From Onishia taeanensis (GTDB lineage Bacteria; Pseudomonadota; Gammaproteobacteria; Pseudomonadales; Halomonadaceae), in assembly GCF_900100755.1 (NCBI RefSeq), contig NZ_FNCI01000001.1:1-64000 (forward strand): 64,000 nt of DNA. Reading direction: 5' to 3'. Below the pieces are notes generated by a model, which was given only the letters and a program-made list of their open reading frames with translations, made no database searches and was not told where the DNA came from. Within the stretch, counting starts at the first letter, position 1. Each line of letters begins with the position of its first letter. The translations under genes were made by a program, and so were the position numbers. Positions 1 through 64,000 of this stretch are shown piece by piece.

Positions 1-295
1 GCATTCGGATCAGGGCTGGCATTATCGACATCCCAGCTATCGCCGCCTAGTGGTGGATAAGCGAATACTGCGCAGTATGTCGCGGAAAGGGAATTGCCTG
101 GACAATGCTGCCATGGAAAGTTTTTTCGGCACTCTGAAAGCCGAGTACTTCCACCTAACTCAGTTCGACAACGTTGAGCAGTTGCAGCAAGGCCTCGACC
201 GGTACATCCATTACTACAATCACGAGCGCATCAAGATGAAACTAAAAGGCCTGAGCCCCGTGGAATACAGGACTCAGGCCATGGCCGCCGGTTGA
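1..295 (+). CDS. IS3-family transposase OrfB, C-terminal part (5' cut by window edge)
   Basis: This is the C-terminal end of a DDE-type (rve integrase core) transposase that cuts and joins insertion-sequence ends. The frame is open from base 2 to the TGA at 293-295, so the gene begins before the window. It reads HSDQGWHY near the start, which holds the second catalytic Asp, and later NAAMESFFGTLKAE, which holds the catalytic Glu; both are hallmarks of IS3/IS150-group OrfB proteins. The tail (NHERIKMKLKGLSPVEY) is also typical of this family. A terminal inverted repeat follows about 10 bases after the stop. The upstream OrfA and the left end lie outside the window, so it cannot be told whether the element is intact. 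Confidence 0.93.
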   Translation, partial: HSDQGWHYRHPSYRRLVVDKRILRSMSRKGNCLDNAAMESFFGTLKAEYFHLTQFDNVEQLQQGLDRYIHYYNHERIKMKLKGLSPVEYRTQAMAAG

Positions 296-304
296 GGTGA
301 CTAA

Positions 305-330
305 CCGTCCAACTACTGGGGGTCAGTTCA
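305..330 (+). repeat. Right terminal inverted repeat of the IS3-family element
   Basis: Read on the minus strand this begins TGAACTGACCCCCAGTAG and continues into TTGGACGG, the form of terminal repeat common among IS3-family elements. It lies just downstream of the transposase stop, where the right end is expected. The element probably ends at about 330. The left end is outside the window, so the target duplication cannot be checked. Confidence 0.8.
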
Positions 331-385
331 TGAGAGAGCGGGGCGTTTTGCTTTTTGGGCTAACCCGCTGTTGTTGCAGTATCGC

Positions 386-2440
386 TTACTGGGTCGAGGC
401 GCTGGGAGGCTTGGCCTTGACGCCGGCCATCACCTCGGCCTGACGCTCGAGGGTCAGCGACAGGCGCTCGATCAGACCTTCGAGCAATACGTGCCAGTCC
501 TTGGTGATGCCGCCGTGGGAGGCGAGGGCCTCATCCAGTGATTGGCTCGCCTCGCGTATGCCGCGAGGCGATTGGCCCCGGGCGCTTTCCTCGAAGGCCT
601 TGGCGAGCACCGCCAGCAATTCATGCAGGGCCTGGCGGACGGGAGGCGCGCTATTATCGAGGCGATGGCGCAGGCGCAGGCAGGACCGGCCAAGATCGAG
701 ACCGTTGAGGCCGATCATGAACAGATGTCGCTGCTCTTCGGGCAGCATGTTGTCGTGGCGGCCAAGCTGCAGCAGGCGGTCCGCCATGCGACCGCTGAAG
801 GTGGCTTCTGCTTCGTGCAGCGGTGGCGCACCGATATCGCTGAGGTCTCGGCTGATGGCGCTCACCAGGCGGCGGCGTTGAAGGGGCGCCCCTAAACCGG
901 GTATCAGCCGGAATGCCATCACTACCGCACTCAGGCCGATGATCACAGCAATGGCGCGGTTGGCAAAGCTGTCGAAGGAGAAATCCATGCCGTTGCCGGG
1001 CATGGTCAGCAGGATATTGAAGATGGTGAAGGCCAGGCAGTAGCCCATCAGCTGTGGCTTGGCGGCCCCCAGAAGCCCCAGGAAAAGTGGTGTGAAGAGC
1101 AGCATCGCTAGCATCGGAAAGCCGTTGGCCTGGGAGAGCAGCACATGGCCAAACAAAAAGGCGCTGGGCAGGGCCACCAGCATGCCTTTGAAGAACATCA
1201 CGCAGATCGTGACCGGGTTGTCGCGGCTGGCGAAGAAGGTCGAGAACAGCGTGCCCAGCAGCATCGCGACCTGGCCGTTGGACCAGTGCGTTTGGATCCA
1301 GAAGGTCGCCAGACAGGAAAACACCAGCCCGGCTCGCCCGGCGTTGAGCAGCGCTGCCAGATGGTCGCGGTGCCAGGAAAGAGCGCCGGCACGCAGGCGC
1401 TTGCGGCCGGGGTGGGCGATGGCTTCTCGGGCGTCGAGCATGATCATGGCGCTGCCGAGTACCTCTCTCAGGCCGAGCAGCAGGCGTCGCTGCAGGGGCG
1501 TGAGGTCGGTTTCCGGGCAGGCATGGGCCTGATGACGCAGATCCTGTAGTCGCTCACGGGCCGCCGGCACGCCGCTGACATCTGCGGCATCACGAAAGGC
1601 CTGGGCGCTCTCACTGGCGAGGCGTTTCAGCGCATCGTTGACCTGGCCAGCCTGGTCCTGCAGCAACTGATGCAGGGCGCTCAAGGTGGCAAAGAAGCGC
1701 AGGGTGCGCTTGGTCAGAAGGTGGGTCGCGCGAACGCGGCCGGCACTGCCGGGGCCCTCATAACGCGCCGATTGGCTGTCGATTTCCAGCGTCATCAGCG
1801 GCTCGAGGCTCTGGGTCAGCGACTCCTGCAGCTCATCCATGTCGTCGCTGGCATCCAGTCGCTGGGCAGCATGGGTGAAGGCCTTGTTGATGACGCTGTC
1901 GGCCTGACGCGCCAGGTGCTCCTTGACCGGCGTAGGCCATAGCAAAGCGTTGACCAGGGTCGCACAGATCGCGCCCAGGCCGAGCTCCGACAGCCTGGCC
2001 ACCGCGATACCGAAGACACCGCCGGGTTGGCTGTGGCCGATGACCACCACCAGCATCGCGGTCACCGCCCCCATGATGCAGCCGTAGGAAAAGTTGTTGC
2101 GCAAAAGCGAGCTGGCGTAGGCGCATAGCATCAGCCACAGCGTGAGGGTGATCAGCGCCGGCACCCTTGCCTGTGCAAACAGCGCCATGATGCCGATGCC
2201 CACCAGGGCGCCAATCAGGGTGCCGCCGATCTGGCAAAGACCCTTCTCGATCACCATGCCGCTCATCGGCCGAATTTGCAGGAAGGCGGCGGAGATCAGC
2301 GCCCAGTAGGGACGCTCCAGATCGAACATCAGGGCCACATAGAGCGCCAGCACCATGGCAAGCGTGGCCTTGGTGGCAAACTTGAGGGCGGATGGCGACG
2401 GCGTTAGATAGGCGTCGGTCCAGAGCGAAAGACGGCTCAA
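386..2440 (-). CDS. aaeB: FUSC-family aromatic acid efflux permease (AaeB-like)
   Basis: A 684-residue inner-membrane protein of the FUSC/AaeB family, the permease half of p-hydroxybenzoic-acid-type efflux pumps. It shows the family's duplicated layout: a hydrophobic block near residues 20-165, a long polar cytoplasmic stretch, a second hydrophobic block near residues 360-510 (around LVFSCLATFWIQTHWSNGQ), and a polar C-terminal domain. The length fits AaeB (about 655). Its start codon overlaps the stop of the upstream HlyD-type gene by four bases, and a DUF1656 gene precedes that, giving the aaeX-aaeA-aaeB order. The substrate cannot be read from sequence. The gene ends only about 55 bases from the IS3 right end, so its original downstream region may have been displaced. 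Confidence 0.88.
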   Translation of the reverse strand: MSRLSLWTDAYLTPSPSALKFATKATLAMVLALYVALMFDLERPYWALISAAFLQIRPMSGMVIEKGLCQIGGTLIGALVGIGIMALFAQARVPALITLTLWLMLCAYASSLLRNNFSYGCIMGAVTAMLVVVIGHSQPGGVFGIAVARLSELGLGAICATLVNALLWPTPVKEHLARQADSVINKAFTHAAQRLDASDDMDELQESLTQSLEPLMTLEIDSQSARYEGPGSAGRVRATHLLTKRTLRFFATLSALHQLLQDQAGQVNDALKRLASESAQAFRDAADVSGVPAARERLQDLRHQAHACPETDLTPLQRRLLLGLREVLGSAMIMLDAREAIAHPGRKRLRAGALSWHRDHLAALLNAGRAGLVFSCLATFWIQTHWSNGQVAMLLGTLFSTFFASRDNPVTICVMFFKGMLVALPSAFLFGHVLLSQANGFPMLAMLLFTPLFLGLLGAAKPQLMGYCLAFTIFNILLTMPGNGMDFSFDSFANRAIAVIIGLSAVVMAFRLIPGLGAPLQRRRLVSAISRDLSDIGAPPLHEAEATFSGRMADRLLQLGRHDNMLPEEQRHLFMIGLNGLDLGRSCLRLRHRLDNSAPPVRQALHELLAVLAKAFEESARGQSPRGIREASQSLDEALASHGGITKDWHVLLEGLIERLSLTLERQAEVMAGVKAKPPSASTQ

Positions 2441-3306
2441 GGCGACGGTGCCTCGAGGATGCGCACGGTGGCGGTCATGCCGGCACTCAGCAAGGTGCCG
2501 TCGGGGATGTCATCGAGCTCGATGCGCACAGGAATACGCTGCGCCAGTCGTACCCAACTGAAGGTCGGCTCGACCTTGGGCAGTAACTGGTCATTGGCTG
2601 TGGTGTTGCTGTCGGCGATGCCGCGGCCAATGCCGGCAACATGGCCGTCAAGCTGGGTGTCGCCGCTCATCAAGGTAATGCGCGCGGGGTCACCGACGGC
2701 GATGCCCGGCATCTTGGTCTCTTCGAAATAGCCGGTGACGTAGTAGGAATCTGCCTTCACCAACGCCATCACCGGGTTGCCGGTATTGACGTAATTGCCT
2801 TCACTGAGTCTGAGGTTCAGGACGTTACCGTCGGCCGGCGCGGTCACCGTGGTGCGCTCGAGATCGAGCTGTGCGCTTTCAAGCTCGGCCTGGGCCTGGT
2901 CGAGGGAGGCCTTGGCACTTTGGGTCTCGAGGCGCGCCAGATCGAGATCTTCGTCGCTTATCGCCCGGTTGCTGAGACGGTTGCGGCGGGTCTCTTCATG
3001 CTGCTTGGACTCCCACTGCGCCTTCTTCTGTGCGACGACTGCCTTGGCCGTATCAACGGCCGTTGCATAGCGCTGGCGGTTGATCTGAAAGAGGACATCG
3101 CCCTTGTCCACCGCCTGGGTATCCTCGATGGACAGCTCGCTCACCCAGCCAGAAACGTCCGGTGCGATGGTGATCACATCGGCCCGTACCCGGCCGTCCC
3201 GGGTCCAGGGGGTATAGAGATAGTAATGCCAGAGCCAGGCACCCGCTGCCAGGGCCAGGGCCACGACCACGAGCGTGGTCAGCATGCGAAGCAGTTTGTG
3301 CATCAT
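2437..3306 (-). CDS. aaeA: HlyD-family periplasmic adaptor of the efflux pump (AaeA-like)
   Basis: A 289-residue membrane-fusion protein that links the inner-membrane permease to the periplasm or outer membrane. It opens with MMHKLLRM and a single N-terminal membrane anchor, followed by the family signature YTPWTRDGRVRAD, a biotinyl-lipoyl half, a coiled-coil hairpin (about residues 75-145, rich in Ala, Gln, Glu and Arg), and a beta-barrel region containing VTGYFEE. The frame is open further upstream, but that extra N-terminus lies over the DUF1656 gene and looks like shadow translation. The Met at 3306 gives the usual four-base overlap with the upstream stop. It is part of the aaeXAB-like operon and translationally coupled at both ends. 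Confidence 0.88.
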   Translation of the reverse strand: MMHKLLRMLTTLVVVALALAAGAWLWHYYLYTPWTRDGRVRADVITIAPDVSGWVSELSIEDTQAVDKGDVLFQINRQRYATAVDTAKAVVAQKKAQWESKQHEETRRNRLSNRAISDEDLDLARLETQSAKASLDQAQAELESAQLDLERTTVTAPADGNVLNLRLSEGNYVNTGNPVMALVKADSYYVTGYFEETKMPGIAVGDPARITLMSGDTQLDGHVAGIGRGIADSNTTANDQLLPKVEPTFSWVRLAQRIPVRIELDDIPDGTLLSAGMTATVRILEAPSP

Positions 3307-3521
3307 AAGGATCCGGTAGCAGAGGAAGAGAGAAAGGCGATGGCGGCGGTGATGATCACGAACAATGCCGCGTCGAACCAGGCTTCGTACCAGAATACCT
3401 TCGAGCCCACCAGACGATGTAGCAGGGTGCGAACGATGAAGGCGCCGAGAAAGCCCAGCAGGGCGTATAGCAGAAGTGGGCTGACGTAGATGCCGCCCAG
3501 GGCGATTTCCTTTAGGTCCAT
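3303..3521 (-). CDS. aaeX: DUF1656 small membrane protein (AaeX-like)
   Basis: A 72-residue protein with two hydrophobic segments (ISPLLLYALLGFLGAFIV-like and a C-terminal one), matching the DUF1656/AaeX family that almost always precedes AaeA/AaeB pairs. The start at 3521 (MDLKEIALGG) is chosen because GGGAGAAA lies five bases upstream; an in-frame Met seven codons earlier has no such site. It is the first gene of the operon. AaeX is of unknown molecular function, and nothing here adds to that. Confidence 0.82.
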   Translation of the reverse strand: MDLKEIALGGIYVSPLLLYALLGFLGAFIVRTLLHRLVGSKVFWYEAWFDAALFVIITAAIAFLSSSATGSL

Positions 3522-3660
3522 GCTTTCTCCCGTGGTCGGCACGCCCGTCGATGGACAAGCTTAATATGTTAGCACGCTATCAAAATAGTTGCACCAGGAC
3601 GCTCTGGGCGCGACTCGGCCTAAGGCTGCCTGACCGTTGACAGGATTGCGCTCAGGCATT

Positions 3661-3689
3661 TTGTTTAATGTTTAGGCTAAGCTTATGCT
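3661..3689 (+). promoter_or_regulatory. Candidate sigma70 promoter for the HAAT substrate-binding gene
   Basis: TTGTTT at 3661-3666 and TATGCT at 3684-3689 are separated by 17 bases, a good spacing for a sigma70 promoter, about 95 bases before the binding-protein start. This is a match by eye to the consensus only. Confidence 0.4.
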
Positions 3690-3781
3690 GCGCTACAGGG
3701 GCCGCAACAACGATCAGTGTCGCGCCCGCCAACGGTCTGTCAATAATGAACAATCAAGGTCAGTAACAGGAGTCTTTTACC

Positions 3782-5002
3782 ATGATCGTCAAGAAACCCT
3801 TAATCGGTGCCATTTCCGCCCTGGCAATGACCACCAGCCTCGCGGCCACCGCCGAACCGCTGAACGTGGGCGTACTGGTGCCGCTGACTGGCGACCTGCA
3901 GAGCTATGGTGAGCCGTCATTGCGCGCAGCTGAGCTGGCGGTCAAGGAGATCAACGCCGATGGCGGCGTGATGGGCGAGCCCATCGAGATCAGTGCCGGT
4001 GACACCCAGACCTCGCCGCAGCCCGGCGTGGCGGCTGCCCAGAAGCTGGTCAACGTGCAAGGCGTGCATGCCATCTTCGGCGCTCTGTCCAGCGGTGTGA
4101 CTATCCCGGTGGCACAGAGCGTATCCAAGCCCGAGCAGGTGCTGCAGATCTCCAACGCTTCCACCTCGCCGGTGATCACGAGCCTGGATGACGACGACTT
4201 CTTGTTCCGCACCGTGCCGTCGGATGCCTTCCAGGGCGTGGCACTGTCCGAGATCACTGCCGAGAAAGGCTATAAGACCGTCAGTGTCATCTACGTGAAC
4301 AACGATTATGGCAAGGGCCTGACCGATGCCTTCAGCAAGGCCTTCGAGGCTCAAGGCGGCACCGTGGCGGCAACCGTTGCCTACGAGCAGGGCCAGGCCG
4401 CTTATCGCGGTGAGCTGCAGCAGGCCGATACTGGTGGTACCGAGGCATTGGTACTGATCGGCTACCCGGAGAACGGCGAGACCATCCTGCGCCAGGCCCT
4501 CGAGGGCGGCTTCTTCCGTGACTTCGTGTTCACCGATGGCATGAAGGCGCCGGAACTGATCGACAACCTCGGCGCTCAGGCCCTGGAAGGCGCCATCGGC
4601 ACCGTGCCTCAGGCTCGCGGCGACTCGCCGGGTGCCCAGCACTTTGCCAGCGCCTATGACGGTGAATACGGTGAGGTGCCGCCCAAGCCCTATCTGGACA
4701 CCGCCTACGACGCCCTCTATGTGATTGCACTGGCTGCCGAGCAGGCCGGCTCCACCGACCACGTAGCCATTCGCGACAGCGTTCGCATGGTCGCCAACCC
4801 GCCGGGTGTGAAGGTTGGCCCGGGCGAGTTTGCCAAGGCCGTGGAGCTGATCGCCGCCGGTGAAGACATCGACTACGAGGGGGCCTCTGGCTCGGTGAAC
4901 TTCGACAATAACGGTGACGTGCCGGGTACCTTCGGCGAATGGACCTTCAAGGATGGTGAGATCATCACCAACCGCATCTTCGAGCCCACCATGCCCGAGT
5001 GA
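3782..5002 (+). CDS. ABC-type branched-chain amino acid / amide substrate-binding protein (LivK-like)
   Basis: A 406-residue periplasmic type I binding protein (Peripla_BP_6 family). Residues 1-24 form a Sec signal peptide ending in AATAEP. The mature protein starts LNVGVLVPLTGDLQSYGEP and has the ELAVKEINADGGV helix typical of LivK/HAAT receptors. The ligand could be branched-chain amino acids, amides or a related small molecule. The transport genes livG-livF-livH-livM lie convergently on the other strand, which suggests they form one importer expressed from two promoters. Translation likely starts at 3782 after the AGGAG at 3768-3772. A strong terminator follows at 5045. Confidence 0.9.
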   Translation: MIVKKPLIGAISALAMTTSLAATAEPLNVGVLVPLTGDLQSYGEPSLRAAELAVKEINADGGVMGEPIEISAGDTQTSPQPGVAAAQKLVNVQGVHAIFGALSSGVTIPVAQSVSKPEQVLQISNASTSPVITSLDDDDFLFRTVPSDAFQGVALSEITAEKGYKTVSVIYVNNDYGKGLTDAFSKAFEAQGGTVAATVAYEQGQAAYRGELQQADTGGTEALVLIGYPENGETILRQALEGGFFRDFVFTDGMKAPELIDNLGAQALEGAIGTVPQARGDSPGAQHFASAYDGEYGEVPPKPYLDTAYDALYVIALAAEQAGSTDHVAIRDSVRMVANPPGVKVGPGEFAKAVELIAAGEDIDYEGASGSVNFDNNGDVPGTFGEWTFKDGEIITNRIFEPTMPE

Positions 5003-5044
5003 TGTTCCACTCGCTGAGCTAGCTGCAGGCTAGCGACATGACAT

Positions 5045-5074
5045 CGCCCCGGCCACGCGCCGGGGCGTTTTTTT
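5045..5074 (+). terminator. Rho-independent terminator after the substrate-binding gene
   Basis: CGCCCCGGC and the near-complementary GCGCCGGGGCG form a GC-rich stem with a short loop, followed directly by seven T residues. It lies 43 bases after the stop codon. Confidence 0.9.
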
Positions 5075-5214
5075 GTCGGTTACCTATCCTCGGCGACAAG
5101 AAGCGTCTGCTAGGTGATGCAGATACCGATAGATCAGGCCTTACGATGGGGAAGTGGGCCTTTGCGCTGGCAAAGCCCCGGCTCGATAAGCGAGCAGCCC
5201 TGGCGACAGCCCAA

Positions 5215-5244
5215 ATAAAAACCCCGGCGCAAGGGCCGGGGCGG
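5215..5244 (-). terminator. Rho-independent terminator of the livGFHM operon
   Basis: On the minus strand CGCCCCGGCCC and GCGCCGGGG form a stem-loop followed by TTTTTA. It lies about 40 bases past the livM stop and faces the plus-strand terminator at 5045. Confidence 0.88.
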
Positions 5245-5285
5245 TGAGAGCCAAGCGGGAGCACGCCCGCCTGTCTCGTCGAGGA

Positions 5286-6230
5286 TTACTTCTTACGGGC
5301 GATCAACTTGGGCGGCTTCTCGGGCAGAATGCCCTGCGGCCGAGTGACCAGAATGACCTGCAGCAGCACGCCAATCAGCAGCACCCGCAGGGCGGCGGCC
5401 TGGGTGGCGTACTCGGTGGGCAGCAGGTCGGTGGCCAGCTCGGTCAGGGTCCAGACGCCCCACACCACCACGGCGCCGAGAATGGCCCCGCGGTTATTGC
5501 CGCTACCGCCCGCGATCAGCATGACCCACACCAGGAAGGTGCCGTAGAGCGGCATGAAGGCCTCGGGGCTGAGGAAGCCGAAGAAGTGGGCATAGAGGCC
5601 GCCGCCCAGGCCCATGATGGCGGCACCTAGTACGAAGGCCTGCAGGCGGAAGCGGGCGATCGACTTGCCCGCCGCGGCGGTGGCGGGCTCGTTCTCGCGA
5701 ATCGCCCGCAGCACGCGGCCCCAGGGCGAGGCATAGGCGCGCTCGAGCAGGAAGTAGACCAGCACCACGAAGGCCACCACTACCAGCAGGTAGCCGAAGG
5801 GGCTGTCCAGCGGTGTGCCGGCGAAGGGGCGCTCGATGCCGGCGATGCCGCGCACGCCGTTGGTCAGCCAATCCTCGTTCTTGATGAAGAGGCGAATCAT
5901 CTCGGCGATGCCAATGGTGGCGATGGCGAGATAGTCGGTGCGCAGCTTGGCGGTGATGCGCCCGATCACCAGGCCGATCAGCGCCGAGGCAAGGGTCGCC
6001 CCGACCAGGCCCACCAGGAAGGGCATGCCCAGCCCGCCGAGATAGGCGGGGCTTTCCGGGGTGGTGAGAATGGCGCTGGTATAGGCACCCACGGCGAAGA
6101 AACCGGCGATACCGATGTTGAACTGACCGGTGAAACCCCATTGGGTGTTGAGGCCCATGGCCAGCACCGCATAGATGCCGGCGAAGGTCAGAAACGAGAC
6201 GAGGTAAGCGAACAGGCTGGCGAATTCCAT
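5286..6230 (-). CDS. livM: Branched-chain amino acid-type ABC permease LivM
   Basis: A 314-residue polytopic inner-membrane permease of the LivM (BPD_transp_2) family. It shows the typical NTQWGFTGQFNIGIAGFFAVGAY segment near residue 30 (quoted in part), the ATIGIAEMIRL region, and the EAA-like loop around LRAIRENEPATAAAGK. ATG at 6230 is preferred over a GTG one codon upstream because AAGGGGA lies eight bases before it; it overlaps the livH stop by one base. It is the last gene of livGFHM. Together with LivH it forms the membrane channel; the binding protein is encoded at 3782-5002. Confidence 0.9.
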   Translation of the reverse strand: MEFASLFAYLVSFLTFAGIYAVLAMGLNTQWGFTGQFNIGIAGFFAVGAYTSAILTTPESPAYLGGLGMPFLVGLVGATLASALIGLVIGRITAKLRTDYLAIATIGIAEMIRLFIKNEDWLTNGVRGIAGIERPFAGTPLDSPFGYLLVVVAFVVLVYFLLERAYASPWGRVLRAIRENEPATAAAGKSIARFRLQAFVLGAAIMGLGGGLYAHFFGFLSPEAFMPLYGTFLVWVMLIAGGSGNNRGAILGAVVVWGVWTLTELATDLLPTEYATQAAALRVLLIGVLLQVILVTRPQGILPEKPPKLIARKK

Positions 6231-7099
6231 CACAGTGTCCCCTTGAAGATGCCCTGAGGCCGGAAGATCAGCATCATCACCATGATGGCGAAGGCCACGG
6301 CCGGCTTATAGGCAGCAGAGATGAACAGCGTCGACATCTCCATCGAGATACCGATGATCATACCGCCAACGATGGCCCCGTAGGGCCGCCCGATGCCGCC
6401 GAGAATGGCAGCGGCGAACACCGGCAGCAGCGTCGTCCAGCCCATCACCGGGTGTAGGCGAGTATCGATGCCGAGGAATACCCCGGCTGCCGCCGCCAGG
6501 GCGCCACCGATGATCCAGGTGACGATGATGACGCGTTCGGCAGGAATGCCGCTGACCAGCGCCAGGTCCATGTTGTCGGACATGGCGCGCATCGCCTTGC
6601 CCATCCGGGTGCGCGTCAGGAACAAATGCACGCCGGCTACCAGACCCAGCGAGATCAGCACGATCCACACATGATCCGGCTTGATGCGAAGCCCACCGAG
6701 CACGTCGAGGCGCCAGGGGAACTGGATGCCGCTGGCATAGGTCTGGTTTTCCGAACCCCAGATCAACTGGATCAGGCTGCGCAGGATCAGCGCCATGCCG
6801 AAGGAGGAGATCAGCAGGATGACCGGCTGGGTGCGGCGGATACGCCGGTAGAGCAGTTGGTCGATGACCACGGCCACCACGGCCATGCCGACCATGGCCG
6901 CCGGCAGCGCAAACCAGGGGCTGAGCCCCATCACGCCGATGAAGGTCAGGCCTATGTAGGCGCCTAGCGTCATGAAATCGCCGTGGGCGAAGTGCGCGAA
7001 GCGCAGGATGCCGAAGATCATCGACACCCCAATGGCGCCCATGCTCAGTACGCTGCCCAGCACCATGCCGTAGATCAGGATCTGTAAGATGTCATTCAT
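6230..7099 (-). CDS. livH: Branched-chain amino acid-type ABC permease LivH
   Basis: A 289-residue hydrophobic permease of the LivH family. Recognisable parts are GAIGVSMIFGILRFAHFAHG near the N-terminus, the loop MGKAMRAMSDNMDLALVSGI that contacts the ATPases, and the C-terminal AAILGGIGRPYGAIVGG. The length matches LivH (about 300). It lies two bases after livF and overlaps livM by one base, so the operon is tightly coupled. Confidence 0.92.
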   Translation of the reverse strand: MNDILQILIYGMVLGSVLSMGAIGVSMIFGILRFAHFAHGDFMTLGAYIGLTFIGVMGLSPWFALPAAMVGMAVVAVVIDQLLYRRIRRTQPVILLISSFGMALILRSLIQLIWGSENQTYASGIQFPWRLDVLGGLRIKPDHVWIVLISLGLVAGVHLFLTRTRMGKAMRAMSDNMDLALVSGIPAERVIIVTWIIGGALAAAAGVFLGIDTRLHPVMGWTTLLPVFAAAILGGIGRPYGAIVGGMIIGISMEMSTLFISAAYKPAVAFAIMVMMLIFRPQGIFKGTL

Positions 7100-7101
7100 G
7101 G

Positions 7102-7821
7102 CTAGCCTCCCAGGAACATTTCAGCGACTTCCGGGTCGGCCAGCAGATTGGGCCCGGTGTCCTCATGGCGATTGGCGCCGGTGGCAAGCACATAGCCGCG
7201 GCTGGCGATAGCCAGCGCCTGCTTGGCATTCTGCTCGACCATCAACACGCCGATGCCCTGGGCGTTGATCTGCTTGATGCGCTCGAAGGTTTCATCGATC
7301 AGCTTTGGTGACAGGCCAGCAGTGGGCTCATCGAGCATCAGCAGCTTGGGGTCGACCATCAGGGCGCGACCCATGGCAACCAGCTGGCGCTCGCCGCCGG
7401 ACATCAGCCCGGCGGGCTGGCGGCGACGCTCGGCGAGCTTGGGGAACAGGTCGTAGACCTTCTCCATGCGCGGCTTGAGATCGCCGGTCATCAGATAGCC
7501 GCCCATCTCGAGGTTTTCCTGCACGGTAAGCGATGGGAAGACGTTCTGCTCCTGAGGCACGTAGGCGATGCCTCGGCGCACCATCTGTTCCGGCTTGGCG
7601 TTGGTGATGTCCTCGCCCTGGAAAAGCACCTTTCCGGTGCGGACCTTCACCAGCCCGAAGATCGCCTTCATGGCGGTGGACTTGCCGGCCCCGTTGGGGC
7701 CCACGATAACCACGATTTCATCGGCGTTGGCCCGCAGATTGGTGCCCTTGAGGATATCGGCGCCGCCGTAGCCACCGTAGATATCCTGGGCATCCAGCAG
7801 GGTGGTGGTCGAGCTGCTCAT
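7102..7821 (-). CDS. livF: Branched-chain amino acid-type ABC ATPase LivF
   Basis: A 239-residue ATPase. It has Walker A GPNGAGKST (about residue 40), the signature MSGGERQLVAMGRAL, Walker B LLMLDEPTAGLSP, and the switch His replaced by Gln in VLMVEQNAKQAL, as is normal for LivF. YVPQEQNVFPSLTV is the Q-loop region typical of the family. The start overlaps the livG stop by four bases. Confidence 0.92.
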   Translation of the reverse strand: MSSSTTTLLDAQDIYGGYGGADILKGTNLRANADEIVVIVGPNGAGKSTAMKAIFGLVKVRTGKVLFQGEDITNAKPEQMVRRGIAYVPQEQNVFPSLTVQENLEMGGYLMTGDLKPRMEKVYDLFPKLAERRRQPAGLMSGGERQLVAMGRALMVDPKLLMLDEPTAGLSPKLIDETFERIKQINAQGIGVLMVEQNAKQALAIASRGYVLATGANRHEDTGPNLLADPEVAEMFLGG

Positions 7822-8600
7822 GCGTCTTCCCCCATATGACCGCTGACGCCGCCACCCAGATAGGCTTCGCGGACCTCTGCATTCTGGCGAATCTCGCTCA
7901 TCGGGCCAGAGGCAATCAGTTCACCGTTGGCCATCACGTGCACCGGGTCGCAGAGTTGTGAGATCAGGTCCATATCGTGCTCGATTAGGCAAAAGGTATA
8001 GCCACGCTCGGTGTTGAGACGGCGGATCGCCTCGCGGATCTTGCCGAGCAGCGTGCGGTTGACGCCGGCACCCGGCTCATCCAGTAGCACCATCTTGGCG
8101 TCGGTCATCATGGTCCGACCGAGATCCAGCAGCTTCTTCTGGCCCCCCGAGAGATTGCCGGCCAGTTCATCGGCGACATGCGAGATTTCCAGGAAGTCGA
8201 GCACTTCGTCGACCCGCTCGAGGACCTTGGTATCTTCCTCGCGAACTCGGCCCCAGCGTAACCAGCTGTTGAAGAGGTTTTCACCGCTCTGTTCAGGGGG
8301 GACCACCATCAGATTCTCGCGCACTGTCATCTGCGAGAACTCATGGGGAATCTGGAAAGTGCGCACCAGCCCCCGGTGGAAGAGTTCATGGGTAGGCAGG
8401 CCGGTGATGTCCTGGCCGTCGAGCACGATGCGGCCGCTGGTAGGCGGGAAGAGGCCGGCGACGATGTTGAACAGGGTGCTTTTGCCGGCGCCGTTGGGGC
8501 CGATCAAGCCGGTGATGCTGCCCTGGGCAACCTCGAAGGACACATCCTTCACCGCCTGCAAGCCGCCGAAGGACTTGGAGACGTTTTCGATTCGGATCAA
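7818..8600 (-). CDS. livG: Branched-chain amino acid-type ABC ATPase LivG
   Basis: A 260-residue ATPase with Walker A GPNGAGKST, the signature LSGGQKKLLDLGRTMM, Walker B MVLLDEPGAGVN, and the switch His in LIEHDMDLI. DEPGAGVN is typical of LivG. The start is a TTG at 8600 (protein MIRIENVSKSFGG), supported by GGAG eight bases upstream; no ATG is better placed. It is the first gene of the livGFHM operon. Confidence 0.9.
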   Translation of the reverse strand: MIRIENVSKSFGGLQAVKDVSFEVAQGSITGLIGPNGAGKSTLFNIVAGLFPPTSGRIVLDGQDITGLPTHELFHRGLVRTFQIPHEFSQMTVRENLMVVPPEQSGENLFNSWLRWGRVREEDTKVLERVDEVLDFLEISHVADELAGNLSGGQKKLLDLGRTMMTDAKMVLLDEPGAGVNRTLLGKIREAIRRLNTERGYTFCLIEHDMDLISQLCDPVHVMANGELIASGPMSEIRQNAEVREAYLGGGVSGHMGEDA

Positions 8601-8827
8601 GGTGGGAGCTCCTGCCTTGAGATTGTTCTTGAAATTATGATGGAGCGGGCAGCACTAGCCTTTAGGCAGGCTCGCCCAATGCGAAGACAGTATCGCCGAG
8701 CACGAGGCGTATCAAGGCGACGAACAGACGAGATTTAAACGCTTGTCTTAAGGCAGGGGGCAGCAGCCGCTTCGCCGGCTGTCATCGAGAGGTTTCAGCT
8801 AGGGTATAAAAGTGACCGAGCCCGGCA

Positions 8828-9080
8828 TGTCTGCGCGTCGACAACTACGCTCTGGAAGGCTACGACCTCTCGCGCCCCGAGCTGCTTCCTGGTAGAGGTG
8901 GGCGATGAAGCCGGCGTGGTCGGACCGATAATCGAAGGCGACCTGCTGGTGGTCGACGAGCAGAAGCCTGTACAGCACGATGGTCTGGTGGTGGTGGAAC
9001 TGGACGGCGAGAAGCGGCTGTTCAGCAGCCACCGGATCGGTGTGCTGATGCGGCTGATGCCCACCGCCGGGCATTACTGA
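8828..9080 (+). pseudogene. Frameshifted remnant of an S24 (LexA/UmuD-type) peptidase-domain protein
   Basis: Two reading frames joined by a +1 shift near 8883-8890 give a continuous product: LRVDNYALEGYDLSRPEL in the first frame, then CFLVEVGDEAGVVGP and EGDLLVVDEQKPVQHDGLVV in the second, ending at the TGA at 9078. The block EGDLLVVD followed by DGLVVVELDGEKRLF is the beta-rich core of S24 peptidases (LexA, UmuD and phage repressors). The Ser of the catalytic GDSM motif is not visible (VVGPIIEGD instead), and no good start codon remains. I read it as a decayed UmuD- or repressor-like gene. The family is clear, but which member is not. Confidence 0.65.
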
Positions 9081-9122
9081 CCCAGGCGCTTTCTTTATGG
9101 CATCCAGTCGCAAACGCAGGCT

Positions 9123-9935
9123 CTAAGCCCCGACCTGCCCATGAACACCTGTTTCACTGTTAGCCATTATCATTTGATCATCACGAAAGATTCCTTCCGG
9201 ATAGTTTTTGTGCGGCTCCATCCAAGGGGTGAAAGTAATGTGACTCATGCCTGGATTAACAATGTCGCCAAAGCTAATTATTCCTAGCGATGGCTGCTTT
9301 AGCTTGATTGATAGCCCAAATGGAAATGCTTTCATGGAGCTGTATAGCTCACCACCATGTTTTAATTTTTTTAGTGTTGATGTTGAAGCTATTGTTTGAA
9401 TTATTACGCTTTTCCTTTTTTTGTAAGGCCATATTCTTATTTCGTGATTGTCGAGATCCTCCCTTTCTCCCAAGACGAATTCTCTCAGCGGTGTGAAGTA
9501 ATCTGTTTCTTCAAGTGGATTCATACAGCTTTCTTGGTTGGAGACGGCTAGCAGGTGACCAATAGTTGCTCTCAAGAAGCTGCTAGAATCACATGGTATC
9601 TTTTGCTTTTCTATGAGGTTACCGCCACGGTTAAGGAATTTGTATAGGTCGTTAATTGTTTTCTTTAAATCTTTGTATATATGGTCGATCTCGCCTAGTG
9701 TTTCGCTATTGCATTTCTGGCAAATAGTTTTAAAATATATTCCAGACAGGCCCTTTTTCTTTTTTATTTTTTCTTGCATCGTTCCTTCAAAGAGAGAGCA
9801 ATATAAGCTGTCCCCCGGGGTTAGTAGGGACTTCGGTGGTACGTGATCTTTTTTTAGCTCCCCATAGCTACCACATATCCTACAATACCCTTCGGATATT
9901 CCTTTGTCATTGAAATATGAAGTCCGTCCCTGCAT
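9123..9935 (-). CDS. HNH-nuclease-like protein, horizontally acquired
   Basis: A 270-residue protein whose N-terminal third carries a zinc-ribbon HNH pattern: CRICG near residue 19, KKDHVPPKS about nine residues later, ICQKCNSETLGEIDH near residue 75. The His of DHVPP, the Asn of KCNS and the His of EIDH fit H...N-x8-H, and the two Cys pairs would bind a structural metal. The rest (about 170 residues) matches no domain I know. The start at 9935 is chosen for GGAG seven bases upstream; the frame stays open 16 codons further. Base composition is strikingly AT-rich compared with all neighbours, and both flanks are broken genes, which points to recent transfer. A role as a restriction-like or anti-phage nuclease is possible but unproven. 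Confidence 0.75.
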   Translation of the reverse strand: MQGRTSYFNDKGISEGYCRICGSYGELKKDHVPPKSLLTPGDSLYCSLFEGTMQEKIKKKKGLSGIYFKTICQKCNSETLGEIDHIYKDLKKTINDLYKFLNRGGNLIEKQKIPCDSSSFLRATIGHLLAVSNQESCMNPLEETDYFTPLREFVLGEREDLDNHEIRIWPYKKRKSVIIQTIASTSTLKKLKHGGELYSSMKAFPFGLSIKLKQPSLGIISFGDIVNPGMSHITFTPWMEPHKNYPEGIFRDDQMIMANSETGVHGQVGA

Positions 9936-10005
9936 TGATAAACTCCGTACTGATTCTTTTGTTGTCTTAGTTAAGCATCTCAAGACTAGGTCGTACCACC
10001 TCTGG

Positions 10006-10245
10006 TTATCGGGTGCCCATCACCTCCATCTCCACCGAGCTGGTCAGCGCGTGGTCGCTGAGTTCGTGACTGACCTCGTCGATCAGCCTGGCGGTGTCGC
10101 CGATCTCGCGCTTCCAGTCGTTCAGCGTGACCGGCATCTCCAGGGAGATCTCGGGGCGGCAGTCGACGAGGGCCAAGTGAAGGACGAGCCGCCGCGAGGC
10201 AGGCGCTGGCATTCGCTCCGGGCGGCGGCGAAAGCGTCGGCCTTG
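10006..10245 (-). pseudogene. Frameshifted C-terminal fragment of an unrecognised protein
   Basis: On the minus strand one frame reads ATKADAFAAARSECQRL and the next frame continues with LALVDCRPEISLEMPVTL, LNDWKREIGDTARLIDEVSH and ALTSSVEMEVMGTR before a TAA at 10008-10006. Each part has coding-like composition, but no single frame spans both, so a frameshift is likely. I do not recognise the family. It borders the AT-rich HNH-like gene and looks like the surviving end of a gene disrupted at this site. Confidence 0.4.
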
Positions 10246-10281
10246 GTGGCTTAAGTGGGGCAGCCCCATACCGAGCGTGCC

Positions 10282-11052
10282 CTAAATCCCCGCCCACCAG
10301 TTGTAGCCGCGGTCTTCCCAATAGCCACCGCGGCCCCGGCCGATATGCGTGAAGCTCTCGACCAGTTCGATACGCATGACGTACTTGGCCATCTTGTAGC
10401 CGAGTTGGCGTTCGGCGCGCAGTCGCAGCGGGGCGCCGTTGGCGATGGGCAGGTCGGCACCGTTGAGGGCGTAGGCTAGCTGCGTCTGCGGATGATAGGC
10501 CTCGAGCATGTCCAGGCTTTCGTAGTAGGCGTCGCCGCCGCGGTAGCGGTCGGCGCAGTGGAAAACGACGAAGCGCGCCTGGTCGCGGACCCCGACCCGG
10601 TCCAGCAGGTCGCCGAGCACTACACCCTTCCACTGGCCGATGCAGCTCCAGCCCTCGACGCAGTCATGGCGGGTGATCTGAGTGCGCGCCGGCATGGTCT
10701 TGAGTTCGTCGAGGGATAAGGCCTGTGGCTTGTCGACCAGGCCGCCGATCTCGAGCCGCCAATCGCGAAAGCCGCCTTCTGCAAGCTTCCGGTAGTCCTC
10801 TTCGTCGGGATTGGTGGTGCCGTTGGCGCGGAAGGTGGGGGCGATATCGGCGGGTGTGAACTCGCGGGCCAGCGACTGTCGGGAGGCCAGCAGCCGCTGG
10901 GCCTGCTGGGTCAGGGCGCTGCTGGCATCGAACAGCTTGCTCATGGCGTCGCTGCGCGTCAGCGCATCGCAACCGGCGAGCAGGGTCGCGCCGCCGGCCA
11001 TCAGGGAGCGAGTCAGGAAACGGCGGCGGCCGCTATCGGTCGGTTTAGTCAT
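10282..11052 (-). CDS. Periplasmic molybdopterin-dependent oxidoreductase (sulfite-oxidase fold, MsrP/YedY-like)
   Basis: A 256-residue protein of the oxidoreductase molybdopterin-binding family. The N-terminus has a twin-arginine motif (RRRFLTRSLMAGG) and then LAGC, which may be a lipobox. The Mo-ligand Cys is in RHDCVEGWSCIGQWKG, and LLDRVGV plus ALNGADLPIANGAPLRLRAERQLGYKMAK are typical of the fold (given here in part as ANGAPLRLRAERQLGYK). The start at 11052 has AGGAG eight bases upstream; longer in-frame forms lack a site and would hide the Tat signal. It overlaps the cytochrome b gene before it, which very probably supplies electrons. The substrate is unknown: it could be a methionine sulfoxide reductase-like repair enzyme or another oxo-transferase. 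Confidence 0.85.
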   Translation of the reverse strand: MTKPTDSGRRRFLTRSLMAGGATLLAGCDALTRSDAMSKLFDASSALTQQAQRLLASRQSLAREFTPADIAPTFRANGTTNPDEEDYRKLAEGGFRDWRLEIGGLVDKPQALSLDELKTMPARTQITRHDCVEGWSCIGQWKGVVLGDLLDRVGVRDQARFVVFHCADRYRGGDAYYESLDMLEAYHPQTQLAYALNGADLPIANGAPLRLRAERQLGYKMAKYVMRIELVESFTHIGRGRGGYWEDRGYNWWAGI

Positions 11053-11941
11053 CGCGGGGCTCCTGCTGCGGGGGCAGCGCCGAGGAAGGGGCATGGGGTT
11101 GCGCAGGGGGTAGCTCAGGGTGAAGCGCATAGCGTCCGGTGATCATCGAGCGCAGGTTGTTGAACATACCGGAAACCATCACCAGGGCGAGATGCACGAG
11201 GAAGAAGGCCAGTAGGCCGATGGCGCAGATGAAATGCAGAGTGCGCGCGCTCTGGCGACCGCCGAATGCGTCCAGCAGCCAGGGCCAGGCGGCATCCATG
11301 GTCGGCGACATGGTCAGGCCCGTGAGCACCACCAGCGGCAGCAGCCCCAGCAGCACCAGCAGGTAGGTGAGCTTCTGCAACAGGTTGTAGTGGCGGGCCT
11401 CTTCGCCGCGGGGGAAACGCAGCCGAACATGGTCGCGAATCGTCTCGCCGAGGTGGCGCCATTCGTCACGGCGGGGCAGTAGGCGCCGCTTGAGCTGGCC
11501 GCTGATTACTAGATAGAAAAGGTAGGCGGTGAGCATCGGCGCGAAGATCCACCCGGCCAGGAAGTGCCATTGGCGCCCCTTGCTGAGCCAGCGGGGGCCG
11601 GGCAAGGTCGCCCAGGCGGGAAAGGCGCGACGCTCCAGGTCGTCGGGCGGGCCGGATATTCCCAGCACGCCGGTAGTATCGAAGCGGTAGCCGCCGATGC
11701 GGGTGATGCCTTGCCAGGCGCCGTTGGCGTCGCGCTCGGCGCCAATCGATAGTGCCGGGCTGTCGAAGTGCGAATCCTTGCCCCAGTAGAGCGCCGGATG
11801 GGCGTTGAAGATCTGCAGGCCGCTCATCAGCAGGATGATCAAGCAGGCGAAATTCACCCAATGCCAGAGGCGGGAGAAGGCGGTATGACGCTTGATGAGC
11901 GTTGCTGCTTGGCCCGGGCGAGCCTTGCCGAAGAGCGGCAT
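11045..11941 (-). CDS. Cytochrome b561-type membrane electron-transfer subunit
   Basis: A 298-residue membrane protein with four or more hydrophobic segments and paired His residues in them (HTAFSRLWHWVNF, WHFLAGWIFAPMLTAY, HFICAIGLLAFFLVHLALV), the pattern of di-heme cytochrome b561/formate-dehydrogenase-gamma-like subunits. A soluble loop of about 90 residues sits between the first and second segments. The start has no very strong site, but MPLFGKARPGQAATLIKRH is the only sensible N-terminus. The stop lies inside the start region of the molybdoenzyme gene, so the two form a translationally coupled pair that probably passes electrons from quinol to the periplasmic enzyme. Confidence 0.82.
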   Translation of the reverse strand: MPLFGKARPGQAATLIKRHTAFSRLWHWVNFACLIILLMSGLQIFNAHPALYWGKDSHFDSPALSIGAERDANGAWQGITRIGGYRFDTTGVLGISGPPDDLERRAFPAWATLPGPRWLSKGRQWHFLAGWIFAPMLTAYLFYLVISGQLKRRLLPRRDEWRHLGETIRDHVRLRFPRGEEARHYNLLQKLTYLLVLLGLLPLVVLTGLTMSPTMDAAWPWLLDAFGGRQSARTLHFICAIGLLAFFLVHLALVMVSGMFNNLRSMITGRYALHPELPPAQPHAPSSALPPQQEPRDD

Positions 11942-11970
11942 GAGACATCCTCCCTGGAATGGAGGTCGAA

Positions 11971-12010
11971 GAAAACGCCGGCCGGTAGCCCTATCGCTGG
12001 CACCGGCCGG
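11971..12010 (-). terminator. Terminator of the Met/His/Asp repeat gene
   Basis: On the minus strand CCGGCCGGT (12010-12002) pairs with ACCGGCCGG (11986-11978) across a 15-base loop, followed by CGTTTTCTTC. It lies between the repeat-protein gene and the cytochrome b gene, which suggests that they are separate transcripts. Confidence 0.78.
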
Positions 12011-12028
12011 TCGAGGAAGTGGCGAGCA

Positions 12029-12240
12029 TCACATCTTGTCGTCTTCCTCCATCATCTCGTCTTCGCCCATGGCGTCGTGATCCATGTGGTCTTCGCCCAT
12101 GGCGTCATGATCCATCTTGTCTTCGCCCATGGCGTCGTGATCCATCTTGTCTTCGCCCATGGCGTCGTGATCCATCTTGTCTCCGCTCATGGCGTCATGG
12201 TCCATCTTGTCTCCGCCCATGGCATCGTGCTCCATGCTCT
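12029..12240 (-). repeat. 30-bp tandem repeat, about six copies, inside the repeat-protein gene
   Basis: Six 30-base units encode the decapeptide repeats between about 12054 and 12232. On the plus strand the core reads CCATGGCGTCGTGATCCAT. Middle copies are nearly identical at DNA level, which suggests recent slippage or homogenisation, so copy number may vary between strains. Outer copies have diverged (GGDK and SGDK variants). Confidence 0.85.
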
Positions 12241-12355
12241 CGCCGTCCATCATCGGGTCTTCATGCGAGTCGGCGAGGGCGGTCACCGGCAGCAGCAATG
12301 CACCGCTCAACAGGGCAGCGAAGAGGGCAGTCTTGGGGTGGGCTAGCTTGATCAT
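12029..12355 (-). CDS. Secreted Met/His/Asp decapeptide-repeat protein, probably metal-binding
   Basis: A 108-residue protein with a clear signal peptide (residues 1-28, ending VTALADS). The mature part is almost entirely six tandem copies of a ten-residue unit, consensus M-D-H-D-A-M-G-E-D-K, then an acidic Met-rich tail (MMEEDDKM). It has no Cys or aromatic residues and is highly acidic. Met, His and Asp at fixed spacing suggest periplasmic metal sequestration (Cu, Ag, Ni or similar), as in Met-rich copper proteins, but this is inference. The start has GGAGG six bases upstream, and a terminator follows. The gene is divergent from an OmpR-type response regulator 182 bases away, so that system may control it. 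Confidence 0.8.
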   Translation of the reverse strand: MIKLAHPKTALFAALLSGALLLPVTALADSHEDPMMDGESMEHDAMGGDKMDHDAMSGDKMDHDAMGEDKMDHDAMGEDKMDHDAMGEDHMDHDAMGEDEMMEEDDKM

Positions 12356-12537
12356 CGTGAACCTCCAATGTTGTATGAGTCACCGACGATCGTTTCGCCG
12401 GTGTTTCCAAGCTAGTCAGTGGGGCGTGGCAATTCCTCACGAAACCATCACAGGCTGGCGAGGCACGTGACGTTTTCGTGATGCAGGCCTCGCGGCGCGT
12501 CTCTAGAGTAGGGGCATGCGAATCAAGGAGTACGGCG

Positions 12538-13278
12538 ATGGCCTACCGGATCCTCTGTGTCGAGGACAACCCCGAGATCGGCAAGCTGCTCAGCGAGCAG
12601 CTTGCCGCTGCTGGCCATGACTGCGATTGGGTCACCGATGGCGAGGCGGCGCTCACCGCGCTGCTCGGCGATGTCAGCGGACCGCGCTATGACCTGGTAA
12701 TGCTCGATTTGATGCTGCCGCGGATGGACGGCCTCGAGGTGTGTCGTCGGCTGCGGCGTGGCGACAGCCGGACCCCGGTGGTGATGGTCACCGCCAAGGC
12801 GTCGATCCGTGACGTGGTGGTGGGCCTGGAGATCGGTGCCGACGATTACGTCACCAAGCCTTTTCACTTGCCGATCCTGCTGGCCCGGGTGCAGGCCCTG
12901 CTGCGCCGTGGCCAGCAGCGCAGCAGCCCGGATGACGGCATCGGCGGCACCCCGCCGCTGGTGTGCGGCCCCCTGGTCATCGATGCCGACCAGCATCGGG
13001 TCGAGCTGGATGGCGTACCGGTGCAGCTCACCGGCAAGGAGTTCGCATTGCTTGCGCTCTTCGCCAGTCACCCGGGGCACACCTTCCGTCGCGGCGAGCT
13101 GCTGGATCACGTTTGGGGAAAGGAGTTCGATGGCTTTGATCACACCGTGAACACCCATATCAATCGCCTGCGCAACAAGGTCGAGACCGACCCGGCGCGG
13201 CCGCGCTTCATCGAGACGGTGTGGGGGGTGGGCTACCGCTTCGCTCCTCAAACCGAGGCGGGAGACGAGGGCGCATGA
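12538..13278 (+). CDS. OmpR-family response regulator
   Basis: A 246-residue two-domain regulator: an N-terminal receiver (acidic pocket VEDN, phospho-acceptor Asp in MLDLMLPRMDGLEV, Lys in YVTKPF) and a C-terminal winged helix (LTGKEFALLALFASHPG, then VNTHINRLRNKVE and VWGVGYRF). The start at 12538 has AAGGAG seven bases upstream; the open frame before it lacks a site. It overlaps the kinase gene by four bases (ATGA). It is divergent from the Met/His/Asp repeat protein, the likeliest nearby target. Confidence 0.95.
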   Translation: MAYRILCVEDNPEIGKLLSEQLAAAGHDCDWVTDGEAALTALLGDVSGPRYDLVMLDLMLPRMDGLEVCRRLRRGDSRTPVVMVTAKASIRDVVVGLEIGADDYVTKPFHLPILLARVQALLRRGQQRSSPDDGIGGTPPLVCGPLVIDADQHRVELDGVPVQLTGKEFALLALFASHPGHTFRRGELLDHVWGKEFDGFDHTVNTHINRLRNKVETDPARPRFIETVWGVGYRFAPQTEAGDEGA

Positions 13279-14753
13279 ACCGTCTACTAAGTCGCGGCGC
13301 GCGTCTTGGCCGTAGCCTCTATGCGCGGATCGCCCTGGGGTACCTGATCAGCCTTCTGCTGCTGTCGGTAGCCGCGGCCTGGATCGCCATCAGCCAGTTC
13401 AACCAGCTCGGTCGCGAGCTACAGCAGCGCCAGGAGTTGAACCTCGCCGACAACCTGGCCAAGGTCATGCAGCCGGCGTTGCAGCAGGGCGCTGACAGCG
13501 CTGCCGCACATGACACGGCCCGGCATATCGCCTCGATCAACCCCTCCCTGGCGCTGTACGTGCTCGACGAGCGGGGTCGTGTGGTTGCGGATTACGCCGA
13601 GCCGTCATGCGGCCAGGCGCAGCAGGTCTCGACCCAGGCGCTGGAGACCCTGCTGTCCGAGGAGCCGATGCTGCCGGTGCTGGCGGTCTCTCCCTGCGGC
13701 GGCGAGCCCGGCGTCTTTTCGGTGGCGCGCATCGCCTATGGCGATACGGGTGACCCCGGCTATCTCTATGCCGACCTCACCAATGCCAGCCATGCCTCGA
13801 TGTTCGCCATGCTGCGCACCAGCTCCATTACCCGCACCCTGATGGCGGCCGGCTTGATGGCGCTGTTGGTCTGCGGGCTCTTCGGCCTGGTGTGGTTCGC
13901 GCTGCTGACGCGGCGCTTCACCCGCCTGACGACGGCGGTGCAACGCCTCGCCGGCGGGGACTACAGCCAGCGCATCGAGGCGCCCAGTGATGACGAGCTG
14001 GGCCGCCTGGCGCGCGCCTTCAACGACATGGCTGGGACCATCGAGGCGCAGTTGGCGGCAATGCGCGAGACCGATCGTCAGCGCCGCGAGCTGATCGCCA
14101 ATTTGACCCATGACTTTCGCACCCCGCTGACCTCGTTGCGCGGCTACGCCGAGCAGCTTCTGGCCGCCCCGCAATGCTCCGCGGACGAGCGCCGCCAGGC
14201 GCTGGACGCGATCCTCGACAACGCCGATCGGCTGACACGCCTGGCTCAGCAGCTCTCGACGCTGGCGCGGCTCGATGCCTACGACAAGCCGCTGCAGCGC
14301 GAATACTTCTCGCTGCCCGAGCTGGCTTACGACATCGCCGGCAAGTTCCAGAATCAGGCGCGTCAGGCTGGCGTCACCCTGAACGTGGCCTGCGACCCCG
14401 AGTTGCCTTGGGTCGATGCCGATCTAGGGCTGATCGACCGGGTGCTGAGCAACCTGATCGACAATGCCCTGCACGCCACGCCGGCCGGCGGCTGGGTGCG
14501 GCTCGATGCCGAGGCGCAGGATGAGGGTGTGCGGCTATCGGTCGTCGACAACGGCGTTGGCATCGCCGCCGAGGAGCTGCCGGTGATCACTCAGCGCTTC
14601 TACCGTACCCGCGAGAGCATCGCCAAGGGCGAGGGCTCGGGGCTGGGCCTGTCGATCGTGCGCGAAATCTGCGAACGCCATGGCACCGGGATGGAGATCG
14701 ACAGTCGCCGTGGTGAGGGCACGCGGGTGAGTCTGGTGCTGCCCTTTGCCTGA
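13275..14753 (+). CDS. Membrane sensor histidine kinase partner
   Basis: A 492-residue kinase. One membrane helix near residues 20-42 and a second near 190-215 enclose a periplasmic sensor domain of about 150 residues with no motif I recognise (it contains two Cys, in EPSCGQ and VSPCGGE). A HAMP linker follows (RLTTAVQRLAGGDYSQRI), then HisKA with the phospho-acceptor His in LTHDFRTPLTSLRGY, and an ATPase domain with GSGLGLSIVREICERHG. The two periplasmic Cys could sense redox state or metal, but this is inference. It overlaps the response regulator by four bases. Confidence 0.93.
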   Translation: MNRLLSRGARLGRSLYARIALGYLISLLLLSVAAAWIAISQFNQLGRELQQRQELNLADNLAKVMQPALQQGADSAAAHDTARHIASINPSLALYVLDERGRVVADYAEPSCGQAQQVSTQALETLLSEEPMLPVLAVSPCGGEPGVFSVARIAYGDTGDPGYLYADLTNASHASMFAMLRTSSITRTLMAAGLMALLVCGLFGLVWFALLTRRFTRLTTAVQRLAGGDYSQRIEAPSDDELGRLARAFNDMAGTIEAQLAAMRETDRQRRELIANLTHDFRTPLTSLRGYAEQLLAAPQCSADERRQALDAILDNADRLTRLAQQLSTLARLDAYDKPLQREYFSLPELAYDIAGKFQNQARQAGVTLNVACDPELPWVDADLGLIDRVLSNLIDNALHATPAGGWVRLDAEAQDEGVRLSVVDNGVGIAAEELPVITQRFYRTRESIAKGEGSGLGLSIVREICERHGTGMEIDSRRGEGTRVSLVLPFA

Positions 14754-14831
14754 TATCGGTGGGCTTCATCATGGTGTCATGATCGGCTGGCCAACTTCTT
14801 CGTAGACGTATCGCAGCGAGAGGAAAAATCC

Positions 14832-14848
14832 TTGTTGCGCTGCAACAA
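14832..14848. promoter_or_regulatory. Palindromic operator candidate upstream of the phasin gene
   Basis: TTGTTGC and GCAACAA form a perfect seven-base inverted repeat with a three-base spacer. A second related half (TGTTGCAATGCAGC) begins about 12 bases later. PhaR-type repressors of phasin genes are known to bind TGC-N3/4-GCA type palindromes. That this is such a site is inference from position and form; no phaR gene is in the window. Confidence 0.5.
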
Positions 14849-14921
14849 GCACTTTGCTATGTTGCAATGCAGCGAGGGGCAGGAAGCCTCTCCATTCGAA
14901 ACTGTTCGCAAGAGGTGGACC

Positions 14922-15302
14922 ATGAGCAACACGAATTTTGACCAAGTCACCCAGCAATTCGAATCCATGTTCTTTGGCCCGGCTCGCGCCTATGCCGCGA
15001 TGAGCCTGGACTACTCCGAGAAGCTGATGGCCGCCCAGTTTGACGCCGCCAAGGCTTACAGCGATCTCGGCATTAGCCAGGCTCGTGCCGCTCTGAACGT
15101 CAAGGATGCCGAAGGACTGCGCACCTACGTTGAAGGGCAGCAGAAAGTGGCTAAGGACGTTGGCGAGCGCGTCAAGGCCGACGCCGAGAAGGTCGTGGCC
15201 ATGAACCAGGAAGTCGCCCAGCAGGCGCAAAAGCTGACCGAAGAGACGGTCAAGACTGCCTCCAAGGCCGCTACGACTGCTACTAAGTCGACTACCAAGT
15301 AA
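14922..15302 (+). CDS. phaP: Phasin-family protein
   Basis: A 126-residue small helical protein. Phasins coat polyhydroxyalkanoate granules. It has FDQVTQQFESMFFGPARAYA near the N-terminus, a central amphipathic region, and a Lys/Ala/Thr-rich tail (KAATTATKSTTK) typical of phasins and PHA-associated proteins. The start at 14922 (MSNTNFDQ) follows AGAGGTGG; a longer frame is open but is unlike the family. It stands alone with its own palindromic upstream region. Stored carbon as PHA is common in halomonads. Confidence 0.85.
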   Translation: MSNTNFDQVTQQFESMFFGPARAYAAMSLDYSEKLMAAQFDAAKAYSDLGISQARAALNVKDAEGLRTYVEGQQKVAKDVGERVKADAEKVVAMNQEVAQQAQKLTEETVKTASKAATTATKSTTK

Positions 15303-15316
15303 CTCGATATAAGCCA

Positions 15317-15360
15317 CTCATTGCCTAGGTCAGTTTTTACGTTTCACGCTAGGCAATGAG
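15317..15360. repeat. Perfect 12-bp inverted repeat downstream of the phasin gene
   Basis: CTCATTGCCTAG at 15317-15328 and CTAGGCAATGAG at 15349-15360 are exact reverse complements separated by 20 bases containing a T5 run. There is no T-tract after the stem, so it is not a standard terminator. It could stabilise the 3' end of the phasin mRNA or be a small repeated element. Confidence 0.75.
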
Positions 15361-15490
15361 GGGCATTCAGCTCGGTAGCTCTGCCCGGTAAGCCCGCCAG
15401 GTACGTTAGCCAGGCAAGCCCGCACTGTATAAGTGAACCGAGCTGCTCGTCGGCGGAAGGTCTCCGCAGACGATACTAGAAGACGATATA

Positions 15491-15520
15491 CGCCGTTGCC
15501 CCTTGGGGTAGCGGCGTTTT
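15491..15520 (+). terminator. Candidate rho-independent terminator
   Basis: CGCCGTTGCCCC and GGGGTAGCGGCG pair along their whole length (two G-T wobbles) with almost no loop, followed by TTTT. It lies about 190 bases after the phasin stop and may end that transcript. Confidence 0.55.
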
Positions 15521-15577
15521 GCGTTGGGGCTGGGACCGGGGAAGGGGATGGTGAAGGGCTACTGGCCACTGCCGAGG

Positions 15578-16192
15578 TCAGGATGCTCCCGTTCCCAGGG
15601 CCTGCTCGTGCATATAGCGCAGCAGCGCTTGAGCCTCGGGAGCAGCGCTGTCGCCAAGCCCGGCTGCGACGCCTGCCTGGTCGGCGCCGCTGCGCTGCTG
15701 GCCGAGCTTTGCCTTGCCCTGGAGCGAGGCGATAGGGAGCCGGAAACCAACGATGCCGGCCAGCAGCCGGTCACGGAAGGCATCATCCAGAATCGCCTTG
15801 TCGTCGATAAGACCGGGTTCGAAGTGGGCCAGGCTGCGCTCGATCAGCGCGGCGGTGGCGTCCCCGTCGAGTCGCTCGACTGGCCCCTCGGCGTGCACGG
15901 CGGCGTAGTTCCAGGTCGGCACGGCTGGGCGAGTGGCGTACCAGCTGGGCGATACATAGGCATGCGGGCCGCTGAATATAGCTAGCGCTCGATGATCCTC
16001 CAGCGCCTGCCAGTGCGGGTTGGCTCGGGCGAAGTGGCCGTATAGGGTGCCGAACTCGCCTTCGTCTCGGTCCAGCAGCAACGGCAGATGGGTCGCCTGC
16101 AGGTCGCCGCCGACCAGCACGCCAAAAGGATGCGCCTCGATCAAGGCCTGGGCCTGTGGCATGGGCATTCGTAGTGCGGGAGGTACGTACAT
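15578..16192 (-). CDS. FMN-binding PaiB-family protein
   Basis: A 204-residue protein of the FMN-binding negative transcriptional regulator family (PaiB type, split-barrel flavin fold). It has the opening MYVPPALR, ALAIFSGPHAYVSPSWYA, and the family signature VPTWNYAAVHAEG, plus GIVGFRLPI near the C-terminus. GGAGACA lies upstream of the start. Bacillus PaiB was described as a regulator paired with the acetyltransferase PaiA; two GNAT acetyltransferase genes immediately upstream make a similar grouping likely. Confidence 0.88.
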   Translation of the reverse strand: MYVPPALRMPMPQAQALIEAHPFGVLVGGDLQATHLPLLLDRDEGEFGTLYGHFARANPHWQALEDHRALAIFSGPHAYVSPSWYATRPAVPTWNYAAVHAEGPVERLDGDATAALIERSLAHFEPGLIDDKAILDDAFRDRLLAGIVGFRLPIASLQGKAKLGQQRSGADQAGVAAGLGDSAAPEAQALLRYMHEQALGTGAS

Positions 16193-16223
16193 CGATTGTC
16201 TCCTCGTGGGGTACGCCGTCGGG

Positions 16224-16967
16224 TTAGCTTACCGCCAGCGCCGCCTCGGTCAGCTCGCCTAGAGGGCGACGCTGGCGGCCCTGGGGGTCGAAGTTGTCGG
16301 CGGCGAGCCAGCATGCGAAGGCCGGCTCCAATGCTTGCCAGTCACCGTCGAGCACCGAGAACCAGGCCGTGTCGCGGTTATGGCCCTGCACCACCCGGTG
16401 CTGGCGGAAGATGCCCTCGAAGCGAAAGCCCAGCCGTTCGGCGGCGCGCCGCGACGGGGCGTTGAGGGCGTCGCACTTCCACTCGTAGCGCCGATAGCCC
16501 ATGGCAAAGGCGTGGCCCATCATCAGCACCATGGCCTCGGTGGCGGCGGTAGTGCGCGCGAGGCGCGGCGAGAAGTGCAGGTGCCCGACCTCGACGCTGC
16601 CGTGCTCGGGCACGATGTTCAGGTAGGCCGCGATGCCTAGCGCCTGGCCACTGGCGGCGTCGACGATGGCGTGGAAGCATGGATCGACGCTGGCCACTCG
16701 GTCAGCCAGCCAGGCGTGACAGCCAGGACCGTCGTCGAAGGGCCGCCCACCCAGATAAGTCCAGCGTGCCGCCAGGGCGTTGCGGGTTTCCGGCGCCGCG
16801 TCGGGCGCTTGCCAGGCCGTGAATAGGGCGTCTCCGTGGCGGTCGGCGTCGAGGGGCTCGATGCGCACTCGTTGGCCCGTCAGCGTGACGGGGCTAAGGC
16901 GTTTGGCGCCCTGCCAACCCGGCACGGGTTGGCCCACCGGCTGGTGGTAAGCATTAGTGGTCGTCAT
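16224..16967 (-). CDS. GNAT-family N-acetyltransferase (RimJ/RimL-like)
   Basis: A 247-residue acetyltransferase. It starts with about 30 polar residues, then LTGQRVRIEPLDADRHGDAL, the usual opening of RimL-type GNATs; the acetyl-CoA-binding part includes VGHLHFSPRLARTTAATEAM and ALNAPSRRAAERLGFRFEG. The C-terminal part (HNRDTAWFSVLDGDW) is typical of the subgroup. The acceptor substrate is unknown. It lies between a PaiB-like gene and a second GNAT gene on the same strand. Confidence 0.88.
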   Translation of the reverse strand: MTTTNAYHQPVGQPVPGWQGAKRLSPVTLTGQRVRIEPLDADRHGDALFTAWQAPDAAPETRNALAARWTYLGGRPFDDGPGCHAWLADRVASVDPCFHAIVDAASGQALGIAAYLNIVPEHGSVEVGHLHFSPRLARTTAATEAMVLMMGHAFAMGYRRYEWKCDALNAPSRRAAERLGFRFEGIFRQHRVVQGHNRDTAWFSVLDGDWQALEPAFACWLAADNFDPQGRQRRPLGELTEAALAVS

Positions 16968-16988
16968 CCGGGGTACCTCTCTTTAAGC

Positions 16989-17045
16989 GCCATCTCCAGG
17001 TGCCATCTCCAGGTGCCATCTTCAGGTGCTATTTTCAGGTGCTAT
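16989..17045. repeat. 13-bp minisatellite, four full copies
   Basis: The unit GCCATCTCCAGGT repeats at 16989, 17002, 17015 (one change) and 17028 (three changes), with a partial copy to 17045. The array lies between two GNAT genes on the minus strand, 21 bases upstream of the 16967 start. The copies degrade toward the right. Confidence 0.9.
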
Positions 17046-17057
17046 ATAATCGCCACC

Positions 17058-17519
17058 TCAGCGAGCCGTTCCGGCCGGCAGCGACAGGCTGTAGTGACCG
17101 AAGGCGTCGTCGCGACGCCAGCCCATTGATGCGTAGAGCGTCTTGGCGCTGTGGTTCTCCACCTGGGTCTCCAGCCGCAACTGGGCGATGCCGTGAGACT
17201 CGGCCAGGTCGCGGGCGGCGTTCATCAGGGCCTTGGCGACGCCCTGACGGCGTGCCTCGGGGGCCACGAAAAGATCGCCGAGGATCCAGCACGGGGCCAG
17301 CTGCACCGTCGACAGAGTCGGGTAGAGCTGCACGAAGCCCCGCAGCGTGCCGTCGGGGCCGGCCTCCACCAGCAGGTGCGAATCGCCGAGCGCCAGGCGG
17401 TGTGACGCGAAGTCGGTGGCGGCGGCGAGGTCTGCGGCCTGGCCGTAGAAACGACGGTAGCCGTCGAGCAGCTCGCCGAGAGCAGCAAGGTCATCTTGGG
17501 TGGCGGGGCGCACGGGCAT
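17058..17519 (-). CDS. GNAT-family N-acetyltransferase
   Basis: A 153-residue single-domain acetyltransferase. The acetyl-CoA loop is RRQGVAKALMNAARDLAESHG, seen here as EARRQGVAKALMNAA after the beta-strand LGDLFVAP; LRLETQVENHSAKTLYASMGWRRDD near the C-terminus is the family's last core motif (given in part: NHSAKTLYASMGW). GAGGAGA lies seven bases before the start. It is the first gene of the minus-strand cluster that ends in the PaiB-like gene, and it is divergent from the MocR regulator. Confidence 0.9.
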   Translation of the reverse strand: MPVRPATQDDLAALGELLDGYRRFYGQAADLAAATDFASHRLALGDSHLLVEAGPDGTLRGFVQLYPTLSTVQLAPCWILGDLFVAPEARRQGVAKALMNAARDLAESHGIAQLRLETQVENHSAKTLYASMGWRRDDAFGHYSLSLPAGTAR

Positions 17520-17584
17520 AGCGGTTCTCCTCAGTTTGAGGGTTGAGGGTTTGGGGTGACCGAATGCCAGTCTGGCGGCATAGT

Positions 17585-17602
17585 GGTTCCAGAATAAGAA
17601 CC
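17585..17602. promoter_or_regulatory. Inverted repeat in the GNAT-MocR divergent promoter
   Basis: GGTTC (17585-17589) and GAACC (17598-17602) are separated by eight bases, 17 bases before the MocR start. MocR regulators usually bind short direct or inverted repeats in divergent promoters, so this is a candidate operator. Confidence 0.45.
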
Positions 17603-17618
17603 GGTTTTGGGGAAAATC

Positions 17619-19181
17619 ATGGAACCGCTTTCATCGCAGGCCAAGCTGGACTGGGTCATCGATGCCCTCGCCATGGAAGTTGCCGAGCCCGCATCGGGGC
17701 CGCTCAGCCGGCGACTCTATCTTGGGCTGCGTGAGCGCATCCAGGCAGGACGGCTGGCTCCGGGCAGCCGACTGCCGTCCTCCCGGCGCCTGGCCCGGGA
17801 GCTGTGCCTGGGACGCAATACGGTGCTCGCCGCTCTCGAGCAGTTGGTCGCCGAGGGCTTTCTGGAGACCAGGGCCGGCGCGGGGACCTTCATCGCCGAT
17901 CTGCCCCAACTGGCCGGGGCGTCGTCGGCACCAGGCGCCGCATCAGAGCAGGCATTGGCCTCCGCCGGTGAGGCCCCGGAGGTCGCGCTGTCGTCGCGGG
18001 GTACGCGGCTACTTGGTTACAGCCCCGGTTCGAACCTGCGTCCCGGCGTCTTCACGCCAGGGTTGCCGGCGCTGGACCGCTTCCCCCAAGCGCTATGGCA
18101 GCGGCTGATGAGGCGGCACCTGCATCGGGCGCCCACCGAATGGCTGGGCTATCAGACCCAGGGCGGTGTGCCGGCGCTGCGCGAGGCGCTGTGCGACTAT
18201 CTGCGGCTATCGCGCTCGGTGCGCTGTCGCCCTGAGCAGATCCTTATCGTTCAGGGCGCCCAGCAGGGGTTCGAGCTGATCGCGCGTCTGCTCACCGACC
18301 CTGGCGACCGGGCCTGGGTCGAGGAACCCGGCTATGGCGGTGCCAAGGCTTGTTTCGAGGCCGCTGGGCTCGAGCTGCACGCAGTGCCGGTGGATGACGA
18401 GGGCCTGCGGGTGGCGGCGGATCTGCCCGCGCCGCGGCTGATTCAGGTCACGCCTTCGCATCAATATCCCAGCGGGGTAACCATGACCCTGGGGCGGCGC
18501 TTGGCCCTGCTCGAGGCCGCCGAAAAGCACGGGGCCTGGATCGTCGAGGACGACTACGATAGCGAATTTCGCTATGGCCAAGGTCCCATCGCCGCGCTCC
18601 AGGGGCTCGATAACGGTGGGCGGGTGCTCTATGTCGGCACCTTCAGCAAGGTGCTTTACCCGGGACTGCGGCTTGGCTATGTGGTGTTGCCCGAGGCCCT
18701 GGTGGACCCGTGCCGGCGGGCCAATGCCCGGCTCCATCGCGAGGGCCAGTATGTGGTGCAATCCGCGTTGGCCGAGTTTATCGCCGCTGGCCACTTCTCC
18801 CGCCCTGTTCGGCGCATGCGCGATTGCTACCGCGGCCGCCAGGCCCGGCTGCGCGATGCCTTGGCGCCGGCGGTCAGGGTAGGGCTTGAGCTGTCGGAGG
18901 GGCAGGCCGGCATGCACCTGGTGGCCTGGCTCGATGATCACGTCACCGAAGCGGCGCTGGTGGCCCGCGGCCTCGACCACGGCATCGGGCTGTCGCCGCT
19001 GTCGACGTATTACCTGACGCCCCCCGGCCGGCCCGGCCTGGTGCTGGGCTACGCCGGGGCGAGTGAGGAAGAGATCGACCGGGCCGGCGGCTGGCTGCGT
19101 CGAGAATGGCTGGCGCTCAGAGCCAAACGAGTTGCTAGCAGCATGACTAAGGTCGCCACCGAGCCGGGTGCTCGGGCTTGA
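17619..19181 (+). CDS. MocR-family (PdxR/GabR-like) PLP-dependent transcription regulator
   Basis: A 520-residue fusion of a GntR-type winged helix (about residues 20-95: SRRLYLGLRERIQAGRLAPG, SRRLARELCLGRNTVLAALE) and a fold-I aminotransferase domain (about 150-500). The PLP-binding Lys is in YVGTFSKVLYPGLRLGYV, and VEDDYDSEFRYG carries the Asp that contacts the pyridine ring. The start at 17619 is ATG. The gene is divergent from the GNAT/GNAT/PaiB cluster, which is its likeliest target. The effector could be PLP or a PLP-amino acid adduct. Its last 35 bases overlap the end of the convergent oxidoreductase gene. Confidence 0.92.
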   Translation: MEPLSSQAKLDWVIDALAMEVAEPASGPLSRRLYLGLRERIQAGRLAPGSRLPSSRRLARELCLGRNTVLAALEQLVAEGFLETRAGAGTFIADLPQLAGASSAPGAASEQALASAGEAPEVALSSRGTRLLGYSPGSNLRPGVFTPGLPALDRFPQALWQRLMRRHLHRAPTEWLGYQTQGGVPALREALCDYLRLSRSVRCRPEQILIVQGAQQGFELIARLLTDPGDRAWVEEPGYGGAKACFEAAGLELHAVPVDDEGLRVAADLPAPRLIQVTPSHQYPSGVTMTLGRRLALLEAAEKHGAWIVEDDYDSEFRYGQGPIAALQGLDNGGRVLYVGTFSKVLYPGLRLGYVVLPEALVDPCRRANARLHREGQYVVQSALAEFIAAGHFSRPVRRMRDCYRGRQARLRDALAPAVRVGLELSEGQAGMHLVAWLDDHVTEAALVARGLDHGIGLSPLSTYYLTPPGRPGLVLGYAGASEEEIDRAGGWLRREWLALRAKRVASSMTKVATEPGARA

Positions 19182-19896
19182 GCACGCCGTCCTCGTCCCA
19201 GTCGTCCCATCCTGCGAAGGCGATCGGGGTATCGTCGTCGAGTGACTTAAGACGGCTTGCCCAGCGCGCCTTGTCGGCTTCCAGCTGGTCGCGAAAGGTG
19301 GTCTCGGATTGGTAGCTGAGGCCGCCACCCTGAATACCGTAATTGAGTTGAGGCGGCAGTACCTCGAGGCCAACGTAGTAGAGCGAGTAGTGGATGGGCC
19401 ACATCAAGGCGGCGATATCGCCGCCGCGACCATCCCGCGAGAAAGCGGGCGCCGGCGAGCCGGTGGTCACCGAGCATAGTACCCGCTTGCCGCGCAGGCG
19501 GCCCCGGTCGTAGCGCATGCGGCCGCTGTAGAGGCCGCCGTAGACGAAGACGCGATCGAACCAGCCCTTGAGCATCGCGGGCTGCGCATGCCACCACAGC
19601 GGGAATTGCAAGATCACCAGGTCCGAGCGTTCGAGGCGCGTGATCTCGCGCTGCACATCGGCAGGCAAGCTCGCGGATTCGACGGCATGGCGCTGCTCAT
19701 CGAGGGGTGCGAAGCGTTCATCGTCGCGCCGCGTTTCGAAGTGCCCGGGGCCTTCCACCGGGTCAAAGCCCTCTGCGTAGAGATCGGCCACTTCTACCTG
19801 GTGGCCAAGCCCCTCCAGGGTTTCCACGGCAATCTGGGTAAGGGCCGCGTTGAAGGAGCTGGGCTCGGGGTGGCAGTGGACGATCAATACCTGCAT
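19147..19896 (-). CDS. Flavodoxin-fold NAD(P)H oxidoreductase (quinone reductase-like)
   Basis: A 249-residue protein of the flavodoxin_2 family (MdaB/KefF/NQO1-like). It opens MQVLIVHCHPEPSSFNAALT, the FMN phosphate loop, and has DLVILQFPLWWHAQPAMLKGW (in part FPLWWHAQPAMLKGW) and RVFVYGGLY, both typical. The start at 19896 has AGGAG eight bases upstream; the frame is open further but that part is unlike the family. It is divergent from a LysR regulator with 132 bases between them, the usual setting for a regulator and target. It probably reduces quinones or electrophiles by two electrons. Confidence 0.88.
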   Translation of the reverse strand: MQVLIVHCHPEPSSFNAALTQIAVETLEGLGHQVEVADLYAEGFDPVEGPGHFETRRDDERFAPLDEQRHAVESASLPADVQREITRLERSDLVILQFPLWWHAQPAMLKGWFDRVFVYGGLYSGRMRYDRGRLRGKRVLCSVTTGSPAPAFSRDGRGGDIAALMWPIHYSLYYVGLEVLPPQLNYGIQGGGLSYQSETTFRDQLEADKARWASRLKSLDDDTPIAFAGWDDWDEDGVLKPEHPARWRP

Positions 19897-20028
19897 GGCG
19901 TGTCTCCTGGGGTGCTGTGACGTCGGTGCTATGAAGTCGCTGATGCGAAGGGGTGACGTAAGGCTCAGGAGTAGCCTAGGCTTTGCACTGATGAAAAAAT
20001 ATTCCCCATAACCGATAGATAACTTTGC

Positions 20029-20931
20029 ATGGATGAACAGAGCGTCCGCTGGGACGACCTGCGGGTCGTATTGGCCATTCACACGGCGGGCTCCTTGTCT
20101 GGGGCCGCACGCCACCTGGGGCTAAGCCATGCCACGGTGTTTCGCCGCCTTGAAGGCATCGAGCGTCGCCTAGGTGTCAGCCTCTTCGTGCGCGCTCGTC
20201 GCGGCTATACGCCGACGCCGGCCGGCGAGGACATGGCTGCCACCGGCGCCCGTGTCGAGCGCGAAGTGCTGGGCGCCGAACGCCGAGTCGCGGGGCGTGA
20301 TCTGAAATTGTCCGGCACGCTGCGGGTGACGACCACGGATACACTGTTTGCCGGGCTGTTGGCGCCGTTATTTGCGGACTTTCGGCTCATGCATCCGGAT
20401 ATCGTGCTCGAAGTCGCCATCTCCAATCAGTTGTACAACCTGACCCGGCGGGATGCGGATGTGGCGGTACGGCCCGCATCGACGCCGCCGGAGATGCTGG
20501 TAGGGCGGCGTATCGGCGATATAGCCCAGGCCGTCTATGGCGCGCGCGACTGTCATGTCGAAGGGCGTATTGGGGCGGACCTGACCGGCCTTGATTGGGT
20601 GGGACCGGATGCCCAGCTGGGCTATCCGGCGTTGGAGGCCTGGATGGAGAGCCAGTCGGTGGCGTCGGCTTGCCGCTACCGAGTCGACAGCATGCTGGGG
20701 ATGCTCAGTGCCGTTCGCGAAGGCGCCGGGGTGGCGGTACTGCCTTGCTATCTCGCCGACGCCGATTCACGGCTGGTAAGGCTTAGCGAACCACTGGCGG
20801 AATTGAGTACCGATTTGTGGCTGTTGACGCATCCCGACTTGCGCCGGGTGGCGAGGATTCGCGCCTTCCTGGATTTTATCGCCGAAGCGATCATCGAGCG
20901 CCAAGCACGGTTGCGCGGAACGCAGCAGTGA
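20029..20931 (+). CDS. LysR-family transcriptional regulator
   Basis: A 300-residue regulator. The N-terminal helix-turn-helix reads WDDLRVVLAIHTAGSLSGAA and LGLSHATVFRRLEGIERRLG, and a LysR effector domain follows. The HTH subgroup (VFRRL, then FVRARRGYTPTPAGED) resembles those that control nearby quinone reductase genes. No Shine-Dalgarno sequence stands out before ATG 20029, and an in-frame ATG-rich start (ATGGATG) is present, so the exact start is slightly uncertain. It is divergent from the oxidoreductase gene. Confidence 0.92.
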   Translation: MDEQSVRWDDLRVVLAIHTAGSLSGAARHLGLSHATVFRRLEGIERRLGVSLFVRARRGYTPTPAGEDMAATGARVEREVLGAERRVAGRDLKLSGTLRVTTTDTLFAGLLAPLFADFRLMHPDIVLEVAISNQLYNLTRRDADVAVRPASTPPEMLVGRRIGDIAQAVYGARDCHVEGRIGADLTGLDWVGPDAQLGYPALEAWMESQSVASACRYRVDSMLGMLSAVREGAGVAVLPCYLADADSRLVRLSEPLAELSTDLWLLTHPDLRRVARIRAFLDFIAEAIIERQARLRGTQQ

Positions 20932-20966
20932 GGGAGAAGCCGTGCCGAGCCGGTCATTCAGCTAGC

Positions 20967-21770
20967 CTAGCCCTTGGGCGTGCTGAGTCGATCCAGCCGC
21001 AGACGCTCGCGCTGGTCGAACAGCCGCCGGCTGGTGGCGGCAACGGCGGCCAGGGTGCCGAAGCCGGTGCCGGCGGTGATGATGAACATGACCAGGATCT
21101 GATATTTCACCGCCAGGGCCGGGGCGCTGCCGGCGAGTATCTGGCCGGTCATCATACCCGGCAGGCTGACGACGCCGGCGGCGGCCATGGAGTTGATCGT
21201 GGGGATCATGCCGCTGCGCATGGCCTCACGGCGCACGTCACCGATGGCCTCCTGCCAGGGCTGGCCCAGCATCAGCCGATTCTCGATCACGCTACGCTGC
21301 TGCCAGACGTTGGTGGTGAGCCTATCCATCGCCAGTGATACGCCGGTCATGGTATTGCCCAGCAGCATCCCGAGAAGGGGAATGGCGTACTGGGGCGTGT
21401 ACCATGGCTGCGGCCCGACGATCACGGTCAGGGTCAGGATCGTCACGCTGAAGGAGGACAGGAACATCGTCATGGTGCCGATGCCGAAGCTCCAGCCGCC
21501 GCGCAGCCGTCGGCGTTGGCGGGTCATTACCTCGCGACCGGCGATCAGCAGCATGGCCACGGCCATCAGCGCCACCCACTGAAAGCGAGCCGAGGCGAAT
21601 AGCGCCTCCAGCACCAGTCCGACCAGCGTCAGTTGCACCGCCGTGCGTATCGCGGCGATCAGCAATGGCCGGCCGATGCCCAGGCGCGCCATGGTGGTAC
21701 AGGCCGCAAGTGCCACCACCATCAGCGCCGCGAGCCCCAGTTGCCACCCTTCCAGGGCGATCACGTTCAT
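20967..21770 (-). CDS. fetB: Iron-export-type ABC permease FetB (UPF0014)
   Basis: A 267-residue membrane protein of the UPF0014/FetB family. It has GIGRPLLIAAIRTAVQLTLVG (in part AIRTAVQLTLVGLVLEALF), LLGMLLGNTMTGVSLAMDRL, and VSLPGMMTGQILAGSAP, all family hallmarks. E. coli FetAB exports iron and protects from oxidative stress. It overlaps the upstream ATPase gene by four bases. Confidence 0.92.
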   Translation of the reverse strand: MNVIALEGWQLGLAALMVVALAACTTMARLGIGRPLLIAAIRTAVQLTLVGLVLEALFASARFQWVALMAVAMLLIAGREVMTRQRRRLRGGWSFGIGTMTMFLSSFSVTILTLTVIVGPQPWYTPQYAIPLLGMLLGNTMTGVSLAMDRLTTNVWQQRSVIENRLMLGQPWQEAIGDVRREAMRSGMIPTINSMAAAGVVSLPGMMTGQILAGSAPALAVKYQILVMFIITAGTGFGTLAAVAATSRRLFDQRERLRLDRLSTPKG

Positions 21771-22444
21771 ATGCTTGTCTCCAGGCGGCGGCCTGCGATC
21801 CGCACATGATGCTGGGCGACCCTTTTGATCTGCTCCGGGTCATGGGCGACCCACAGCACCGGCATGCCGTACTGGCGGGCCTGTGCGCCTAGCCAGGCTT
21901 CGCAGCGAAGGGTGGTGGCGTGATCCAGGTTGGCGGTGGGCTCATCCAGCAGCAGGACACGGGGCCGGCAGGAGAGGGCGCGTAGCAGGGCGAGCCGCTG
22001 CTTCTCGCCGGAAGAGAGCCGCGCCACCTGCCAGCCGAGTGTGTCCGAGGAAAGGCCCAGCGCCTCGAGACCCGCCTGGCAGTCGAGATCGAAATGCGCC
22101 CCGACATCCTCGGCCCACCACTGGCTTTCCGCCGGCACCAGCATGACCGCTCGGCGCCAGTCGTGGCCGGTCAGCGATTCTTGGGATTGGTCGCCGAGTC
22201 GAATATCGCCTTCGTGGGGTTCGAGGTCGGCGATGGCACGCAGCAGGCGACTCTTGCCACTGCCGCTGGGGCCGGACAGGCAGGTGATCTCGCCCGGGGC
22301 GAGGGTCAGGGAAATATCTTCAAGATCGCCAACGGCGACGGCCGCAAGGCTCAGAGACGTCGCTGCCTTTGGGGCGGGTAGGGCTGGCATCCGGCGGTTA
22401 CTCGCTGACGGTGGGGCAAAGACGCGGCGCTTGCTCGACGGCAT
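21767..22444 (-). CDS. fetA: Iron-export-type ABC ATPase FetA
   Basis: A 225-residue ATPase with Walker A SGPSGSGKSRLLRAIADLEP, the signature LSSGEKQRLALLRAL, Walker [14 protein letters not shown] and the switch His in WVAHDPEQI. The short size and the FetB partner identify it. The first Met is at 22444, and a second at 22390 is equally possible, because neither has a strong ribosome site and conservation starts only around residue 38. The pair lies next to, but transcribed toward, the LysR/oxidoreductase genes. Confidence 0.87.
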   Translation of the reverse strand: MPSSKRRVFAPPSASNRRMPALPAPKAATSLSLAAVAVGDLEDISLTLAPGEITCLSGPSGSGKSRLLRAIADLEPHEGDIRLGDQSQESLTGHDWRRAVMLVPAESQWWAEDVGAHFDLDCQAGLEALGLSSDTLGWQVARLSSGEKQRLALLRALSCRPRVLLLDEPTANLDHATTLRCEAWLGAQARQYGMPVLWVAHDPEQIKRVAQHHVRIAGRRLETSI

Positions 22445-22530
22445 CCTTCGCGTCGATCAAGCGCCGCTCCTGTAGTCCAATACCTCAAGCATAGCCGCTA
22501 TGGCGTTGCGGTCGCGTGACAGCTAGCCGG

Positions 22531-24120
<1,590 letters not shown>

Positions 24121-24359
24121 ATGGGGGTCCAATCGAAAGGGCTCAGCGCGCGCCGAGCGTGGGAGTAAGCATGATTCGGGCGCGCATTATACCGGTTCGT
24201 GCCCGCCTCTTCACAATCGATTCGATGTTCGAGCGGTATACGATACGGGGACGCTGTCAGCTGCTCCGGGGTTAGTGAAGCACATGCGACGGCTTAGCAG
24301 GAATCCTGGAAATGTGGGAATCACTTATCAACCGAGCCGGTTATTAGGTGAGCTAGGCA

Positions 24360-25208
24360 TTAGTTGCGCGGGGGAGATGAAGTGGGGGGCTTGTCGTTGC
24401 CCCTCGCGCGCGGCGAAGGGCGCAGGTAGGCGAGCCAGTAGACGCCCGCGACGAGCAGGCTGCCGCCGACGATGTTGCCAAGACTCACCACCAGCAGGTT
24501 GGCGGCCGCGCCGGTCAGCGTAATCGATCCCTGAGCATCCAGCGCCATGCCCAGCGGCAGGAAGAACCAGTTGGCGATGGAGTGCTCGAATCCCAGCGCC
24601 ACAAAGGCCGCAACCGGCAGGGCGATGGCCAGGATCTTGTCGGTGACGCTATGTCCGCCCATGGCCAGCCACACCGCGAGACACACCAGGACATTGCACA
24701 AAACGCCCCGAGCGAAGGCGGAAAGCAGACCGAGCTCGGCTTTGGCGACGGCGATGCTTCGCGCGGTCTCGCCCACCGCACCGCCTCCCAGCGACCCGCT
24801 ATCGGCCCACACGACTAACAGCGCGGTGCCCAGCGCGCCGACCACGTTGCCGACATACACGAGCCCCCAGTTGCGTAGCATCGCGCGGGTGCTGATCTGG
24901 CCGCTGGCCCATGCCATGGCCAGGAGGTTGTTGCCGGTGAAAAGCTCGGCGCCACCCACGACCACCAGCACCAGGCCGAGGCTGAAGGCCATCCCGCCGA
25001 GCAGCCGGGTCACGCCGAATCCTAGGCTGCTATCCGTGACCACCACGGTGTAGAACAGGCCCCCAAGAGCGATGAAGGCACCGGCCAGCACGCCGAGAAC
25101 CAAGAGCGTTAGCGCATCGGCGTTGGCCTTGGTTACGCCCATGCTGGTCACCCGCTTGGCAATTTCGCGGGGTTGGTAGGCATCGCTGAAGAGGGGAGAG
25201 GGGGCCAT
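24360..25208 (-). CDS. Formate/nitrite transporter family channel
   Basis: A 282-residue membrane protein of the FocA/NirC family. It has six hydrophobic segments and the motifs AGAFIALGGLFY, GGAELFTGNNLLAMAWASG, VGNVVGALGTALLV, FARGVLCNVLVCLAVWLA and LGFEHSIANWFF (including the channel His). The start at 25208 (MAPSPLFSDAYQPRE) is set by similarity to family N-termini; upstream the frame stays open but is unlike the family. It could carry formate, nitrite or another small anion. No metabolic neighbour decides this. Confidence 0.88.
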   Translation of the reverse strand: MAPSPLFSDAYQPREIAKRVTSMGVTKANADALTLLVLGVLAGAFIALGGLFYTVVVTDSSLGFGVTRLLGGMAFSLGLVLVVVGGAELFTGNNLLAMAWASGQISTRAMLRNWGLVYVGNVVGALGTALLVVWADSGSLGGGAVGETARSIAVAKAELGLLSAFARGVLCNVLVCLAVWLAMGGHSVTDKILAIALPVAAFVALGFEHSIANWFFLPLGMALDAQGSITLTGAAANLLVVSLGNIVGGSLLVAGVYWLAYLRPSPRARGNDKPPTSSPPRN

Positions 25209-25398
25209 GGCGATCTGCGGCGAAGCGGGGCGTGATGGCAGTATAGCCCTTGCTCCCGGGGTCGCCGTTGATACTAGGCAGGCCCTGCGCGGGAGGCGCA
25301 TCCCGCTGGTCGCCTTGCCCAGCGGTTTGACTTAGCGGTCCGGCTCAGCAGCATGAGTCGTGGCCGCAAGGCGCCTCGGCAGCCCAGGGGATAGGCCG

Positions 25399-27150
25399 TC
25401 AGCGTTGCCGGCGCTCTATCAGCAGGTTATTGCCCGGGGTGCGCTTGGCATGGCTCTTGAGCTCGGAGAGGCGGTCGGCGATGGCCGAAGCGCTGCTGAA
25501 CTGACCGAACTTCACTGGTAGCGCGGCCAGCGTCAGGCTGATAAAGCGAAAAAACTGAGGGTTGCCCTGGCGGTCTTCGCTGCAGATACCGCCTGCCGCT
25601 TGGTCGTCGGGCCGGTAAAAACTGGGCGCCATGGTCTCAAAGCGGTCTAGTATCTGCTGGCAGTGGGCCTGCCAGTCATCGCCGCTTAACAGCAGCATGA
25701 AATCGTCGCCGCCGATGTGGCCGACGAAATGCCCATGCTCCAGCAGCGTGCTTTGCAGCAAGTTCGCCACGGCGATGATGACCTCGTCGCCATGCGCATA
25801 GCCGTAGGTGTCGTTGTAGGCCTTGAACTGGTCCAGGTCGCAGTAGGCGGCGACGAAGTCGCGCCCCTCGGCAAGCTGAGAGGCCAGGGCATCGTTGATC
25901 AGGGCATTGCCCGGCAGGCCGGTCAGGGGGTTGGCATGGCGGGCCTGACGGACGCGCTGCGAGGTGATCTCGCGGAGCAGGTCGATGATATTGCCCATGC
26001 CCTGGTAAAGCCCATCCTCATCCACGATCACGAAGTCTTCGTGGCGGCCGTCATCAGTTTCCGTGACCCACTGACTCAACTGCTCGAGGGAGGTGTCACT
26101 GCGTGCCACGATCATTTTCTTGTCGGCGAGCGCGTCGAGGCTGCTCTTGGCGTAAAGAGAGTGGGCGAAGGGGTTGGCAAACAGCGTCAGGAAGTCGTTG
26201 CGGCGAATGACGCCGACCGGGCGCCCCTCGCTGATCAGGGCGACGCACCGCAGTCCAAGATCATGCTTGAACCGGTCGAGTAGCGTGGGCAGCTTGCATT
26301 TGGTATCGATAGCGGCGATGGGATGGCTGATCGAGGCGGCGCTGTGGCTAGTGACGGGCTGGCGCTGCGGGGTATACCTGAGATTGTCGATCTTGTGCGG
26401 AGGCGCTTCGCTGGGGCGGGCGAAATGGTAGCCCTGCAGGTAGGTCAGCTGCATTTCCCAGAGGGCGTGATATTCCTCTTGGGTCTCGATACCCTCGGCG
26501 ATCAGTTGGCAGCCCAGATTGCGTGAGACGTCGATGATCGAGCGCAGGAACTGCTGTTTTAGGCTGTCCTTGTCGATGCTTTCGATGAAGTGGCGGTCGA
26601 TCTTGACGAAGTCGGGACGCAGCTCGGCCCAGTGGCGTAGCCCGGAATAGCCCGCGCCAAGATCGTCCAGCGCGACCTTGAAGCCCATATCGCGATAGTG
26701 GGTCACCGCGTTACGCATCAGGTCGTAATCATGGATCGGCGCGTGCTCGGTCAGCTCGATCACCACCCGGTCTGGCGAGAGGCCTGCGTCTTGCAGGTAC
26801 TCGATGGTGGCGCCTTGGCGGAAATCCCATTCGAGGATGGTAGCCGGCATTACGTTGAGAAAGAGATGCGCCGGTAGCCCCAGTTCAGCGAAGCGCTGGA
26901 TCGCCAGCCGGCGGCACAGTAGATCGAGTTCGACCAGTCGGCCTGCGTGCTGGGCACAGCCAAACAGCTTCAGGGGCGATTGTAGCGGCGAGTCCGAAGG
27001 GCCTCGGACCAACGCCTCATAGCCAAAGATCAGCTGACTTTCGCCATCGACAATGGGCTGAAACAGCACCGTCAGGGCCTTGGCCTCGATGATGTGATCC
27101 AACCACTGGGTATCGCTTTGCTGCATCAGCGTCTGCGCAGGGAATGCCAT
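25399..27150 (-). CDS. EAL-CBS-GGDEF cyclic-di-GMP protein
   Basis: About 583 residues. The N-terminal EAL phosphodiesterase domain (roughly residues 15-260) keeps its metal and catalytic residues: YEALVRG, NVMPATILEW, ELTEHAP, ALDDLGAGYSGLRHW, FVKIDRHFI, AEGIETQEE and LQGYHF. A CBS-pair-like region follows (about 290-415, GVIRRNDFLTLF and FVIVDEDGLYQGMG), then a GGDEF domain (about 420-583) with the active-site variant GGDDF. It probably degrades c-di-GMP, and synthesis is possible. The start is uncertain: GTG 27189, ATG 27150 and ATG 27126 are all in frame without a clear ribosome site. Confidence 0.87.
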   Translation of the reverse strand: MAFPAQTLMQQSDTQWLDHIIEAKALTVLFQPIVDGESQLIFGYEALVRGPSDSPLQSPLKLFGCAQHAGRLVELDLLCRRLAIQRFAELGLPAHLFLNVMPATILEWDFRQGATIEYLQDAGLSPDRVVIELTEHAPIHDYDLMRNAVTHYRDMGFKVALDDLGAGYSGLRHWAELRPDFVKIDRHFIESIDKDSLKQQFLRSIIDVSRNLGCQLIAEGIETQEEYHALWEMQLTYLQGYHFARPSEAPPHKIDNLRYTPQRQPVTSHSAASISHPIAAIDTKCKLPTLLDRFKHDLGLRCVALISEGRPVGVIRRNDFLTLFANPFAHSLYAKSSLDALADKKMIVARSDTSLEQLSQWVTETDDGRHEDFVIVDEDGLYQGMGNIIDLLREITSQRVRQARHANPLTGLPGNALINDALASQLAEGRDFVAAYCDLDQFKAYNDTYGYAHGDEVIIAVANLLQSTLLEHGHFVGHIGGDDFMLLLSGDDWQAHCQQILDRFETMAPSFYRPDDQAAGGICSEDRQGNPQFFRFISLTLAALPVKFGQFSSASAIADRLSELKSHAKRTPGNNLLIERRQR

Positions 27151-27346
27151 CGTGTGAAAATGAGCCTCGTCGGGGTAGCGCCATACCACTCAGATTGAAT
27201 CAGCATCATTGCAAGGATGTGACATCCTGGCATGTCGCCCGAGACAGCAGGCCGCCCGCTGCGTTGCCGGCCCAGGCAGGCTGTGATGATATGTGGCCCC
27301 TGCACCTTCGATCTTTTGACCGTCATTTTCAGACAAGGATTTCGCC

Positions 27347-28171
27347 ATGCGAGTGTTGTCGCGCCAGCTTGCCCGGTGGCTGCTGGTACTAGGGCTGGCT
27401 GTCGCGCCAGCCATCATGGCCAATGACGTGCCCCGCATTGCCGTGGCCTCGAGCCTGCAGTTCGCCTTGACCGAGATCGCCGACGATTTTTACAACGCCA
27501 CCGGCCGCCGGGTCGTCCTCAACATGGGCTCGTCCGGCAACTTCCGTCGCCAAATCGCCCAGGGTGCGCCCTTCGAGCTGTTCCTCTCGGCCAATGAAGG
27601 CTATGTGCAGGCGCTACATGAGGCCGGCAAGACCCGTGATGCAGGGGTCCGCTACGCCCGAGGGCGGCTGGTCTGGCTAGAGCGCAAAGACCTAAAAGGT
27701 GGAGACGCCAATGCCCCGCTTTCTGCTGATGCGCCGCTGGCCGCCGTGAAAGCCGCGGTGCGGGCCTGGCAGGCCGACGGCAGCCGGTCTCGCGTTGCTC
27801 TGGCGAACCCCGAGCATGCGCCCTATGGCGTGGCGGCGCGTCAGGCACTGGCGCATGAAGGTCTATGGGAAGTAAGCCAGTCCCTACTGGTTCAGGGCGA
27901 GAACGTCGCCCAGGCGGCGCGTTTCGCGCTGTCTGCCGATACCCGCGGCGGCCTAGTTGCCTATTCGTTGGCATGCTCACCGTCGCTTGCAGACCAAAGC
28001 CGCTATGTGCTGATTCCCGAGGCCTGGCACGCGCCGCTCCATCAACGCATGGCGCTGCTGCCGGGCGCGGGGGCAACGGCTGAGGCCTTCTTTGCCTACC
28101 TGCAGAGCCCGCCTGCGCGGCAGGTCTTCCGCGACTATGGTTTTGCCGTGCCGGCTTTGGACGCGCCCTGA
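27347..28171 (+). CDS. modA: Molybdate ABC transporter substrate-binding protein ModA
   Basis: A 274-residue periplasmic protein. The signal peptide covers about residues 1-26 (LLVLGLAVAPAIMA). The mature protein has IAVASSLQFALTEIADDFY, MGSSGNFRRQIAQGAPFELFLSA (in part) and the ANPEHAPYGVAARQAL segment that binds the oxyanion, all typical of ModA. Its stop overlaps the modB start by one base. modABC supplies molybdate, consistent with a molybdoenzyme gene in this window at 10282. No ModE-type palindrome was seen upstream. Confidence 0.92.
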   Translation: MRVLSRQLARWLLVLGLAVAPAIMANDVPRIAVASSLQFALTEIADDFYNATGRRVVLNMGSSGNFRRQIAQGAPFELFLSANEGYVQALHEAGKTRDAGVRYARGRLVWLERKDLKGGDANAPLSADAPLAAVKAAVRAWQADGSRSRVALANPEHAPYGVAARQALAHEGLWEVSQSLLVQGENVAQAARFALSADTRGGLVAYSLACSPSLADQSRYVLIPEAWHAPLHQRMALLPGAGATAEAFFAYLQSPPARQVFRDYGFAVPALDAP

Positions 28172-28836
28172 TGGACTGGAGCGCCCTGTTCGTTTCGCTG
28201 CGACTGGCGGTCGGCACCTGTCTGATTCTGCTGCCGGTGGGACTTTGGCTTGGGCGGCGCCTGGCACGGATGCGGCGGCGCCGGGCGCTGCTCGAAGCGC
28301 TGGTGGCGCTACCACTGGTGATGCCGCCCACGGTGCTGGGCTTCTATCTGATGCTGGCCTTTGCCGGAGACGGTCCTGTGGGGGGCTTCTGGGCGTCGTT
28401 GACCGGCACCAGCCTGAACTTTTCCTTCACCGGCATTTTGCTCGCCTCGCTGGTGGTCAATCTGCCGTTCGCCGTCCAGCCGATTCAGCGCGCCTTCGAG
28501 GCGGTGCCGGAAACCCTGCGCGAGGCGGCCTGGTGTAGTGGCCTTTCACCGCGCCAGACCTTCTGGCGTATCGAGCTGCCGCTGGTGCGCTCGGGGGTGG
28601 TGTCGGCATTGGCGCTGACGTTCGCTCATACCCTTGGCGAGTTCGGAGTCATTCTGATGGTGGGCGGCGCTATCGACGGCGAGACTCGCACCCTGGCGAT
28701 TGCGATCTACGACCGGGTGCAGTCGTTCGACGAAGCCGGCGCCGGCCGCATGTCGGCGCTGCTGCTGGGCATCTCGTTTCTGACCATTGGTGTGGTCTAT
28801 GGCCTCTCCCGACGAGGAGGGCGCCGCCATGTTTGA
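28171..28836 (+). CDS. modB: Molybdate ABC permease ModB
   Basis: A 221-residue inner-membrane permease with five hydrophobic segments. LPLVMPPTVLGFYLMLAF, VVNLPFAVQPIQRAFEAVP and the EAA loop ETLREAAWCSGLSPRQTFWRIELP (in part TLREAAWCSGLSPRQTF), then FAHTLGEFGVILMVGG, are typical ModB. It overlaps modA by one base and modC by eight. Confidence 0.93.
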   Translation: MDWSALFVSLRLAVGTCLILLPVGLWLGRRLARMRRRRALLEALVALPLVMPPTVLGFYLMLAFAGDGPVGGFWASLTGTSLNFSFTGILLASLVVNLPFAVQPIQRAFEAVPETLREAAWCSGLSPRQTFWRIELPLVRSGVVSALALTFAHTLGEFGVILMVGGAIDGETRTLAIAIYDRVQSFDEAGAGRMSALLLGISFLTIGVVYGLSRRGGRRHV

Positions 28837-29983
28837 GTCTGGGCACGCCGATTCCCCCGGCCAAGCGCTAGACGAGCAGGCGCGTCATGGCGAAGGGCTG
28901 AGCGTCTCGCTGCATCAGGCCGGGCCGATTCCGCTGGCGGCCGACTTTGCCTGTGGGCCCGGTGAGCTTCTGGGCCTGGTCGGCCCCTCCGGCAGCGGCA
29001 AGACCACGCTGCTCCGGGCGATTGCTGGCCTGACCGAGGTAGCCAGCGGCTATATCCGCTGTGGCGGGCAGAGCTGGTTCGATGCCGCGCGCGGGCACTC
29101 GCTTAGCGTCCAGGCTAGGCGCATCGGCTTCGTCTTTCAGGACTATGCCCTGTTTCCTCACCTCAGCGCTCGGGATAACGTCCTGCTGGCGGTGGAAGGG
29201 GATGACGTCGCGACGCGGCGCACCATGGCGGAGGCCTGGCTGTCGCGGGTGCGTCTCGAAGGCCTCGAGGACCGTTTGCCGGATCAGCTCTCGGGCGGCC
29301 AGCGTCAGCGGGTGGCGGTGGCCCGTGCGCTGGCGCGCAAGCCCCAGGTGTTGCTGCTCGACGAGCCCTTCTCGGCGGTGGATCAGGTCACCCGTCGGCG
29401 CCTGCAGCGTGAACTGGCGCTATTGCGCGAAACGCTGACCATTCCCATGCTGCTGGTCACTCACGATCTGGAAGAGGCCAGTGCCCTGGCCGACCGGCTG
29501 TGCGTGCTGCATGGCGGCAAGACCTTGCAGAGCGGCACGCCGGAGACCCTGTTTCGCACCCCCGATACGCCACAGATTGCCCGGCTGCTGGATCGCCATA
29601 ATGTCTTCAGCGGTGAGGTGGTCGAAGCGCATGGCGAACGGCGGCTGGCCTGGGGCCCCTATCGGCTGGAAGTCGCTCAAGGGCTTGCGGCATTCGCACC
29701 CGGTCAGTCGCTGCACTGGTATCTGCCGCCCTCCGATGTGGTGCTGCACCGGCGTGGCAGGCCGTCGAATGGCGAGCGCGAAAACCCGGTCGAAGGCCGG
29801 ATTCAGGAAATGGTGGTACTGGGCGGGGTGGCCCAGATCACGCTGGCCTTCGATCATGGTGCACAGACGCTGCGCTTCGAGATCACCACACATGCCGCCC
29901 GTCGCAATGCGCTGGCGCGAGGGGAGGTCGTGCAGGTGTCACTGCTGGCCGCCGCCATTCATCTAATGCCAGACAAGGGCTAA
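28829..29983 (+). CDS. modC: Molybdate ABC ATPase ModC
   Basis: A 384-residue ATPase with Walker A GPSGSGKTTLLRAIAG, signature LSGGQRQRVAVARAL, Walker B VLLLDEPFSAVD and switch VTHDLEEASAL. A C-terminal region (about residues 250-384) fits the TOBE/molybdate-binding domain. The start at 28829 has GAGGAGG eight bases upstream; an earlier in-frame Met would read through the modB region. It is the last gene of modABC, and a DUF192 gene follows after 19 bases. Confidence 0.92.
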   Translation: MFESGHADSPGQALDEQARHGEGLSVSLHQAGPIPLAADFACGPGELLGLVGPSGSGKTTLLRAIAGLTEVASGYIRCGGQSWFDAARGHSLSVQARRIGFVFQDYALFPHLSARDNVLLAVEGDDVATRRTMAEAWLSRVRLEGLEDRLPDQLSGGQRQRVAVARALARKPQVLLLDEPFSAVDQVTRRRLQRELALLRETLTIPMLLVTHDLEEASALADRLCVLHGGKTLQSGTPETLFRTPDTPQIARLLDRHNVFSGEVVEAHGERRLAWGPYRLEVAQGLAAFAPGQSLHWYLPPSDVVLHRRGRPSNGERENPVEGRIQEMVVLGGVAQITLAFDHGAQTLRFEITTHAARRNALARGEVVQVSLLAAAIHLMPDKG

Positions 29984-30002
29984 TCACCCGAGAGGTTCAT
30001 CC

Positions 30003-30560
30003 ATGAAGATTCCCCCAAGCCTGACCCGCCGCCGTTTTCTCTCCGGCCTGGCCGCCATCGGCGGTGCGGCAGGCGCCATCGCCTGGCTTCCCCTGGCCGG
30101 TTGGCCGTCAAGCACTGCCCGTGCGGCGGAGCTTCACCTGGCGTCAACGACCCTGGCCATTCATGGCGATCAGGGGCCATCGCGTCTGGAGGTGGAGCTG
30201 GCCGAGAGTCCGCAGCAGCGGGCGAATGGGTTGATGGGGCGCGAACAACTGGGAGAGGACGCCGGGATGCTGTTCGTGTATCAGCGGCCTCAGTCGCCGG
30301 ACAGCGGCTTCTGGATGTATCGCACCCTGATCCCGCTGGATATCGCCTTTATCGATCGCAACGGGCGCATTGCTGCCATCCACCAGATGACGCCCTGCGG
30401 CTCTTCTGTATCAGCGGACTGTCGCGCTTATCGCGCCGGTGTCGCCTATATCGCGGCACTGGAGGTCAATGCCGGATATTTCGCCAAGCGCGGCATTGAT
30501 GTGGGTGACTGCGTGAGCCTGCCTGGTTCTCTAGCTCGGCAGGGGCAGTGCGAGCCCTAG
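30003..30560 (+). CDS. DUF192 family protein with a Tat signal
   Basis: A 185-residue protein. A twin-arginine motif (TRRRFLSGLAAIGG) and a hydrophobic stretch make up residues 8-45, so it is likely exported folded. The DUF192 domain (about 55-170) has EVELAESPQQRANGLMGREQL, DAGMLFVYQ, FWMYRTLIPLDIAFID and YIAALEVNAGYFAKRGIDVGD (quoted in pieces). It contains four Cys in the C-terminal third, of which CGSSVSADC may be a disulfide or metal pair. DUF192 is of unknown function. It lies 19 bases after modC and is probably co-transcribed; a link to molybdate uptake or metalloenzyme handling is inference only. Confidence 0.82.
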   Translation: MKIPPSLTRRRFLSGLAAIGGAAGAIAWLPLAGWPSSTARAAELHLASTTLAIHGDQGPSRLEVELAESPQQRANGLMGREQLGEDAGMLFVYQRPQSPDSGFWMYRTLIPLDIAFIDRNGRIAAIHQMTPCGSSVSADCRAYRAGVAYIAALEVNAGYFAKRGIDVGDCVSLPGSLARQGQCEP

Positions 30561-30568
30561 GCTAAGCT

Positions 30569-31429
30569 TCAGGTGGTGGCCCGCTGTCGAGCCGGCTGCA
30601 GGATGATCAGCGCCAGCCCGGCCAGTACCAGCCCGCCGCCGGCCAGCTTGTAAATGTTCAGGCTATCGCCGAGCAGCCAGGCGCCAAGCAGCACCGCGCC
30701 CACCGGCATCAACAGCGTCAGCGGGGTGACGCGGCTCACCGGATGGCGGCGCAGCAGGCCGTACCAGATGCCGTAGGCGACGATCGATGACATCACCGCG
30801 GTGTAAACCACGGCGCCCCATCCTGCCCAACCGGCATTCTGGAGCGCCGCGAGATGATCCGTCTCGAACCACCACGAGCCCAGCGCCACCTGGGGCACCG
30901 AAAACAGCGCGACCCAGCCGGCCAGCGCCAGCGGGGGAATCTTGGGGCCGCGCTTGATCAAGAGCTGCGATATCGCCCAGCCCAGCGCACTGAGCAGCAG
31001 TAGCGCCAGAGGCAGTGGCGCGGGCAGAGTAGGACCGCCGGCCAGAACGACCACGCCGCCGAAGGACAGCAGCAGGCCGGTCAGGCGCCTGGCGTCCAGA
31101 TGTTCGCGTAGGAAGATGACCGCCAACACCGTCGCGAAGGGGGTGCCCATCTGCACTATCAGAGCACCGGTGCCGGCCTCGGCCTGACCGAGGCCGATGA
31201 ACAGCAGGGCAAAGTGCAGGCTGCCAAAGGTCAGCGACAGCAGCAGCAGGAAGGGTAGCTGGTGGCGAGGAACCGGATGAAAGGGCACCAGCAGTAGGGC
31301 CACCAGTGAAAAGCGCAGGGTCGTCAGCAGCAGCGGAGGCAGGTCGGCTACCCCGATCTTGATGACGATGATGTTCAGCGCCCAGATGGCGATGACGAAG
31401 AGGCCCAGTAGCAGGTCGCGAAGTGGCAC
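30569..31429 (-). CDS. EamA/DMT-superfamily transporter
   Basis: A 286-residue protein with about ten hydrophobic helices and two EamA repeats (WALNIIVIKIGVADLPP near the start, LGWAISQLLIKRG at the second). The start is a GTG at 31429 with AAGGA seven bases upstream; earlier in-frame Mets at 31474 and 31567 lack sites and would add a non-hydrophobic leader. It is probably an exporter of amino acids or metabolites (YdcZ/EamA type), but the substrate is unknown. It is convergent with the mod operon. Confidence 0.85.
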   Translation of the reverse strand: MPLRDLLLGLFVIAIWALNIIVIKIGVADLPPLLLTTLRFSLVALLLVPFHPVPRHQLPFLLLLSLTFGSLHFALLFIGLGQAEAGTGALIVQMGTPFATVLAVIFLREHLDARRLTGLLLSFGGVVVLAGGPTLPAPLPLALLLLSALGWAISQLLIKRGPKIPPLALAGWVALFSVPQVALGSWWFETDHLAALQNAGWAGWGAVVYTAVMSSIVAYGIWYGLLRRHPVSRVTPLTLLMPVGAVLLGAWLLGDSLNIYKLAGGGLVLAGLALIILQPARQRATT

Positions 31430-31705
31430 GGCTCGTCCTTCAGGTTGTTCGATGGGCGAAAAAGTTAGCAGCATAGCAGTTTGTCGGTGCGATGATCCCG
31501 CCGATGCGCTGGCGCAAGCAGATGGGGATATCGCCATCGCTCCACTCATACCTTGGTTTGGCATCATTTAGGTTGTGTTCTCATTACACTGCTACAGGAT
31601 CTACTGATTGATCGATTGCCATACCCATGGCCATACCAATAACGAAGGCCTAGCCCCTTGGATTGACCATCGGGTGATATAGCGCCTCAACAAGGACACG
31701 CAAAG

Positions 31706-32710
31706 ATGACGTTACGTTTTTCCCGTTTGACGATGCTGCTGGCCGGCAGCGCCCTGCTGTGCACCACGCTGTCTGCCCAGGCTCGCGAACTCTCGGTCTC
31801 CACCGTGCTGTCGGATGCCTTCCCCTGGGGGCAGGCGGCGGAGAAGTGGGCTGAGCTTGTCGAGGAGCGCTCTGGCGGTGAGCTGACCCTACGGGTCTAT
31901 CCCAACGCTCAGCTGGTATCCGGCGATCAGACGCGCGAGTTTTCGGCCATGCGCTCGGGGCTGATCGACCTGGCGGTGGGCTCGACCATCAACTGGTCGC
32001 CACAGGTGCCGGAGCTCAATCTCTTCTCGCTGCCGTTCTTCATGCGCGATTATGCCGCCGTCGATTCGGTGACCGGCGGCGAAGCCGGCAAGCAGGTCTT
32101 CGCGGCCATTGAGGAAGGTGGCGTGGTGCCGCTCGCCTGGGGCGAAAATGGCTTTCGCCAACTGTCCAACTCCAAGGGCCCCATCGATGAACCGAGCGAC
32201 CTGGAAGGTTTGAAAATCCGTGTGGTGGGGTCGCCGTTGTTCCAGGATACCTTCGAGGCCCTGGGCGCCAATCCGACCCAGATGAGCTGGGCGGATGCCA
32301 AGCCGGCGCTGACCACCGGTGCCGTCGACGGCCAGGAGAATCCCCTGTCGGTTTTCGATGTGGCGCGCATCGACCAGGTTGGCCAGACGAACCTGACGTT
32401 GTGGAACTACATGAACGACCCCCTGGTGTTCGCGGCCAACCAGCGTGTCTGGGGCTCGCTGTCGGCCGAGGATCAAGACCTGCTGCGTCAGGCCGCCGTC
32501 GACGCTGGCGAGTGGGAGATCGCCATGACCCGCGAAGAAGAAGGCGAGCGTCGTGCCGCCATCACGGAACGCGGTGTCGATATCGTGGAGTTGACCGAAG
32601 CGCAGCACATGGCTTTCGTGCAAGCCACCCAGAGCGTTTACGACACCTGGATCGACAAGATCGGCGAGTCCCTGGTGAAGACCGCTCGCAGTGATATGGC
32701 GGCTAACTGA
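31706..32710 (+). CDS. dctP: TRAP transporter substrate-binding protein (DctP family)
   Basis: A 334-residue periplasmic protein. The signal peptide is residues 1-26 (SALLCTTLSAQA). The mature part has LRVYPNAQLVSGDQTRE, the carboxylate-binding Arg in LEGLKIRVVGSPLF, and GAVDGQENPLSVF, all typical of DctP. The ligand is likely a C4- or other organic acid. AAGGA lies 11 bases before the ATG. The two membrane subunits follow after a hairpin terminator, the usual way the binding protein is made in excess. Confidence 0.93.
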   Translation: MTLRFSRLTMLLAGSALLCTTLSAQARELSVSTVLSDAFPWGQAAEKWAELVEERSGGELTLRVYPNAQLVSGDQTREFSAMRSGLIDLAVGSTINWSPQVPELNLFSLPFFMRDYAAVDSVTGGEAGKQVFAAIEEGGVVPLAWGENGFRQLSNSKGPIDEPSDLEGLKIRVVGSPLFQDTFEALGANPTQMSWADAKPALTTGAVDGQENPLSVFDVARIDQVGQTNLTLWNYMNDPLVFAANQRVWGSLSAEDQDLLRQAAVDAGEWEIAMTREEEGERRAAITERGVDIVELTEAQHMAFVQATQSVYDTWIDKIGESLVKTARSDMAAN

Positions 32711-32783
32711 GCCCAAGCCCTATCGAGTACGCGGTGATAGCTGTGTGACGACAGCTTGTTTGAAGACGTTCATTGCTGATTGA

Positions 32784-32806
32784 CCGGCCCCAAGGGGCCG
32801 GCTTTT
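32784..32806 (+). terminator. Attenuating terminator between dctP and dctQ
   Basis: CCGGCCCC and GGGGCCGG form a perfect eight-base stem with a two-base loop (opened in practice), followed by CTTTT, about 75 bases after the dctP stop and 17 bases before the dctQ start. It likely reduces read-through into the membrane genes. Confidence 0.75.
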
Positions 32807-32822
32807 GATGTTTGAGGACTCC

Positions 32823-33302
32823 ATGAAGAGCCAACCCGATGCCAGGCCCGAACGGGTGCTGGCGACCCTTTCCCTGTTGATCATCGCGCTGATCAGCCTG
32901 GCGAATGTCGTTGTTCGCTATATCACCGATGCTTCCTTCGCCTTTACCGAAGAATTTTCGGTCTTCCTGCTGGTGGTACTGACCTTCGCCGGCGCCTCGG
33001 TGGCGCTGCGTCGCAATGGGCATATCCGTATCAGCCTGCTGGAGCGTGCCTTGCCGCCAGCGTTGCGGCGCGTGTTGATCGTTTTTCAATGGCTATGCGG
33101 TGCCACGGTGCTGAGCCTGATCGTATGGTTTGGCGGCAAGCTGGCCTGGGAGGAACACCAATGGCAGTCGCTGTCGCCGGGGCTTGGCCTGCCCCAGTGG
33201 TGGTACATCGCTTGGCTGCCAGTGCTCGCGGCCTTGATGCTGCTGCGCCTGAGCCAGCAGTGCCTGGATCGGCTGCGCGGAGGCCTTTCAGATGAGCCCT
33301 GA
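32823..33302 (+). CDS. dctQ: TRAP transporter small membrane subunit (DctQ)
   Basis: A 159-residue protein with four hydrophobic helices, including FTEEFSVFLLVVLTFAGASVALRRNGHIRI (in part TEEFSVFLLVVLTFAGA), the DctQ signature. The start at 32823 (MKSQPDARPE) has GAGGA six bases upstream; an ATG five codons earlier is also in frame. It overlaps the DctM gene by 11 bases. Confidence 0.9.
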   Translation: MKSQPDARPERVLATLSLLIIALISLANVVVRYITDASFAFTEEFSVFLLVVLTFAGASVALRRNGHIRISLLERALPPALRRVLIVFQWLCGATVLSLIVWFGGKLAWEEHQWQSLSPGLGLPQWWYIAWLPVLAALMLLRLSQQCLDRLRGGLSDEP

Positions 33303-34587
33303 TGTTTGGATGATTCTGGCCTTTGCGGGTCTGTTGATTGCCGGTGTGCCGGTGGCGTTTTCGCTGGGGCTTTCCGGGGCGGTGGGGATCGTGATGGGCC
33401 TGCCGACGACCATGCTGGCGACCCTGGGCACCAACACTTATAACAGCGTCGCCAAGTATCCGCTGATTGCCATTCCGCTCTTCATCCTTACCGGGCTGAT
33501 CTTCGAGCGGGCGGGGGTGGCGGCTAGACTGGTGCGCTTTGCCCAGGCGCTGATCGGGCCTCGCCATGGCGGGCTTGCGCTGGTTGCGGTGCTGGTCTGC
33601 ATGATCATGGGCGGAATGAGCGGCTCCGGGCCCGCAGATGCCGCGGCCGTGGCCATGGTGATGCTGCCCAGCATGACCCGAGCCGGCTATCCAAAGCCCT
33701 TCTCGGCCACCTTGATCGCGGCGTCCGCCTCCACGGCGATTCTGATCCCGCCGTCGGTGGCGCTGATTCTTTACTCGATCGTGGTGCCCGGGGTCGACCT
33801 GCGCGCGCTCTTTGCCGCCGGCCTTTTCCCGGGCATGCTGGCGGGTGTGGCCCTGCTGGTGCCCGCCTGGTGGCTGTCTCGGCGCTTTGGCTGGGAGTCG
33901 CCGGAGAGCGTCTCGCGCCCGGCGCTGGGCGAGAGCTTTCGTCAGGCGCTGCCCGCTCTCTTCGCCCCGGTATTGATTCTCGGCGGGCTGCGCTCCGGGT
34001 TGTTCACGCCCACCGAAGCGGGCGTGGCCGCGGTGGCCTACGGGGTCATCGTGGGCATCTTCCTGACCCGTGAACTTAACTGGCGAGAGCTCTGGCGGCT
34101 GTTCGGCGAGGCGGCGGTGATCACTGGCGTGGTGATGCTGATCATTGCGCTTGCCGGGATCTTTGCCTGGGCCGGTACCATGCTGGGGACCTTCCGGCAT
34201 CTGGCCGAGTGGATCATCGGCCTGTCCGACAACGGCGCCTGGCTGCTGTTGCTGATCATGCTGGCGGTGCTGTTGGCGGGGATGGTGCTGGATGCAATCT
34301 CGATCTACCTGATCATGATGCCGATCCTGATCCCGGTGATGGAGCATTTTGGCTGGCACCCGGTGTGGTTTGGCATCCTGCTGGCCATGAATATCGCCAT
34401 CGGCCAATTTACCCCGCCGGTCGCGGTCAACCTGATGGTCACCACGGAAGTGGCGAAGATTCGTCTCGAGCAGACCGTGGGCTGGGCGCTGGTGTTCGTG
34501 GCGGCCATGGCAACGGCGCTTGCCCTGGTGGCGCTCTTTCCGTCGATTGCGCTATGGCTGCCTGGCGTTCTGGGCTATAACGTCTAG
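33292..34587 (+). CDS. dctM: TRAP transporter large permease (DctM)
   Basis: A 431-residue permease with about 12 hydrophobic segments: FSLGLSGAVGIVMGLPTTML, MGGMSGSGPADAAAVAMVMLP, TEAGVAAVAYGVIVGIFL and IAIGQFTPPVAVNLMVT, all DctM signatures. It carries Na+-coupled uptake with the DctP ligand. No terminator was seen immediately after it; the next gene begins 117 bases later. Confidence 0.93.
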   Translation: MSPDVWMILAFAGLLIAGVPVAFSLGLSGAVGIVMGLPTTMLATLGTNTYNSVAKYPLIAIPLFILTGLIFERAGVAARLVRFAQALIGPRHGGLALVAVLVCMIMGGMSGSGPADAAAVAMVMLPSMTRAGYPKPFSATLIAASASTAILIPPSVALILYSIVVPGVDLRALFAAGLFPGMLAGVALLVPAWWLSRRFGWESPESVSRPALGESFRQALPALFAPVLILGGLRSGLFTPTEAGVAAVAYGVIVGIFLTRELNWRELWRLFGEAAVITGVVMLIIALAGIFAWAGTMLGTFRHLAEWIIGLSDNGAWLLLLIMLAVLLAGMVLDAISIYLIMMPILIPVMEHFGWHPVWFGILLAMNIAIGQFTPPVAVNLMVTTEVAKIRLEQTVGWALVFVAAMATALALVALFPSIALWLPGVLGYNV

Positions 34588-34703
34588 CCAGATGAAAGTC
34601 AGAGACCTAGAGAAGGGCATATTCAGGGAATAAACGACGGAGTAGAGCAGGGCTTTCCAAGAGACAGCCGTTATCTATCAACAACCACAGGGAAGTGGCT
34701 TTG

Positions 34704-35165
34704 ATGAAAGAAGTGAAACCAGCGGCGTATCTGCGCCGTGAAACGACGCTATGTTCGCTCCTGAGCCGCCTGGGGGTGTGCCTGGTGCTTGCCGGTTGGA
34801 CAATGGCCGCTCAGGCACAGATCTATTCCTGGCAGGATGAGACGGGCCAGTGGCATTTCGCCGACCACTCTCCCGAGGGTGGCGGCGGCGAGCAACGCAA
34901 CCTCGATGAGCTGTCGGATATCAATAGTATGCGACCGCCCGGCGACTCTCCCTATCGCGCCTTGTCATCGCCGCAATCGTCGCGTTCCGGCAGCAGCGTG
35001 CAGCGCAACGCCGGTGGAGCTAACCCACGCTGCGACAGGCTCGAGCAGCGTCTCGAGTCCATTCAGCAGCAGTTGCGGGCGGGATACGAAGAGCCCCGTG
35101 GCAACCGGCTGCGCGCCGCTCGGCGGGAGTTGACTGCGGTCTATCGACGCGAGTGCCGTAATTAG
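34704..35165 (+). CDS. DUF4124 domain-containing periplasmic protein
   Basis: A 153-residue protein. A hydrophobic signal segment covers about residues 18-36 (GVCLVLAGWTMAAQAQ), followed by IYSWQDETGQWHFADHSP, the DUF4124 motif. The middle is low-complexity (Ser, Pro, Gly), and the C-terminus (about 110-153) is a charged helix with Cys at both ends. The start at 34704 has AGGGAA upstream; a GTG three codons earlier is an alternative. The function of DUF4124 is unknown. Confidence 0.8.
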   Translation: MKEVKPAAYLRRETTLCSLLSRLGVCLVLAGWTMAAQAQIYSWQDETGQWHFADHSPEGGGGEQRNLDELSDINSMRPPGDSPYRALSSPQSSRSGSSVQRNAGGANPRCDRLEQRLESIQQQLRAGYEEPRGNRLRAARRELTAVYRRECRN

Positions 35166-35290
35166 GCGCGAGTGCTCTGAGCCGGCTCTTCAGGCCGCTA
35201 CCCTGTTTATCAGCCTGTCGAGGGTGGTTTAGTGCCGGCTGGTTGGTTTTGGTGAGCCTGACCGTGCAGCGGCTAGGTTAGAGCGGACGA

Positions 35291-36193
35291 TCAGACCAGT
35301 TGGCTGGCGGCACGATGCAACCGGGCATGGCGCTGTGCCAGCGCCTCGAGATCCCGGTCGTAGCCGCCGCCGATTACCGCCGCCACCGGAATATGGGCCT
35401 CGCGACAGATCGACAGCACATAGTGGTCCCGGGCGAAGAGCCCGTTATCCGTCAATGCCAGGTGGCCCAAGCGATCATCGGCATGCACGTCGACGCCTGC
35501 GTCATAGAGCACGAGATCAGGGGCGAATTGAACCAGCAATGGCGGCAGGCTGGTCGTGAGCTGGTGAAGGTAGGCGGCATCGTCCGTGCCCCGGGGCAAG
35601 GCGATATCCAGATCGCTATGCTGCTTGCGGGCCGGGAAGTTTGCCGCGCCGTGCATCGAGAAGGTGAAAACGCGCTGATCGTGGCGAAAGAGGCGGGCGG
35701 TGCCGTCGCCCTGATGCACGTCCAGGTCGACGATCAGGATGCGGTCCACCCAGCCGTGGGTCAGCGCATGAGCCGCGGCCACCGCCAGGTCGTTGATCAG
35801 GCAGTAGCCGCTGGCGGCATCTGCGTGAGCATGGTGGGTGCCGCCGGCGGTGTTGCAGGCAAGGCCGGTATCAAGCGCCGCCTCCACGGTTGTGAGCGTG
35901 CCGCCGACCTCGAGCAGGGTGCGCTCGACCAGTGCCTCGGACCAGCGAAAACCGCTGCGTCGTTGGGTCGCCTCACTCATCGAACCGCCGAGAAAGGCGC
36001 GCAGGTATTCGGGCGTATGAATGCGCGCCAGGCTTGCTTCGCTGGCCGGTTGCGGGGTGATCCACTCGGCCCCCATGCCGGTCTCTTCGGCGGCCAAGAT
36101 GTCGCGTAGCACGCGAAACTTGGCCATCGGGAAGGGATGGCGTGGGGGCAGGACGATGGTGTAGCCGGGGTGGTGAATCAGCGGTAGCGGCAT
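35291..36193 (-). CDS. Histone-deacetylase-fold hydrolase
   Basis: A 300-residue arginase/HDAC-fold amidohydrolase. It has GGTHHAHADAASGYCLINDLAVAA (in part), LIVDLDVHQGDGTARLF (zinc-binding Asp and His), FSMHGAANFPARK, VLYDAGVDVHADDRLGHLALT and a C-terminal GGGYDRD, giving the complete set of metal and catalytic residues. Bacterial members remove acyl groups from polyamines, acetoin-related or other amides; the substrate here is not clear. The ATG at 36193 has no strong ribosome site. The gene is alone, convergent with the DUF4124 gene. Confidence 0.9.
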   Translation of the reverse strand: MPLPLIHHPGYTIVLPPRHPFPMAKFRVLRDILAAEETGMGAEWITPQPASEASLARIHTPEYLRAFLGGSMSEATQRRSGFRWSEALVERTLLEVGGTLTTVEAALDTGLACNTAGGTHHAHADAASGYCLINDLAVAAAHALTHGWVDRILIVDLDVHQGDGTARLFRHDQRVFTFSMHGAANFPARKQHSDLDIALPRGTDDAAYLHQLTTSLPPLLVQFAPDLVLYDAGVDVHADDRLGHLALTDNGLFARDHYVLSICREAHIPVAAVIGGGYDRDLEALAQRHARLHRAASQLV

Positions 36194-36818
36194 GTAAGGC
36201 GGTAGGCTTAGTGGCCAGAAGCGAGAAAGGCCACACTCTACTCGCCGTGCGGGGTCCTAGCCAGCCGGGGCCTTTTCCGGCTCGAGCAGTGCATCAGCGG
36301 TATGGTTCTTCATCCCCAGCGGGCTGCTTGGTAACTATTGCCCTGGCAGCGTCTGATCGCGACTGTGGCTGCTATGCGGCCTTCCGCTCAACCGCTCAAC
36401 GTATTCCTTTCCTGCACGTCCCTTCACGCCTTTTCGCGCTGGGCCTCGCTATCGGTCTTGTCTGTGATCAAGTGAAAGGTTATCGAGTCCCCGGAGATCG
36501 GGCCTCGATGCTGCGTGTTGACCGATGCCGAGATGTTTCAACGGCAAAGAGAACTAAGATGTTGGTCGTAAATAGCTGAATCGTACGGTCGTTTTTATCT
36601 AAAGTAGTGCATAATCATATTCTGTAAGGATCAGCGGAACTGATCGCTGAAAGCACAACGTCGCTATACCTGCGCAGGCAAGCTATACCTTACACATCGA
36701 ATGCGATGATCGAAGCGAATCCATCGTCATTCTGGTTAGGTGCGCCGACGCAAGACGGGCGATGATGTCGCAAGGGTGGTCACGCCATCCAACATCAACA
36801 ATACCAAGAGGTGTCTGA
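36194..36818. other. 625-base intergenic stretch before the TAXI-TRAP operon
   Basis: No convincing gene. Open frames here lack ribosome sites and resemble no family. The right half is AT-richer than its surroundings (around 36580-36640, with TGCATAATCATATTCTGTAA) and probably holds the promoter region of the TAXI binding-protein gene, perhaps regulated. AGAGGTG lies before the 36819 start. Confidence 0.5.
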
Positions 36819-37793
36819 ATGAAACGCCATGCAATCACTGCTGCAGCCGTCTCCGGCATGCTAATGGGTGCCGCCATGTTCTCCTCGCCGGTCGTGGCGC
36901 AGGAGCGCTTCATCACTATCGGTACCGGTGGCCAGACCGGCGTCTATTATGTCGTCGGTCAGTCGATCTGCCGTCTCGTGAACCGCCTCGAAGACGCAGA
37001 TATCAAGTGCAACGCGCCGTCTACCGGCGGTTCCGTGGCCAACATCAACGGCATCAAGTCCGGTGAACTGGACATGGGCGTGGCTCAGTCCGACGTGCAG
37101 TACCAAGCCTATAACGGTACCGGCACCTTTGCGGGTGATGCCTATCCCGAACTGCGTGCTGTCTTCCGCGTGCATGGCGAGCCGCTGACGCTGCTGGCCC
37201 GCGCCGACTCCGGCATCGAAACCCTCGATGACCTGGAAGGCAAGCGCGTCAATATCGGTAACCCGGGCTCCGGTCAGCGCAACACCATGGAACAGGTCAT
37301 GGAAGCCAAGGGCTGGACCGAGGACACCTTCGCGTTGGCGTCTCAGCTTGATGCCGCCGAGCAGGCTGCCGCTCTGGCCGATAACAATATCGACGCCATG
37401 GTCTATGTGGTGGGTCACCCTAACGGTTCCATTCAGGAAGCCACCACTACCGTGGATGCCAAGCTGATTCCGCTGGATGACGAGGCGATTGACGGTCTGG
37501 TCGAAGAATATCCGTATTACTCCAAGGTCGTGATCCCGGGGGGCCTCTACAAGGGCAACGATGAGGACGTGACGACCTTCGGTGTGGCGGCGACCTTCGT
37601 GACCAAGGAATCCGTGGATGAGGACATCATCTATGAGACCGTCAAGGCAGTGTTCGATAACTTCGATCGCTTCAAGCGCCTGCACCCTGCATTCGCTAAC
37701 CTGAATGAAGAAGACATGGTCACCCAGGGGCTGTCGGCTCCGCTGCATCCGGGGGCGGCGCGTTACTATCGCGAGCGTGGCTGGATCGAGTGA
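36819..37793 (+). CDS. TAXI-family TRAP transporter substrate-binding protein
   Basis: A 324-residue periplasmic protein. The signal peptide covers residues 1-28 (SSPVVAQE), then FITIGTGGQTGVYYVVGQSI, the TAXI motif; CNAPSTGGSVANINGIKSGE and VNIGNPGSGQRNTMEQVM are also typical. The ligand class is not certain (amino acids and other organic acids are known for TAXI proteins). It heads an operon with a fused permease at 37936 and a UspA gene at 40545. Confidence 0.93.
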   Translation: MKRHAITAAAVSGMLMGAAMFSSPVVAQERFITIGTGGQTGVYYVVGQSICRLVNRLEDADIKCNAPSTGGSVANINGIKSGELDMGVAQSDVQYQAYNGTGTFAGDAYPELRAVFRVHGEPLTLLARADSGIETLDDLEGKRVNIGNPGSGQRNTMEQVMEAKGWTEDTFALASQLDAAEQAAALADNNIDAMVYVVGHPNGSIQEATTTVDAKLIPLDDEAIDGLVEEYPYYSKVVIPGGLYKGNDEDVTTFGVAATFVTKESVDEDIIYETVKAVFDNFDRFKRLHPAFANLNEEDMVTQGLSAPLHPGAARYYRERGWIE

Positions 37794-37935
37794 TCCTGGT
37801 CTAGACGGAGTTCAATGCTCCTGACTCGATGCGCGGCCGTTCCAGCAGGAAGGTCGCGCATCATGGTTTCTAGCCCCGGGGTATGGACCGGGAGCTCAGG
37901 CTTTTCCGGCGATGGATGGCAAGCAGGATGATTTC

Positions 37936-40530
37936 ATGAGCGAAGACAAAACAAGGACCTCAGCCTCGAGCGTCGATCTCGAGGACATGGTGGCGTCCTC
38001 GGACTCCGGGTCGCGAAAGCCGCCCGGGCTGCCTGGCAAGGTGCTGGTGGTTACGGCAGCGGTCTGGTCGTTGTTCCAGCTGTGGATCGCTTCACCGCTA
38101 CCTTTCGTGCTCGAGTTCGGGGTATTCAATGCCACCGAGTCGCGCTCGATTCACCTGGCATTTGCCCTGTTTCTGGCTTACATGGCCTACCCGGCCACCA
38201 AGAACTCTCCGCGGGATCGTATCCCCATTCAGGACTGGGTACTTGGCCTGCTGGCGGCACTCGCCGGTGCCTACATGTTCATTTTCTACGAGCAGTTAGC
38301 CCAGCGTCCGGGGGCGCCGATCATGCAGGACGTGATCGTCGGCGTCATTGGTATTTTGCTGTTGCTCGAAGCAACGCGCCGGGCGCTAGGCCCGCCGCTG
38401 ATGATAGTGGCCCTGGTCTTTATCGGCTACTCGCTGGCAGGCCCTTATATGCCGGGCATTCTGTCTCACCGAGGCGTCAGCGTTTCTGGATTGATCAACC
38501 ACCAGTGGCTGACCACCCAGGGGGTGTTCGGCATTGCATTGGGGGTGTCGACCAGCTTCGTCTTCCTGTTCGTATTGTTTGGTGCCCTGCTCGATAAGGC
38601 GGGGGCGGGTAACTATTTTATCAAGGTGGCTTTCTCGCTGCTTGGCCACTACAAGGGTGGTCCGGCCAAGGCGGCGGTGGTCGCCTCAGGCATGACCGGC
38701 CTGATTTCCGGCTCTTCTATCGCCAACGTGGTGACCACCGGCACCTTCACCATTCCGATGATGAAACGGGTCGGCTTCTCCTCCGAAAAAGCGGGGGCCG
38801 TCGAGGTCGCTTCGTCGGTGAACGGTCAGATCATGCCGCCTGTAATGGGCGCTGCGGCCTTCTTGATGGTCGAGTACGTGGGCATCTCCTATGTGGAGGT
38901 CATCAAACATGCCTTCCTGCCGGCGCTGATCTCCTATATTGCGCTGGTTTATATCGTCCACCTCGAGGCTCTCAAGGCCAACATGAAGGGGCTCGAGAGC
39001 AGCAACCCGCCAAAGCCGATGGTGCGCAAGGTCATCGGCTTCCTGGCCGGCCTCTTGTTGATGATGATCACGGCCTTGGTGGTCTATTACGGCCTCGGCT
39101 GGCTCAAGCCGGTACTTGGCGAAGCGACTCCCTGGGTGGTGGCGGTGGCGCTGACGGTGATTTACATCGCCCTGCTTAAGGTCGGGTCCAACTACCCCGA
39201 GCTCGAGACCGATGATCCCAATGCACCGGTGGTGAGGCTGCCTCAGACGCGTCCTACCGTCATGGTGGGCCTGCAGTTCATTCTACCGGTCGTGGTGCTG
39301 GTCTGGTGCCTGATGGTCGAGCGGCTGTCGCCAGGACTCTCGGCCTTCTGGGCCACGGTCTTCATGACTTTCATCATCGTCACCCAGCGCCCGCTCATGG
39401 CGATATTTCGCGGCCAGAGCGACTTCGCTGAAGACATCAAGGCTGGCTTTCTCGATCTGTGGGATGGCTTAGTAACCGGTGCTCGCAACATGATCGGCAT
39501 TGGTATCGCCACGGCCACCGCCGGCATTATCGTCGGAGCGGTATCGCAGACCGGTGTCGGCCTGGTGCTCGCCGACGTGGTCGAGGTCCTGTCGATGGGC
39601 AATCTGATGCTCATTCTGATGCTCACGGCAGTGCTGAGCCTGATCCTTGGCATGGGCCTGCCGACGACCGCCAACTACATCGTGGTGTCGGCGCTGCTGG
39701 CGCCGGTCATCGTGACCTTGGGGGAGCAGAACGGCCTATTGGTGCCACTGATTGCCGTGCACTTGTTCGTGTTCTATTTCGGCATCATGGCCGACGTCAC
39801 GCCGCCGGTGGGGCTGGCCTCCTTCGCTGCCGCCGCCGTATCGGGGGGAGATCCGCTGCGTACCGGTTTCCAGGCCTTTTACTACAGCCTGCGGACTGCC
39901 GCGCTGCCGTTCCTGTTCATCTTCAACACTGACCTGCTGTTGATCGATGTGTCCTTCCTGCAAGGCATTGTGGTCTTCGTGGTGGCGACCATTGCCATGC
40001 TGATCTTTGCCGCGGCGACGCAAGGGTTCATGCTGACGCGCAATCGCTGGTACGAGAGCATTCTGCTGCTGCTGGTGGCCTTCACGCTCTTCCGTCCTGG
40101 CTTCTGGATGGACATGATCCATGATCCCTACAGGTCGATACCGGCGAGCCAGTTCGTCCAGGCCCTTGGGGAAATGGACGATGACAGCACGCTGCGTGTC
40201 CAGGTGGCGGGTGAGGATGCCTATGGCGATCCGCTGACCACCTACATGACCCTGCCGGTGCCGGAAGGCGATACGGGCGAAGAGCGCTTGGAGAACTTCG
40301 GCCTGGAGCTATTGGTCAAGGACGGAGACTTGGTCGTCGATATGGTCGCCTTTGGCAGTCAGGCTGAGAAACTTGGCTTCGACTTCGATCAGAAAATCAT
40401 CGAGGTGATGGCGCCTGTGGACCGCTGGGCCAAGGAGTGGATGTGGATTCCGGCTCTCGCGGTCTTTGCCTTGATCGTGCTGATGCAGCGGCGTCGCCGC
40501 GATGGCTCGGCCAAACCGGTGTCTGTCTAA
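37936..40530 (+). CDS. Fused TRAP permease (4TM/12TM, DctQM-like)
   Basis: An 864-residue membrane protein fusing a DctQ-like N-terminal part and a DctM-like core, as is usual with TAXI systems. Signatures include MTGLISGSSIANVVTTGTFT, SVNGQIMPPVMGAAAFLM, ILGMGLPTTANYIVVSALLA and ADVTPPVGLASFAAAAVSGG. A soluble region of about 100 residues (about 735-835) precedes a last helix at the C-terminus. The start at 37936 (MSEDKTRTS) has AGGA eight bases upstream; an ATG eight codons earlier is also in frame. It is followed 14 bases later by the UspA gene. Confidence 0.92.
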   Translation: MSEDKTRTSASSVDLEDMVASSDSGSRKPPGLPGKVLVVTAAVWSLFQLWIASPLPFVLEFGVFNATESRSIHLAFALFLAYMAYPATKNSPRDRIPIQDWVLGLLAALAGAYMFIFYEQLAQRPGAPIMQDVIVGVIGILLLLEATRRALGPPLMIVALVFIGYSLAGPYMPGILSHRGVSVSGLINHQWLTTQGVFGIALGVSTSFVFLFVLFGALLDKAGAGNYFIKVAFSLLGHYKGGPAKAAVVASGMTGLISGSSIANVVTTGTFTIPMMKRVGFSSEKAGAVEVASSVNGQIMPPVMGAAAFLMVEYVGISYVEVIKHAFLPALISYIALVYIVHLEALKANMKGLESSNPPKPMVRKVIGFLAGLLLMMITALVVYYGLGWLKPVLGEATPWVVAVALTVIYIALLKVGSNYPELETDDPNAPVVRLPQTRPTVMVGLQFILPVVVLVWCLMVERLSPGLSAFWATVFMTFIIVTQRPLMAIFRGQSDFAEDIKAGFLDLWDGLVTGARNMIGIGIATATAGIIVGAVSQTGVGLVLADVVEVLSMGNLMLILMLTAVLSLILGMGLPTTANYIVVSALLAPVIVTLGEQNGLLVPLIAVHLFVFYFGIMADVTPPVGLASFAAAAVSGGDPLRTGFQAFYYSLRTAALPFLFIFNTDLLLIDVSFLQGIVVFVVATIAMLIFAAATQGFMLTRNRWYESILLLLVAFTLFRPGFWMDMIHDPYRSIPASQFVQALGEMDDDSTLRVQVAGEDAYGDPLTTYMTLPVPEGDTGEERLENFGLELLVKDGDLVVDMVAFGSQAEKLGFDFDQKIIEVMAPVDRWAKEWMWIPALAVFALIVLMQRRRRDGSAKPVSV

Positions 40531-40544
40531 TGGAGGGTTAGACC

Positions 40545-40973
40545 ATGTATCAGAAAATCCTGTTGCCGGTGGACCTCAACGAGCAGGCGTCCTGGGAAAG
40601 GGCGCTGCCCACCGCCTTGGCTTTGTGCCATACCTTCGGCGCCTCGCTGCACCTGGTGTCCGTGTTGCCTGACTATCGCATGCCGTTGGTGGGGTCGTAT
40701 TTCCCGGCCGACTTCAGCGAGAAGGCCCACAAGGCACTCACCGAGGCCCAGCACGCCTTCGTGCAGCAGCACATACCCAGTGATATCACCGTGCAATGTG
40801 CTATCGCCGAGGGCTCACCCTGGGAAGCCATCATCGATACCGCCAAGAAACTCGATATCGACCTAGTGGTCATGGCCTCGCACAACAAGCGTAAGTTCGC
40901 CGATTACGTGCTTGGCCCCAATGCCGAGCACGTGGTGCATCACAGCAAGATGTCGGTGATGATCGTACGCTAA
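40545..40973 (+). CDS. Universal stress protein (UspA family; TeaD-like)
   Basis: A 142-residue UspA-fold protein: MYQKILLPVDLNEQASWERA at the start, LDIDLVVMASHNKRKFADYVLGPNAEHVVHHSKMSV (in part) at the end. In Halomonas the ectoine TRAP system TeaABC is encoded with the UspA protein TeaD, which binds ATP and modulates transport. The position directly after a TAXI permease suggests a similar regulatory role here; this is inference by analogy. GGAGG lies before the start. Confidence 0.9.
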   Translation: MYQKILLPVDLNEQASWERALPTALALCHTFGASLHLVSVLPDYRMPLVGSYFPADFSEKAHKALTEAQHAFVQQHIPSDITVQCAIAEGSPWEAIIDTAKKLDIDLVVMASHNKRKFADYVLGPNAEHVVHHSKMSVMIVR

Positions 40974-41000
40974 GTCACCCACGACATTGCCTGGCTGTCG

Positions 41001-41040
41001 CCAACCCCCGAACGGCTCTGCCATTCGGGGGTTGGCGTTT
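41001..41040 (+). terminator. Terminator of the TAXI-TRAP operon
   Basis: CCAACCCCCGAA (41001-41012) and TTCGGGGGTTGG (41024-41035) form a perfect 12-base stem with an 11-base loop, followed by CGTTT. It lies 28 bases after the uspA stop. Confidence 0.88.
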
Positions 41041-41275
41041 ATGGGGCCTGGGGCGGCGAGGCCTCCATGTCCCTATGCCTCTGTACCTGTCGTCTGTCGA
41101 GATAGGCGTCACCCAGGGCAACTCTTCATCCCCTCGTCTACAGTGACATAAGCACTATTGAAAAAACCTCAGGAGATCCTGGCTTTCAGGCCGATGCGTA
41201 CTCATGGACGTTGCCGGGTACGCTGCTCGTTTAGGCTTGGTGGCCTTATCTTCCCGAACGGTTGAGGGGTGTGCC

Positions 41276-42091
41276 ATGAATGCAGCTGCCACGAAGGGCC
41301 CCAAGCCTTCTGATTACCACGTTAAGATCAGCATCAACCCCGTCGGTTTGGACAGACCCAGGGCCTGGCTGGTGGCCGGTTTCCAGGACTTTCGCGATGC
41401 CACGGCCGTCAGCTTGGCTTATGGCGTGTTTTGGGTAGGCCTTAGCCTGGCCATCACACTGGGGGCCTTTACCCTCGATCTCTGGCACTGGCTGCTGCCG
41501 CTGGTCGCCGGCTTCATGTTTCTTGGCCCCCTGGTGGCGGTAGGTGCGTACGGCATCAGTCGCGCGCTCGAAGAGCACCGTACACCGACCATGGGCGATG
41601 CCTTTGGCGCCTGGCGTGCCCATACCGGGCAGTTGGCGATGATGGGCCTGATGATGATGATTTTCTTCCTCGCCTGGATTCGCTTGGCAACCCTGCTATT
41701 CGCGCTCTTCTTTGGTTTCGAAGTGCCAAACCCTGACACCCTCTACATTTCCTTGCTGACCACCTCTGAAGGCTTGAGCATGCTGCTGGTCGGCACGGCG
41801 GCGGGGGCGGTACTCGCCTTTGGGGCATTCTCGATCAGTGTGGTCGCCATTCCGACTCTGATGGACCAGGACCTGACCTTTATGGAAGGCATCGAAGCCA
41901 GTCTCAAGGCCGTGGCACAGAATTTTCGCCCCATGCTGCTATGGGCAGCCATTCTCACTGGCAGCGTGCTGCTCGGCGTGGTGACGTTTTATATAGGCTT
42001 GGCCGTGATCCTGCCGGTGCTGGGTCATGCCAGCTGGCATGCCTACGAAGACCTCGTGAATGTGGAAATCACCGAGCCTCCAACCCGCTGA
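41276..42091 (+). CDS. DUF2189 family membrane protein
   Basis: A 271-residue protein with about six hydrophobic segments. RAWLVAGFQDFRDATAVSLAYG, FMFLGPLVAVGAYGISRALE and the AISVVAIPTLMDQDLTF-like segment (SISVVAIPTLMDQDLTF) match the DUF2189 family of predicted integral membrane proteins. The function is unknown. The start at 41276 has GAGGGG upstream. The family is often found near respiratory or copper-oxidase genes, but here no such neighbour is present. Its stop lies inside a duplicated 20-base unit. Confidence 0.85.
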   Translation: MNAAATKGPKPSDYHVKISINPVGLDRPRAWLVAGFQDFRDATAVSLAYGVFWVGLSLAITLGAFTLDLWHWLLPLVAGFMFLGPLVAVGAYGISRALEEHRTPTMGDAFGAWRAHTGQLAMMGLMMMIFFLAWIRLATLLFALFFGFEVPNPDTLYISLLTTSEGLSMLLVGTAAGAVLAFGAFSISVVAIPTLMDQDLTFMEGIEASLKAVAQNFRPMLLWAAILTGSVLLGVVTFYIGLAVILPVLGHASWHAYEDLVNVEITEPPTR

Positions 42092-42120
42092 GGGCTTCCC
42101 CAACCCGCTAAGGGCTTCCC
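42081..42120. repeat. Two-copy 20-bp tandem repeat across the DUF2189 stop codon
   Basis: The unit CAACCCGCTGAGGGCTTCCC at 42081 is repeated at 42101 with a single base change (GCTAAGG). The first copy contains the TGA stop. A third, weaker start (CAACTGGCT) follows. It looks like a recent short duplication. Confidence 0.85.
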
Positions 42121-42252
42121 CAACTGGCTCGGTATCGGTGATTTTCGGTAAGCTAGGTAGGCGAATCGCGCAAAACATATTGCGTTTGGCGGCTAGACTA
42201 GGCTCAGCATGCCGGCCGCCAGGCTTCCTCCTAGCCGCAAGGACTGCTTACC

Positions 42253-43080
42253 ATGGCTACCCCTCGCCTGCATTTGTCTGCTTTATATCGCTATCCACTC
42301 AAGTCCTGTGCGGGAGAACCACTCGAACGCGCGCAGGTGCATCAAGAAGGAATCGCCGGGGATCGTCGTTTGATGTTGGCTCGCCCCGATGGCCGCTTTA
42401 TCACGGCTCGGACCCACCCCCGGTTGGAATTGATGCAGGTTCAGCTCGGTGAGGAAACGGTGGTGCTGCGTTTCCCCGGGCACCGGGATCTCGAACTGGT
42501 CCGGGCAAATTTCTCTCTGGCGCCATTTGCCACCGAGGTATGGGGTGATCGCTTCGAAGCGCTGGCGACCTCAAAAGAGGCCGATGCTTGGTGTAGTGCG
42601 GTAGTAGGGGAGGCGGCTCACCTGCTCTGCATCGGTGAGCGTTCGCCGCGCTATCGTGAATCGATCCAGCAGCGGGTTGGGTTTGCCGATGGCTATCCGC
42701 TGCTGTTGATTGGTGAGGGATCGCTTGCCGATCTCAACGCGAAGCTGGCTCATGCACAAGGGGCGTCAGATGGTAAGCCTCACGTCATGGCCCAGTTTCG
42801 TCCCAATTTGGTCGTGGCTGGCAGTGATGCCTTCGCCGAGGATGGCTGGCAGCGTCTGCGTATCGGAGACGTGGAGCTTGGCGTCGCGGAACCCTGTGCA
42901 CGATGCGCAATGATTACCGTAGACCCGGCCACCGGCGCCTTTTTACCTGGCAAAGAACCGCTCAAGACGCTGGCGACCTATCGGCGCGGCGGAAAGGGAA
43001 AAGTCCTCTTTGGTCAGAATTTGGTCGTCCTGAAAGAGGGGCAATTAACGCTCGGAGATGACGTCGAAATCCTGGCATGA
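42253..43080 (+). CDS. MOSC domain-containing protein
   Basis: A 275-residue protein with an N-terminal MOSC_N beta-barrel (LHLSALYRYPLKSCAGEPLE) and a C-terminal MOSC domain with the key Cys in VAEPCARCAMITVDPATGAF. MOSC proteins are predicted or shown to bind molybdenum cofactor sulfur and to act in N-hydroxylated base reduction (YcbX/mARC). E. coli YcbX carries a C-terminal ferredoxin domain, which is absent here. AAGGA lies nine bases before the start. The next gene also has a molybdenum-cofactor fold, which may be meaningful. Confidence 0.9.
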   Translation: MATPRLHLSALYRYPLKSCAGEPLERAQVHQEGIAGDRRLMLARPDGRFITARTHPRLELMQVQLGEETVVLRFPGHRDLELVRANFSLAPFATEVWGDRFEALATSKEADAWCSAVVGEAAHLLCIGERSPRYRESIQQRVGFADGYPLLLIGEGSLADLNAKLAHAQGASDGKPHVMAQFRPNLVVAGSDAFAEDGWQRLRIGDVELGVAEPCARCAMITVDPATGAFLPGKEPLKTLATYRRGGKGKVLFGQNLVVLKEGQLTLGDDVEILA

Positions 43081-43150
43081 TATGGCCCCTGATCAGCCAG
43101 CGAAGTACGCCTAGGGTGAAAGTATGCATGTCGAACCGCCGGAGATTTAT

Positions 43151-43666
43151 GTGAATCCGATTGCTCGCTCACTGACTAGGTGTCTGCTTGCCTGCCTCAT
43201 GACGTTACCCGCTCAAGCCGCACCCCTGTCCTTGCCTCAGCCTGAGGGAGAGGTGTTGCTCGAAATCAGCGGCGATATCCTTTACACCAACGACGGAGAC
43301 AAGGCGCTATTCGATCGGGAAATGCTCAGTCAACTGCCTGTCCGGATCGTTAGCACTCATACTCCTTGGACGGACCGGGAAAGGCAGTTTCAAGGCCCGT
43401 TGATTCGGGACCTTTTGTCTCGAGTCGGTGCCCAAGGCGATGAGCTACGCGTCGAGGCGCTCAACCATTTTTCGGGGGAGATACCTGTTAGCGATGTTCA
43501 GAATTATGCCGTCATTCTAGCCATGGCCATGGATGGTGAGCCGTTGGCGATTCGCGACTTTGGGCCCCTCTTCGTGTTATACCCTTTTGACGATCACCCT
43601 GAACTCGATACCGAGAATGTTCGCTATCGAAGTGTGTGGCAGGTTGCCAAAATTCATGTGCATTGA
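43151..43666 (+). CDS. Small periplasmic SUOX-fold protein without the Mo-ligand Cys
   Basis: A 171-residue exported protein of the oxidoreductase molybdopterin-binding superfamily. The start is GTG at 43151 (MNPIARSLTRCLLACLM), with GGAG upstream and a good signal peptide cleaved after PAQA; the ATG at 43124 is less likely. The domain reads LLEISGDILYTN, LSQLPVRIVSTHTPWTD, FQGPLIRDLLSRVGA and a C-terminal YPFDDHPELDTENVRYRSVW (in pieces). Where active enzymes have the Mo-ligand Cys, the sequence has THTPWT, and no Cys is left in the mature protein, so catalysis is unlikely. The next gene, 39 bases downstream, is a hybrid histidine kinase; such pairs suggest a sensing accessory role. Confidence 0.78.
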   Translation: MNPIARSLTRCLLACLMTLPAQAAPLSLPQPEGEVLLEISGDILYTNDGDKALFDREMLSQLPVRIVSTHTPWTDRERQFQGPLIRDLLSRVGAQGDELRVEALNHFSGEIPVSDVQNYAVILAMAMDGEPLAIRDFGPLFVLYPFDDHPELDTENVRYRSVWQVAKIHVH

Positions 43667-43705
43667 GCAGTATCGAGATCATCTTTCCCAGCGGTATGCG
43701 TCTAC

Positions 43706-45946
43706 ATGCTTCGCTATCCATTACGCTTGAAACTTGGCGCCGCCTCGGTGCTGGTGTTTTTCATGGCCGCTGTCGTGGTGGCGGGCATGGTGGTATGGCG
43801 ACAGGAAGGCCTGGCGGCAAGTGTGGGTGGAGACGCAACCTGGGGGGCCTACAAGCTTGACAGGGAGGCCATCCAACTTCGCGATCAACTCAACGACGCC
43901 GAGAGTCTCGGGGCGTTACGCGTCAAGTTCGAGCTGCTCTATAGCCGGCTCAACTTTCTGCAACGCGGTGAAATTAGTGAGCTTTTTAGTCGCATCGACG
44001 ACCAGGATCGCCTGATACCTGCCATTGCCACCCAGATGAACATTCTGGATCTACAGTTTGGCGGTCTAGAGCGCCTGGACCAAGCATCGCGTCGTTCGCT
44101 GCAGATAGCCCTCGATCCGCTGATTTATCTCAGCCAGCAGTTGGTGGTGGCGACCAACGCCTATCTGGCCGACGCCAAGCAGCAAGAGCGAGAAGCGCTG
44201 CAACTGCTGCATTGGGTGCTGCTTGCCATGCTGGGTTTGATGAGCCTTTCGATCCTGATGGTGACGCGGTTTCTCTTTCGCGAAGCCCGGGAAAACGCGG
44301 CGTCTCGGCGCGACCAGGAAGTGCTGCGGAGTCGACTCGAGGAGGCGGCGCAAAAGGCCCAATCTGCCAACGAAGCCAAATCCGAGTTCCTGGCCACCGT
44401 TAGCCATGAGATTCGCACACCACTCAATGGCGTTATCGGTATGAGCGAGATGTTGCGCGGGCGTCCGCTGGATACTACCTCGCGGCGCTATGCCGAGATC
44501 ATCCATGACAGCGCCGACAAACTGCTCGTCTTGATCAATGACATTCTCGACTTTTCTCGCATCGAAGCCGGTCGGCTCGAGCTCGAGCAGGTGGATTTTT
44601 CCTTACAGGAGCTGCTCGATTCCGCCGTGCGACTCTTCGAGCCCCGGGCGATCTACAAGAACATCACCCTGACGGCGCGGCTCGCGGAAGACGTGCCTGA
44701 ACGACTACAGGGCGACCCCGGTCGGCTTCGGCAAGTGCTGCTCAACCTGCTTTCCAATGCCATCAAGTTCACCGAGCAGGGGGAGGTCTCGGTACTGGTG
44801 GCCTACTCGTCTTTGCAAGAGCGCCTGCATGTCTCGGTCAGCGATAGCGGCCCGGGAATACCCAGCAGCCATCAGCACCGCTTGTTCGAGCCTTTTAGCC
44901 AAGGCGATGCCTCTACGGCGCGCCGCTTCGGGGGCAGCGGGCTGGGGCTGGTGATCTGCAGGCGTCTGGTGAGTGCCATGGACGGGGAAATGGACTTCGT
45001 CAGTCGTATAGGCGAGGGCAGCTGTTTCTGGTTCAAGGTGCCACTATCGCCGGCCAATGAACCCGAGAGCATGGGAAAACAAGGCTCCCAAGAGATCTTG
45101 CCCGCCTTGCCATCTGGCCTGCGGCTTTTGGTCGTCGAAGACAATGAGATCAATCAGCAGGTGGCGCATATCATGTTGTCGCGCCTGGGGTGCCAGGTCG
45201 ATATCGCCTCGTCGGGAGAGGAGGCGCTGAACATGACCCAGGCCGAGCCCTACGCCTTGATCTTCATGGACGTTCAGATGCCGCTGATGGACGGCCTCGA
45301 AGTGACGCGCCAGCTGCGCAAGCGCCATGACTGGTGTGCCGAGGTGCCGATCGTGGCCATGACCGCGGGGACCTTTGGTGACGAGCGCTCACGCTGTTTG
45401 GAGGCCGGCATGAACGATTACCTAGTCAAGCCGCTTGCCAGTGCTCAACTGCTCGAGAAGCTGCATCTGTACATTGGCCTGCCAGCCGATCATGCGACGC
45501 AAAGGGCTGGCGTTGAGGGTATCGGCGGGCTGCCTCTCGATGCTGCAGCTGATGCGGTTGAGGCTAACGCAGACGACCCACAGTGGTTGGCATTGGCAGT
45601 GCTCAAGGAGCTGCTCGATCACATCGAGGCCCTGGGCATCAGGCAGTTGGTGGACGCCTATCGTCGCCAGTTGCCTGAACGCCGGAAGGCCCTGTCGGCG
45701 GCTGTTCGTGACGGACAGGCCGAGCAGGTGATGCAGGTTGCGCACTTGATGAAGGGTGAAGCGCTCAGCCTGGGCCTGATGCAGGTAGGAGAGCGGGCCA
45801 GGGAGCTCGAAACGGCGGCAAAGACGTCGCAGCGCGAAAAACTGCCTGCGTTGCAGCTTGCGCTGGAGCATAGCCTGGCGCCTTCGCTGGCTGCCGTTGA
45901 TGCCTGGCTTGATGGCAGTGATCGCCGCCAGCAGTCAGCCAGCTAG
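43706..45946 (+). CDS. Hybrid sensor histidine kinase with receiver and Hpt domains
   Basis: A 746-residue membrane kinase. Two membrane helices (about residues 10-30 and 170-190) enclose a periplasmic helical sensor region of about 140 residues. A coiled coil (REARENAASRRDQEVLRSRLEE) leads to HisKA (SHEIRTPLNGVIGMSEML), the ATPase domain (GGSGLGLVICRRLVSAM) and a receiver (phospho-Asp in FMDVQMPLMDGLEV). A C-terminal Hpt domain has its His in VAHLMKGEALSLG. Output must go to an unlinked response regulator, because no partner lies nearby. It follows the SUOX-fold gene and is probably co-transcribed with it. Confidence 0.92.
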   Translation: MLRYPLRLKLGAASVLVFFMAAVVVAGMVVWRQEGLAASVGGDATWGAYKLDREAIQLRDQLNDAESLGALRVKFELLYSRLNFLQRGEISELFSRIDDQDRLIPAIATQMNILDLQFGGLERLDQASRRSLQIALDPLIYLSQQLVVATNAYLADAKQQEREALQLLHWVLLAMLGLMSLSILMVTRFLFREARENAASRRDQEVLRSRLEEAAQKAQSANEAKSEFLATVSHEIRTPLNGVIGMSEMLRGRPLDTTSRRYAEIIHDSADKLLVLINDILDFSRIEAGRLELEQVDFSLQELLDSAVRLFEPRAIYKNITLTARLAEDVPERLQGDPGRLRQVLLNLLSNAIKFTEQGEVSVLVAYSSLQERLHVSVSDSGPGIPSSHQHRLFEPFSQGDASTARRFGGSGLGLVICRRLVSAMDGEMDFVSRIGEGSCFWFKVPLSPANEPESMGKQGSQEILPALPSGLRLLVVEDNEINQQVAHIMLSRLGCQVDIASSGEEALNMTQAEPYALIFMDVQMPLMDGLEVTRQLRKRHDWCAEVPIVAMTAGTFGDERSRCLEAGMNDYLVKPLASAQLLEKLHLYIGLPADHATQRAGVEGIGGLPLDAAADAVEANADDPQWLALAVLKELLDHIEALGIRQLVDAYRRQLPERRKALSAAVRDGQAEQVMQVAHLMKGEALSLGLMQVGERARELETAAKTSQREKLPALQLALEHSLAPSLAAVDAWLDGSDRRQQSAS

Positions 45947-46041
45947 GCGAGATCGCTGAGTGCTGGTAATGAACCTGGCTAAGGAATGACATCTGACATG
46001 GTAAAGGCCACCAATATTGGCCCGAAGGTTTTCTGCGTCGC

Positions 46042-47034
46042 TCACCCGGTGGGCGGCAGTCGCCGGCGCAGGGCGCGTTCAACCACCACCTGACCGGGGT
46101 GATAGTCGCCGTGAGCGGCGGCAATGGCGTGATCCAGGGTCAGTTCGGCGATGCGATCATGCTGCTGAGGCAGTGAGTTGACCGGCAGGGGCAGAAAATC
46201 CAGCAGCCGATCATCGCCGAAGGTCGCCAGGCGCAGCGAGGGCGGCAGGCCACCGCTCTCCAGCAGTTCGTCCAGCACGCCATCGAGTAGCGTATAAGAG
46301 GCGGTGACCAGCGCGTCGGGCATGCCTTCATCTTCGAGCAGCTCGCGCATCAGCCGCGCCCCTTCCTTTCGATCATAGCGGACCCCGCTGCGGGTCAAGG
46401 CCTGGCAGTCGTGGCCTTCGAGCGCCTCGTGAAAGCCCGCCAGTCGCTCGATGCTGATCGATAGCTGGGGCACGGCATCCAGCCAGGCGACGCGCCTCAC
46501 ACCCGAGCCAAGAACCGAACGGGTCAAGCCCTTGGCAGCCGACTGATTGTTGCTGACCACGCTGATGAAGCGTTGCGGATCTAGGGCGCGGTCGACGGCG
46601 ATGACCGGCAGGCCGCCGGCCATCAGTTCCGCATAAAAGGGATCGTCCATGGCCAGGCAGCTGGCCACGATCAGTACTTCGCAGCGCTGGGCGCGCAAGG
46701 CCCGAGCCAGCTCGCGTTCGCTGTCCGGGTTGTCCTCGGAGCCGGCGATCAGGAGTTGGTAACCCCGCTGCCTCGCGCCTTGCTCGAGGCGTTTAGCGAG
46801 CAGGGCATAACTCGCATTCTCCAGGTCAGGGATGATCAGCCCAATGGTGCGGCTGGCGCCTCGGCGCAGTGCCGCCGCCTGAGCGTCGATACGGTAGTGA
46901 TGCTGCTCGACCACCGCCATGACGCGATCGACGGTCTCTTGACTGATGCGCCGTTCCTTGGCCTTGCCGTTGATGACATAGCTTGCCGTGGTCCGGGATA
47001 CGCCGGACAAGCGAGCGATTTCTGCGAGCGTCAT
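46042..47034 (-). CDS. cra: Catabolite repressor/activator-like (Cra/FruR) LacI-family regulator
   Basis: A 330-residue LacI-family regulator: an N-terminal HTH (LAEIARLSGVSRTTASYVIN, then GKAKERRIS, the Cra hinge signature) and a sugar-binding domain with GLIIPDLENASYALLAKRLE. The start at 47034 has AAGGGG eight bases upstream. It is divergent from fruB, and a Cra-like operator lies between them. Cra responds to fructose-1-phosphate or fructose-1,6-bisphosphate; here it probably represses the fru operon. Confidence 0.9.
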   Translation of the reverse strand: MTLAEIARLSGVSRTTASYVINGKAKERRISQETVDRVMAVVEQHHYRIDAQAAALRRGASRTIGLIIPDLENASYALLAKRLEQGARQRGYQLLIAGSEDNPDSERELARALRAQRCEVLIVASCLAMDDPFYAELMAGGLPVIAVDRALDPQRFISVVSNNQSAAKGLTRSVLGSGVRRVAWLDAVPQLSISIERLAGFHEALEGHDCQALTRSGVRYDRKEGARLMRELLEDEGMPDALVTASYTLLDGVLDELLESGGLPPSLRLATFGDDRLLDFLPLPVNSLPQQHDRIAELTLDHAIAAAHGDYHPGQVVVERALRRRLPPTG

Positions 47035-47130
47035 GGTGACCCCTTGTATACGATGCGGCACATTCTACGCGAGCTCTTGGCACCAGCGACTACGCCCAAG
47101 GTCGTAGCCGATCCTGCTTGATAAATGGCC

Positions 47131-47142
47131 TGACTCGATCCA
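47131..47142. promoter_or_regulatory. Weaker Cra-like operator
   Basis: TGACTCGATCCA matches the Cra consensus TGAAACGTTTCA at eight of twelve positions. It lies about 20 bases from a better match and could be a second site. Confidence 0.35.
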
Positions 47143-47162
47143 GCATTGTACTAAATCTTAGG

Positions 47163-47174
47163 TGACACGATTCA
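47163..47174. promoter_or_regulatory. Cra-like operator in front of the fru operon
   Basis: TGACACGATTCA matches the Cra/FruR consensus TGAAACGTTTCA at ten of twelve positions. It lies between the divergent cra-like gene and fruB, about 95 bases before the fruB start, where a repressor site is expected. Confidence 0.6.
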
Positions 47175-47269
47175 GCCATGGGAAAGCAAGGTTGGCAAGG
47201 CCAGGTGCAACGGCCGCCAGCCAGCGGCCGGCACTCTCCGCTGCCCGCCCCCAGGCACAGGAGGCTAGT

Positions 47270-50158
47270 ATGTTGACACTCGGACAGGACGATATCCTGC
47301 TCGACCGCAAGGCCGCTGACTGGCGCGCGGCGCTCGATCAGGCGTCTGAGGCGCTGGTCGAGGCCGGATTGGTGGCGCCTGGCTATCGCGATGGCCTGCA
47401 TGCCCGCGAGGCGCAGTCATCCACGTTTCTTGGCAACGCCATTGCGATACCCCATGGCACCCCCGAGAGCCGTACCCACGTCCAGCGTACCGGGGTGCGG
47501 GTACTTCAATTCCCCGCGGGCATCGACTGGCACGATGGCAATCGGGTCTATGTGCTGGTGACCATCGCCGCCCAGAATGATGAGCATCTGGACATTCTGC
47601 GTCAGTTGACCCACGTACTGGACCGCGAGGGGGTGGCCGAGCGACTGGCCGCCGCCGGTTCCCGTGCCGAGGTGGCCGGGCTGCTATCCAAGGCCGTCGT
47701 GGAAGCGCGCCTCGATGACGAGACCCTCTGTCTCAACTTCCCCGCCCGCGACCGGCTCGAGCTTGCCCTGGCCGCCGCTGCTCGGCTGCGCCAGGCAGGC
47801 TGCGTCGGCAATGACTTCGTTGCCGATATCGCCTCTCAGTCTCCGCTGTCGCTGGGCCAGGGGCTCTGGTTCGCGACCAGTGCCAACGATGTGAAGGCGC
47901 CGGCGCTATCGCTTGCCACCCCGGAAGCGGCCATCGGCCAGGGCGACAGCGCCGTCAGTGGCGTCTTCTGTCTCGCGGCCCAGGGCAATGCCCATCGCAG
48001 CCTGCTGGAACGCTTGACGGCCCTGCTCGAGCGCGGTGAGGGCAAGGACCTGCATCAGCTATCCGCCGAGAGCGTATTGGCGCGCCTGTCCGGTGAGTCG
48101 GCCAGCGCCCAGACCGCACGCGCCCGGGTGCTCAACGCCCACGGCCTGCATGCCCGCCCGGCCAAGCAACTCATTCAGGTGGCGCGCCGCCAGAGCGTCT
48201 CGGTTCGAGTGCGCCTGGCCGACGGTAGCGGCGAAGCCGTATCAGCGGCTAGCCTGACCAAGGTCATCGGCCTTGGCGCTCGTCGTGGCCAACAGCTGGT
48301 GTTCTCGGCCGAAGGCGAGGGTGCCAGCCAGGCGCTGGACGCCATGTGCGAGGCCATGCAAGGCGGCCTGGGTGAAGTGGTTCAGCCCTTCGAGGAAGGC
48401 CGTGAGCACGTCGCCAGTACGCCGCCCGAGGGTGCCAAGCCGCCTGAGCCACTGCCGGCCGACACCCCTTACCAGGCGGTTGCCGCCTCCCCGGGGATGG
48501 CCATCGCGCCGCTATTCGTGATGCGTACGCCGCGCTTCGATTATCCCGAGCGGGCAAGCGATGCCGCTGAGCAGAAGCGCCGTCTGGAGGCGTCCATCAA
48601 GGAAGGCGCCGAGCAGCTCGAGGCATTGGTGCACAGCGCCCAGGGCGGCGAGGTGGCCGAGATCCTATCGATGCATGAGGAAATGCTCGACGACCCGGAG
48701 CTGCATCAGGCCGCCCACGAAGGCATTCAGGAAGGCTATTCCGCCGAAGCGGCCTGGTGGACTGCGATCGAGACGGCGGCCAGGGCTCAGGAAATGCTGG
48801 CCGATCGACTGCTTGCCGAGCGGGCAGCCGACCTGCGGGACGTTGGCCGTCGGGTGCTGGGCATCCTGTGCGATATCAGCCTGCCCACGCCGCCGGATCA
48901 TCCCTACATCCTGGTCATGGATGACGTCGGCCCCTCCGATGTGGCCCGTCTCGATACCAGTCGCGTCCGCGGGCTGCTGACCGCCAGAGGTGGGGCGACG
49001 GCCCACAGTGCGATCCTCGCCCGTGCGCTGGGGATCCCGGCCGTGGTGGGGGCCGGCGAGCGAGTACTGACGCTTGAAGACGGCGTCGAGATGATCCTCG
49101 ACGGCGAGCGCGGGCGTATCACGCCGGCGCCGTCCACGGAGCGTCGCCAGCGGGCCGAGCTGAGCCTCAAGGAACATCAGCGCCTGGAGCGCGAGGCCTG
49201 GGCCGCGCGCTTCGAGGAAGGCCGTACCCGCGATGGCCATCGCGTCGAAGTGGCCGCCAACCTGGGCAATACCGCTCATACCGCGGATGCCGTCGAGCGT
49301 GGCGCCGAAGGCGTGGGGCTGTTGCGTACCGAGTTCATCTTCATGGCGCATTCCCAGGCACCGGATCTCGAGACGCAGATCGGCGAGTACAAGGAAGCCA
49401 TGGACGCCCTCAACGGGCTCCCGCTGGTGGCCCGTACGCTGGACGTGGGCGGCGATAAGCCGTTGCCCTACTGGCCGGTGCCCCAGGAAGACAACCCCTT
49501 CCTGGGCCTGCGCGGCATCCGTTTGGCCCTGACCCAGCCAGAGGTGCTCGAGACGCAGCTGCGTGCCTTGCTGCTCGCCGCTGCGGGGGGCGACAATCGA
49601 CCGGGCCGGCCGCTGCGCATCATGCTGCCGATGGTCAAGGACATCGCCGAGTTCCGGGCCGCCAAGGCCATCTTCGACCGGCTGCTCGAGGAGATCCCGG
49701 CCGAGCAGCGGGCCACCGATGTGCAGCTCGGCGTGATGATCGAGGTGCCGTCCTGCGCGCTGCTGGCGCCGACGCTTGCCGCCGAGGTCGACTTCTTCTC
49801 GGTGGGGACCAACGATCTGACCCAGTACACCCTCGCCATCGACCGCGGCCATCCGGCGCTGTCGGCTCAGTCCGACGGCCTGCATCCGGCGGTGCTGCGC
49901 CTGATCCAGATGACCGTCGATGCCGCGCATGCCCACGGCAAGTGGGTCGGGGTATGCGGCGAGCTGGCCTCCGACGCCCAGGCGGTGCCGGTGCTGGTGG
50001 GTCTCGGCGTCGATGAACTCTCGGTCAGCGCCCGCCAGGTGCCGATGGTCAAGGCGCGGCTGCGCGACTTCGATCTCGCCGACGCCAAGGCCCAGGCCGA
50101 ACTGGCCCTGGCCCAGGCAACCAGCGATGACGTGAGAAACGCGCTGGAGGTGCGCTGA
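47270..50158 (+). CDS. fruB: Fructose PTS multiphosphoryl transfer protein (EIIA-HPr-EI fusion)
   Basis: A 962-residue soluble protein carrying three PTS phospho-domains. EIIA-Fru (about 1-145) has its active His in AIPHGTPESRTHV (near residue 61); a linker domain follows to about 275; HPr (about 280-370) has its His in NAHGLHARPAKQL; enzyme I (about 400-962) has its His in GGATAHSAILARALGIPAVV (near 578) and GLLRTEFIFMA plus VGTNDLTQYTLAIDRGHP in the PEP-binding barrel. Carrying its own EI and HPr makes fructose uptake independent of a general PTS. AGGAGG lies six bases before the start. It overlaps fruK by one base. Confidence 0.94.
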   Translation: MLTLGQDDILLDRKAADWRAALDQASEALVEAGLVAPGYRDGLHAREAQSSTFLGNAIAIPHGTPESRTHVQRTGVRVLQFPAGIDWHDGNRVYVLVTIAAQNDEHLDILRQLTHVLDREGVAERLAAAGSRAEVAGLLSKAVVEARLDDETLCLNFPARDRLELALAAAARLRQAGCVGNDFVADIASQSPLSLGQGLWFATSANDVKAPALSLATPEAAIGQGDSAVSGVFCLAAQGNAHRSLLERLTALLERGEGKDLHQLSAESVLARLSGESASAQTARARVLNAHGLHARPAKQLIQVARRQSVSVRVRLADGSGEAVSAASLTKVIGLGARRGQQLVFSAEGEGASQALDAMCEAMQGGLGEVVQPFEEGREHVASTPPEGAKPPEPLPADTPYQAVAASPGMAIAPLFVMRTPRFDYPERASDAAEQKRRLEASIKEGAEQLEALVHSAQGGEVAEILSMHEEMLDDPELHQAAHEGIQEGYSAEAAWWTAIETAARAQEMLADRLLAERAADLRDVGRRVLGILCDISLPTPPDHPYILVMDDVGPSDVARLDTSRVRGLLTARGGATAHSAILARALGIPAVVGAGERVLTLEDGVEMILDGERGRITPAPSTERRQRAELSLKEHQRLEREAWAARFEEGRTRDGHRVEVAANLGNTAHTADAVERGAEGVGLLRTEFIFMAHSQAPDLETQIGEYKEAMDALNGLPLVARTLDVGGDKPLPYWPVPQEDNPFLGLRGIRLALTQPEVLETQLRALLLAAAGGDNRPGRPLRIMLPMVKDIAEFRAAKAIFDRLLEEIPAEQRATDVQLGVMIEVPSCALLAPTLAAEVDFFSVGTNDLTQYTLAIDRGHPALSAQSDGLHPAVLRLIQMTVDAAHAHGKWVGVCGELASDAQAVPVLVGLGVDELSVSARQVPMVKARLRDFDLADAKAQAELALAQATSDDVRNALEVR

Positions 50159-51132
50159 TGGCCAGGATACTGACGATCAGTCTCAATCCGGCGCTGGATC
50201 TGGCGATCGGTCTGCCGACACTGACCCTTGGCGAGGTCAATCGGACCGATGCGACGCAACTGAGCGCCGCCGGCAAGGGCGTGAATGTCGCCCGGGTGCT
50301 GGCGACATTGGGTCATGACATCGTGGTCTCCGGCTTTCTGGGGGCCGATAACGATGGCCCCTTCCGGCGCGCCTTCGAGGACATGGGCGTCGAGGATGCC
50401 TTCCACCGCGTGCCCGGCGAGACGCGCATCAACGCCAAGCTCGCCGAGCACAGTGGCCGCGTCACCGATATCAACGGTCCCGGCTTGGTGATTGATGCTG
50501 GCACCTTCAACGCCTATGTGAATGATCTCGAAGCGTTGGCCGCCGACCCCAGCCGACGTCCCGATGCGGTGGTGATTGCCGGTAGCCTGCCGCCTGGCAT
50601 CGAGGCCGACGATCAGGCCGCGCTGATCGCGCGCCTCAAGGCCCATGGGCTACCGGTATGGGTCGATACCAGCGGCCCGGCGCTGGCCCGCGCCATAGCG
50701 GCGGCCCCTACAGCGGTCAAGCCCAACGAGCTGGAGCTGGCCGAGTGGGCCGGCGAGGCGCTGGACAGCGACGCCCGACGGCTGGCGGCGGGACTTCGCC
50801 TGCATCAGGCCGGTATCCAGGAGGCGCTGATCTCCGCTGGTGCCGATGGCGTGCTCTGGGTCAGCCAGCGCGGCGCCTGGCACGCCACGCCGCCGAAGAT
50901 GACGGTCGCCAGCACCGTGGGTGCCGGCGACACCTTGCTAGCCGGTATGTTGCACGGCGTCCTCGAGGGCCATGCCCCTGATGCGGCGCTGCGCTTTGCG
51001 ACGGCCCTGTCCGCCGAAGCCGTACGCCATGTCGGCGTGGGCAATCCTCACGCCGATGACTTCCCTCACCTCCAACAACAGACCCGCGTGCGTCGCCTGA
51101 ACGACGTGGACGCAGGGGGAGCGCTCGCATGA
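50158..51132 (+). CDS. fruK: 1-phosphofructokinase FruK
   Basis: A 324-residue PfkB-family sugar kinase. AAGKGVNVARVLATLGHDIV near residue 40 and TVGAGDTLLAGMLHGVLEG near residue 255 (with the catalytic Asp in GAGD) are the two family signatures. It phosphorylates fructose-1-phosphate to fructose-1,6-bisphosphate, the step after FruA uptake. It overlaps fruB by one base and fruA by four. Confidence 0.95.
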   Translation: MARILTISLNPALDLAIGLPTLTLGEVNRTDATQLSAAGKGVNVARVLATLGHDIVVSGFLGADNDGPFRRAFEDMGVEDAFHRVPGETRINAKLAEHSGRVTDINGPGLVIDAGTFNAYVNDLEALAADPSRRPDAVVIAGSLPPGIEADDQAALIARLKAHGLPVWVDTSGPALARAIAAAPTAVKPNELELAEWAGEALDSDARRLAAGLRLHQAGIQEALISAGADGVLWVSQRGAWHATPPKMTVASTVGAGDTLLAGMLHGVLEGHAPDAALRFATALSAEAVRHVGVGNPHADDFPHLQQQTRVRRLNDVDAGGALA

Positions 51133-52886
51133 ATGTGATCCTGATTACTGCCTGCCCCAGTGGCATGGCCACCACCTTCCTCGCCGCGCGGCGCCTCGAG
51201 CAGGCGGCCAGTCGGCTAGGCTGGACCACCACGGTGGAAATGCACGGTGAACTGGCGCCGGTGGAGCCGGCATCTGCCGAGTCGATTGCTGCCGCCGATC
51301 TGGTGGTAGTGGCCGCCGATACGGTGCCGAATCCACAGCGCTTTGCCGGGAAGTCGCTTTATCAGGCATCGATCGCCGAGGCCCTGCCGGATCCGTCCGG
51401 TTTCCTCGAGCGGGCTCAGGCCGAGGCAGCCGCCTATACGCCGCCCGCCGACGATGCCAAGGACGGTGCCAAGCCGGTGGCAACCGATACGGCGGGTGCC
51501 AAGCGCATCGTCGCGGTAACTGCCTGTCCGACCGGTGTGGCGCATACCTTCATGGCCGCCGAGGCGTTGAGTGAAGCCGGTAGGGCGCTGGGTCACGAGA
51601 TCCGCGTTGAGACCCAGGGGTCGGTAGGCGCCCAGGACAAGCTGACCGAAGAAGAGATCGCGGCTGCCGACGTGGTGCTGCTGGCCTGTGATATCGAGGT
51701 CGACCCGACTCGCTTCGCCGGTAAACGCATCTATCGCACCTCCACCGGCAGCGCCCTGAAGAAACCTCGCCAGGCCATCGAGGCAGCCCTTGCCGAGGCC
51801 GATGTGGAAACGGCAGGCGGCGCTGCGAGTGGCGGCGAGGCCAAGAAGAGCGTCAAGGACAAGGGCGTCTACAAGCACCTGCTGACTGGGGTGTCCTTCA
51901 TGCTGCCGATGGTGGTCGCCGGTGGCCTGTTGATCGCCTTGTCCTTCGTCTTTGGCATCGAGGCCTTCAAGGAGGAGGGGACCTTTGCTGCGGCGCTGAT
52001 GCAGATTGGCGGCGGTACCGCCTTCGCCTTGATGGTGCCGGTGCTGGCGGGCTATATCGCCTACTCGATCGCCGACCGGCCGGGCATCGCCCCGGGCATG
52101 ATCGGCGGCATGCTGGCCTCGAACCTCGGCGCCGGCTTTATCGGCGGCATCCTCGCCGGCTTTCTTGCCGGTTACGTCGCCAAGGCGGTTGCCGACTACG
52201 TCAAGCTGCCCTCGAGCATCGAATCGCTGAAGCCGATTCTGATCATTCCATTGGTGGCGAGCCTGGTCACCGGCCTGACCATGATCTATGTGGTGGGCGA
52301 GCCGGTGGCCGCCGTGCTCTCCACGCTGACCAACTTCCTCGAGAACATGGGCTCGGCCAACGCCGTGCTGCTAGGTATTCTGCTTGGGGCCATGATGTGC
52401 TTCGACATGGGCGGGCCGGTCAACAAGGCGGCCTACACCTTTGGCGTGGGCCTGCTGGCCTCCGAGACCTATGCGCCCATGGCCGCCGTCATGGCGTCGG
52501 GCATGGTGCCGGCCATCGGTATGGGGATCGCCAGCTTCGTTGCCAAGTCGAAGTTCTCCGAGCCGGAGCGGGAAGCCGGCAAGGCCTCCTTCGTGCTCGG
52601 CCTGTGCTTCATCAGTGAAGGGGCGATTCCGTTTGCCGCCAAGGACCCGCTGCGCGTGATTCCCGCCTGCATGATCGGTGGTGCGATCACCGGCGCCATT
52701 TCGATGCTGGTGGGGGCCAAGCTGATGGCACCGCACGGCGGCATCTTCGTGCTGCTGATTCCCAATGCCATCACGCCGGTGTTCCTGTACCTTGCCGCCA
52801 TCGTCATTGGCTCGCTGGTCACCGGTCTTGGCTATGCGCTGATCAAGCGCGGCAGCCAGGAGGTTTCGGTGGCGGCCAACGCCTGA
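51129..52886 (+). CDS. fruA: Fructose PTS EIIBC permease FruA
   Basis: A 585-residue membrane protein. Two EIIB-like domains lie at the N-terminus, the first (about 1-100, ITACPSGMATTFLAARRLE) and the second (about 120-220, VTACPTGVAHTFMAAEAL) with the phospho-Cys; EIIC follows (about 240-580) with MVVAGGLLIALSFVFG, MIGGMLASNLGAGFIGGI and GAIPFAAKDPLRVIP. It imports fructose as fructose-1-phosphate. It is the last gene of fruBKA, with a strong terminator behind it. Confidence 0.95.
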   Translation: MNVILITACPSGMATTFLAARRLEQAASRLGWTTTVEMHGELAPVEPASAESIAAADLVVVAADTVPNPQRFAGKSLYQASIAEALPDPSGFLERAQAEAAAYTPPADDAKDGAKPVATDTAGAKRIVAVTACPTGVAHTFMAAEALSEAGRALGHEIRVETQGSVGAQDKLTEEEIAAADVVLLACDIEVDPTRFAGKRIYRTSTGSALKKPRQAIEAALAEADVETAGGAASGGEAKKSVKDKGVYKHLLTGVSFMLPMVVAGGLLIALSFVFGIEAFKEEGTFAAALMQIGGGTAFALMVPVLAGYIAYSIADRPGIAPGMIGGMLASNLGAGFIGGILAGFLAGYVAKAVADYVKLPSSIESLKPILIIPLVASLVTGLTMIYVVGEPVAAVLSTLTNFLENMGSANAVLLGILLGAMMCFDMGGPVNKAAYTFGVGLLASETYAPMAAVMASGMVPAIGMGIASFVAKSKFSEPEREAGKASFVLGLCFISEGAIPFAAKDPLRVIPACMIGGAITGAISMLVGAKLMAPHGGIFVLLIPNAITPVFLYLAAIVIGSLVTGLGYALIKRGSQEVSVAANA

Positions 52887-52910
52887 TCGCAGATGGCTAA
52901 TGGCTCCCCC

Positions 52911-52946
52911 AAAGCCCCGATATCCGCCAGGATATCGGGGCTTTTG
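52911..52946. terminator. Terminator of the fru operon, possibly bidirectional
   Basis: AAAGCCCCGATATC and GATATCGGGGCTTTT form a long perfect stem with a six-base loop, with A- and T-runs on both sides. It lies 25 bases past fruA and 30 bases before the end of the convergent betA-like gene, so it can serve both. Confidence 0.92.
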
Positions 52947-52975
52947 CATGGGGCAGGGTGGGTAGATAACGGTAG

Positions 52976-54670
52976 TTAGGAGGTTGGCTTTTCGGGCTCG
53001 CCTTCACGCTGGCGCTGCGGGTCCTTGATCCTGAAAACGGCGGCGTCGGAAGCTGGCAGTAGCTGTCGCTCGAGGATATGATCGGCGGCTTTCTCGGCGA
53101 TCATGATGGTCGGCGCATTGATATTGCCATTGGTCACGGTGGGCATGATCGAGGAGTCGACCACCCGCAGTCGTTCGATGCCACGAACGCGGCACTCGGG
53201 GTCGACCACCGCCATCTCGTCAGTCCCCATGCGACAGCTGCCGCAGGGGTGGTAGGCGGTTTCGGCGCTATTGGCGATCCACTCATCGACCGCTTCGTCG
53301 CTGACCACGTCCTTCCCTGGCGATAGCTCGTCGCCGCGATAGGCATCGAGGGCCGGTTGGGCGAAGATTTCTCGGGTCAGGCGCAGGCCGTTCCGGTAGG
53401 CCTGCTTGTCTTCTTCTTCGTGCAGGTAGTTGAAGAAGATCTTGGGGGGAGCGGCGGGGTCGGAGGAGGCGAGCTTTACCCAGCCGCGGCTCTTGGGCTT
53501 GTTGGCGCCCAGGTGCACCTGAAAGCCGTGCCCCTTGGCGGCGCTGGAGCCATCGTAGGCGATGGCGCCGGGCAGGAAGTGATACTGCAGGTCTGGCCAC
53601 TCAAGGCCCGGGCGGCTGCGAATATAGCCGTTGGATTCGAAGTGGTTGGTTGCCCCTAGGCCTGATTTGAACGCCAGCCAGCGCAGGCCAATCAGTGCCT
53701 GGCCGACGGGGTTGAGCCAGCCATTGAGGGTGATCTTCTGCTTGCAGCTTTGCTGGACCCAGACCTCGAGATGGTCGTGCAGGTTCTGGCCCACGCCCGG
53801 CAGGTCGTGGATGACCTCGATGCCGTGCTCCTCGAGGTGCTCGGCGGGACCGATGCCCGAGAGCATCAACAGCTTCGGTGAGTTGAAGGCGCTGGCAGAG
53901 AGAATGACCTCACGACGGGCCTGGACCCGATACGTCTTGCCGCTTTGTTCGTATTCAACGCCGACGGCTCGCTTGCCCTCGAAGAGGATGCGCTTGGTCA
54001 GGGCGTGCATTTCCAACTGCAGATTGTCTCGGCTGAGGGCCGGCTTCAGATAGGCATTGGCGGTCGAGCAGCGCACCCCGTCACGCACCGTCATGTCCAT
54101 GCGGCAGAAGCCTTCCTGGCGATAGCCGTTGTAGTCCTGAGTCTCGCCGTAGCCTGCCTGGCGGCCTGCCTCAATGAAGGCCTTGTAGAGCGGGTTCTGC
54201 ATATTATTGCCGTTGCATACGCCAAGCAGGCCCTTGCCGGAGCGGTAGTCATCATCGCCATACAGGCAGCCTTCGGCACGCTTGAAGTAGGGCAACACGT
54301 CGGCATAGCTCCAGCCGTCGGCGCCGAGTTCGGCCCATTCCTGGTAATCGCCGGCACAGCCGCGCACGTAGGCCATGCCATTTATCGAAGAGGAACCGCC
54401 AATCACCTTGCCTCGCGCCTGATGCAGGCTGCGCCCATTGAGGCCAGGCTCGGGCTCGGTGTGAAATCCCCAATCGAAGCGCGGCTTGTTCAGCGGGATC
54501 GAGAAAGCGGTGGGCATCTGGATGAAGATGGAATTGTCCTTGCCGCCAAACTCCAGTACCAGTACCTCCAGGTCGCTCTCGGCGCTGAGGCGGTTGGCCA
54601 GTACCGAGCCCGCTGAGCCGGCGCCGACGATCACGTAATCAACGCTTCGGTCGAAGGGTTCTTGACTCAT
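52976..54670 (-). CDS. betA: Choline dehydrogenase-like GMC flavoprotein
   Basis: A 564-residue GMC oxidoreductase. The FAD fold is VDYVIVGAGSAGSVLANRLS; GKVIGGSSSINGMAYVRG and SASAFNSPKLLMLSGIGP are the two GMC signatures; the C-terminus has YHPCGSCRMG (substrate-binding His) and GNINAPTIMIAEKAAD. The length fits BetA (about 556). Choline dehydrogenase oxidises choline to betaine aldehyde at the membrane. AAGGAG lies before the start. It follows the BCCT transporter on the same strand; betaine aldehyde dehydrogenase and BetI are not in the window. Some relatives act on other alcohols. Confidence 0.9.
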   Translation of the reverse strand: MSQEPFDRSVDYVIVGAGSAGSVLANRLSAESDLEVLVLEFGGKDNSIFIQMPTAFSIPLNKPRFDWGFHTEPEPGLNGRSLHQARGKVIGGSSSINGMAYVRGCAGDYQEWAELGADGWSYADVLPYFKRAEGCLYGDDDYRSGKGLLGVCNGNNMQNPLYKAFIEAGRQAGYGETQDYNGYRQEGFCRMDMTVRDGVRCSTANAYLKPALSRDNLQLEMHALTKRILFEGKRAVGVEYEQSGKTYRVQARREVILSASAFNSPKLLMLSGIGPAEHLEEHGIEVIHDLPGVGQNLHDHLEVWVQQSCKQKITLNGWLNPVGQALIGLRWLAFKSGLGATNHFESNGYIRSRPGLEWPDLQYHFLPGAIAYDGSSAAKGHGFQVHLGANKPKSRGWVKLASSDPAAPPKIFFNYLHEEEDKQAYRNGLRLTREIFAQPALDAYRGDELSPGKDVVSDEAVDEWIANSAETAYHPCGSCRMGTDEMAVVDPECRVRGIERLRVVDSSIMPTVTNGNINAPTIMIAEKAADHILERQLLPASDAAVFRIKDPQRQREGEPEKPTS

Positions 54671-54721
54671 TTCATCGCTCCTTGGGCCTGAGATCTTGCG
54701 TGGCGTGATCCTGGGTACCGA

Positions 54722-56794
54722 TCAGCGTCCTGCGGAGGCCGGGTCGTCTGGCATCACGGTATGGGTGCCGGGCTGCTCGCGCTGGATATGCAGGAACAGC
54801 AGGTGGCGCTCGTACTGGTCGAGGATATCCGCAATCAACTGTTCCTGGCTGTAGCCATAGACATCATAGCCCTGTCCTCCCTCGATGATATGTACCTCAA
54901 GCCGGTAGTAATGGGTGCCGGCATGGGTGTCGCGAATCGAGAAGGCCGGCATGGCACACTGGCGAGGCCATACCTGATAGGTGAAGTCCTGCTCGCCGCC
55001 GAGGCCCACGTTCAGTTCCAGGTGTTCCTCTGCCGCATCGCCCTCGACTAGCGTCACCGGGTAACCCTGATCGCTCAAGACGTCGCGGATCTCCTCCATG
55101 GCCGGCTTGACCGTGTCGCCGAGGAAGCGGCTGACCTGCTCGCGGCTGGCGAAACTCAAGGCGCGACTCAGTCGCTGATGCCAGTTGCGGTGGGCGCTTT
55201 CACCGGGAAGGGTTCGCCCCGAGAGATGGCCCGCCATGCTGCGCTGCAGACTGTCTTCCTTGAGGCCTTCCACCTTCAGTGCCTTGTAGAGGCCCAGCAT
55301 CATCAGAAAGAGCACGAAGGCGAAGGGCAGGCCGGTGATGACCACCGCACTCTGCAGCGCGCCCAGGCCGCCGGCCATCAGCAGCGCCAGGGTCAGCACC
55401 CCGATGATGGCGGCCCACAGCACCCGCATCCAGGCCGGGGCATCATGATTGGGATCACGCAGGATCGAGGTCAGGTTGGAGAGCACCAGCGACCCCGAGT
55501 CGCCAGAGGTCACGAAGAAGACGATCGCCAGCAGGGTCACGACCACCGTGGTCAGGCCGACCCAGGGCACATTCTGCAGGAACAGATAGATCGCCGAGCC
55601 GGGATTGTTCATGGCCTGTTCGCCGAAATCCGCCACGCCGGTGCCGTTCATCACCATGTCGATGGCGCTGTTACCCATGATCGACATCCAGGCCATCATG
55701 AAGGCCAGCGGCAGGATCAGGGTGCCGGCGACGAACTGACGGATGGTGCGTCCTCGGGAGATGCGGGCCAGGAATAGCCCCACGAAGGGACCCCAGGCGA
55801 TCCACCAGGCCCAGAAGAACACCGTCCAGCCGTTGAGCCAGTCGGTGGGAGGATCGAAGGCGTAGGTGTTCATCGACAGGGAGATGAAGTGGGACAGGTA
55901 GTCGCCCACGTTCATCACCAGGGCATTGAGCAGGAACAGGGTCTTGCCGGTGAACAGCACGAACAGCAGCAACAAAAGGGCCAGCAGCATGTTGAACTCG
56001 GAGAGCCGACGGATGCCCTTGTCGACCCCGGTCACGGCGGAAATCGCCGAGAAGATCACGATCAGCACCGCCAGCACCGCCTGGGTGGTGGTATTTTCCG
56101 GCAGGCCAAACATGTAGCTCAGGCCGAAATTGAGCTGGATAATGCCGATGCCGAGGCTGGTGGCGATACCGAACAGGGTGCCGAGCACGGCGGCGATGTC
56201 GACGCTATGGCCGATGGCGCCATGGATGCGCTTGCCGAATATCGGGTATAGCGCGCTGCGAATGGTCAGCGGCAGGCCGTGGCGATAGCTGAAGAAGGCC
56301 AATGACATGCCCACCAGCGTGTAGACGCCCCAGCCGGATAGGCCCCAGTGCAGGAAGGTCAGTTCCATGGCGCGTCGTGCCGCCGCCACGGTAGCGGGGT
56401 CGCCATCGGGTGGCGCCAGGAACTGGGTCACCGGCTCGGCGATGCAGAAAAAGATCAAGTCGATGCCGATGCCGGCCGAAAACAGCATGGCGGCCCAGGT
56501 CACTATGTTGAAGTCTGGTGTGGAGTGCGCCGGGCCGAGTCGCAGCTTGCCCAATCGCGAGGTAGCGATGGCGATCACGAATACCAGATAGGCCACCACC
56601 GCGACGAAGTAGAACCAGCCAAAGGTATCCGAGATCCAGCTCAGCACGGCATTGATGGCCGCGCTGGCGGAGTCGGTGAAGAGCATCGTCCACAGCGCGA
56701 AGGCCACGATACCGATGGCCGAGCCATAGAAAACGATGGGGTTGATACGGTCCTTGTGAACCTCTGTCTGCACGTCATCCGGGGCGGTTGCCAT
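54722..56794 (-). CDS. betT: BCCT-family choline/betaine transporter (BetT-like)
   Basis: A 690-residue carrier with 12 hydrophobic helices and a long C-terminal cytoplasmic domain (about 520-690), the size and layout of osmoregulated BetT. Signatures include YFVAVVAYLVFVIAIA, HWGLSGWGVYTLVGMSLAFF, WTVFFWAWWIAWGPFVGLFLARISRGRT (in part WAWWIAWGPFVGLFLARIS) and FFVTSGDSGSLVLSNL. The start at 56794 has AGGAG upstream. Given the choline dehydrogenase next to it, choline is the likely substrate. Confidence 0.92.
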   Translation of the reverse strand: MATAPDDVQTEVHKDRINPIVFYGSAIGIVAFALWTMLFTDSASAAINAVLSWISDTFGWFYFVAVVAYLVFVIAIATSRLGKLRLGPAHSTPDFNIVTWAAMLFSAGIGIDLIFFCIAEPVTQFLAPPDGDPATVAAARRAMELTFLHWGLSGWGVYTLVGMSLAFFSYRHGLPLTIRSALYPIFGKRIHGAIGHSVDIAAVLGTLFGIATSLGIGIIQLNFGLSYMFGLPENTTTQAVLAVLIVIFSAISAVTGVDKGIRRLSEFNMLLALLLLLFVLFTGKTLFLLNALVMNVGDYLSHFISLSMNTYAFDPPTDWLNGWTVFFWAWWIAWGPFVGLFLARISRGRTIRQFVAGTLILPLAFMMAWMSIMGNSAIDMVMNGTGVADFGEQAMNNPGSAIYLFLQNVPWVGLTTVVVTLLAIVFFVTSGDSGSLVLSNLTSILRDPNHDAPAWMRVLWAAIIGVLTLALLMAGGLGALQSAVVITGLPFAFVLFLMMLGLYKALKVEGLKEDSLQRSMAGHLSGRTLPGESAHRNWHQRLSRALSFASREQVSRFLGDTVKPAMEEIRDVLSDQGYPVTLVEGDAAEEHLELNVGLGGEQDFTYQVWPRQCAMPAFSIRDTHAGTHYYRLEVHIIEGGQGYDVYGYSQEQLIADILDQYERHLLFLHIQREQPGTHTVMPDDPASAGR

Positions 56795-57189
56795 ATTCAA
56801 CTCCTGGCCGAAGAGGGAATACCCTTCAACAGCGGCGGCAGTGATGCGTTAGTGCCGGTTGGGTAGCCGTGATAACGCATCAAGGCGGCAGTGGTGGCGA
56901 AAGGGATGCCGATAAACGCCCGCGTAGCATCACCAAGACAGTGATGCCGCTCGCAGCAGTGGTCGCTCAGTATCCAATGCATCTGGCTGTTATGAGGTAT
57001 AGATGCTGAGAGTGAGCACGTACAAACGTTGTGACTCTTATTCTTTCAACGTTACTGGCGGGTTCTTGCCATCGCTGTGTTGTATCTGCCATGCGCGTCG
57101 CGGCCCGCTGCGTTCGAGGCCTGACGGTGTGCCGTGATGATGTCGTATCATGCTGAAAATTCAGGTACTGCGGCGGACAAGGAAGCCTC
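56795..57189. other. 395-base intergenic stretch between betT and the ZIP-like gene
   Basis: Divergent intergenic region. I see no gene, no strong palindrome and no operator I can name. It must hold the betT promoter and the promoter of the 57190 gene. AAGGAAG before 57190 is the only clear element. Confidence 0.5.
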
Positions 57190-57903
57190 ATGATCGATTT
57201 GCTGCTGTTGGTGGTGGTCACCTTGATGGCGGGTTTGGCCATGCCCTTGGGCGCCTATCTCGCCCGTATCGAACATATCCGGCCAAGCTGGCTGGAGCAG
57301 GAGCTTCGCCATAGTGTGCTTGCCTTCGGCGGCGGTACCCTGCTGTCCGCGGTAGCGCTGGTCCTGGTGCCCGATGGCATTGAGTTCACCACCGCGCCAC
57401 TGGCGGCACTATATCTGTTGCTGGGTGGGGTGATATTCATGCTCATCGACATGGCGATGCTGCGCTGGCAACTGCCGGCCAGTCAGTTTTTGGCCATGCT
57501 GTTGGACTTTATTCCAGAGTCGATCGTCGTTGGCGCTATCTTCGCCATCCGGCCAGAAGAGGCCATGCTGATTGCCGCGCTGATCGCCTTGCAGAACCTT
57601 CCCGAGGCGTTCAATGCTTATCGAGAGTTCATGCAGTCTGGGCATTTTGGCGCCCGTCGCGTCATCACCATTTTTTCCCTGATGGCGCTGCTAGGCCCGC
57701 TGGCGGGGCTTTCAAGCTACCTGTGGCTCGTTGATGATGGAGGCTTCGTGGGCGCCATCATGCTGGTGGCCTCGGGTGGCATCCTCTATTCCATCTTCCA
57801 GGACATCGCCCCGGGCGTCAGGCTGGAAAAACACTGGGCGCCGCCGATGGGCGCGGTGCTGGGATTCGTGTTGGGTGTGGTGGGGTTGATGGTGATCAGC
57901 TGA
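57190..57903 (+). CDS. ZIP-like metal transporter family membrane protein
   Basis: A 237-residue protein with about eight hydrophobic segments. LDFIPESIVVGAIFA (about 107-121) and ALQNLPEAFNAYREF (about 140-154) correspond in position and form to the metal-binding helices of ZIP transporters, though the usual HNxPEG is altered (DFIPES). Metal transport is therefore plausible but the altered site makes the substrate uncertain. AAGGAAG lies upstream. A TrkH gene follows after about 90 bases. Confidence 0.72.
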   Translation: MIDLLLLVVVTLMAGLAMPLGAYLARIEHIRPSWLEQELRHSVLAFGGGTLLSAVALVLVPDGIEFTTAPLAALYLLLGGVIFMLIDMAMLRWQLPASQFLAMLLDFIPESIVVGAIFAIRPEEAMLIAALIALQNLPEAFNAYREFMQSGHFGARRVITIFSLMALLGPLAGLSSYLWLVDDGGFVGAIMLVASGGILYSIFQDIAPGVRLEKHWAPPMGAVLGFVLGVVGLMVIS

Positions 57904-57995
57904 CCCATAGGGTCACGATGGGCGCTTTGGGGCGGGCATTTCATGGGCGGGCATGTTTATATCGCCCATTGATTCATAAGGAGGTGAAAAGCGTC

Positions 57996-59486
57996 ATGTC
58001 CACGATGGCGGGAGCGACCGAAACGATTCGCCAGTGGGGGCGAGGCTGGGCGCCAGTATGCAAGGTCATGGCAGTGCTGTGGCTGGTGTTGGCCGCCTTC
58101 ATGACGGTGCCCTGGATCGTGCTGCTGTTCGAGCAGGACCCCGACGCCGAGGCCTTTGCGCTATCCATCGGCATCGTGCTTGGCCTGGTGGCGGTGACGG
58201 GGTTCGTGACGCGACGCACTCGGGTGTCGCTCAAGACCTGGCAGATGTTCGTGGTGACTACTCTGAGCTGGGCCTCGATCAGCGGCCTAGCCAGTTTACC
58301 GCTGGTGCTGGGCGCGCCACAGCTGAGCTTTACCAACGCGGTCTTCGAGTCGGTCTCGGCCATCACCACCACAGGGTCGACGGTGCTGGTGGGCATCGAG
58401 GGGCTGTCCGATGGCCTCAAGCTGTGGCGGGGCATCATGCAGTGGCTTGGCGGCATCGGCATCATCGTGATGGGTATCGCCATCCTGCCTTTTCTCAAGG
58501 TCGGTGGCATGCGCCTGTTTCATACCGAATCTTCCGACTGGTCGGAGAAGGTCATGCCGCGCACCGGCGGCATCGCCAAGGCAACCCTGGGCGTTTACTG
58601 CGGCTTTACCCTGCTGGCCGTGATCAGTTACTGGCTGGGAGGCATGCTGCCGGTGGATGCGGTGGTTCATGCCATGTCATCGATGTCCACGGGGGGCTTT
58701 GCCAACTCCGATGCGTCCTTCGGCGCCTATGCCGATCGGCCACTGCTGCTGTGGATGGCCAGTCTGTTCATGCTGTGTGGAGCCTTGCCGTTCGTGCTCT
58801 ATATCCGCGCCTTGCGCGGCATGCCCATGGCAATGTGGCGTGATCAGCAGGTGCGAGGTCTGCTGGGCTTTCTGACGGCCGTTATTCTGCTGCTGACCGT
58901 GTGGCGCGCTTGGCATGGGACGCCGTTTTTCGAATCCTTGACCCAGGTCGCCTTCAACGTGATCTCCGTGGTCACCACCACGGGCTATGCCGCGGATGAC
59001 TATACCCAGTGGGGGCCGCTGGCGGTGGTCGCCTTCTTCTACCTGACCTTCGTCGGCGGCTGCAGCGGCTCGACCAGCGGTGGACTCAAGATATTTCGCT
59101 TTCAGGTGGCAAGCGTGATGCTGCGCAACCAGCTGCGCTTCTTGATCCATGCCAGCGGCGTCTTTGGTTCACGCTACAATGGGCAGGTGCTGACCGATGA
59201 CATCACCCGCGGCGTGGTCGCCTTCTCGTTTTTCTTCTTCATGACCATCGCCGGCCTGGCGCTGGGGTTGTCGTTGCTGGGACTGGACCTAGTGACGGCG
59301 CTCTCCGGGGCGGCGACGGCGGTGGCCAACGTCGGCCCGGGGCTTGGCGATATCATCGGGCCATCGGGCAACTTCGCGTCCCTGCCGGATACCGCCAAAT
59401 GGCTGCTGTGCCTCGGCATGCTGATGGGGCGCCTGGAAATCCTGACCGTGTTGGTGCTGCTGACGCCGCTATTCTGGCGTGGCTGA
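57996..59486 (+). CDS. TrkH/TrkI-type potassium uptake protein
   Basis: A 496-residue membrane subunit of the Trk K+ uptake system. Four selectivity-filter loops are visible: SAITTTGSTVL, SSMSTGGFANSD, SVVTTTGYAADD and AVANVGPGLGD. The start at 57996 (MSTMAGATE) has AAGGAGGTG upstream. In Halomonas, TrkH and TrkI are the K+ carriers used during salt stress. The NAD-binding partner TrkA is not in the window. Na+ rather than K+ transport cannot be excluded. Confidence 0.92.
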   Translation: MSTMAGATETIRQWGRGWAPVCKVMAVLWLVLAAFMTVPWIVLLFEQDPDAEAFALSIGIVLGLVAVTGFVTRRTRVSLKTWQMFVVTTLSWASISGLASLPLVLGAPQLSFTNAVFESVSAITTTGSTVLVGIEGLSDGLKLWRGIMQWLGGIGIIVMGIAILPFLKVGGMRLFHTESSDWSEKVMPRTGGIAKATLGVYCGFTLLAVISYWLGGMLPVDAVVHAMSSMSTGGFANSDASFGAYADRPLLLWMASLFMLCGALPFVLYIRALRGMPMAMWRDQQVRGLLGFLTAVILLLTVWRAWHGTPFFESLTQVAFNVISVVTTTGYAADDYTQWGPLAVVAFFYLTFVGGCSGSTSGGLKIFRFQVASVMLRNQLRFLIHASGVFGSRYNGQVLTDDITRGVVAFSFFFFMTIAGLALGLSLLGLDLVTALSGAATAVANVGPGLGDIIGPSGNFASLPDTAKWLLCLGMLMGRLEILTVLVLLTPLFWRG

Positions 59487-59659
59487 GTGGGTAAGACCGG
59501 CAGCGAAACCGGGCGACAAACGCGGCAAATGCGTTCTCGCCCGTGGTAATGCCGGGCTTTCGGGTATACCTTTTGCATCTTTCAGGGCATAGGGCCTTAC
59601 CGGGCCTGAGCTCATGTCGGCATACCCTACCCGGGCAGCCGCGTATCAGGAGATCACCC

Positions 59660-60238
59660 ATGTCTACCGAACCCGTCACCCTGATGGTGGCACGCCGCGT
59701 GGCGCGCGGCCGCTACCGTGATTTCACCACCTGGCTCGACGAGGGCCGCGAATTGGCCTGCGACTATCCCGGCTATCTGGGCTCCGGGGTGTTGGCGCCG
59801 CCCCATGGCGACGACGAGTATCAGATCATCTTCCGTTTCGCGGATGCCCAGACCATGCGCGCCTGGGAGCACTCGGCATCGCGCCGTGCCTGGCTTGGCC
59901 GCGGTGAGGGACTCTATGAGTCGCCCCAGGAATATCGGGCCACCGGGATTGACTCCTGGTTCCAGGACGCCCAGGGCAATACTCCGCCGCGCTGGAAGCA
60001 GGCGGTAGCGATCTGGCTGGCGTTCTTCCCGGTGTCGCTGATGTTTCAGGCCTTGTTTGGGCACTGGTTAGCCGGTCTGCCGCTGGTGCCGCGAGTGCTG
60101 GTCACAACCCTGTTGCTGACGCCGGTGATGGTGTTTTTGTTCATTCCGCTTTCCACGCGTTTGCTGGCGCCTTGGTTACACGGTGAGGTGACTATAATGG
60201 CGCGGCTGGCCCGCTTGTTGCCCCATCACCGCGCATGA
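59660..60238 (+). CDS. Antibiotic-biosynthesis-monooxygenase-like protein with a membrane tail
   Basis: A 192-residue protein. The N-terminal half (about 1-100) has the ABM ferredoxin-like fold pattern: VTLMVARRVARGRYRDFTTW, LACDYPGYLGSGVLAPP and YQIIFRFADAQTMRAWEHS. The C-terminal half has two or more hydrophobic segments (WKQAVAIWLAFFPVSLMFQ and LVPRVLVTTLLLTPVMVFLFIP, in part), so it is membrane-anchored. The family fits DUF/ABM proteins of unknown role. AGGAGATC lies upstream. Confidence 0.75.
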   Translation: MSTEPVTLMVARRVARGRYRDFTTWLDEGRELACDYPGYLGSGVLAPPHGDDEYQIIFRFADAQTMRAWEHSASRRAWLGRGEGLYESPQEYRATGIDSWFQDAQGNTPPRWKQAVAIWLAFFPVSLMFQALFGHWLAGLPLVPRVLVTTLLLTPVMVFLFIPLSTRLLAPWLHGEVTIMARLARLLPHHRA

Positions 60239-60339
60239 AGAGAGGCGGGCGGCTGCGCCATTCCGGGCGAGTTTTCGCATTGTTAGCCTGGCCAGGCGCG
60301 GCATACACTCGGGATATATGTGCCTGACGAGTGCCTGCC

Positions 60340-61539
60340 ATGACCGAACTCTCTGTTGATGCTACCGAGGCGCGTCCCCGCTCCGCCGATGAGGAACCTC
60401 TGCGGGTTGCCTTCAGTGAGGCCGATGATCCGGGTGCCGCCGCCAACGAGCTGGCGGCGACGCTTCGTCATCCGCAACTGGGCTGCGTGCTGTTCTTTTG
60501 TAGCGCCGAGTATGATCTCGACGCGCTAGGGCAGTCCTTGGGCGAGGCCTTCGGCGTGGTGGCTGTGGTCGGCTGTACCACCGCCGGCGAGATTACGCCT
60601 CTGGGCTACGGGCGCGGCTGCATCGTGGCGATCGGCTTCGATCAGCGCCACTTTTCGGTATCCCAGGCGTTGATCAGCGATCTTGAAGGCTTCGATTTGA
60701 TCGGCGCCCAGCGTTTGACGGCCCACTTACTGGATGACTGCCGGCGCCAGGCCTTGGCGCCGGTGGGCGGCCACAGCTTTGCGCTAACGCTGCTCGATGG
60801 GCTGTCCAGCAGTGAGGAGCAGGTGTTGGCAAGCCTGGATGCGGCGCTTGGCAGTATTCCGAGTTTTGGCGGCTCGGCCGGGGACGACAATCGGCTGGCG
60901 CATACCCATGTCTTCTATCAGGGGCATTTCCACAGTCAGGCGGCGGTGGTAGTGATGATCAACACCCGACTGCCTTTCGAGGTCTTCACCACCCACCATC
61001 TGCGGCCGCGAGGCGAGAAGCTCGTGGTGACCCATGCCGATCACGAGTGTCGGCGGGTCATGGAGCTCAATGCCGCACCGGCCGCCGAGGAATACGCGCG
61101 GCTGGTCGGATGTGCCGTCGAGGATCTCGACGAGCAGGTGTTCGCCCGCGTGCCCCTGGCGGTGCGTATTGGCGATAGCTACTATGTGCGCTCGATTCAG
61201 CGGGTCAACGACGACGGCAGCCTGACCTTCTACTGCGCGGTGGAACACGGCATCGTGCTGACCGCCATGCAGCCCGCACCGATTCTCGAGGACCTGGATG
61301 CGGTGTTTGCCGCCTTGCGGGAGCGCCTGGGCGAGCCTCAGCTAATTATCGGCTGCGACTGCTTCTTGCGCCGTCTCGAGATCGAGATGCTCGGCCAGAC
61401 CGCCTTGGCCTCGCAACGGCTGCGGGAACAGCGGGTGATTGGCTTCAATACCTACGGGGAGCAGCACCATGGCATGCACGTCAACCAGACCTTCACTGGG
61501 GTTGTCATTGGGCGATCCGGAGGAACCCGAGGCGTCTGA
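60340..61539 (+). CDS. FIST domain sensory protein (NosP-like)
   Basis: A 399-residue soluble protein with an N-terminal FIST domain (VLFFCSAEYDLDALGQSL, VVGCTTAGEITPLGYGRG, IPSFGGSAGDD) and a C-terminal FIST_C domain (LIIGCDCFLRRLEIEMLGQ). FIST proteins of the NosP type bind heme and sense nitric oxide and act with NahK-like kinases. The ligand here is inferred from the neighbour only. The 3' end overlaps the kinase gene by 71 bases. An alternative start is GTG 60331. Confidence 0.85.
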   Translation: MTELSVDATEARPRSADEEPLRVAFSEADDPGAAANELAATLRHPQLGCVLFFCSAEYDLDALGQSLGEAFGVVAVVGCTTAGEITPLGYGRGCIVAIGFDQRHFSVSQALISDLEGFDLIGAQRLTAHLLDDCRRQALAPVGGHSFALTLLDGLSSSEEQVLASLDAALGSIPSFGGSAGDDNRLAHTHVFYQGHFHSQAAVVVMINTRLPFEVFTTHHLRPRGEKLVVTHADHECRRVMELNAAPAAEEYARLVGCAVEDLDEQVFARVPLAVRIGDSYYVRSIQRVNDDGSLTFYCAVEHGIVLTAMQPAPILEDLDAVFAALRERLGEPQLIIGCDCFLRRLEIEMLGQTALASQRLREQRVIGFNTYGEQHHGMHVNQTFTGVVIGRSGGTRGV

Positions 61540-62944
61540 GCCCGCCACGCCGCGAGAGCGGGCGCTCGCCGAGGAGAATGCGCGCCTGCGCAAGGTCTGT
61601 GGCGCGCTGATCGAGCGGGTGGAGTCCAGCGGGGCGGCCGGCGGGGCGCCCTATGCGGCCTTCGAGCATGCGGTGCTGTTGGCCGAGCAAGTGCGTGAGC
61701 GCACCGAAACCCTGCACCGCACGCTCGATGAGCTGGGCCAGGTCAACCGCCAACTGCGCGACGAGATCGCGGTGCGGGTCGAGGCCGAGCAGCGCCTGCG
61801 CGAGTCCAAGCGTGAGGCCGAGGCGGCCAATCTCTCCAAGACCAAGTTCCTCGCGGCGGTCAGCCATGATCTGATGCAGCCGCTGAATGCCGCGCGTCTG
61901 TTCACCAGTGCCCTTGGTGAGCAGGCGGTGCCAGAGGCCTCTCAGCGACTGGTGGGCAATATCGGTCGTTCGCTGCAGGACGTCGAGGCTCTGCTGGGCA
62001 CCCTGGTCGACATCTCGCGGCTGGATGCCGGGGTGCTGAAGCCGGATGTCGCCGCCTTTCGCGCCGCCGACCTGCTCGACGTGATGGCCGAGGAGTATCG
62101 CCAGATCGCCGCGTCACGGGGGCTGACGCTGCATTACGTCGGCACCAGCGCGATCATCGAGTCGGACCTGGCGCTGCTTGCGCGAGTGGTGCGCAACTTC
62201 CTGACCAATGCGATTCGCTACACCCGTCAGGGTCATTTGTTGCTGGGCTGTCGACGGCGCCCGGAAGGGCTGGAGATTCTGGTCGGCGATACGGGGGCCG
62301 GTATCGACGAGTCACAGCGCGAGGCGATCTTCGTCGAATTCCAGCGAGCCGAGAGTGACCACGATGCCCAGGATCGCGGCTTGGGGTTGGGGTTGGCCAT
62401 CGTCGACCGGATCGCCTCCATGCTGGATCATCCGCTGCGATTGGCTTCTCAGCCGGGGCGCGGTTCGCTGTTCTCGGTGCGGGTCCCCTATGGGCGACTG
62501 CCTGCGGCACCGAGGAGTGCCACGACCGCGGCGGCGTCCTCGCAGCGTGACGCCCTGGCGGGCATGCGGGTCTGGGTCATCGACAATGATCCCGGCATCT
62601 GCGAGGGGATGTCGGCGTTACTGGAGGGATGGGGGTGTCGGGTACGGACCGCGACCTCCCTGGCTGCCCTGGAGGCCGGGCTGGATTCGCAGGCGGACCC
62701 TGAGGCCGCCGATGTGCTGTTGATCGACTATCACCTGGACGCGTCGAATCCCGATGGACTGGCCGTGGCCGCGCACCTGCGGCGTCGCCAGCCGGGCTTG
62801 GCCGTGGTGATGATCACCGCCAATCATGACGCGGCGATCAAGAGCCTGGCCCGTCAGCTAGGCTATGGCTGCCTGCTCAAACCCCTGAAACCGCTGCGAC
62901 TGCGCATGCAGCTGGTCGGCTTGTTGGGCAATCGCTCAGCGTGA
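61469..62944 (+). CDS. NahK-like hybrid histidine kinase
   Basis: A 491-residue kinase without membrane helices. A coiled coil (about 20-115, ERALAEENARLRKVCGALIE and later LRESKREAEAANLSKTKF) leads to HisKA with its His in AVSHDLMQPLNAARLFTSAL, the SHDLxQPL form typical of the NahK/ErcS' group. The ATPase domain follows (GDTGAGIDES, GLGLGLAIVDRIASML), and a C-terminal receiver (VIDNDPGICEG, Asp in LLIDYHLDAS). The start at 61469 has GGGGAG upstream. It overlaps the FIST gene, so the two are co-expressed, and ends overlapping the convergent LuxR regulator. Confidence 0.92.
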   Translation: MACTSTRPSLGLSLGDPEEPEASEPATPRERALAEENARLRKVCGALIERVESSGAAGGAPYAAFEHAVLLAEQVRERTETLHRTLDELGQVNRQLRDEIAVRVEAEQRLRESKREAEAANLSKTKFLAAVSHDLMQPLNAARLFTSALGEQAVPEASQRLVGNIGRSLQDVEALLGTLVDISRLDAGVLKPDVAAFRAADLLDVMAEEYRQIAASRGLTLHYVGTSAIIESDLALLARVVRNFLTNAIRYTRQGHLLLGCRRRPEGLEILVGDTGAGIDESQREAIFVEFQRAESDHDAQDRGLGLGLAIVDRIASMLDHPLRLASQPGRGSLFSVRVPYGRLPAAPRSATTAAASSQRDALAGMRVWVIDNDPGICEGMSALLEGWGCRVRTATSLAALEAGLDSQADPEAADVLLIDYHLDASNPDGLAVAAHLRRRQPGLAVVMITANHDAAIKSLARQLGYGCLLKPLKPLRLRMQLVGLLGNRSA

Positions 62945-63616
62945 GGGTTCGTGCCGCTCGGCCAGCAGGGCGTCGAGGTCAACCGAGCCGGCGGCGAGGA
63001 TCGCTTGGACGCGCCCCGTTACACCGAGCTTGCGCAGAATCGCCGAGACATGGGTCTTCACCGTGGTCTCGGCAATATCCAGCTCACGGGCGATCACTTT
63101 ATTGGAGGCGCCGTGGCTCAGGCGGATCAGCACCTCAAGCTGCTTGCCGGTAAGCTCGCAGAGGCGCCGTTTGGTGTCCTCGTCTACGGATACTGTCCGC
63201 TGAGCCTCGGCCGGGGGGCGACGCATGATGTCCGCGGGCAGGTAAAGCTGGCCTTCCAGGATACGGGTCAGCGCGGCGAGCAGGTCTGGGCGCGGTGTGG
63301 ATTTGGTGATGTACCCCACCGCGCCCAGGTCCAGGGCATCGAGGATGGTGCGTCGGTCCTGATCGGCGGAGAGAATCGCCACCGGCAAGTCGGGGCGCCG
63401 CTCACGTAGTTGCCTGAGACCCGAGAGCCCTTCGGCGTCGGGTAAGCCTAGATCCAGTAGCACTAGGTCGACTTCCTCGTGTTGCCCCGCCTTTCGTAGG
63501 GCGTCTTCCAGGCTATCCGCCTCCAGCAGCAAGCTGTCGGGTAGTCCGGAGGCGATCACCGCGCCGATGGCCTCGCGAAACAGCGGATGGTCATCGGCGA
63601 CCATCAGGGTGTACAT
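62936..63616 (-). CDS. LuxR/NarL-family response regulator
   Basis: A 226-residue regulator: a receiver (VADDHPLFREAIGAVI, Asp in LVLLDLGLPDAEG, Lys in YITKSTPRPD) and a C-terminal LuxR HTH (LTGKQLEVLIRLSHGASNK, ARELDIAETTVKTHVSAILR). The start at 63616 has GGAG nine bases upstream. It resembles the ErbR/AgmR-type regulators that control alcohol dehydrogenase genes, and it is divergent from one here. It overlaps the end of the kinase gene by nine bases. Confidence 0.93.
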   Translation of the reverse strand: MYTLMVADDHPLFREAIGAVIASGLPDSLLLEADSLEDALRKAGQHEEVDLVLLDLGLPDAEGLSGLRQLRERRPDLPVAILSADQDRRTILDALDLGAVGYITKSTPRPDLLAALTRILEGQLYLPADIMRRPPAEAQRTVSVDEDTKRRLCELTGKQLEVLIRLSHGASNKVIARELDIAETTVKTHVSAILRKLGVTGRVQAILAAGSVDLDALLAERHEPSR

Positions 63617-63641
63617 GGGCAATATCTCCTGGCATCTCTCG

Positions 63642-63661
63642 CCTCCTCCCGAAGGAGGAGG
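63642..63661 (-). promoter_or_regulatory. UUCG-capped hairpin in the leader of the LuxR regulator gene
   Basis: On the minus strand CCTCCTCC, the loop TTCG and GGAGGAGG form a perfect eight-base stem with a UUCG tetraloop, an exceptionally stable RNA fold. It lies 25 bases upstream of the regulator's ATG. Its GGAGGAGG is a second Shine-Dalgarno-like sequence that would be hidden in the stem. Confidence 0.6.
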
Positions 63662-63769
63662 ACGTCTCCTGCCATCAGAGTATGTCGCAGAAGGTCCCGC
63701 TGACCAAGACTGGTGAGTGGGTCGCTACAACGACATCACTCTCGCGGCCGATAAAAAAGGAGATTCGTC

Positions 63770-64000
63770 ATGGAAGCAACGATGAGAGCCGCCGTGGTTC
63801 GCCAGTTTGGCGAACCGCTGACCATCGAGGAGGTTCAGACTCCTCGCCCCAAACGGGGAGAAATCCTGGTCAAGGTGGCGGCGTCGGGTGTCTGCCATAC
63901 CGATCTGCACGCCGCCCACGGTGACTGGCCGGTCAAGCCCGAGCCCCCCTTCATTCCTGGACATGAGGGCGTGGGCCATATCGTGGCGGTGGGCGAGGGC
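63770..64000 (+). CDS. adhP: Zinc-dependent alcohol dehydrogenase, N-terminal part (cut by window edge)
   Basis: The first 77 codons of a medium-chain dehydrogenase: [20 protein letters not shown], then [17 protein letters not shown] with the catalytic zinc-ligand Cys, and [17 protein letters not shown] with the His and Glu of the active site. This is the AdhP/class I pattern. AAGGAG lies before the ATG at 63770. The gene runs off the right edge. It is divergent from the LuxR regulator, which may control it. The enzyme would oxidise primary alcohols with NAD+. Confidence 0.92.

Follow-up and report, generated by a model that had tools for sequence, protein, structure and literature searches.

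EcoKMcrA, the HNH nuclease of prophage e14, is a stand-alone type IV enzyme of ~280 amino acids (aa) that restricts phage and carries its HNH domain at the C-terminus. PtuB, the HNH defense nuclease of Septu, acts together with the ATPase PtuA. HNH proteins also lie near the packaging genes of many phages, and HNH is a common homing endonuclease type. In P2-type phages, two hotspots of defense genes have been described: the gpA-gpQ locus, which holds old/tin (PMC9122126), and the fun locus (PMC9519451).

Here, we analyzed an HNH-family gene of Onishia taeanensis in the first 64,000 nucleotides of contig NZ_FNCI01000001.1 (hereafter, the window). We consider it probable, with some reserve, that this gene is a moron: prophage cargo that encodes a single-gene anti-phage nuclease.

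RESULTS

An intact HNH-family gene of low GC content

The HNH-family gene occupies positions 9123..9935 on the reverse strand and is intact, based on the open reading frame (ORF) listing and an alignment of relatives. The reverse-strand frame is open from 9123 to 9983, its longer form beginning with TTG at 9983, but the alignment favors the ATG at 9935 as the start, which with the stop at 9123 gives a protein of 270 aa. A GGAG ribosome-binding-like site (9943..9946, reverse strand) is found in the sequence 7 bases upstream of this ATG, and a promoter scan of the window returned none scoring above chance. The gene is present in a single copy in the genome. Its GC content is 41%, with values of 0.444, 0.367, and 0.407 at codon positions 1, 2, and 3, compared with 0.661, 0.505, and 0.848 for the neighboring chromosomal gene at 10282-11130. 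Local GC reaches a minimum of 0.38 at the gene against 0.60-0.68 in the surrounding chromosome, in line with the original prediction of a low-GC gene in a GC-rich chromosome. Elsewhere in the window, the ORF at 12029-12355 (reverse strand) encodes a 108-aa protein that consists mainly of MDHDAMGEDK-type repeats and is probably secreted.

The gene lies in a decayed P2-like prophage remnant

Decayed phage genes border the HNH-family gene on both sides. An S24-peptidase-like gene at 8820..9072 (forward strand), recognized by comparison with intact copies, has a frameshift and an in-frame TGA, and its DNA is 78% identical to that of an intact S24-like gene at another place in this genome (L045). 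The other border, at 10021..10260 (reverse strand), is the decayed C-terminus of P2-type gene D (gpD, baseplate hub/late-control), split across two frames. At two further places in this genome, intact gpD paralogs adjoin intact S24-like genes. The earlier description of the flanks as two frameshifted fragments was thus right about their decay; they are not ordinary chromosomal genes but phage gpD and an S24-like gene. A reading of both flanks as a UmuDC operon was rejected, the right piece being gpD and not umuC.

Homology to six other genomes of the genus stops at ~8745-8779, left of the remnant, and right-hand chromosomal homology picks up at 10275 in G164; G163 shares this right junction. 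Because of these limits of chromosomal homology and the phage identity of the flanks, we consider 8770..10275 (no strand assigned) to be a prophage remnant cut down to the slot borders and their cargo. No attachment-site-like repeats were found in 8600-10400.

The closest ortholog, on IMG/VR contig L143, is 74% identical and encodes 270 aa; an intact gpD on that strand immediately precedes it. Downstream come, in order, the decayed remains of an S24-like gene, a fragment of gpD, a gene of the metallo-beta-lactamase fold, a further gene that Pfam does not match, and an S24-like gene that is intact. The position of this ortholog, immediately after an intact gpD of a prophage contig, is most simply explained if the gene and its flanks entered the Onishia chromosome together as one prophage cargo block; the idea that the gene had arrived at an already decayed site was not borne out. 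Comparison of the window and L143 genes gave a pN of 0.137 and a pS of 0.78 (saturated), a ratio that spans their entire divergence and by which a very recent loss of function cannot be dated. With pN far under pS, the protein has been under strong purifying selection across this divergence. The metallo-beta-lactamase-fold gene and its probable membrane-protein neighbor (L143:7361-9089) form a second cargo item of this slot.

The gene was present at this locus in only one of seven genomes of the genus, so that no GC-matched, intact ortholog holds the place across the genus, consistent with the original prediction. The same remnant in G163 carries an OLD-type gene where the window has the HNH-family gene: L039:1929-3698 encodes a 589-aa OLD/GajA-like ATPase, bordered by the same relics of gpD and S24, which amounts to a swap of cargo. 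Between the same pair of chromosomal genes, G164 carries unrelated genes (L040:1424-5033), one of which resembles the N-terminus of a restriction-type nuclease, indicating that the chromosomal site itself is variable. With other genes in G164 and the OLD-type gene in G163, the empty-site comparison within the genus found no clean empty site; G165-G168 are without the right chromosomal flank.

An HNH core joined to a C-terminal domain without a PDB match

The HNH core spans residues 18-84 (9684..9884, reverse strand) and, as defined by alignment and hhalign, comprises CxxC, D30-H31-x2-P34, CxxC-N76, and D84. Among 41-42 diverse sequences, the invariant residues include C18, C21, D30, H31, P34, C72, C75, N76, and D84. 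Profile-profile comparison by hhalign with HNH_5 proteins of related genomes gave a probability of 94% (E 9e-8), with C18-x2-C21, D30-H31-x2-P34, C-x2-C-N, and the following Gly aligned. By sequence profiles, the protein thus has the Cys pairs around (D/E)H...N that mark the HNH superfamily (beta-beta-alpha-metal type), although its score against Pfam HNH_5 (PF14279) itself was 18.5 bits, below the curated cut-off of 27.5. An HNH core, the lack of which would have counted against the original prediction, is therefore present at the level of sequence profiles. Of the H...N-x8-H pattern initially proposed between the two Cys pairs, the core stands on the hhalign result, and the last His (H85) does not, as it is not conserved whereas D84 is. 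By analogy with other HNH enzymes, we take D30 and N76 to be metal ligands, H31 the general base, and C18, C21, C72, and C75 zinc ligands. Nuclease chemistry is well supported as a prediction for this HNH-family protein.

The C-terminal domain (residues ~105-270; 9126..9623, reverse strand) has conserved G126-H127, W169, P205, and P246. AlphaFold2 modeled the window protein with a pLDDT of 85 and an E. coli relative with a pLDDT of 93.5 and a pTM of 0.92. Fold searches of both models against the PDB matched no solved structure, and a profile search against PDB sequences gave no match; a fold search of a viral library gave one significant match only, to an uncharacterized protein. The ~170 C-terminal residues had been described as hard to place, and the ~165-residue domain indeed went unmatched in both the fold and the profile searches of the PDB. 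As modeled and searched, residues ~105-270 appear to form a domain without a known PDB counterpart, a missing match being no proof of a new fold.

Distribution and genomic settings of the family

The protein aligns over its full length with members of phrog_21495 (PHROGs v4, function listed as unknown), which it matches with an E value of 2.9e-35 over residues 8-214, and it belongs to this family. Relatives were identified in six other Halomonadaceae genomes, in P2-like phage pro147, and in 60 plasmid records, which include conjugative plasmids and one plasmid copy from Nostoc. A similar stretch was present in 228 of 5,426 complete E. coli genomes, 135 of which had ≥80% of the gene. Scans of genome and viral contigs with a single sequence found no relatives, but alignment-based scans detected them in 32 viral contigs and in 32 genome contigs, chiefly of Gammaproteobacteria with some Betaproteobacteria. 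One 3-kb contig labeled Streptomyces (L190) carries a copy closely resembling Pseudomonas ones and is probably contamination. RefSeq labels the family members of L010, L016, and L020 "chaperonin," a label for which we found no sequence support.

The relatives occur in varied settings. Some lie in the fun locus of P2, where tail sheath and tail fiber genes flank them, and others lie between portal and gpA (L168-L170) or beside portal (L165); both published P2 defense hotspots (PMC9122126 and PMC9519451) are thus occupied. Others lie beside gpD (the window, L143, L154, and L157), in lambdoid prophages, where they run opposite to their neighbors, near SLATT/SMODS (CBASS-type) genes, in a type I restriction locus (L202), or on plasmids, adjoining IS26. 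No recurring partner gene was found around the relatives, which extends to the family the earlier observation that the window gene is without a partner.

A variable gpD-S24 slot in Halomonadaceae

The S24-like protein was found in 85 of the 275 Halomonadaceae genomes, and in 53 loci, one of which (L039) is a remnant like that of the window, gpD lies on the same stretch as the S24-like gene, always in convergent orientation. The interval between them ranges from 0.2 to 4.7 kb (median, 1.6 kb), and its mean GC is 0.51 compared with 0.66 for gpD, the interval being lower in 53/53 loci (Wilcoxon p 2e-10). The 84 slot proteins, of which 83 come from these loci and one from the window, fell into 51 clusters. 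By Pfam and PADLOC, the slots contain OLD/GajA-like ATPase, KAP NTPases, and C5 methylases with Eco29kI or Vsr nucleases, as well as HicA/HicB, PIN-type, and IrrE-like proteins, reverse transcriptases, and endonuclease-I-like proteins. Not all of the genes look defensive, since a chemotaxis-receptor-like protein and lipoprotein-like proteins are also carried. The interval is thus a cargo slot in the sense of a variable gene between conserved P2-type genes, and the window and L143 hold the HNH-family gene there. Its gene content and its likeness to the two published P2 hotspots make it a candidate defense hotspot.

Decayed gpD and S24 pieces abut one another inside three slots (L107:6054-6279, L129:6025-6198, and L143:6895-7222), and single decayed pieces of gpD or S24 lie inside those of L089, L093, L113, and L122. 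The occurrence of such pieces within slots suggests that gpD-cargo-S24 units stack by recombination. Many cargo proteins in the slots of L045, L046, and L083-L142 were without a family match (for example, L112:2601-4966, L126:3751-4746, and L113:6890-8640) and are candidate new defense or toxin-antitoxin genes.

DISCUSSION

Proposed role and alternative explanations

We propose that a P2-like prophage of Halomonadaceae carried the HNH-family gene in the variable gpD-S24 slot, and that this prophage then decayed to the two slot borders while its cargo stayed intact. The zinc-stabilized N-terminal HNH core would nick or cut nucleic acid, most likely phage DNA, in a metal-dependent reaction, and the C-terminal domain of ~165 residues may provide target recognition or an infection trigger, in which case neither a partner gene nor a methylase would be needed. 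The putative nuclease would shield the lysogen from other phages. Because the frame is intact while both neighbors are decayed, we infer that the gene was kept after prophage decay as a benefit to the cell. It is the location of the gene that points to an anti-phage role, and the substrate and trigger named here are guesses. The original prediction spoke of anti-phage or selfish cargo; the setting is typical of the former, and a selfish (homing) role found no support.

The gene travels mostly in prophages, and it could instead serve its own phage as an HNH nuclease aiding packaging, host or competitor DNA breakdown in lysis, or counter-defense, as the frequent placement of phage HNH proteins near packaging genes might suggest. 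This explanation is rather unlikely, as the positions of relatives in unrelated phages have nothing in common, the gene often runs opposite to its neighbors, and plasmids and phage-free chromosomal islands carry it as well; moreover, the gene is intact here although the phage has decayed. The sporadic distribution and odd GC would also suit a selfish, free-standing homing endonuclease that spreads by cutting the gene-less allele, and HNH is a frequent type among such enzymes. Homing needs one conserved target site, whereas members of the family occupy six or more kinds of position that have no relation to one another, not positions in or beside one conserved target gene. The window gene lies outside any conserved gene, intron, or intein, and other genomes carry other cargo at its site rather than an uncut allele, so that we consider homing very unlikely.

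A toxin or stress nuclease, abortive and self-targeting, that is controlled by its own C-terminal domain rather than using that domain for recognition would require no partner if auto-inhibited, and toxin-antitoxin pairs do occur among the slot neighbors in other prophages. No antitoxin-like neighbor was seen in any context examined, and we judge this explanation quite unlikely; it overlaps abortive-infection defense and is in part the same hypothesis as ours. The decay of both neighbors and the promoter scan might suggest that the gene is a dead relic, decaying with its surroundings and functionless in this strain. We give this very little probability, since, although its neighbors are frameshifted, the gene has an open frame of 270 aa, a ribosome-binding-like site, and every family-invariant residue, and since pN is far under pS relative to L143, a value that again covers the entire divergence.

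Beyond the proposed anti-phage nuclease at this locus, we tentatively advance a broader proposal, to which we give somewhat less than an even chance. The family would be a new stand-alone anti-phage family that couples an HNH core to a C-terminal domain that serves in recognition and has a fold outside the PDB, discriminates phage from self without a partner, and uses at least three P2-type slots. Among these, the gpD-S24 slot would be an unreported defense hotspot that grows by stacking of units and leaves decayed gpD and S24 fragments behind. If true, the family would represent an uncatalogued single-gene defense candidate present in E. coli and on conjugative plasmids, and the mapped gpD-S24 slot would be a source of further defense genes of halophilic bacteria. 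The C-terminal domain is a concrete structural target, having a high-confidence model and no solved counterpart.

Comparison with known systems

PADLOC 2.0.0 did not match the window protein and matched 4 of 41 relatives only at E 0.008 or weaker; NCBIfam gave no match for the window protein, and a literature search by accession found none for the family. The family appears to be uncatalogued in the libraries and openly available papers searched, which does not by itself establish priority. Two members of phrog_21495, E. coli WP_000161640 and pro147 ORF9, are homologous over the full length, with the same HNH residues and C-terminal domain, but they are ~30% identical to the window protein and come from other slots and hosts. 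Members of phrog_21495 are labeled "hypothetical," "chaperonin," or "metal-binding" and are equally uncharacterized. Proteins of Pfam HNH_5 share the CxxC...DHxxP...CxxCN core by hhalign, from which the window protein differs by its sub-cut-off score, a longer loop between the Cys pairs, and the extra C-terminal domain.

Like EcoKMcrA, the window protein is a stand-alone prophage HNH protein of similar size; its HNH core is N-terminal, however, and is joined to an unrelated C-terminal domain, so that it does not have the McrA-type order of a C-terminal HNH after a modified-base-binding domain. It shares the HNH core with PtuB but not the PtuAB arrangement, there being no ATPase neighbor in the window and none as a recurring partner of relatives. 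There is precedent for lone nucleases in P2 hotspots, and the window resembles the two hotspots of PMC9122126 and PMC9519451 in that a single variable cargo gene sits between conserved genes of P2 type. It differs from them in its slot, a third one that extends from gpD to the S24-like gene in Halomonadaceae and is absent from the descriptions in the accessible text of PMC9122126 and PMC9519451.
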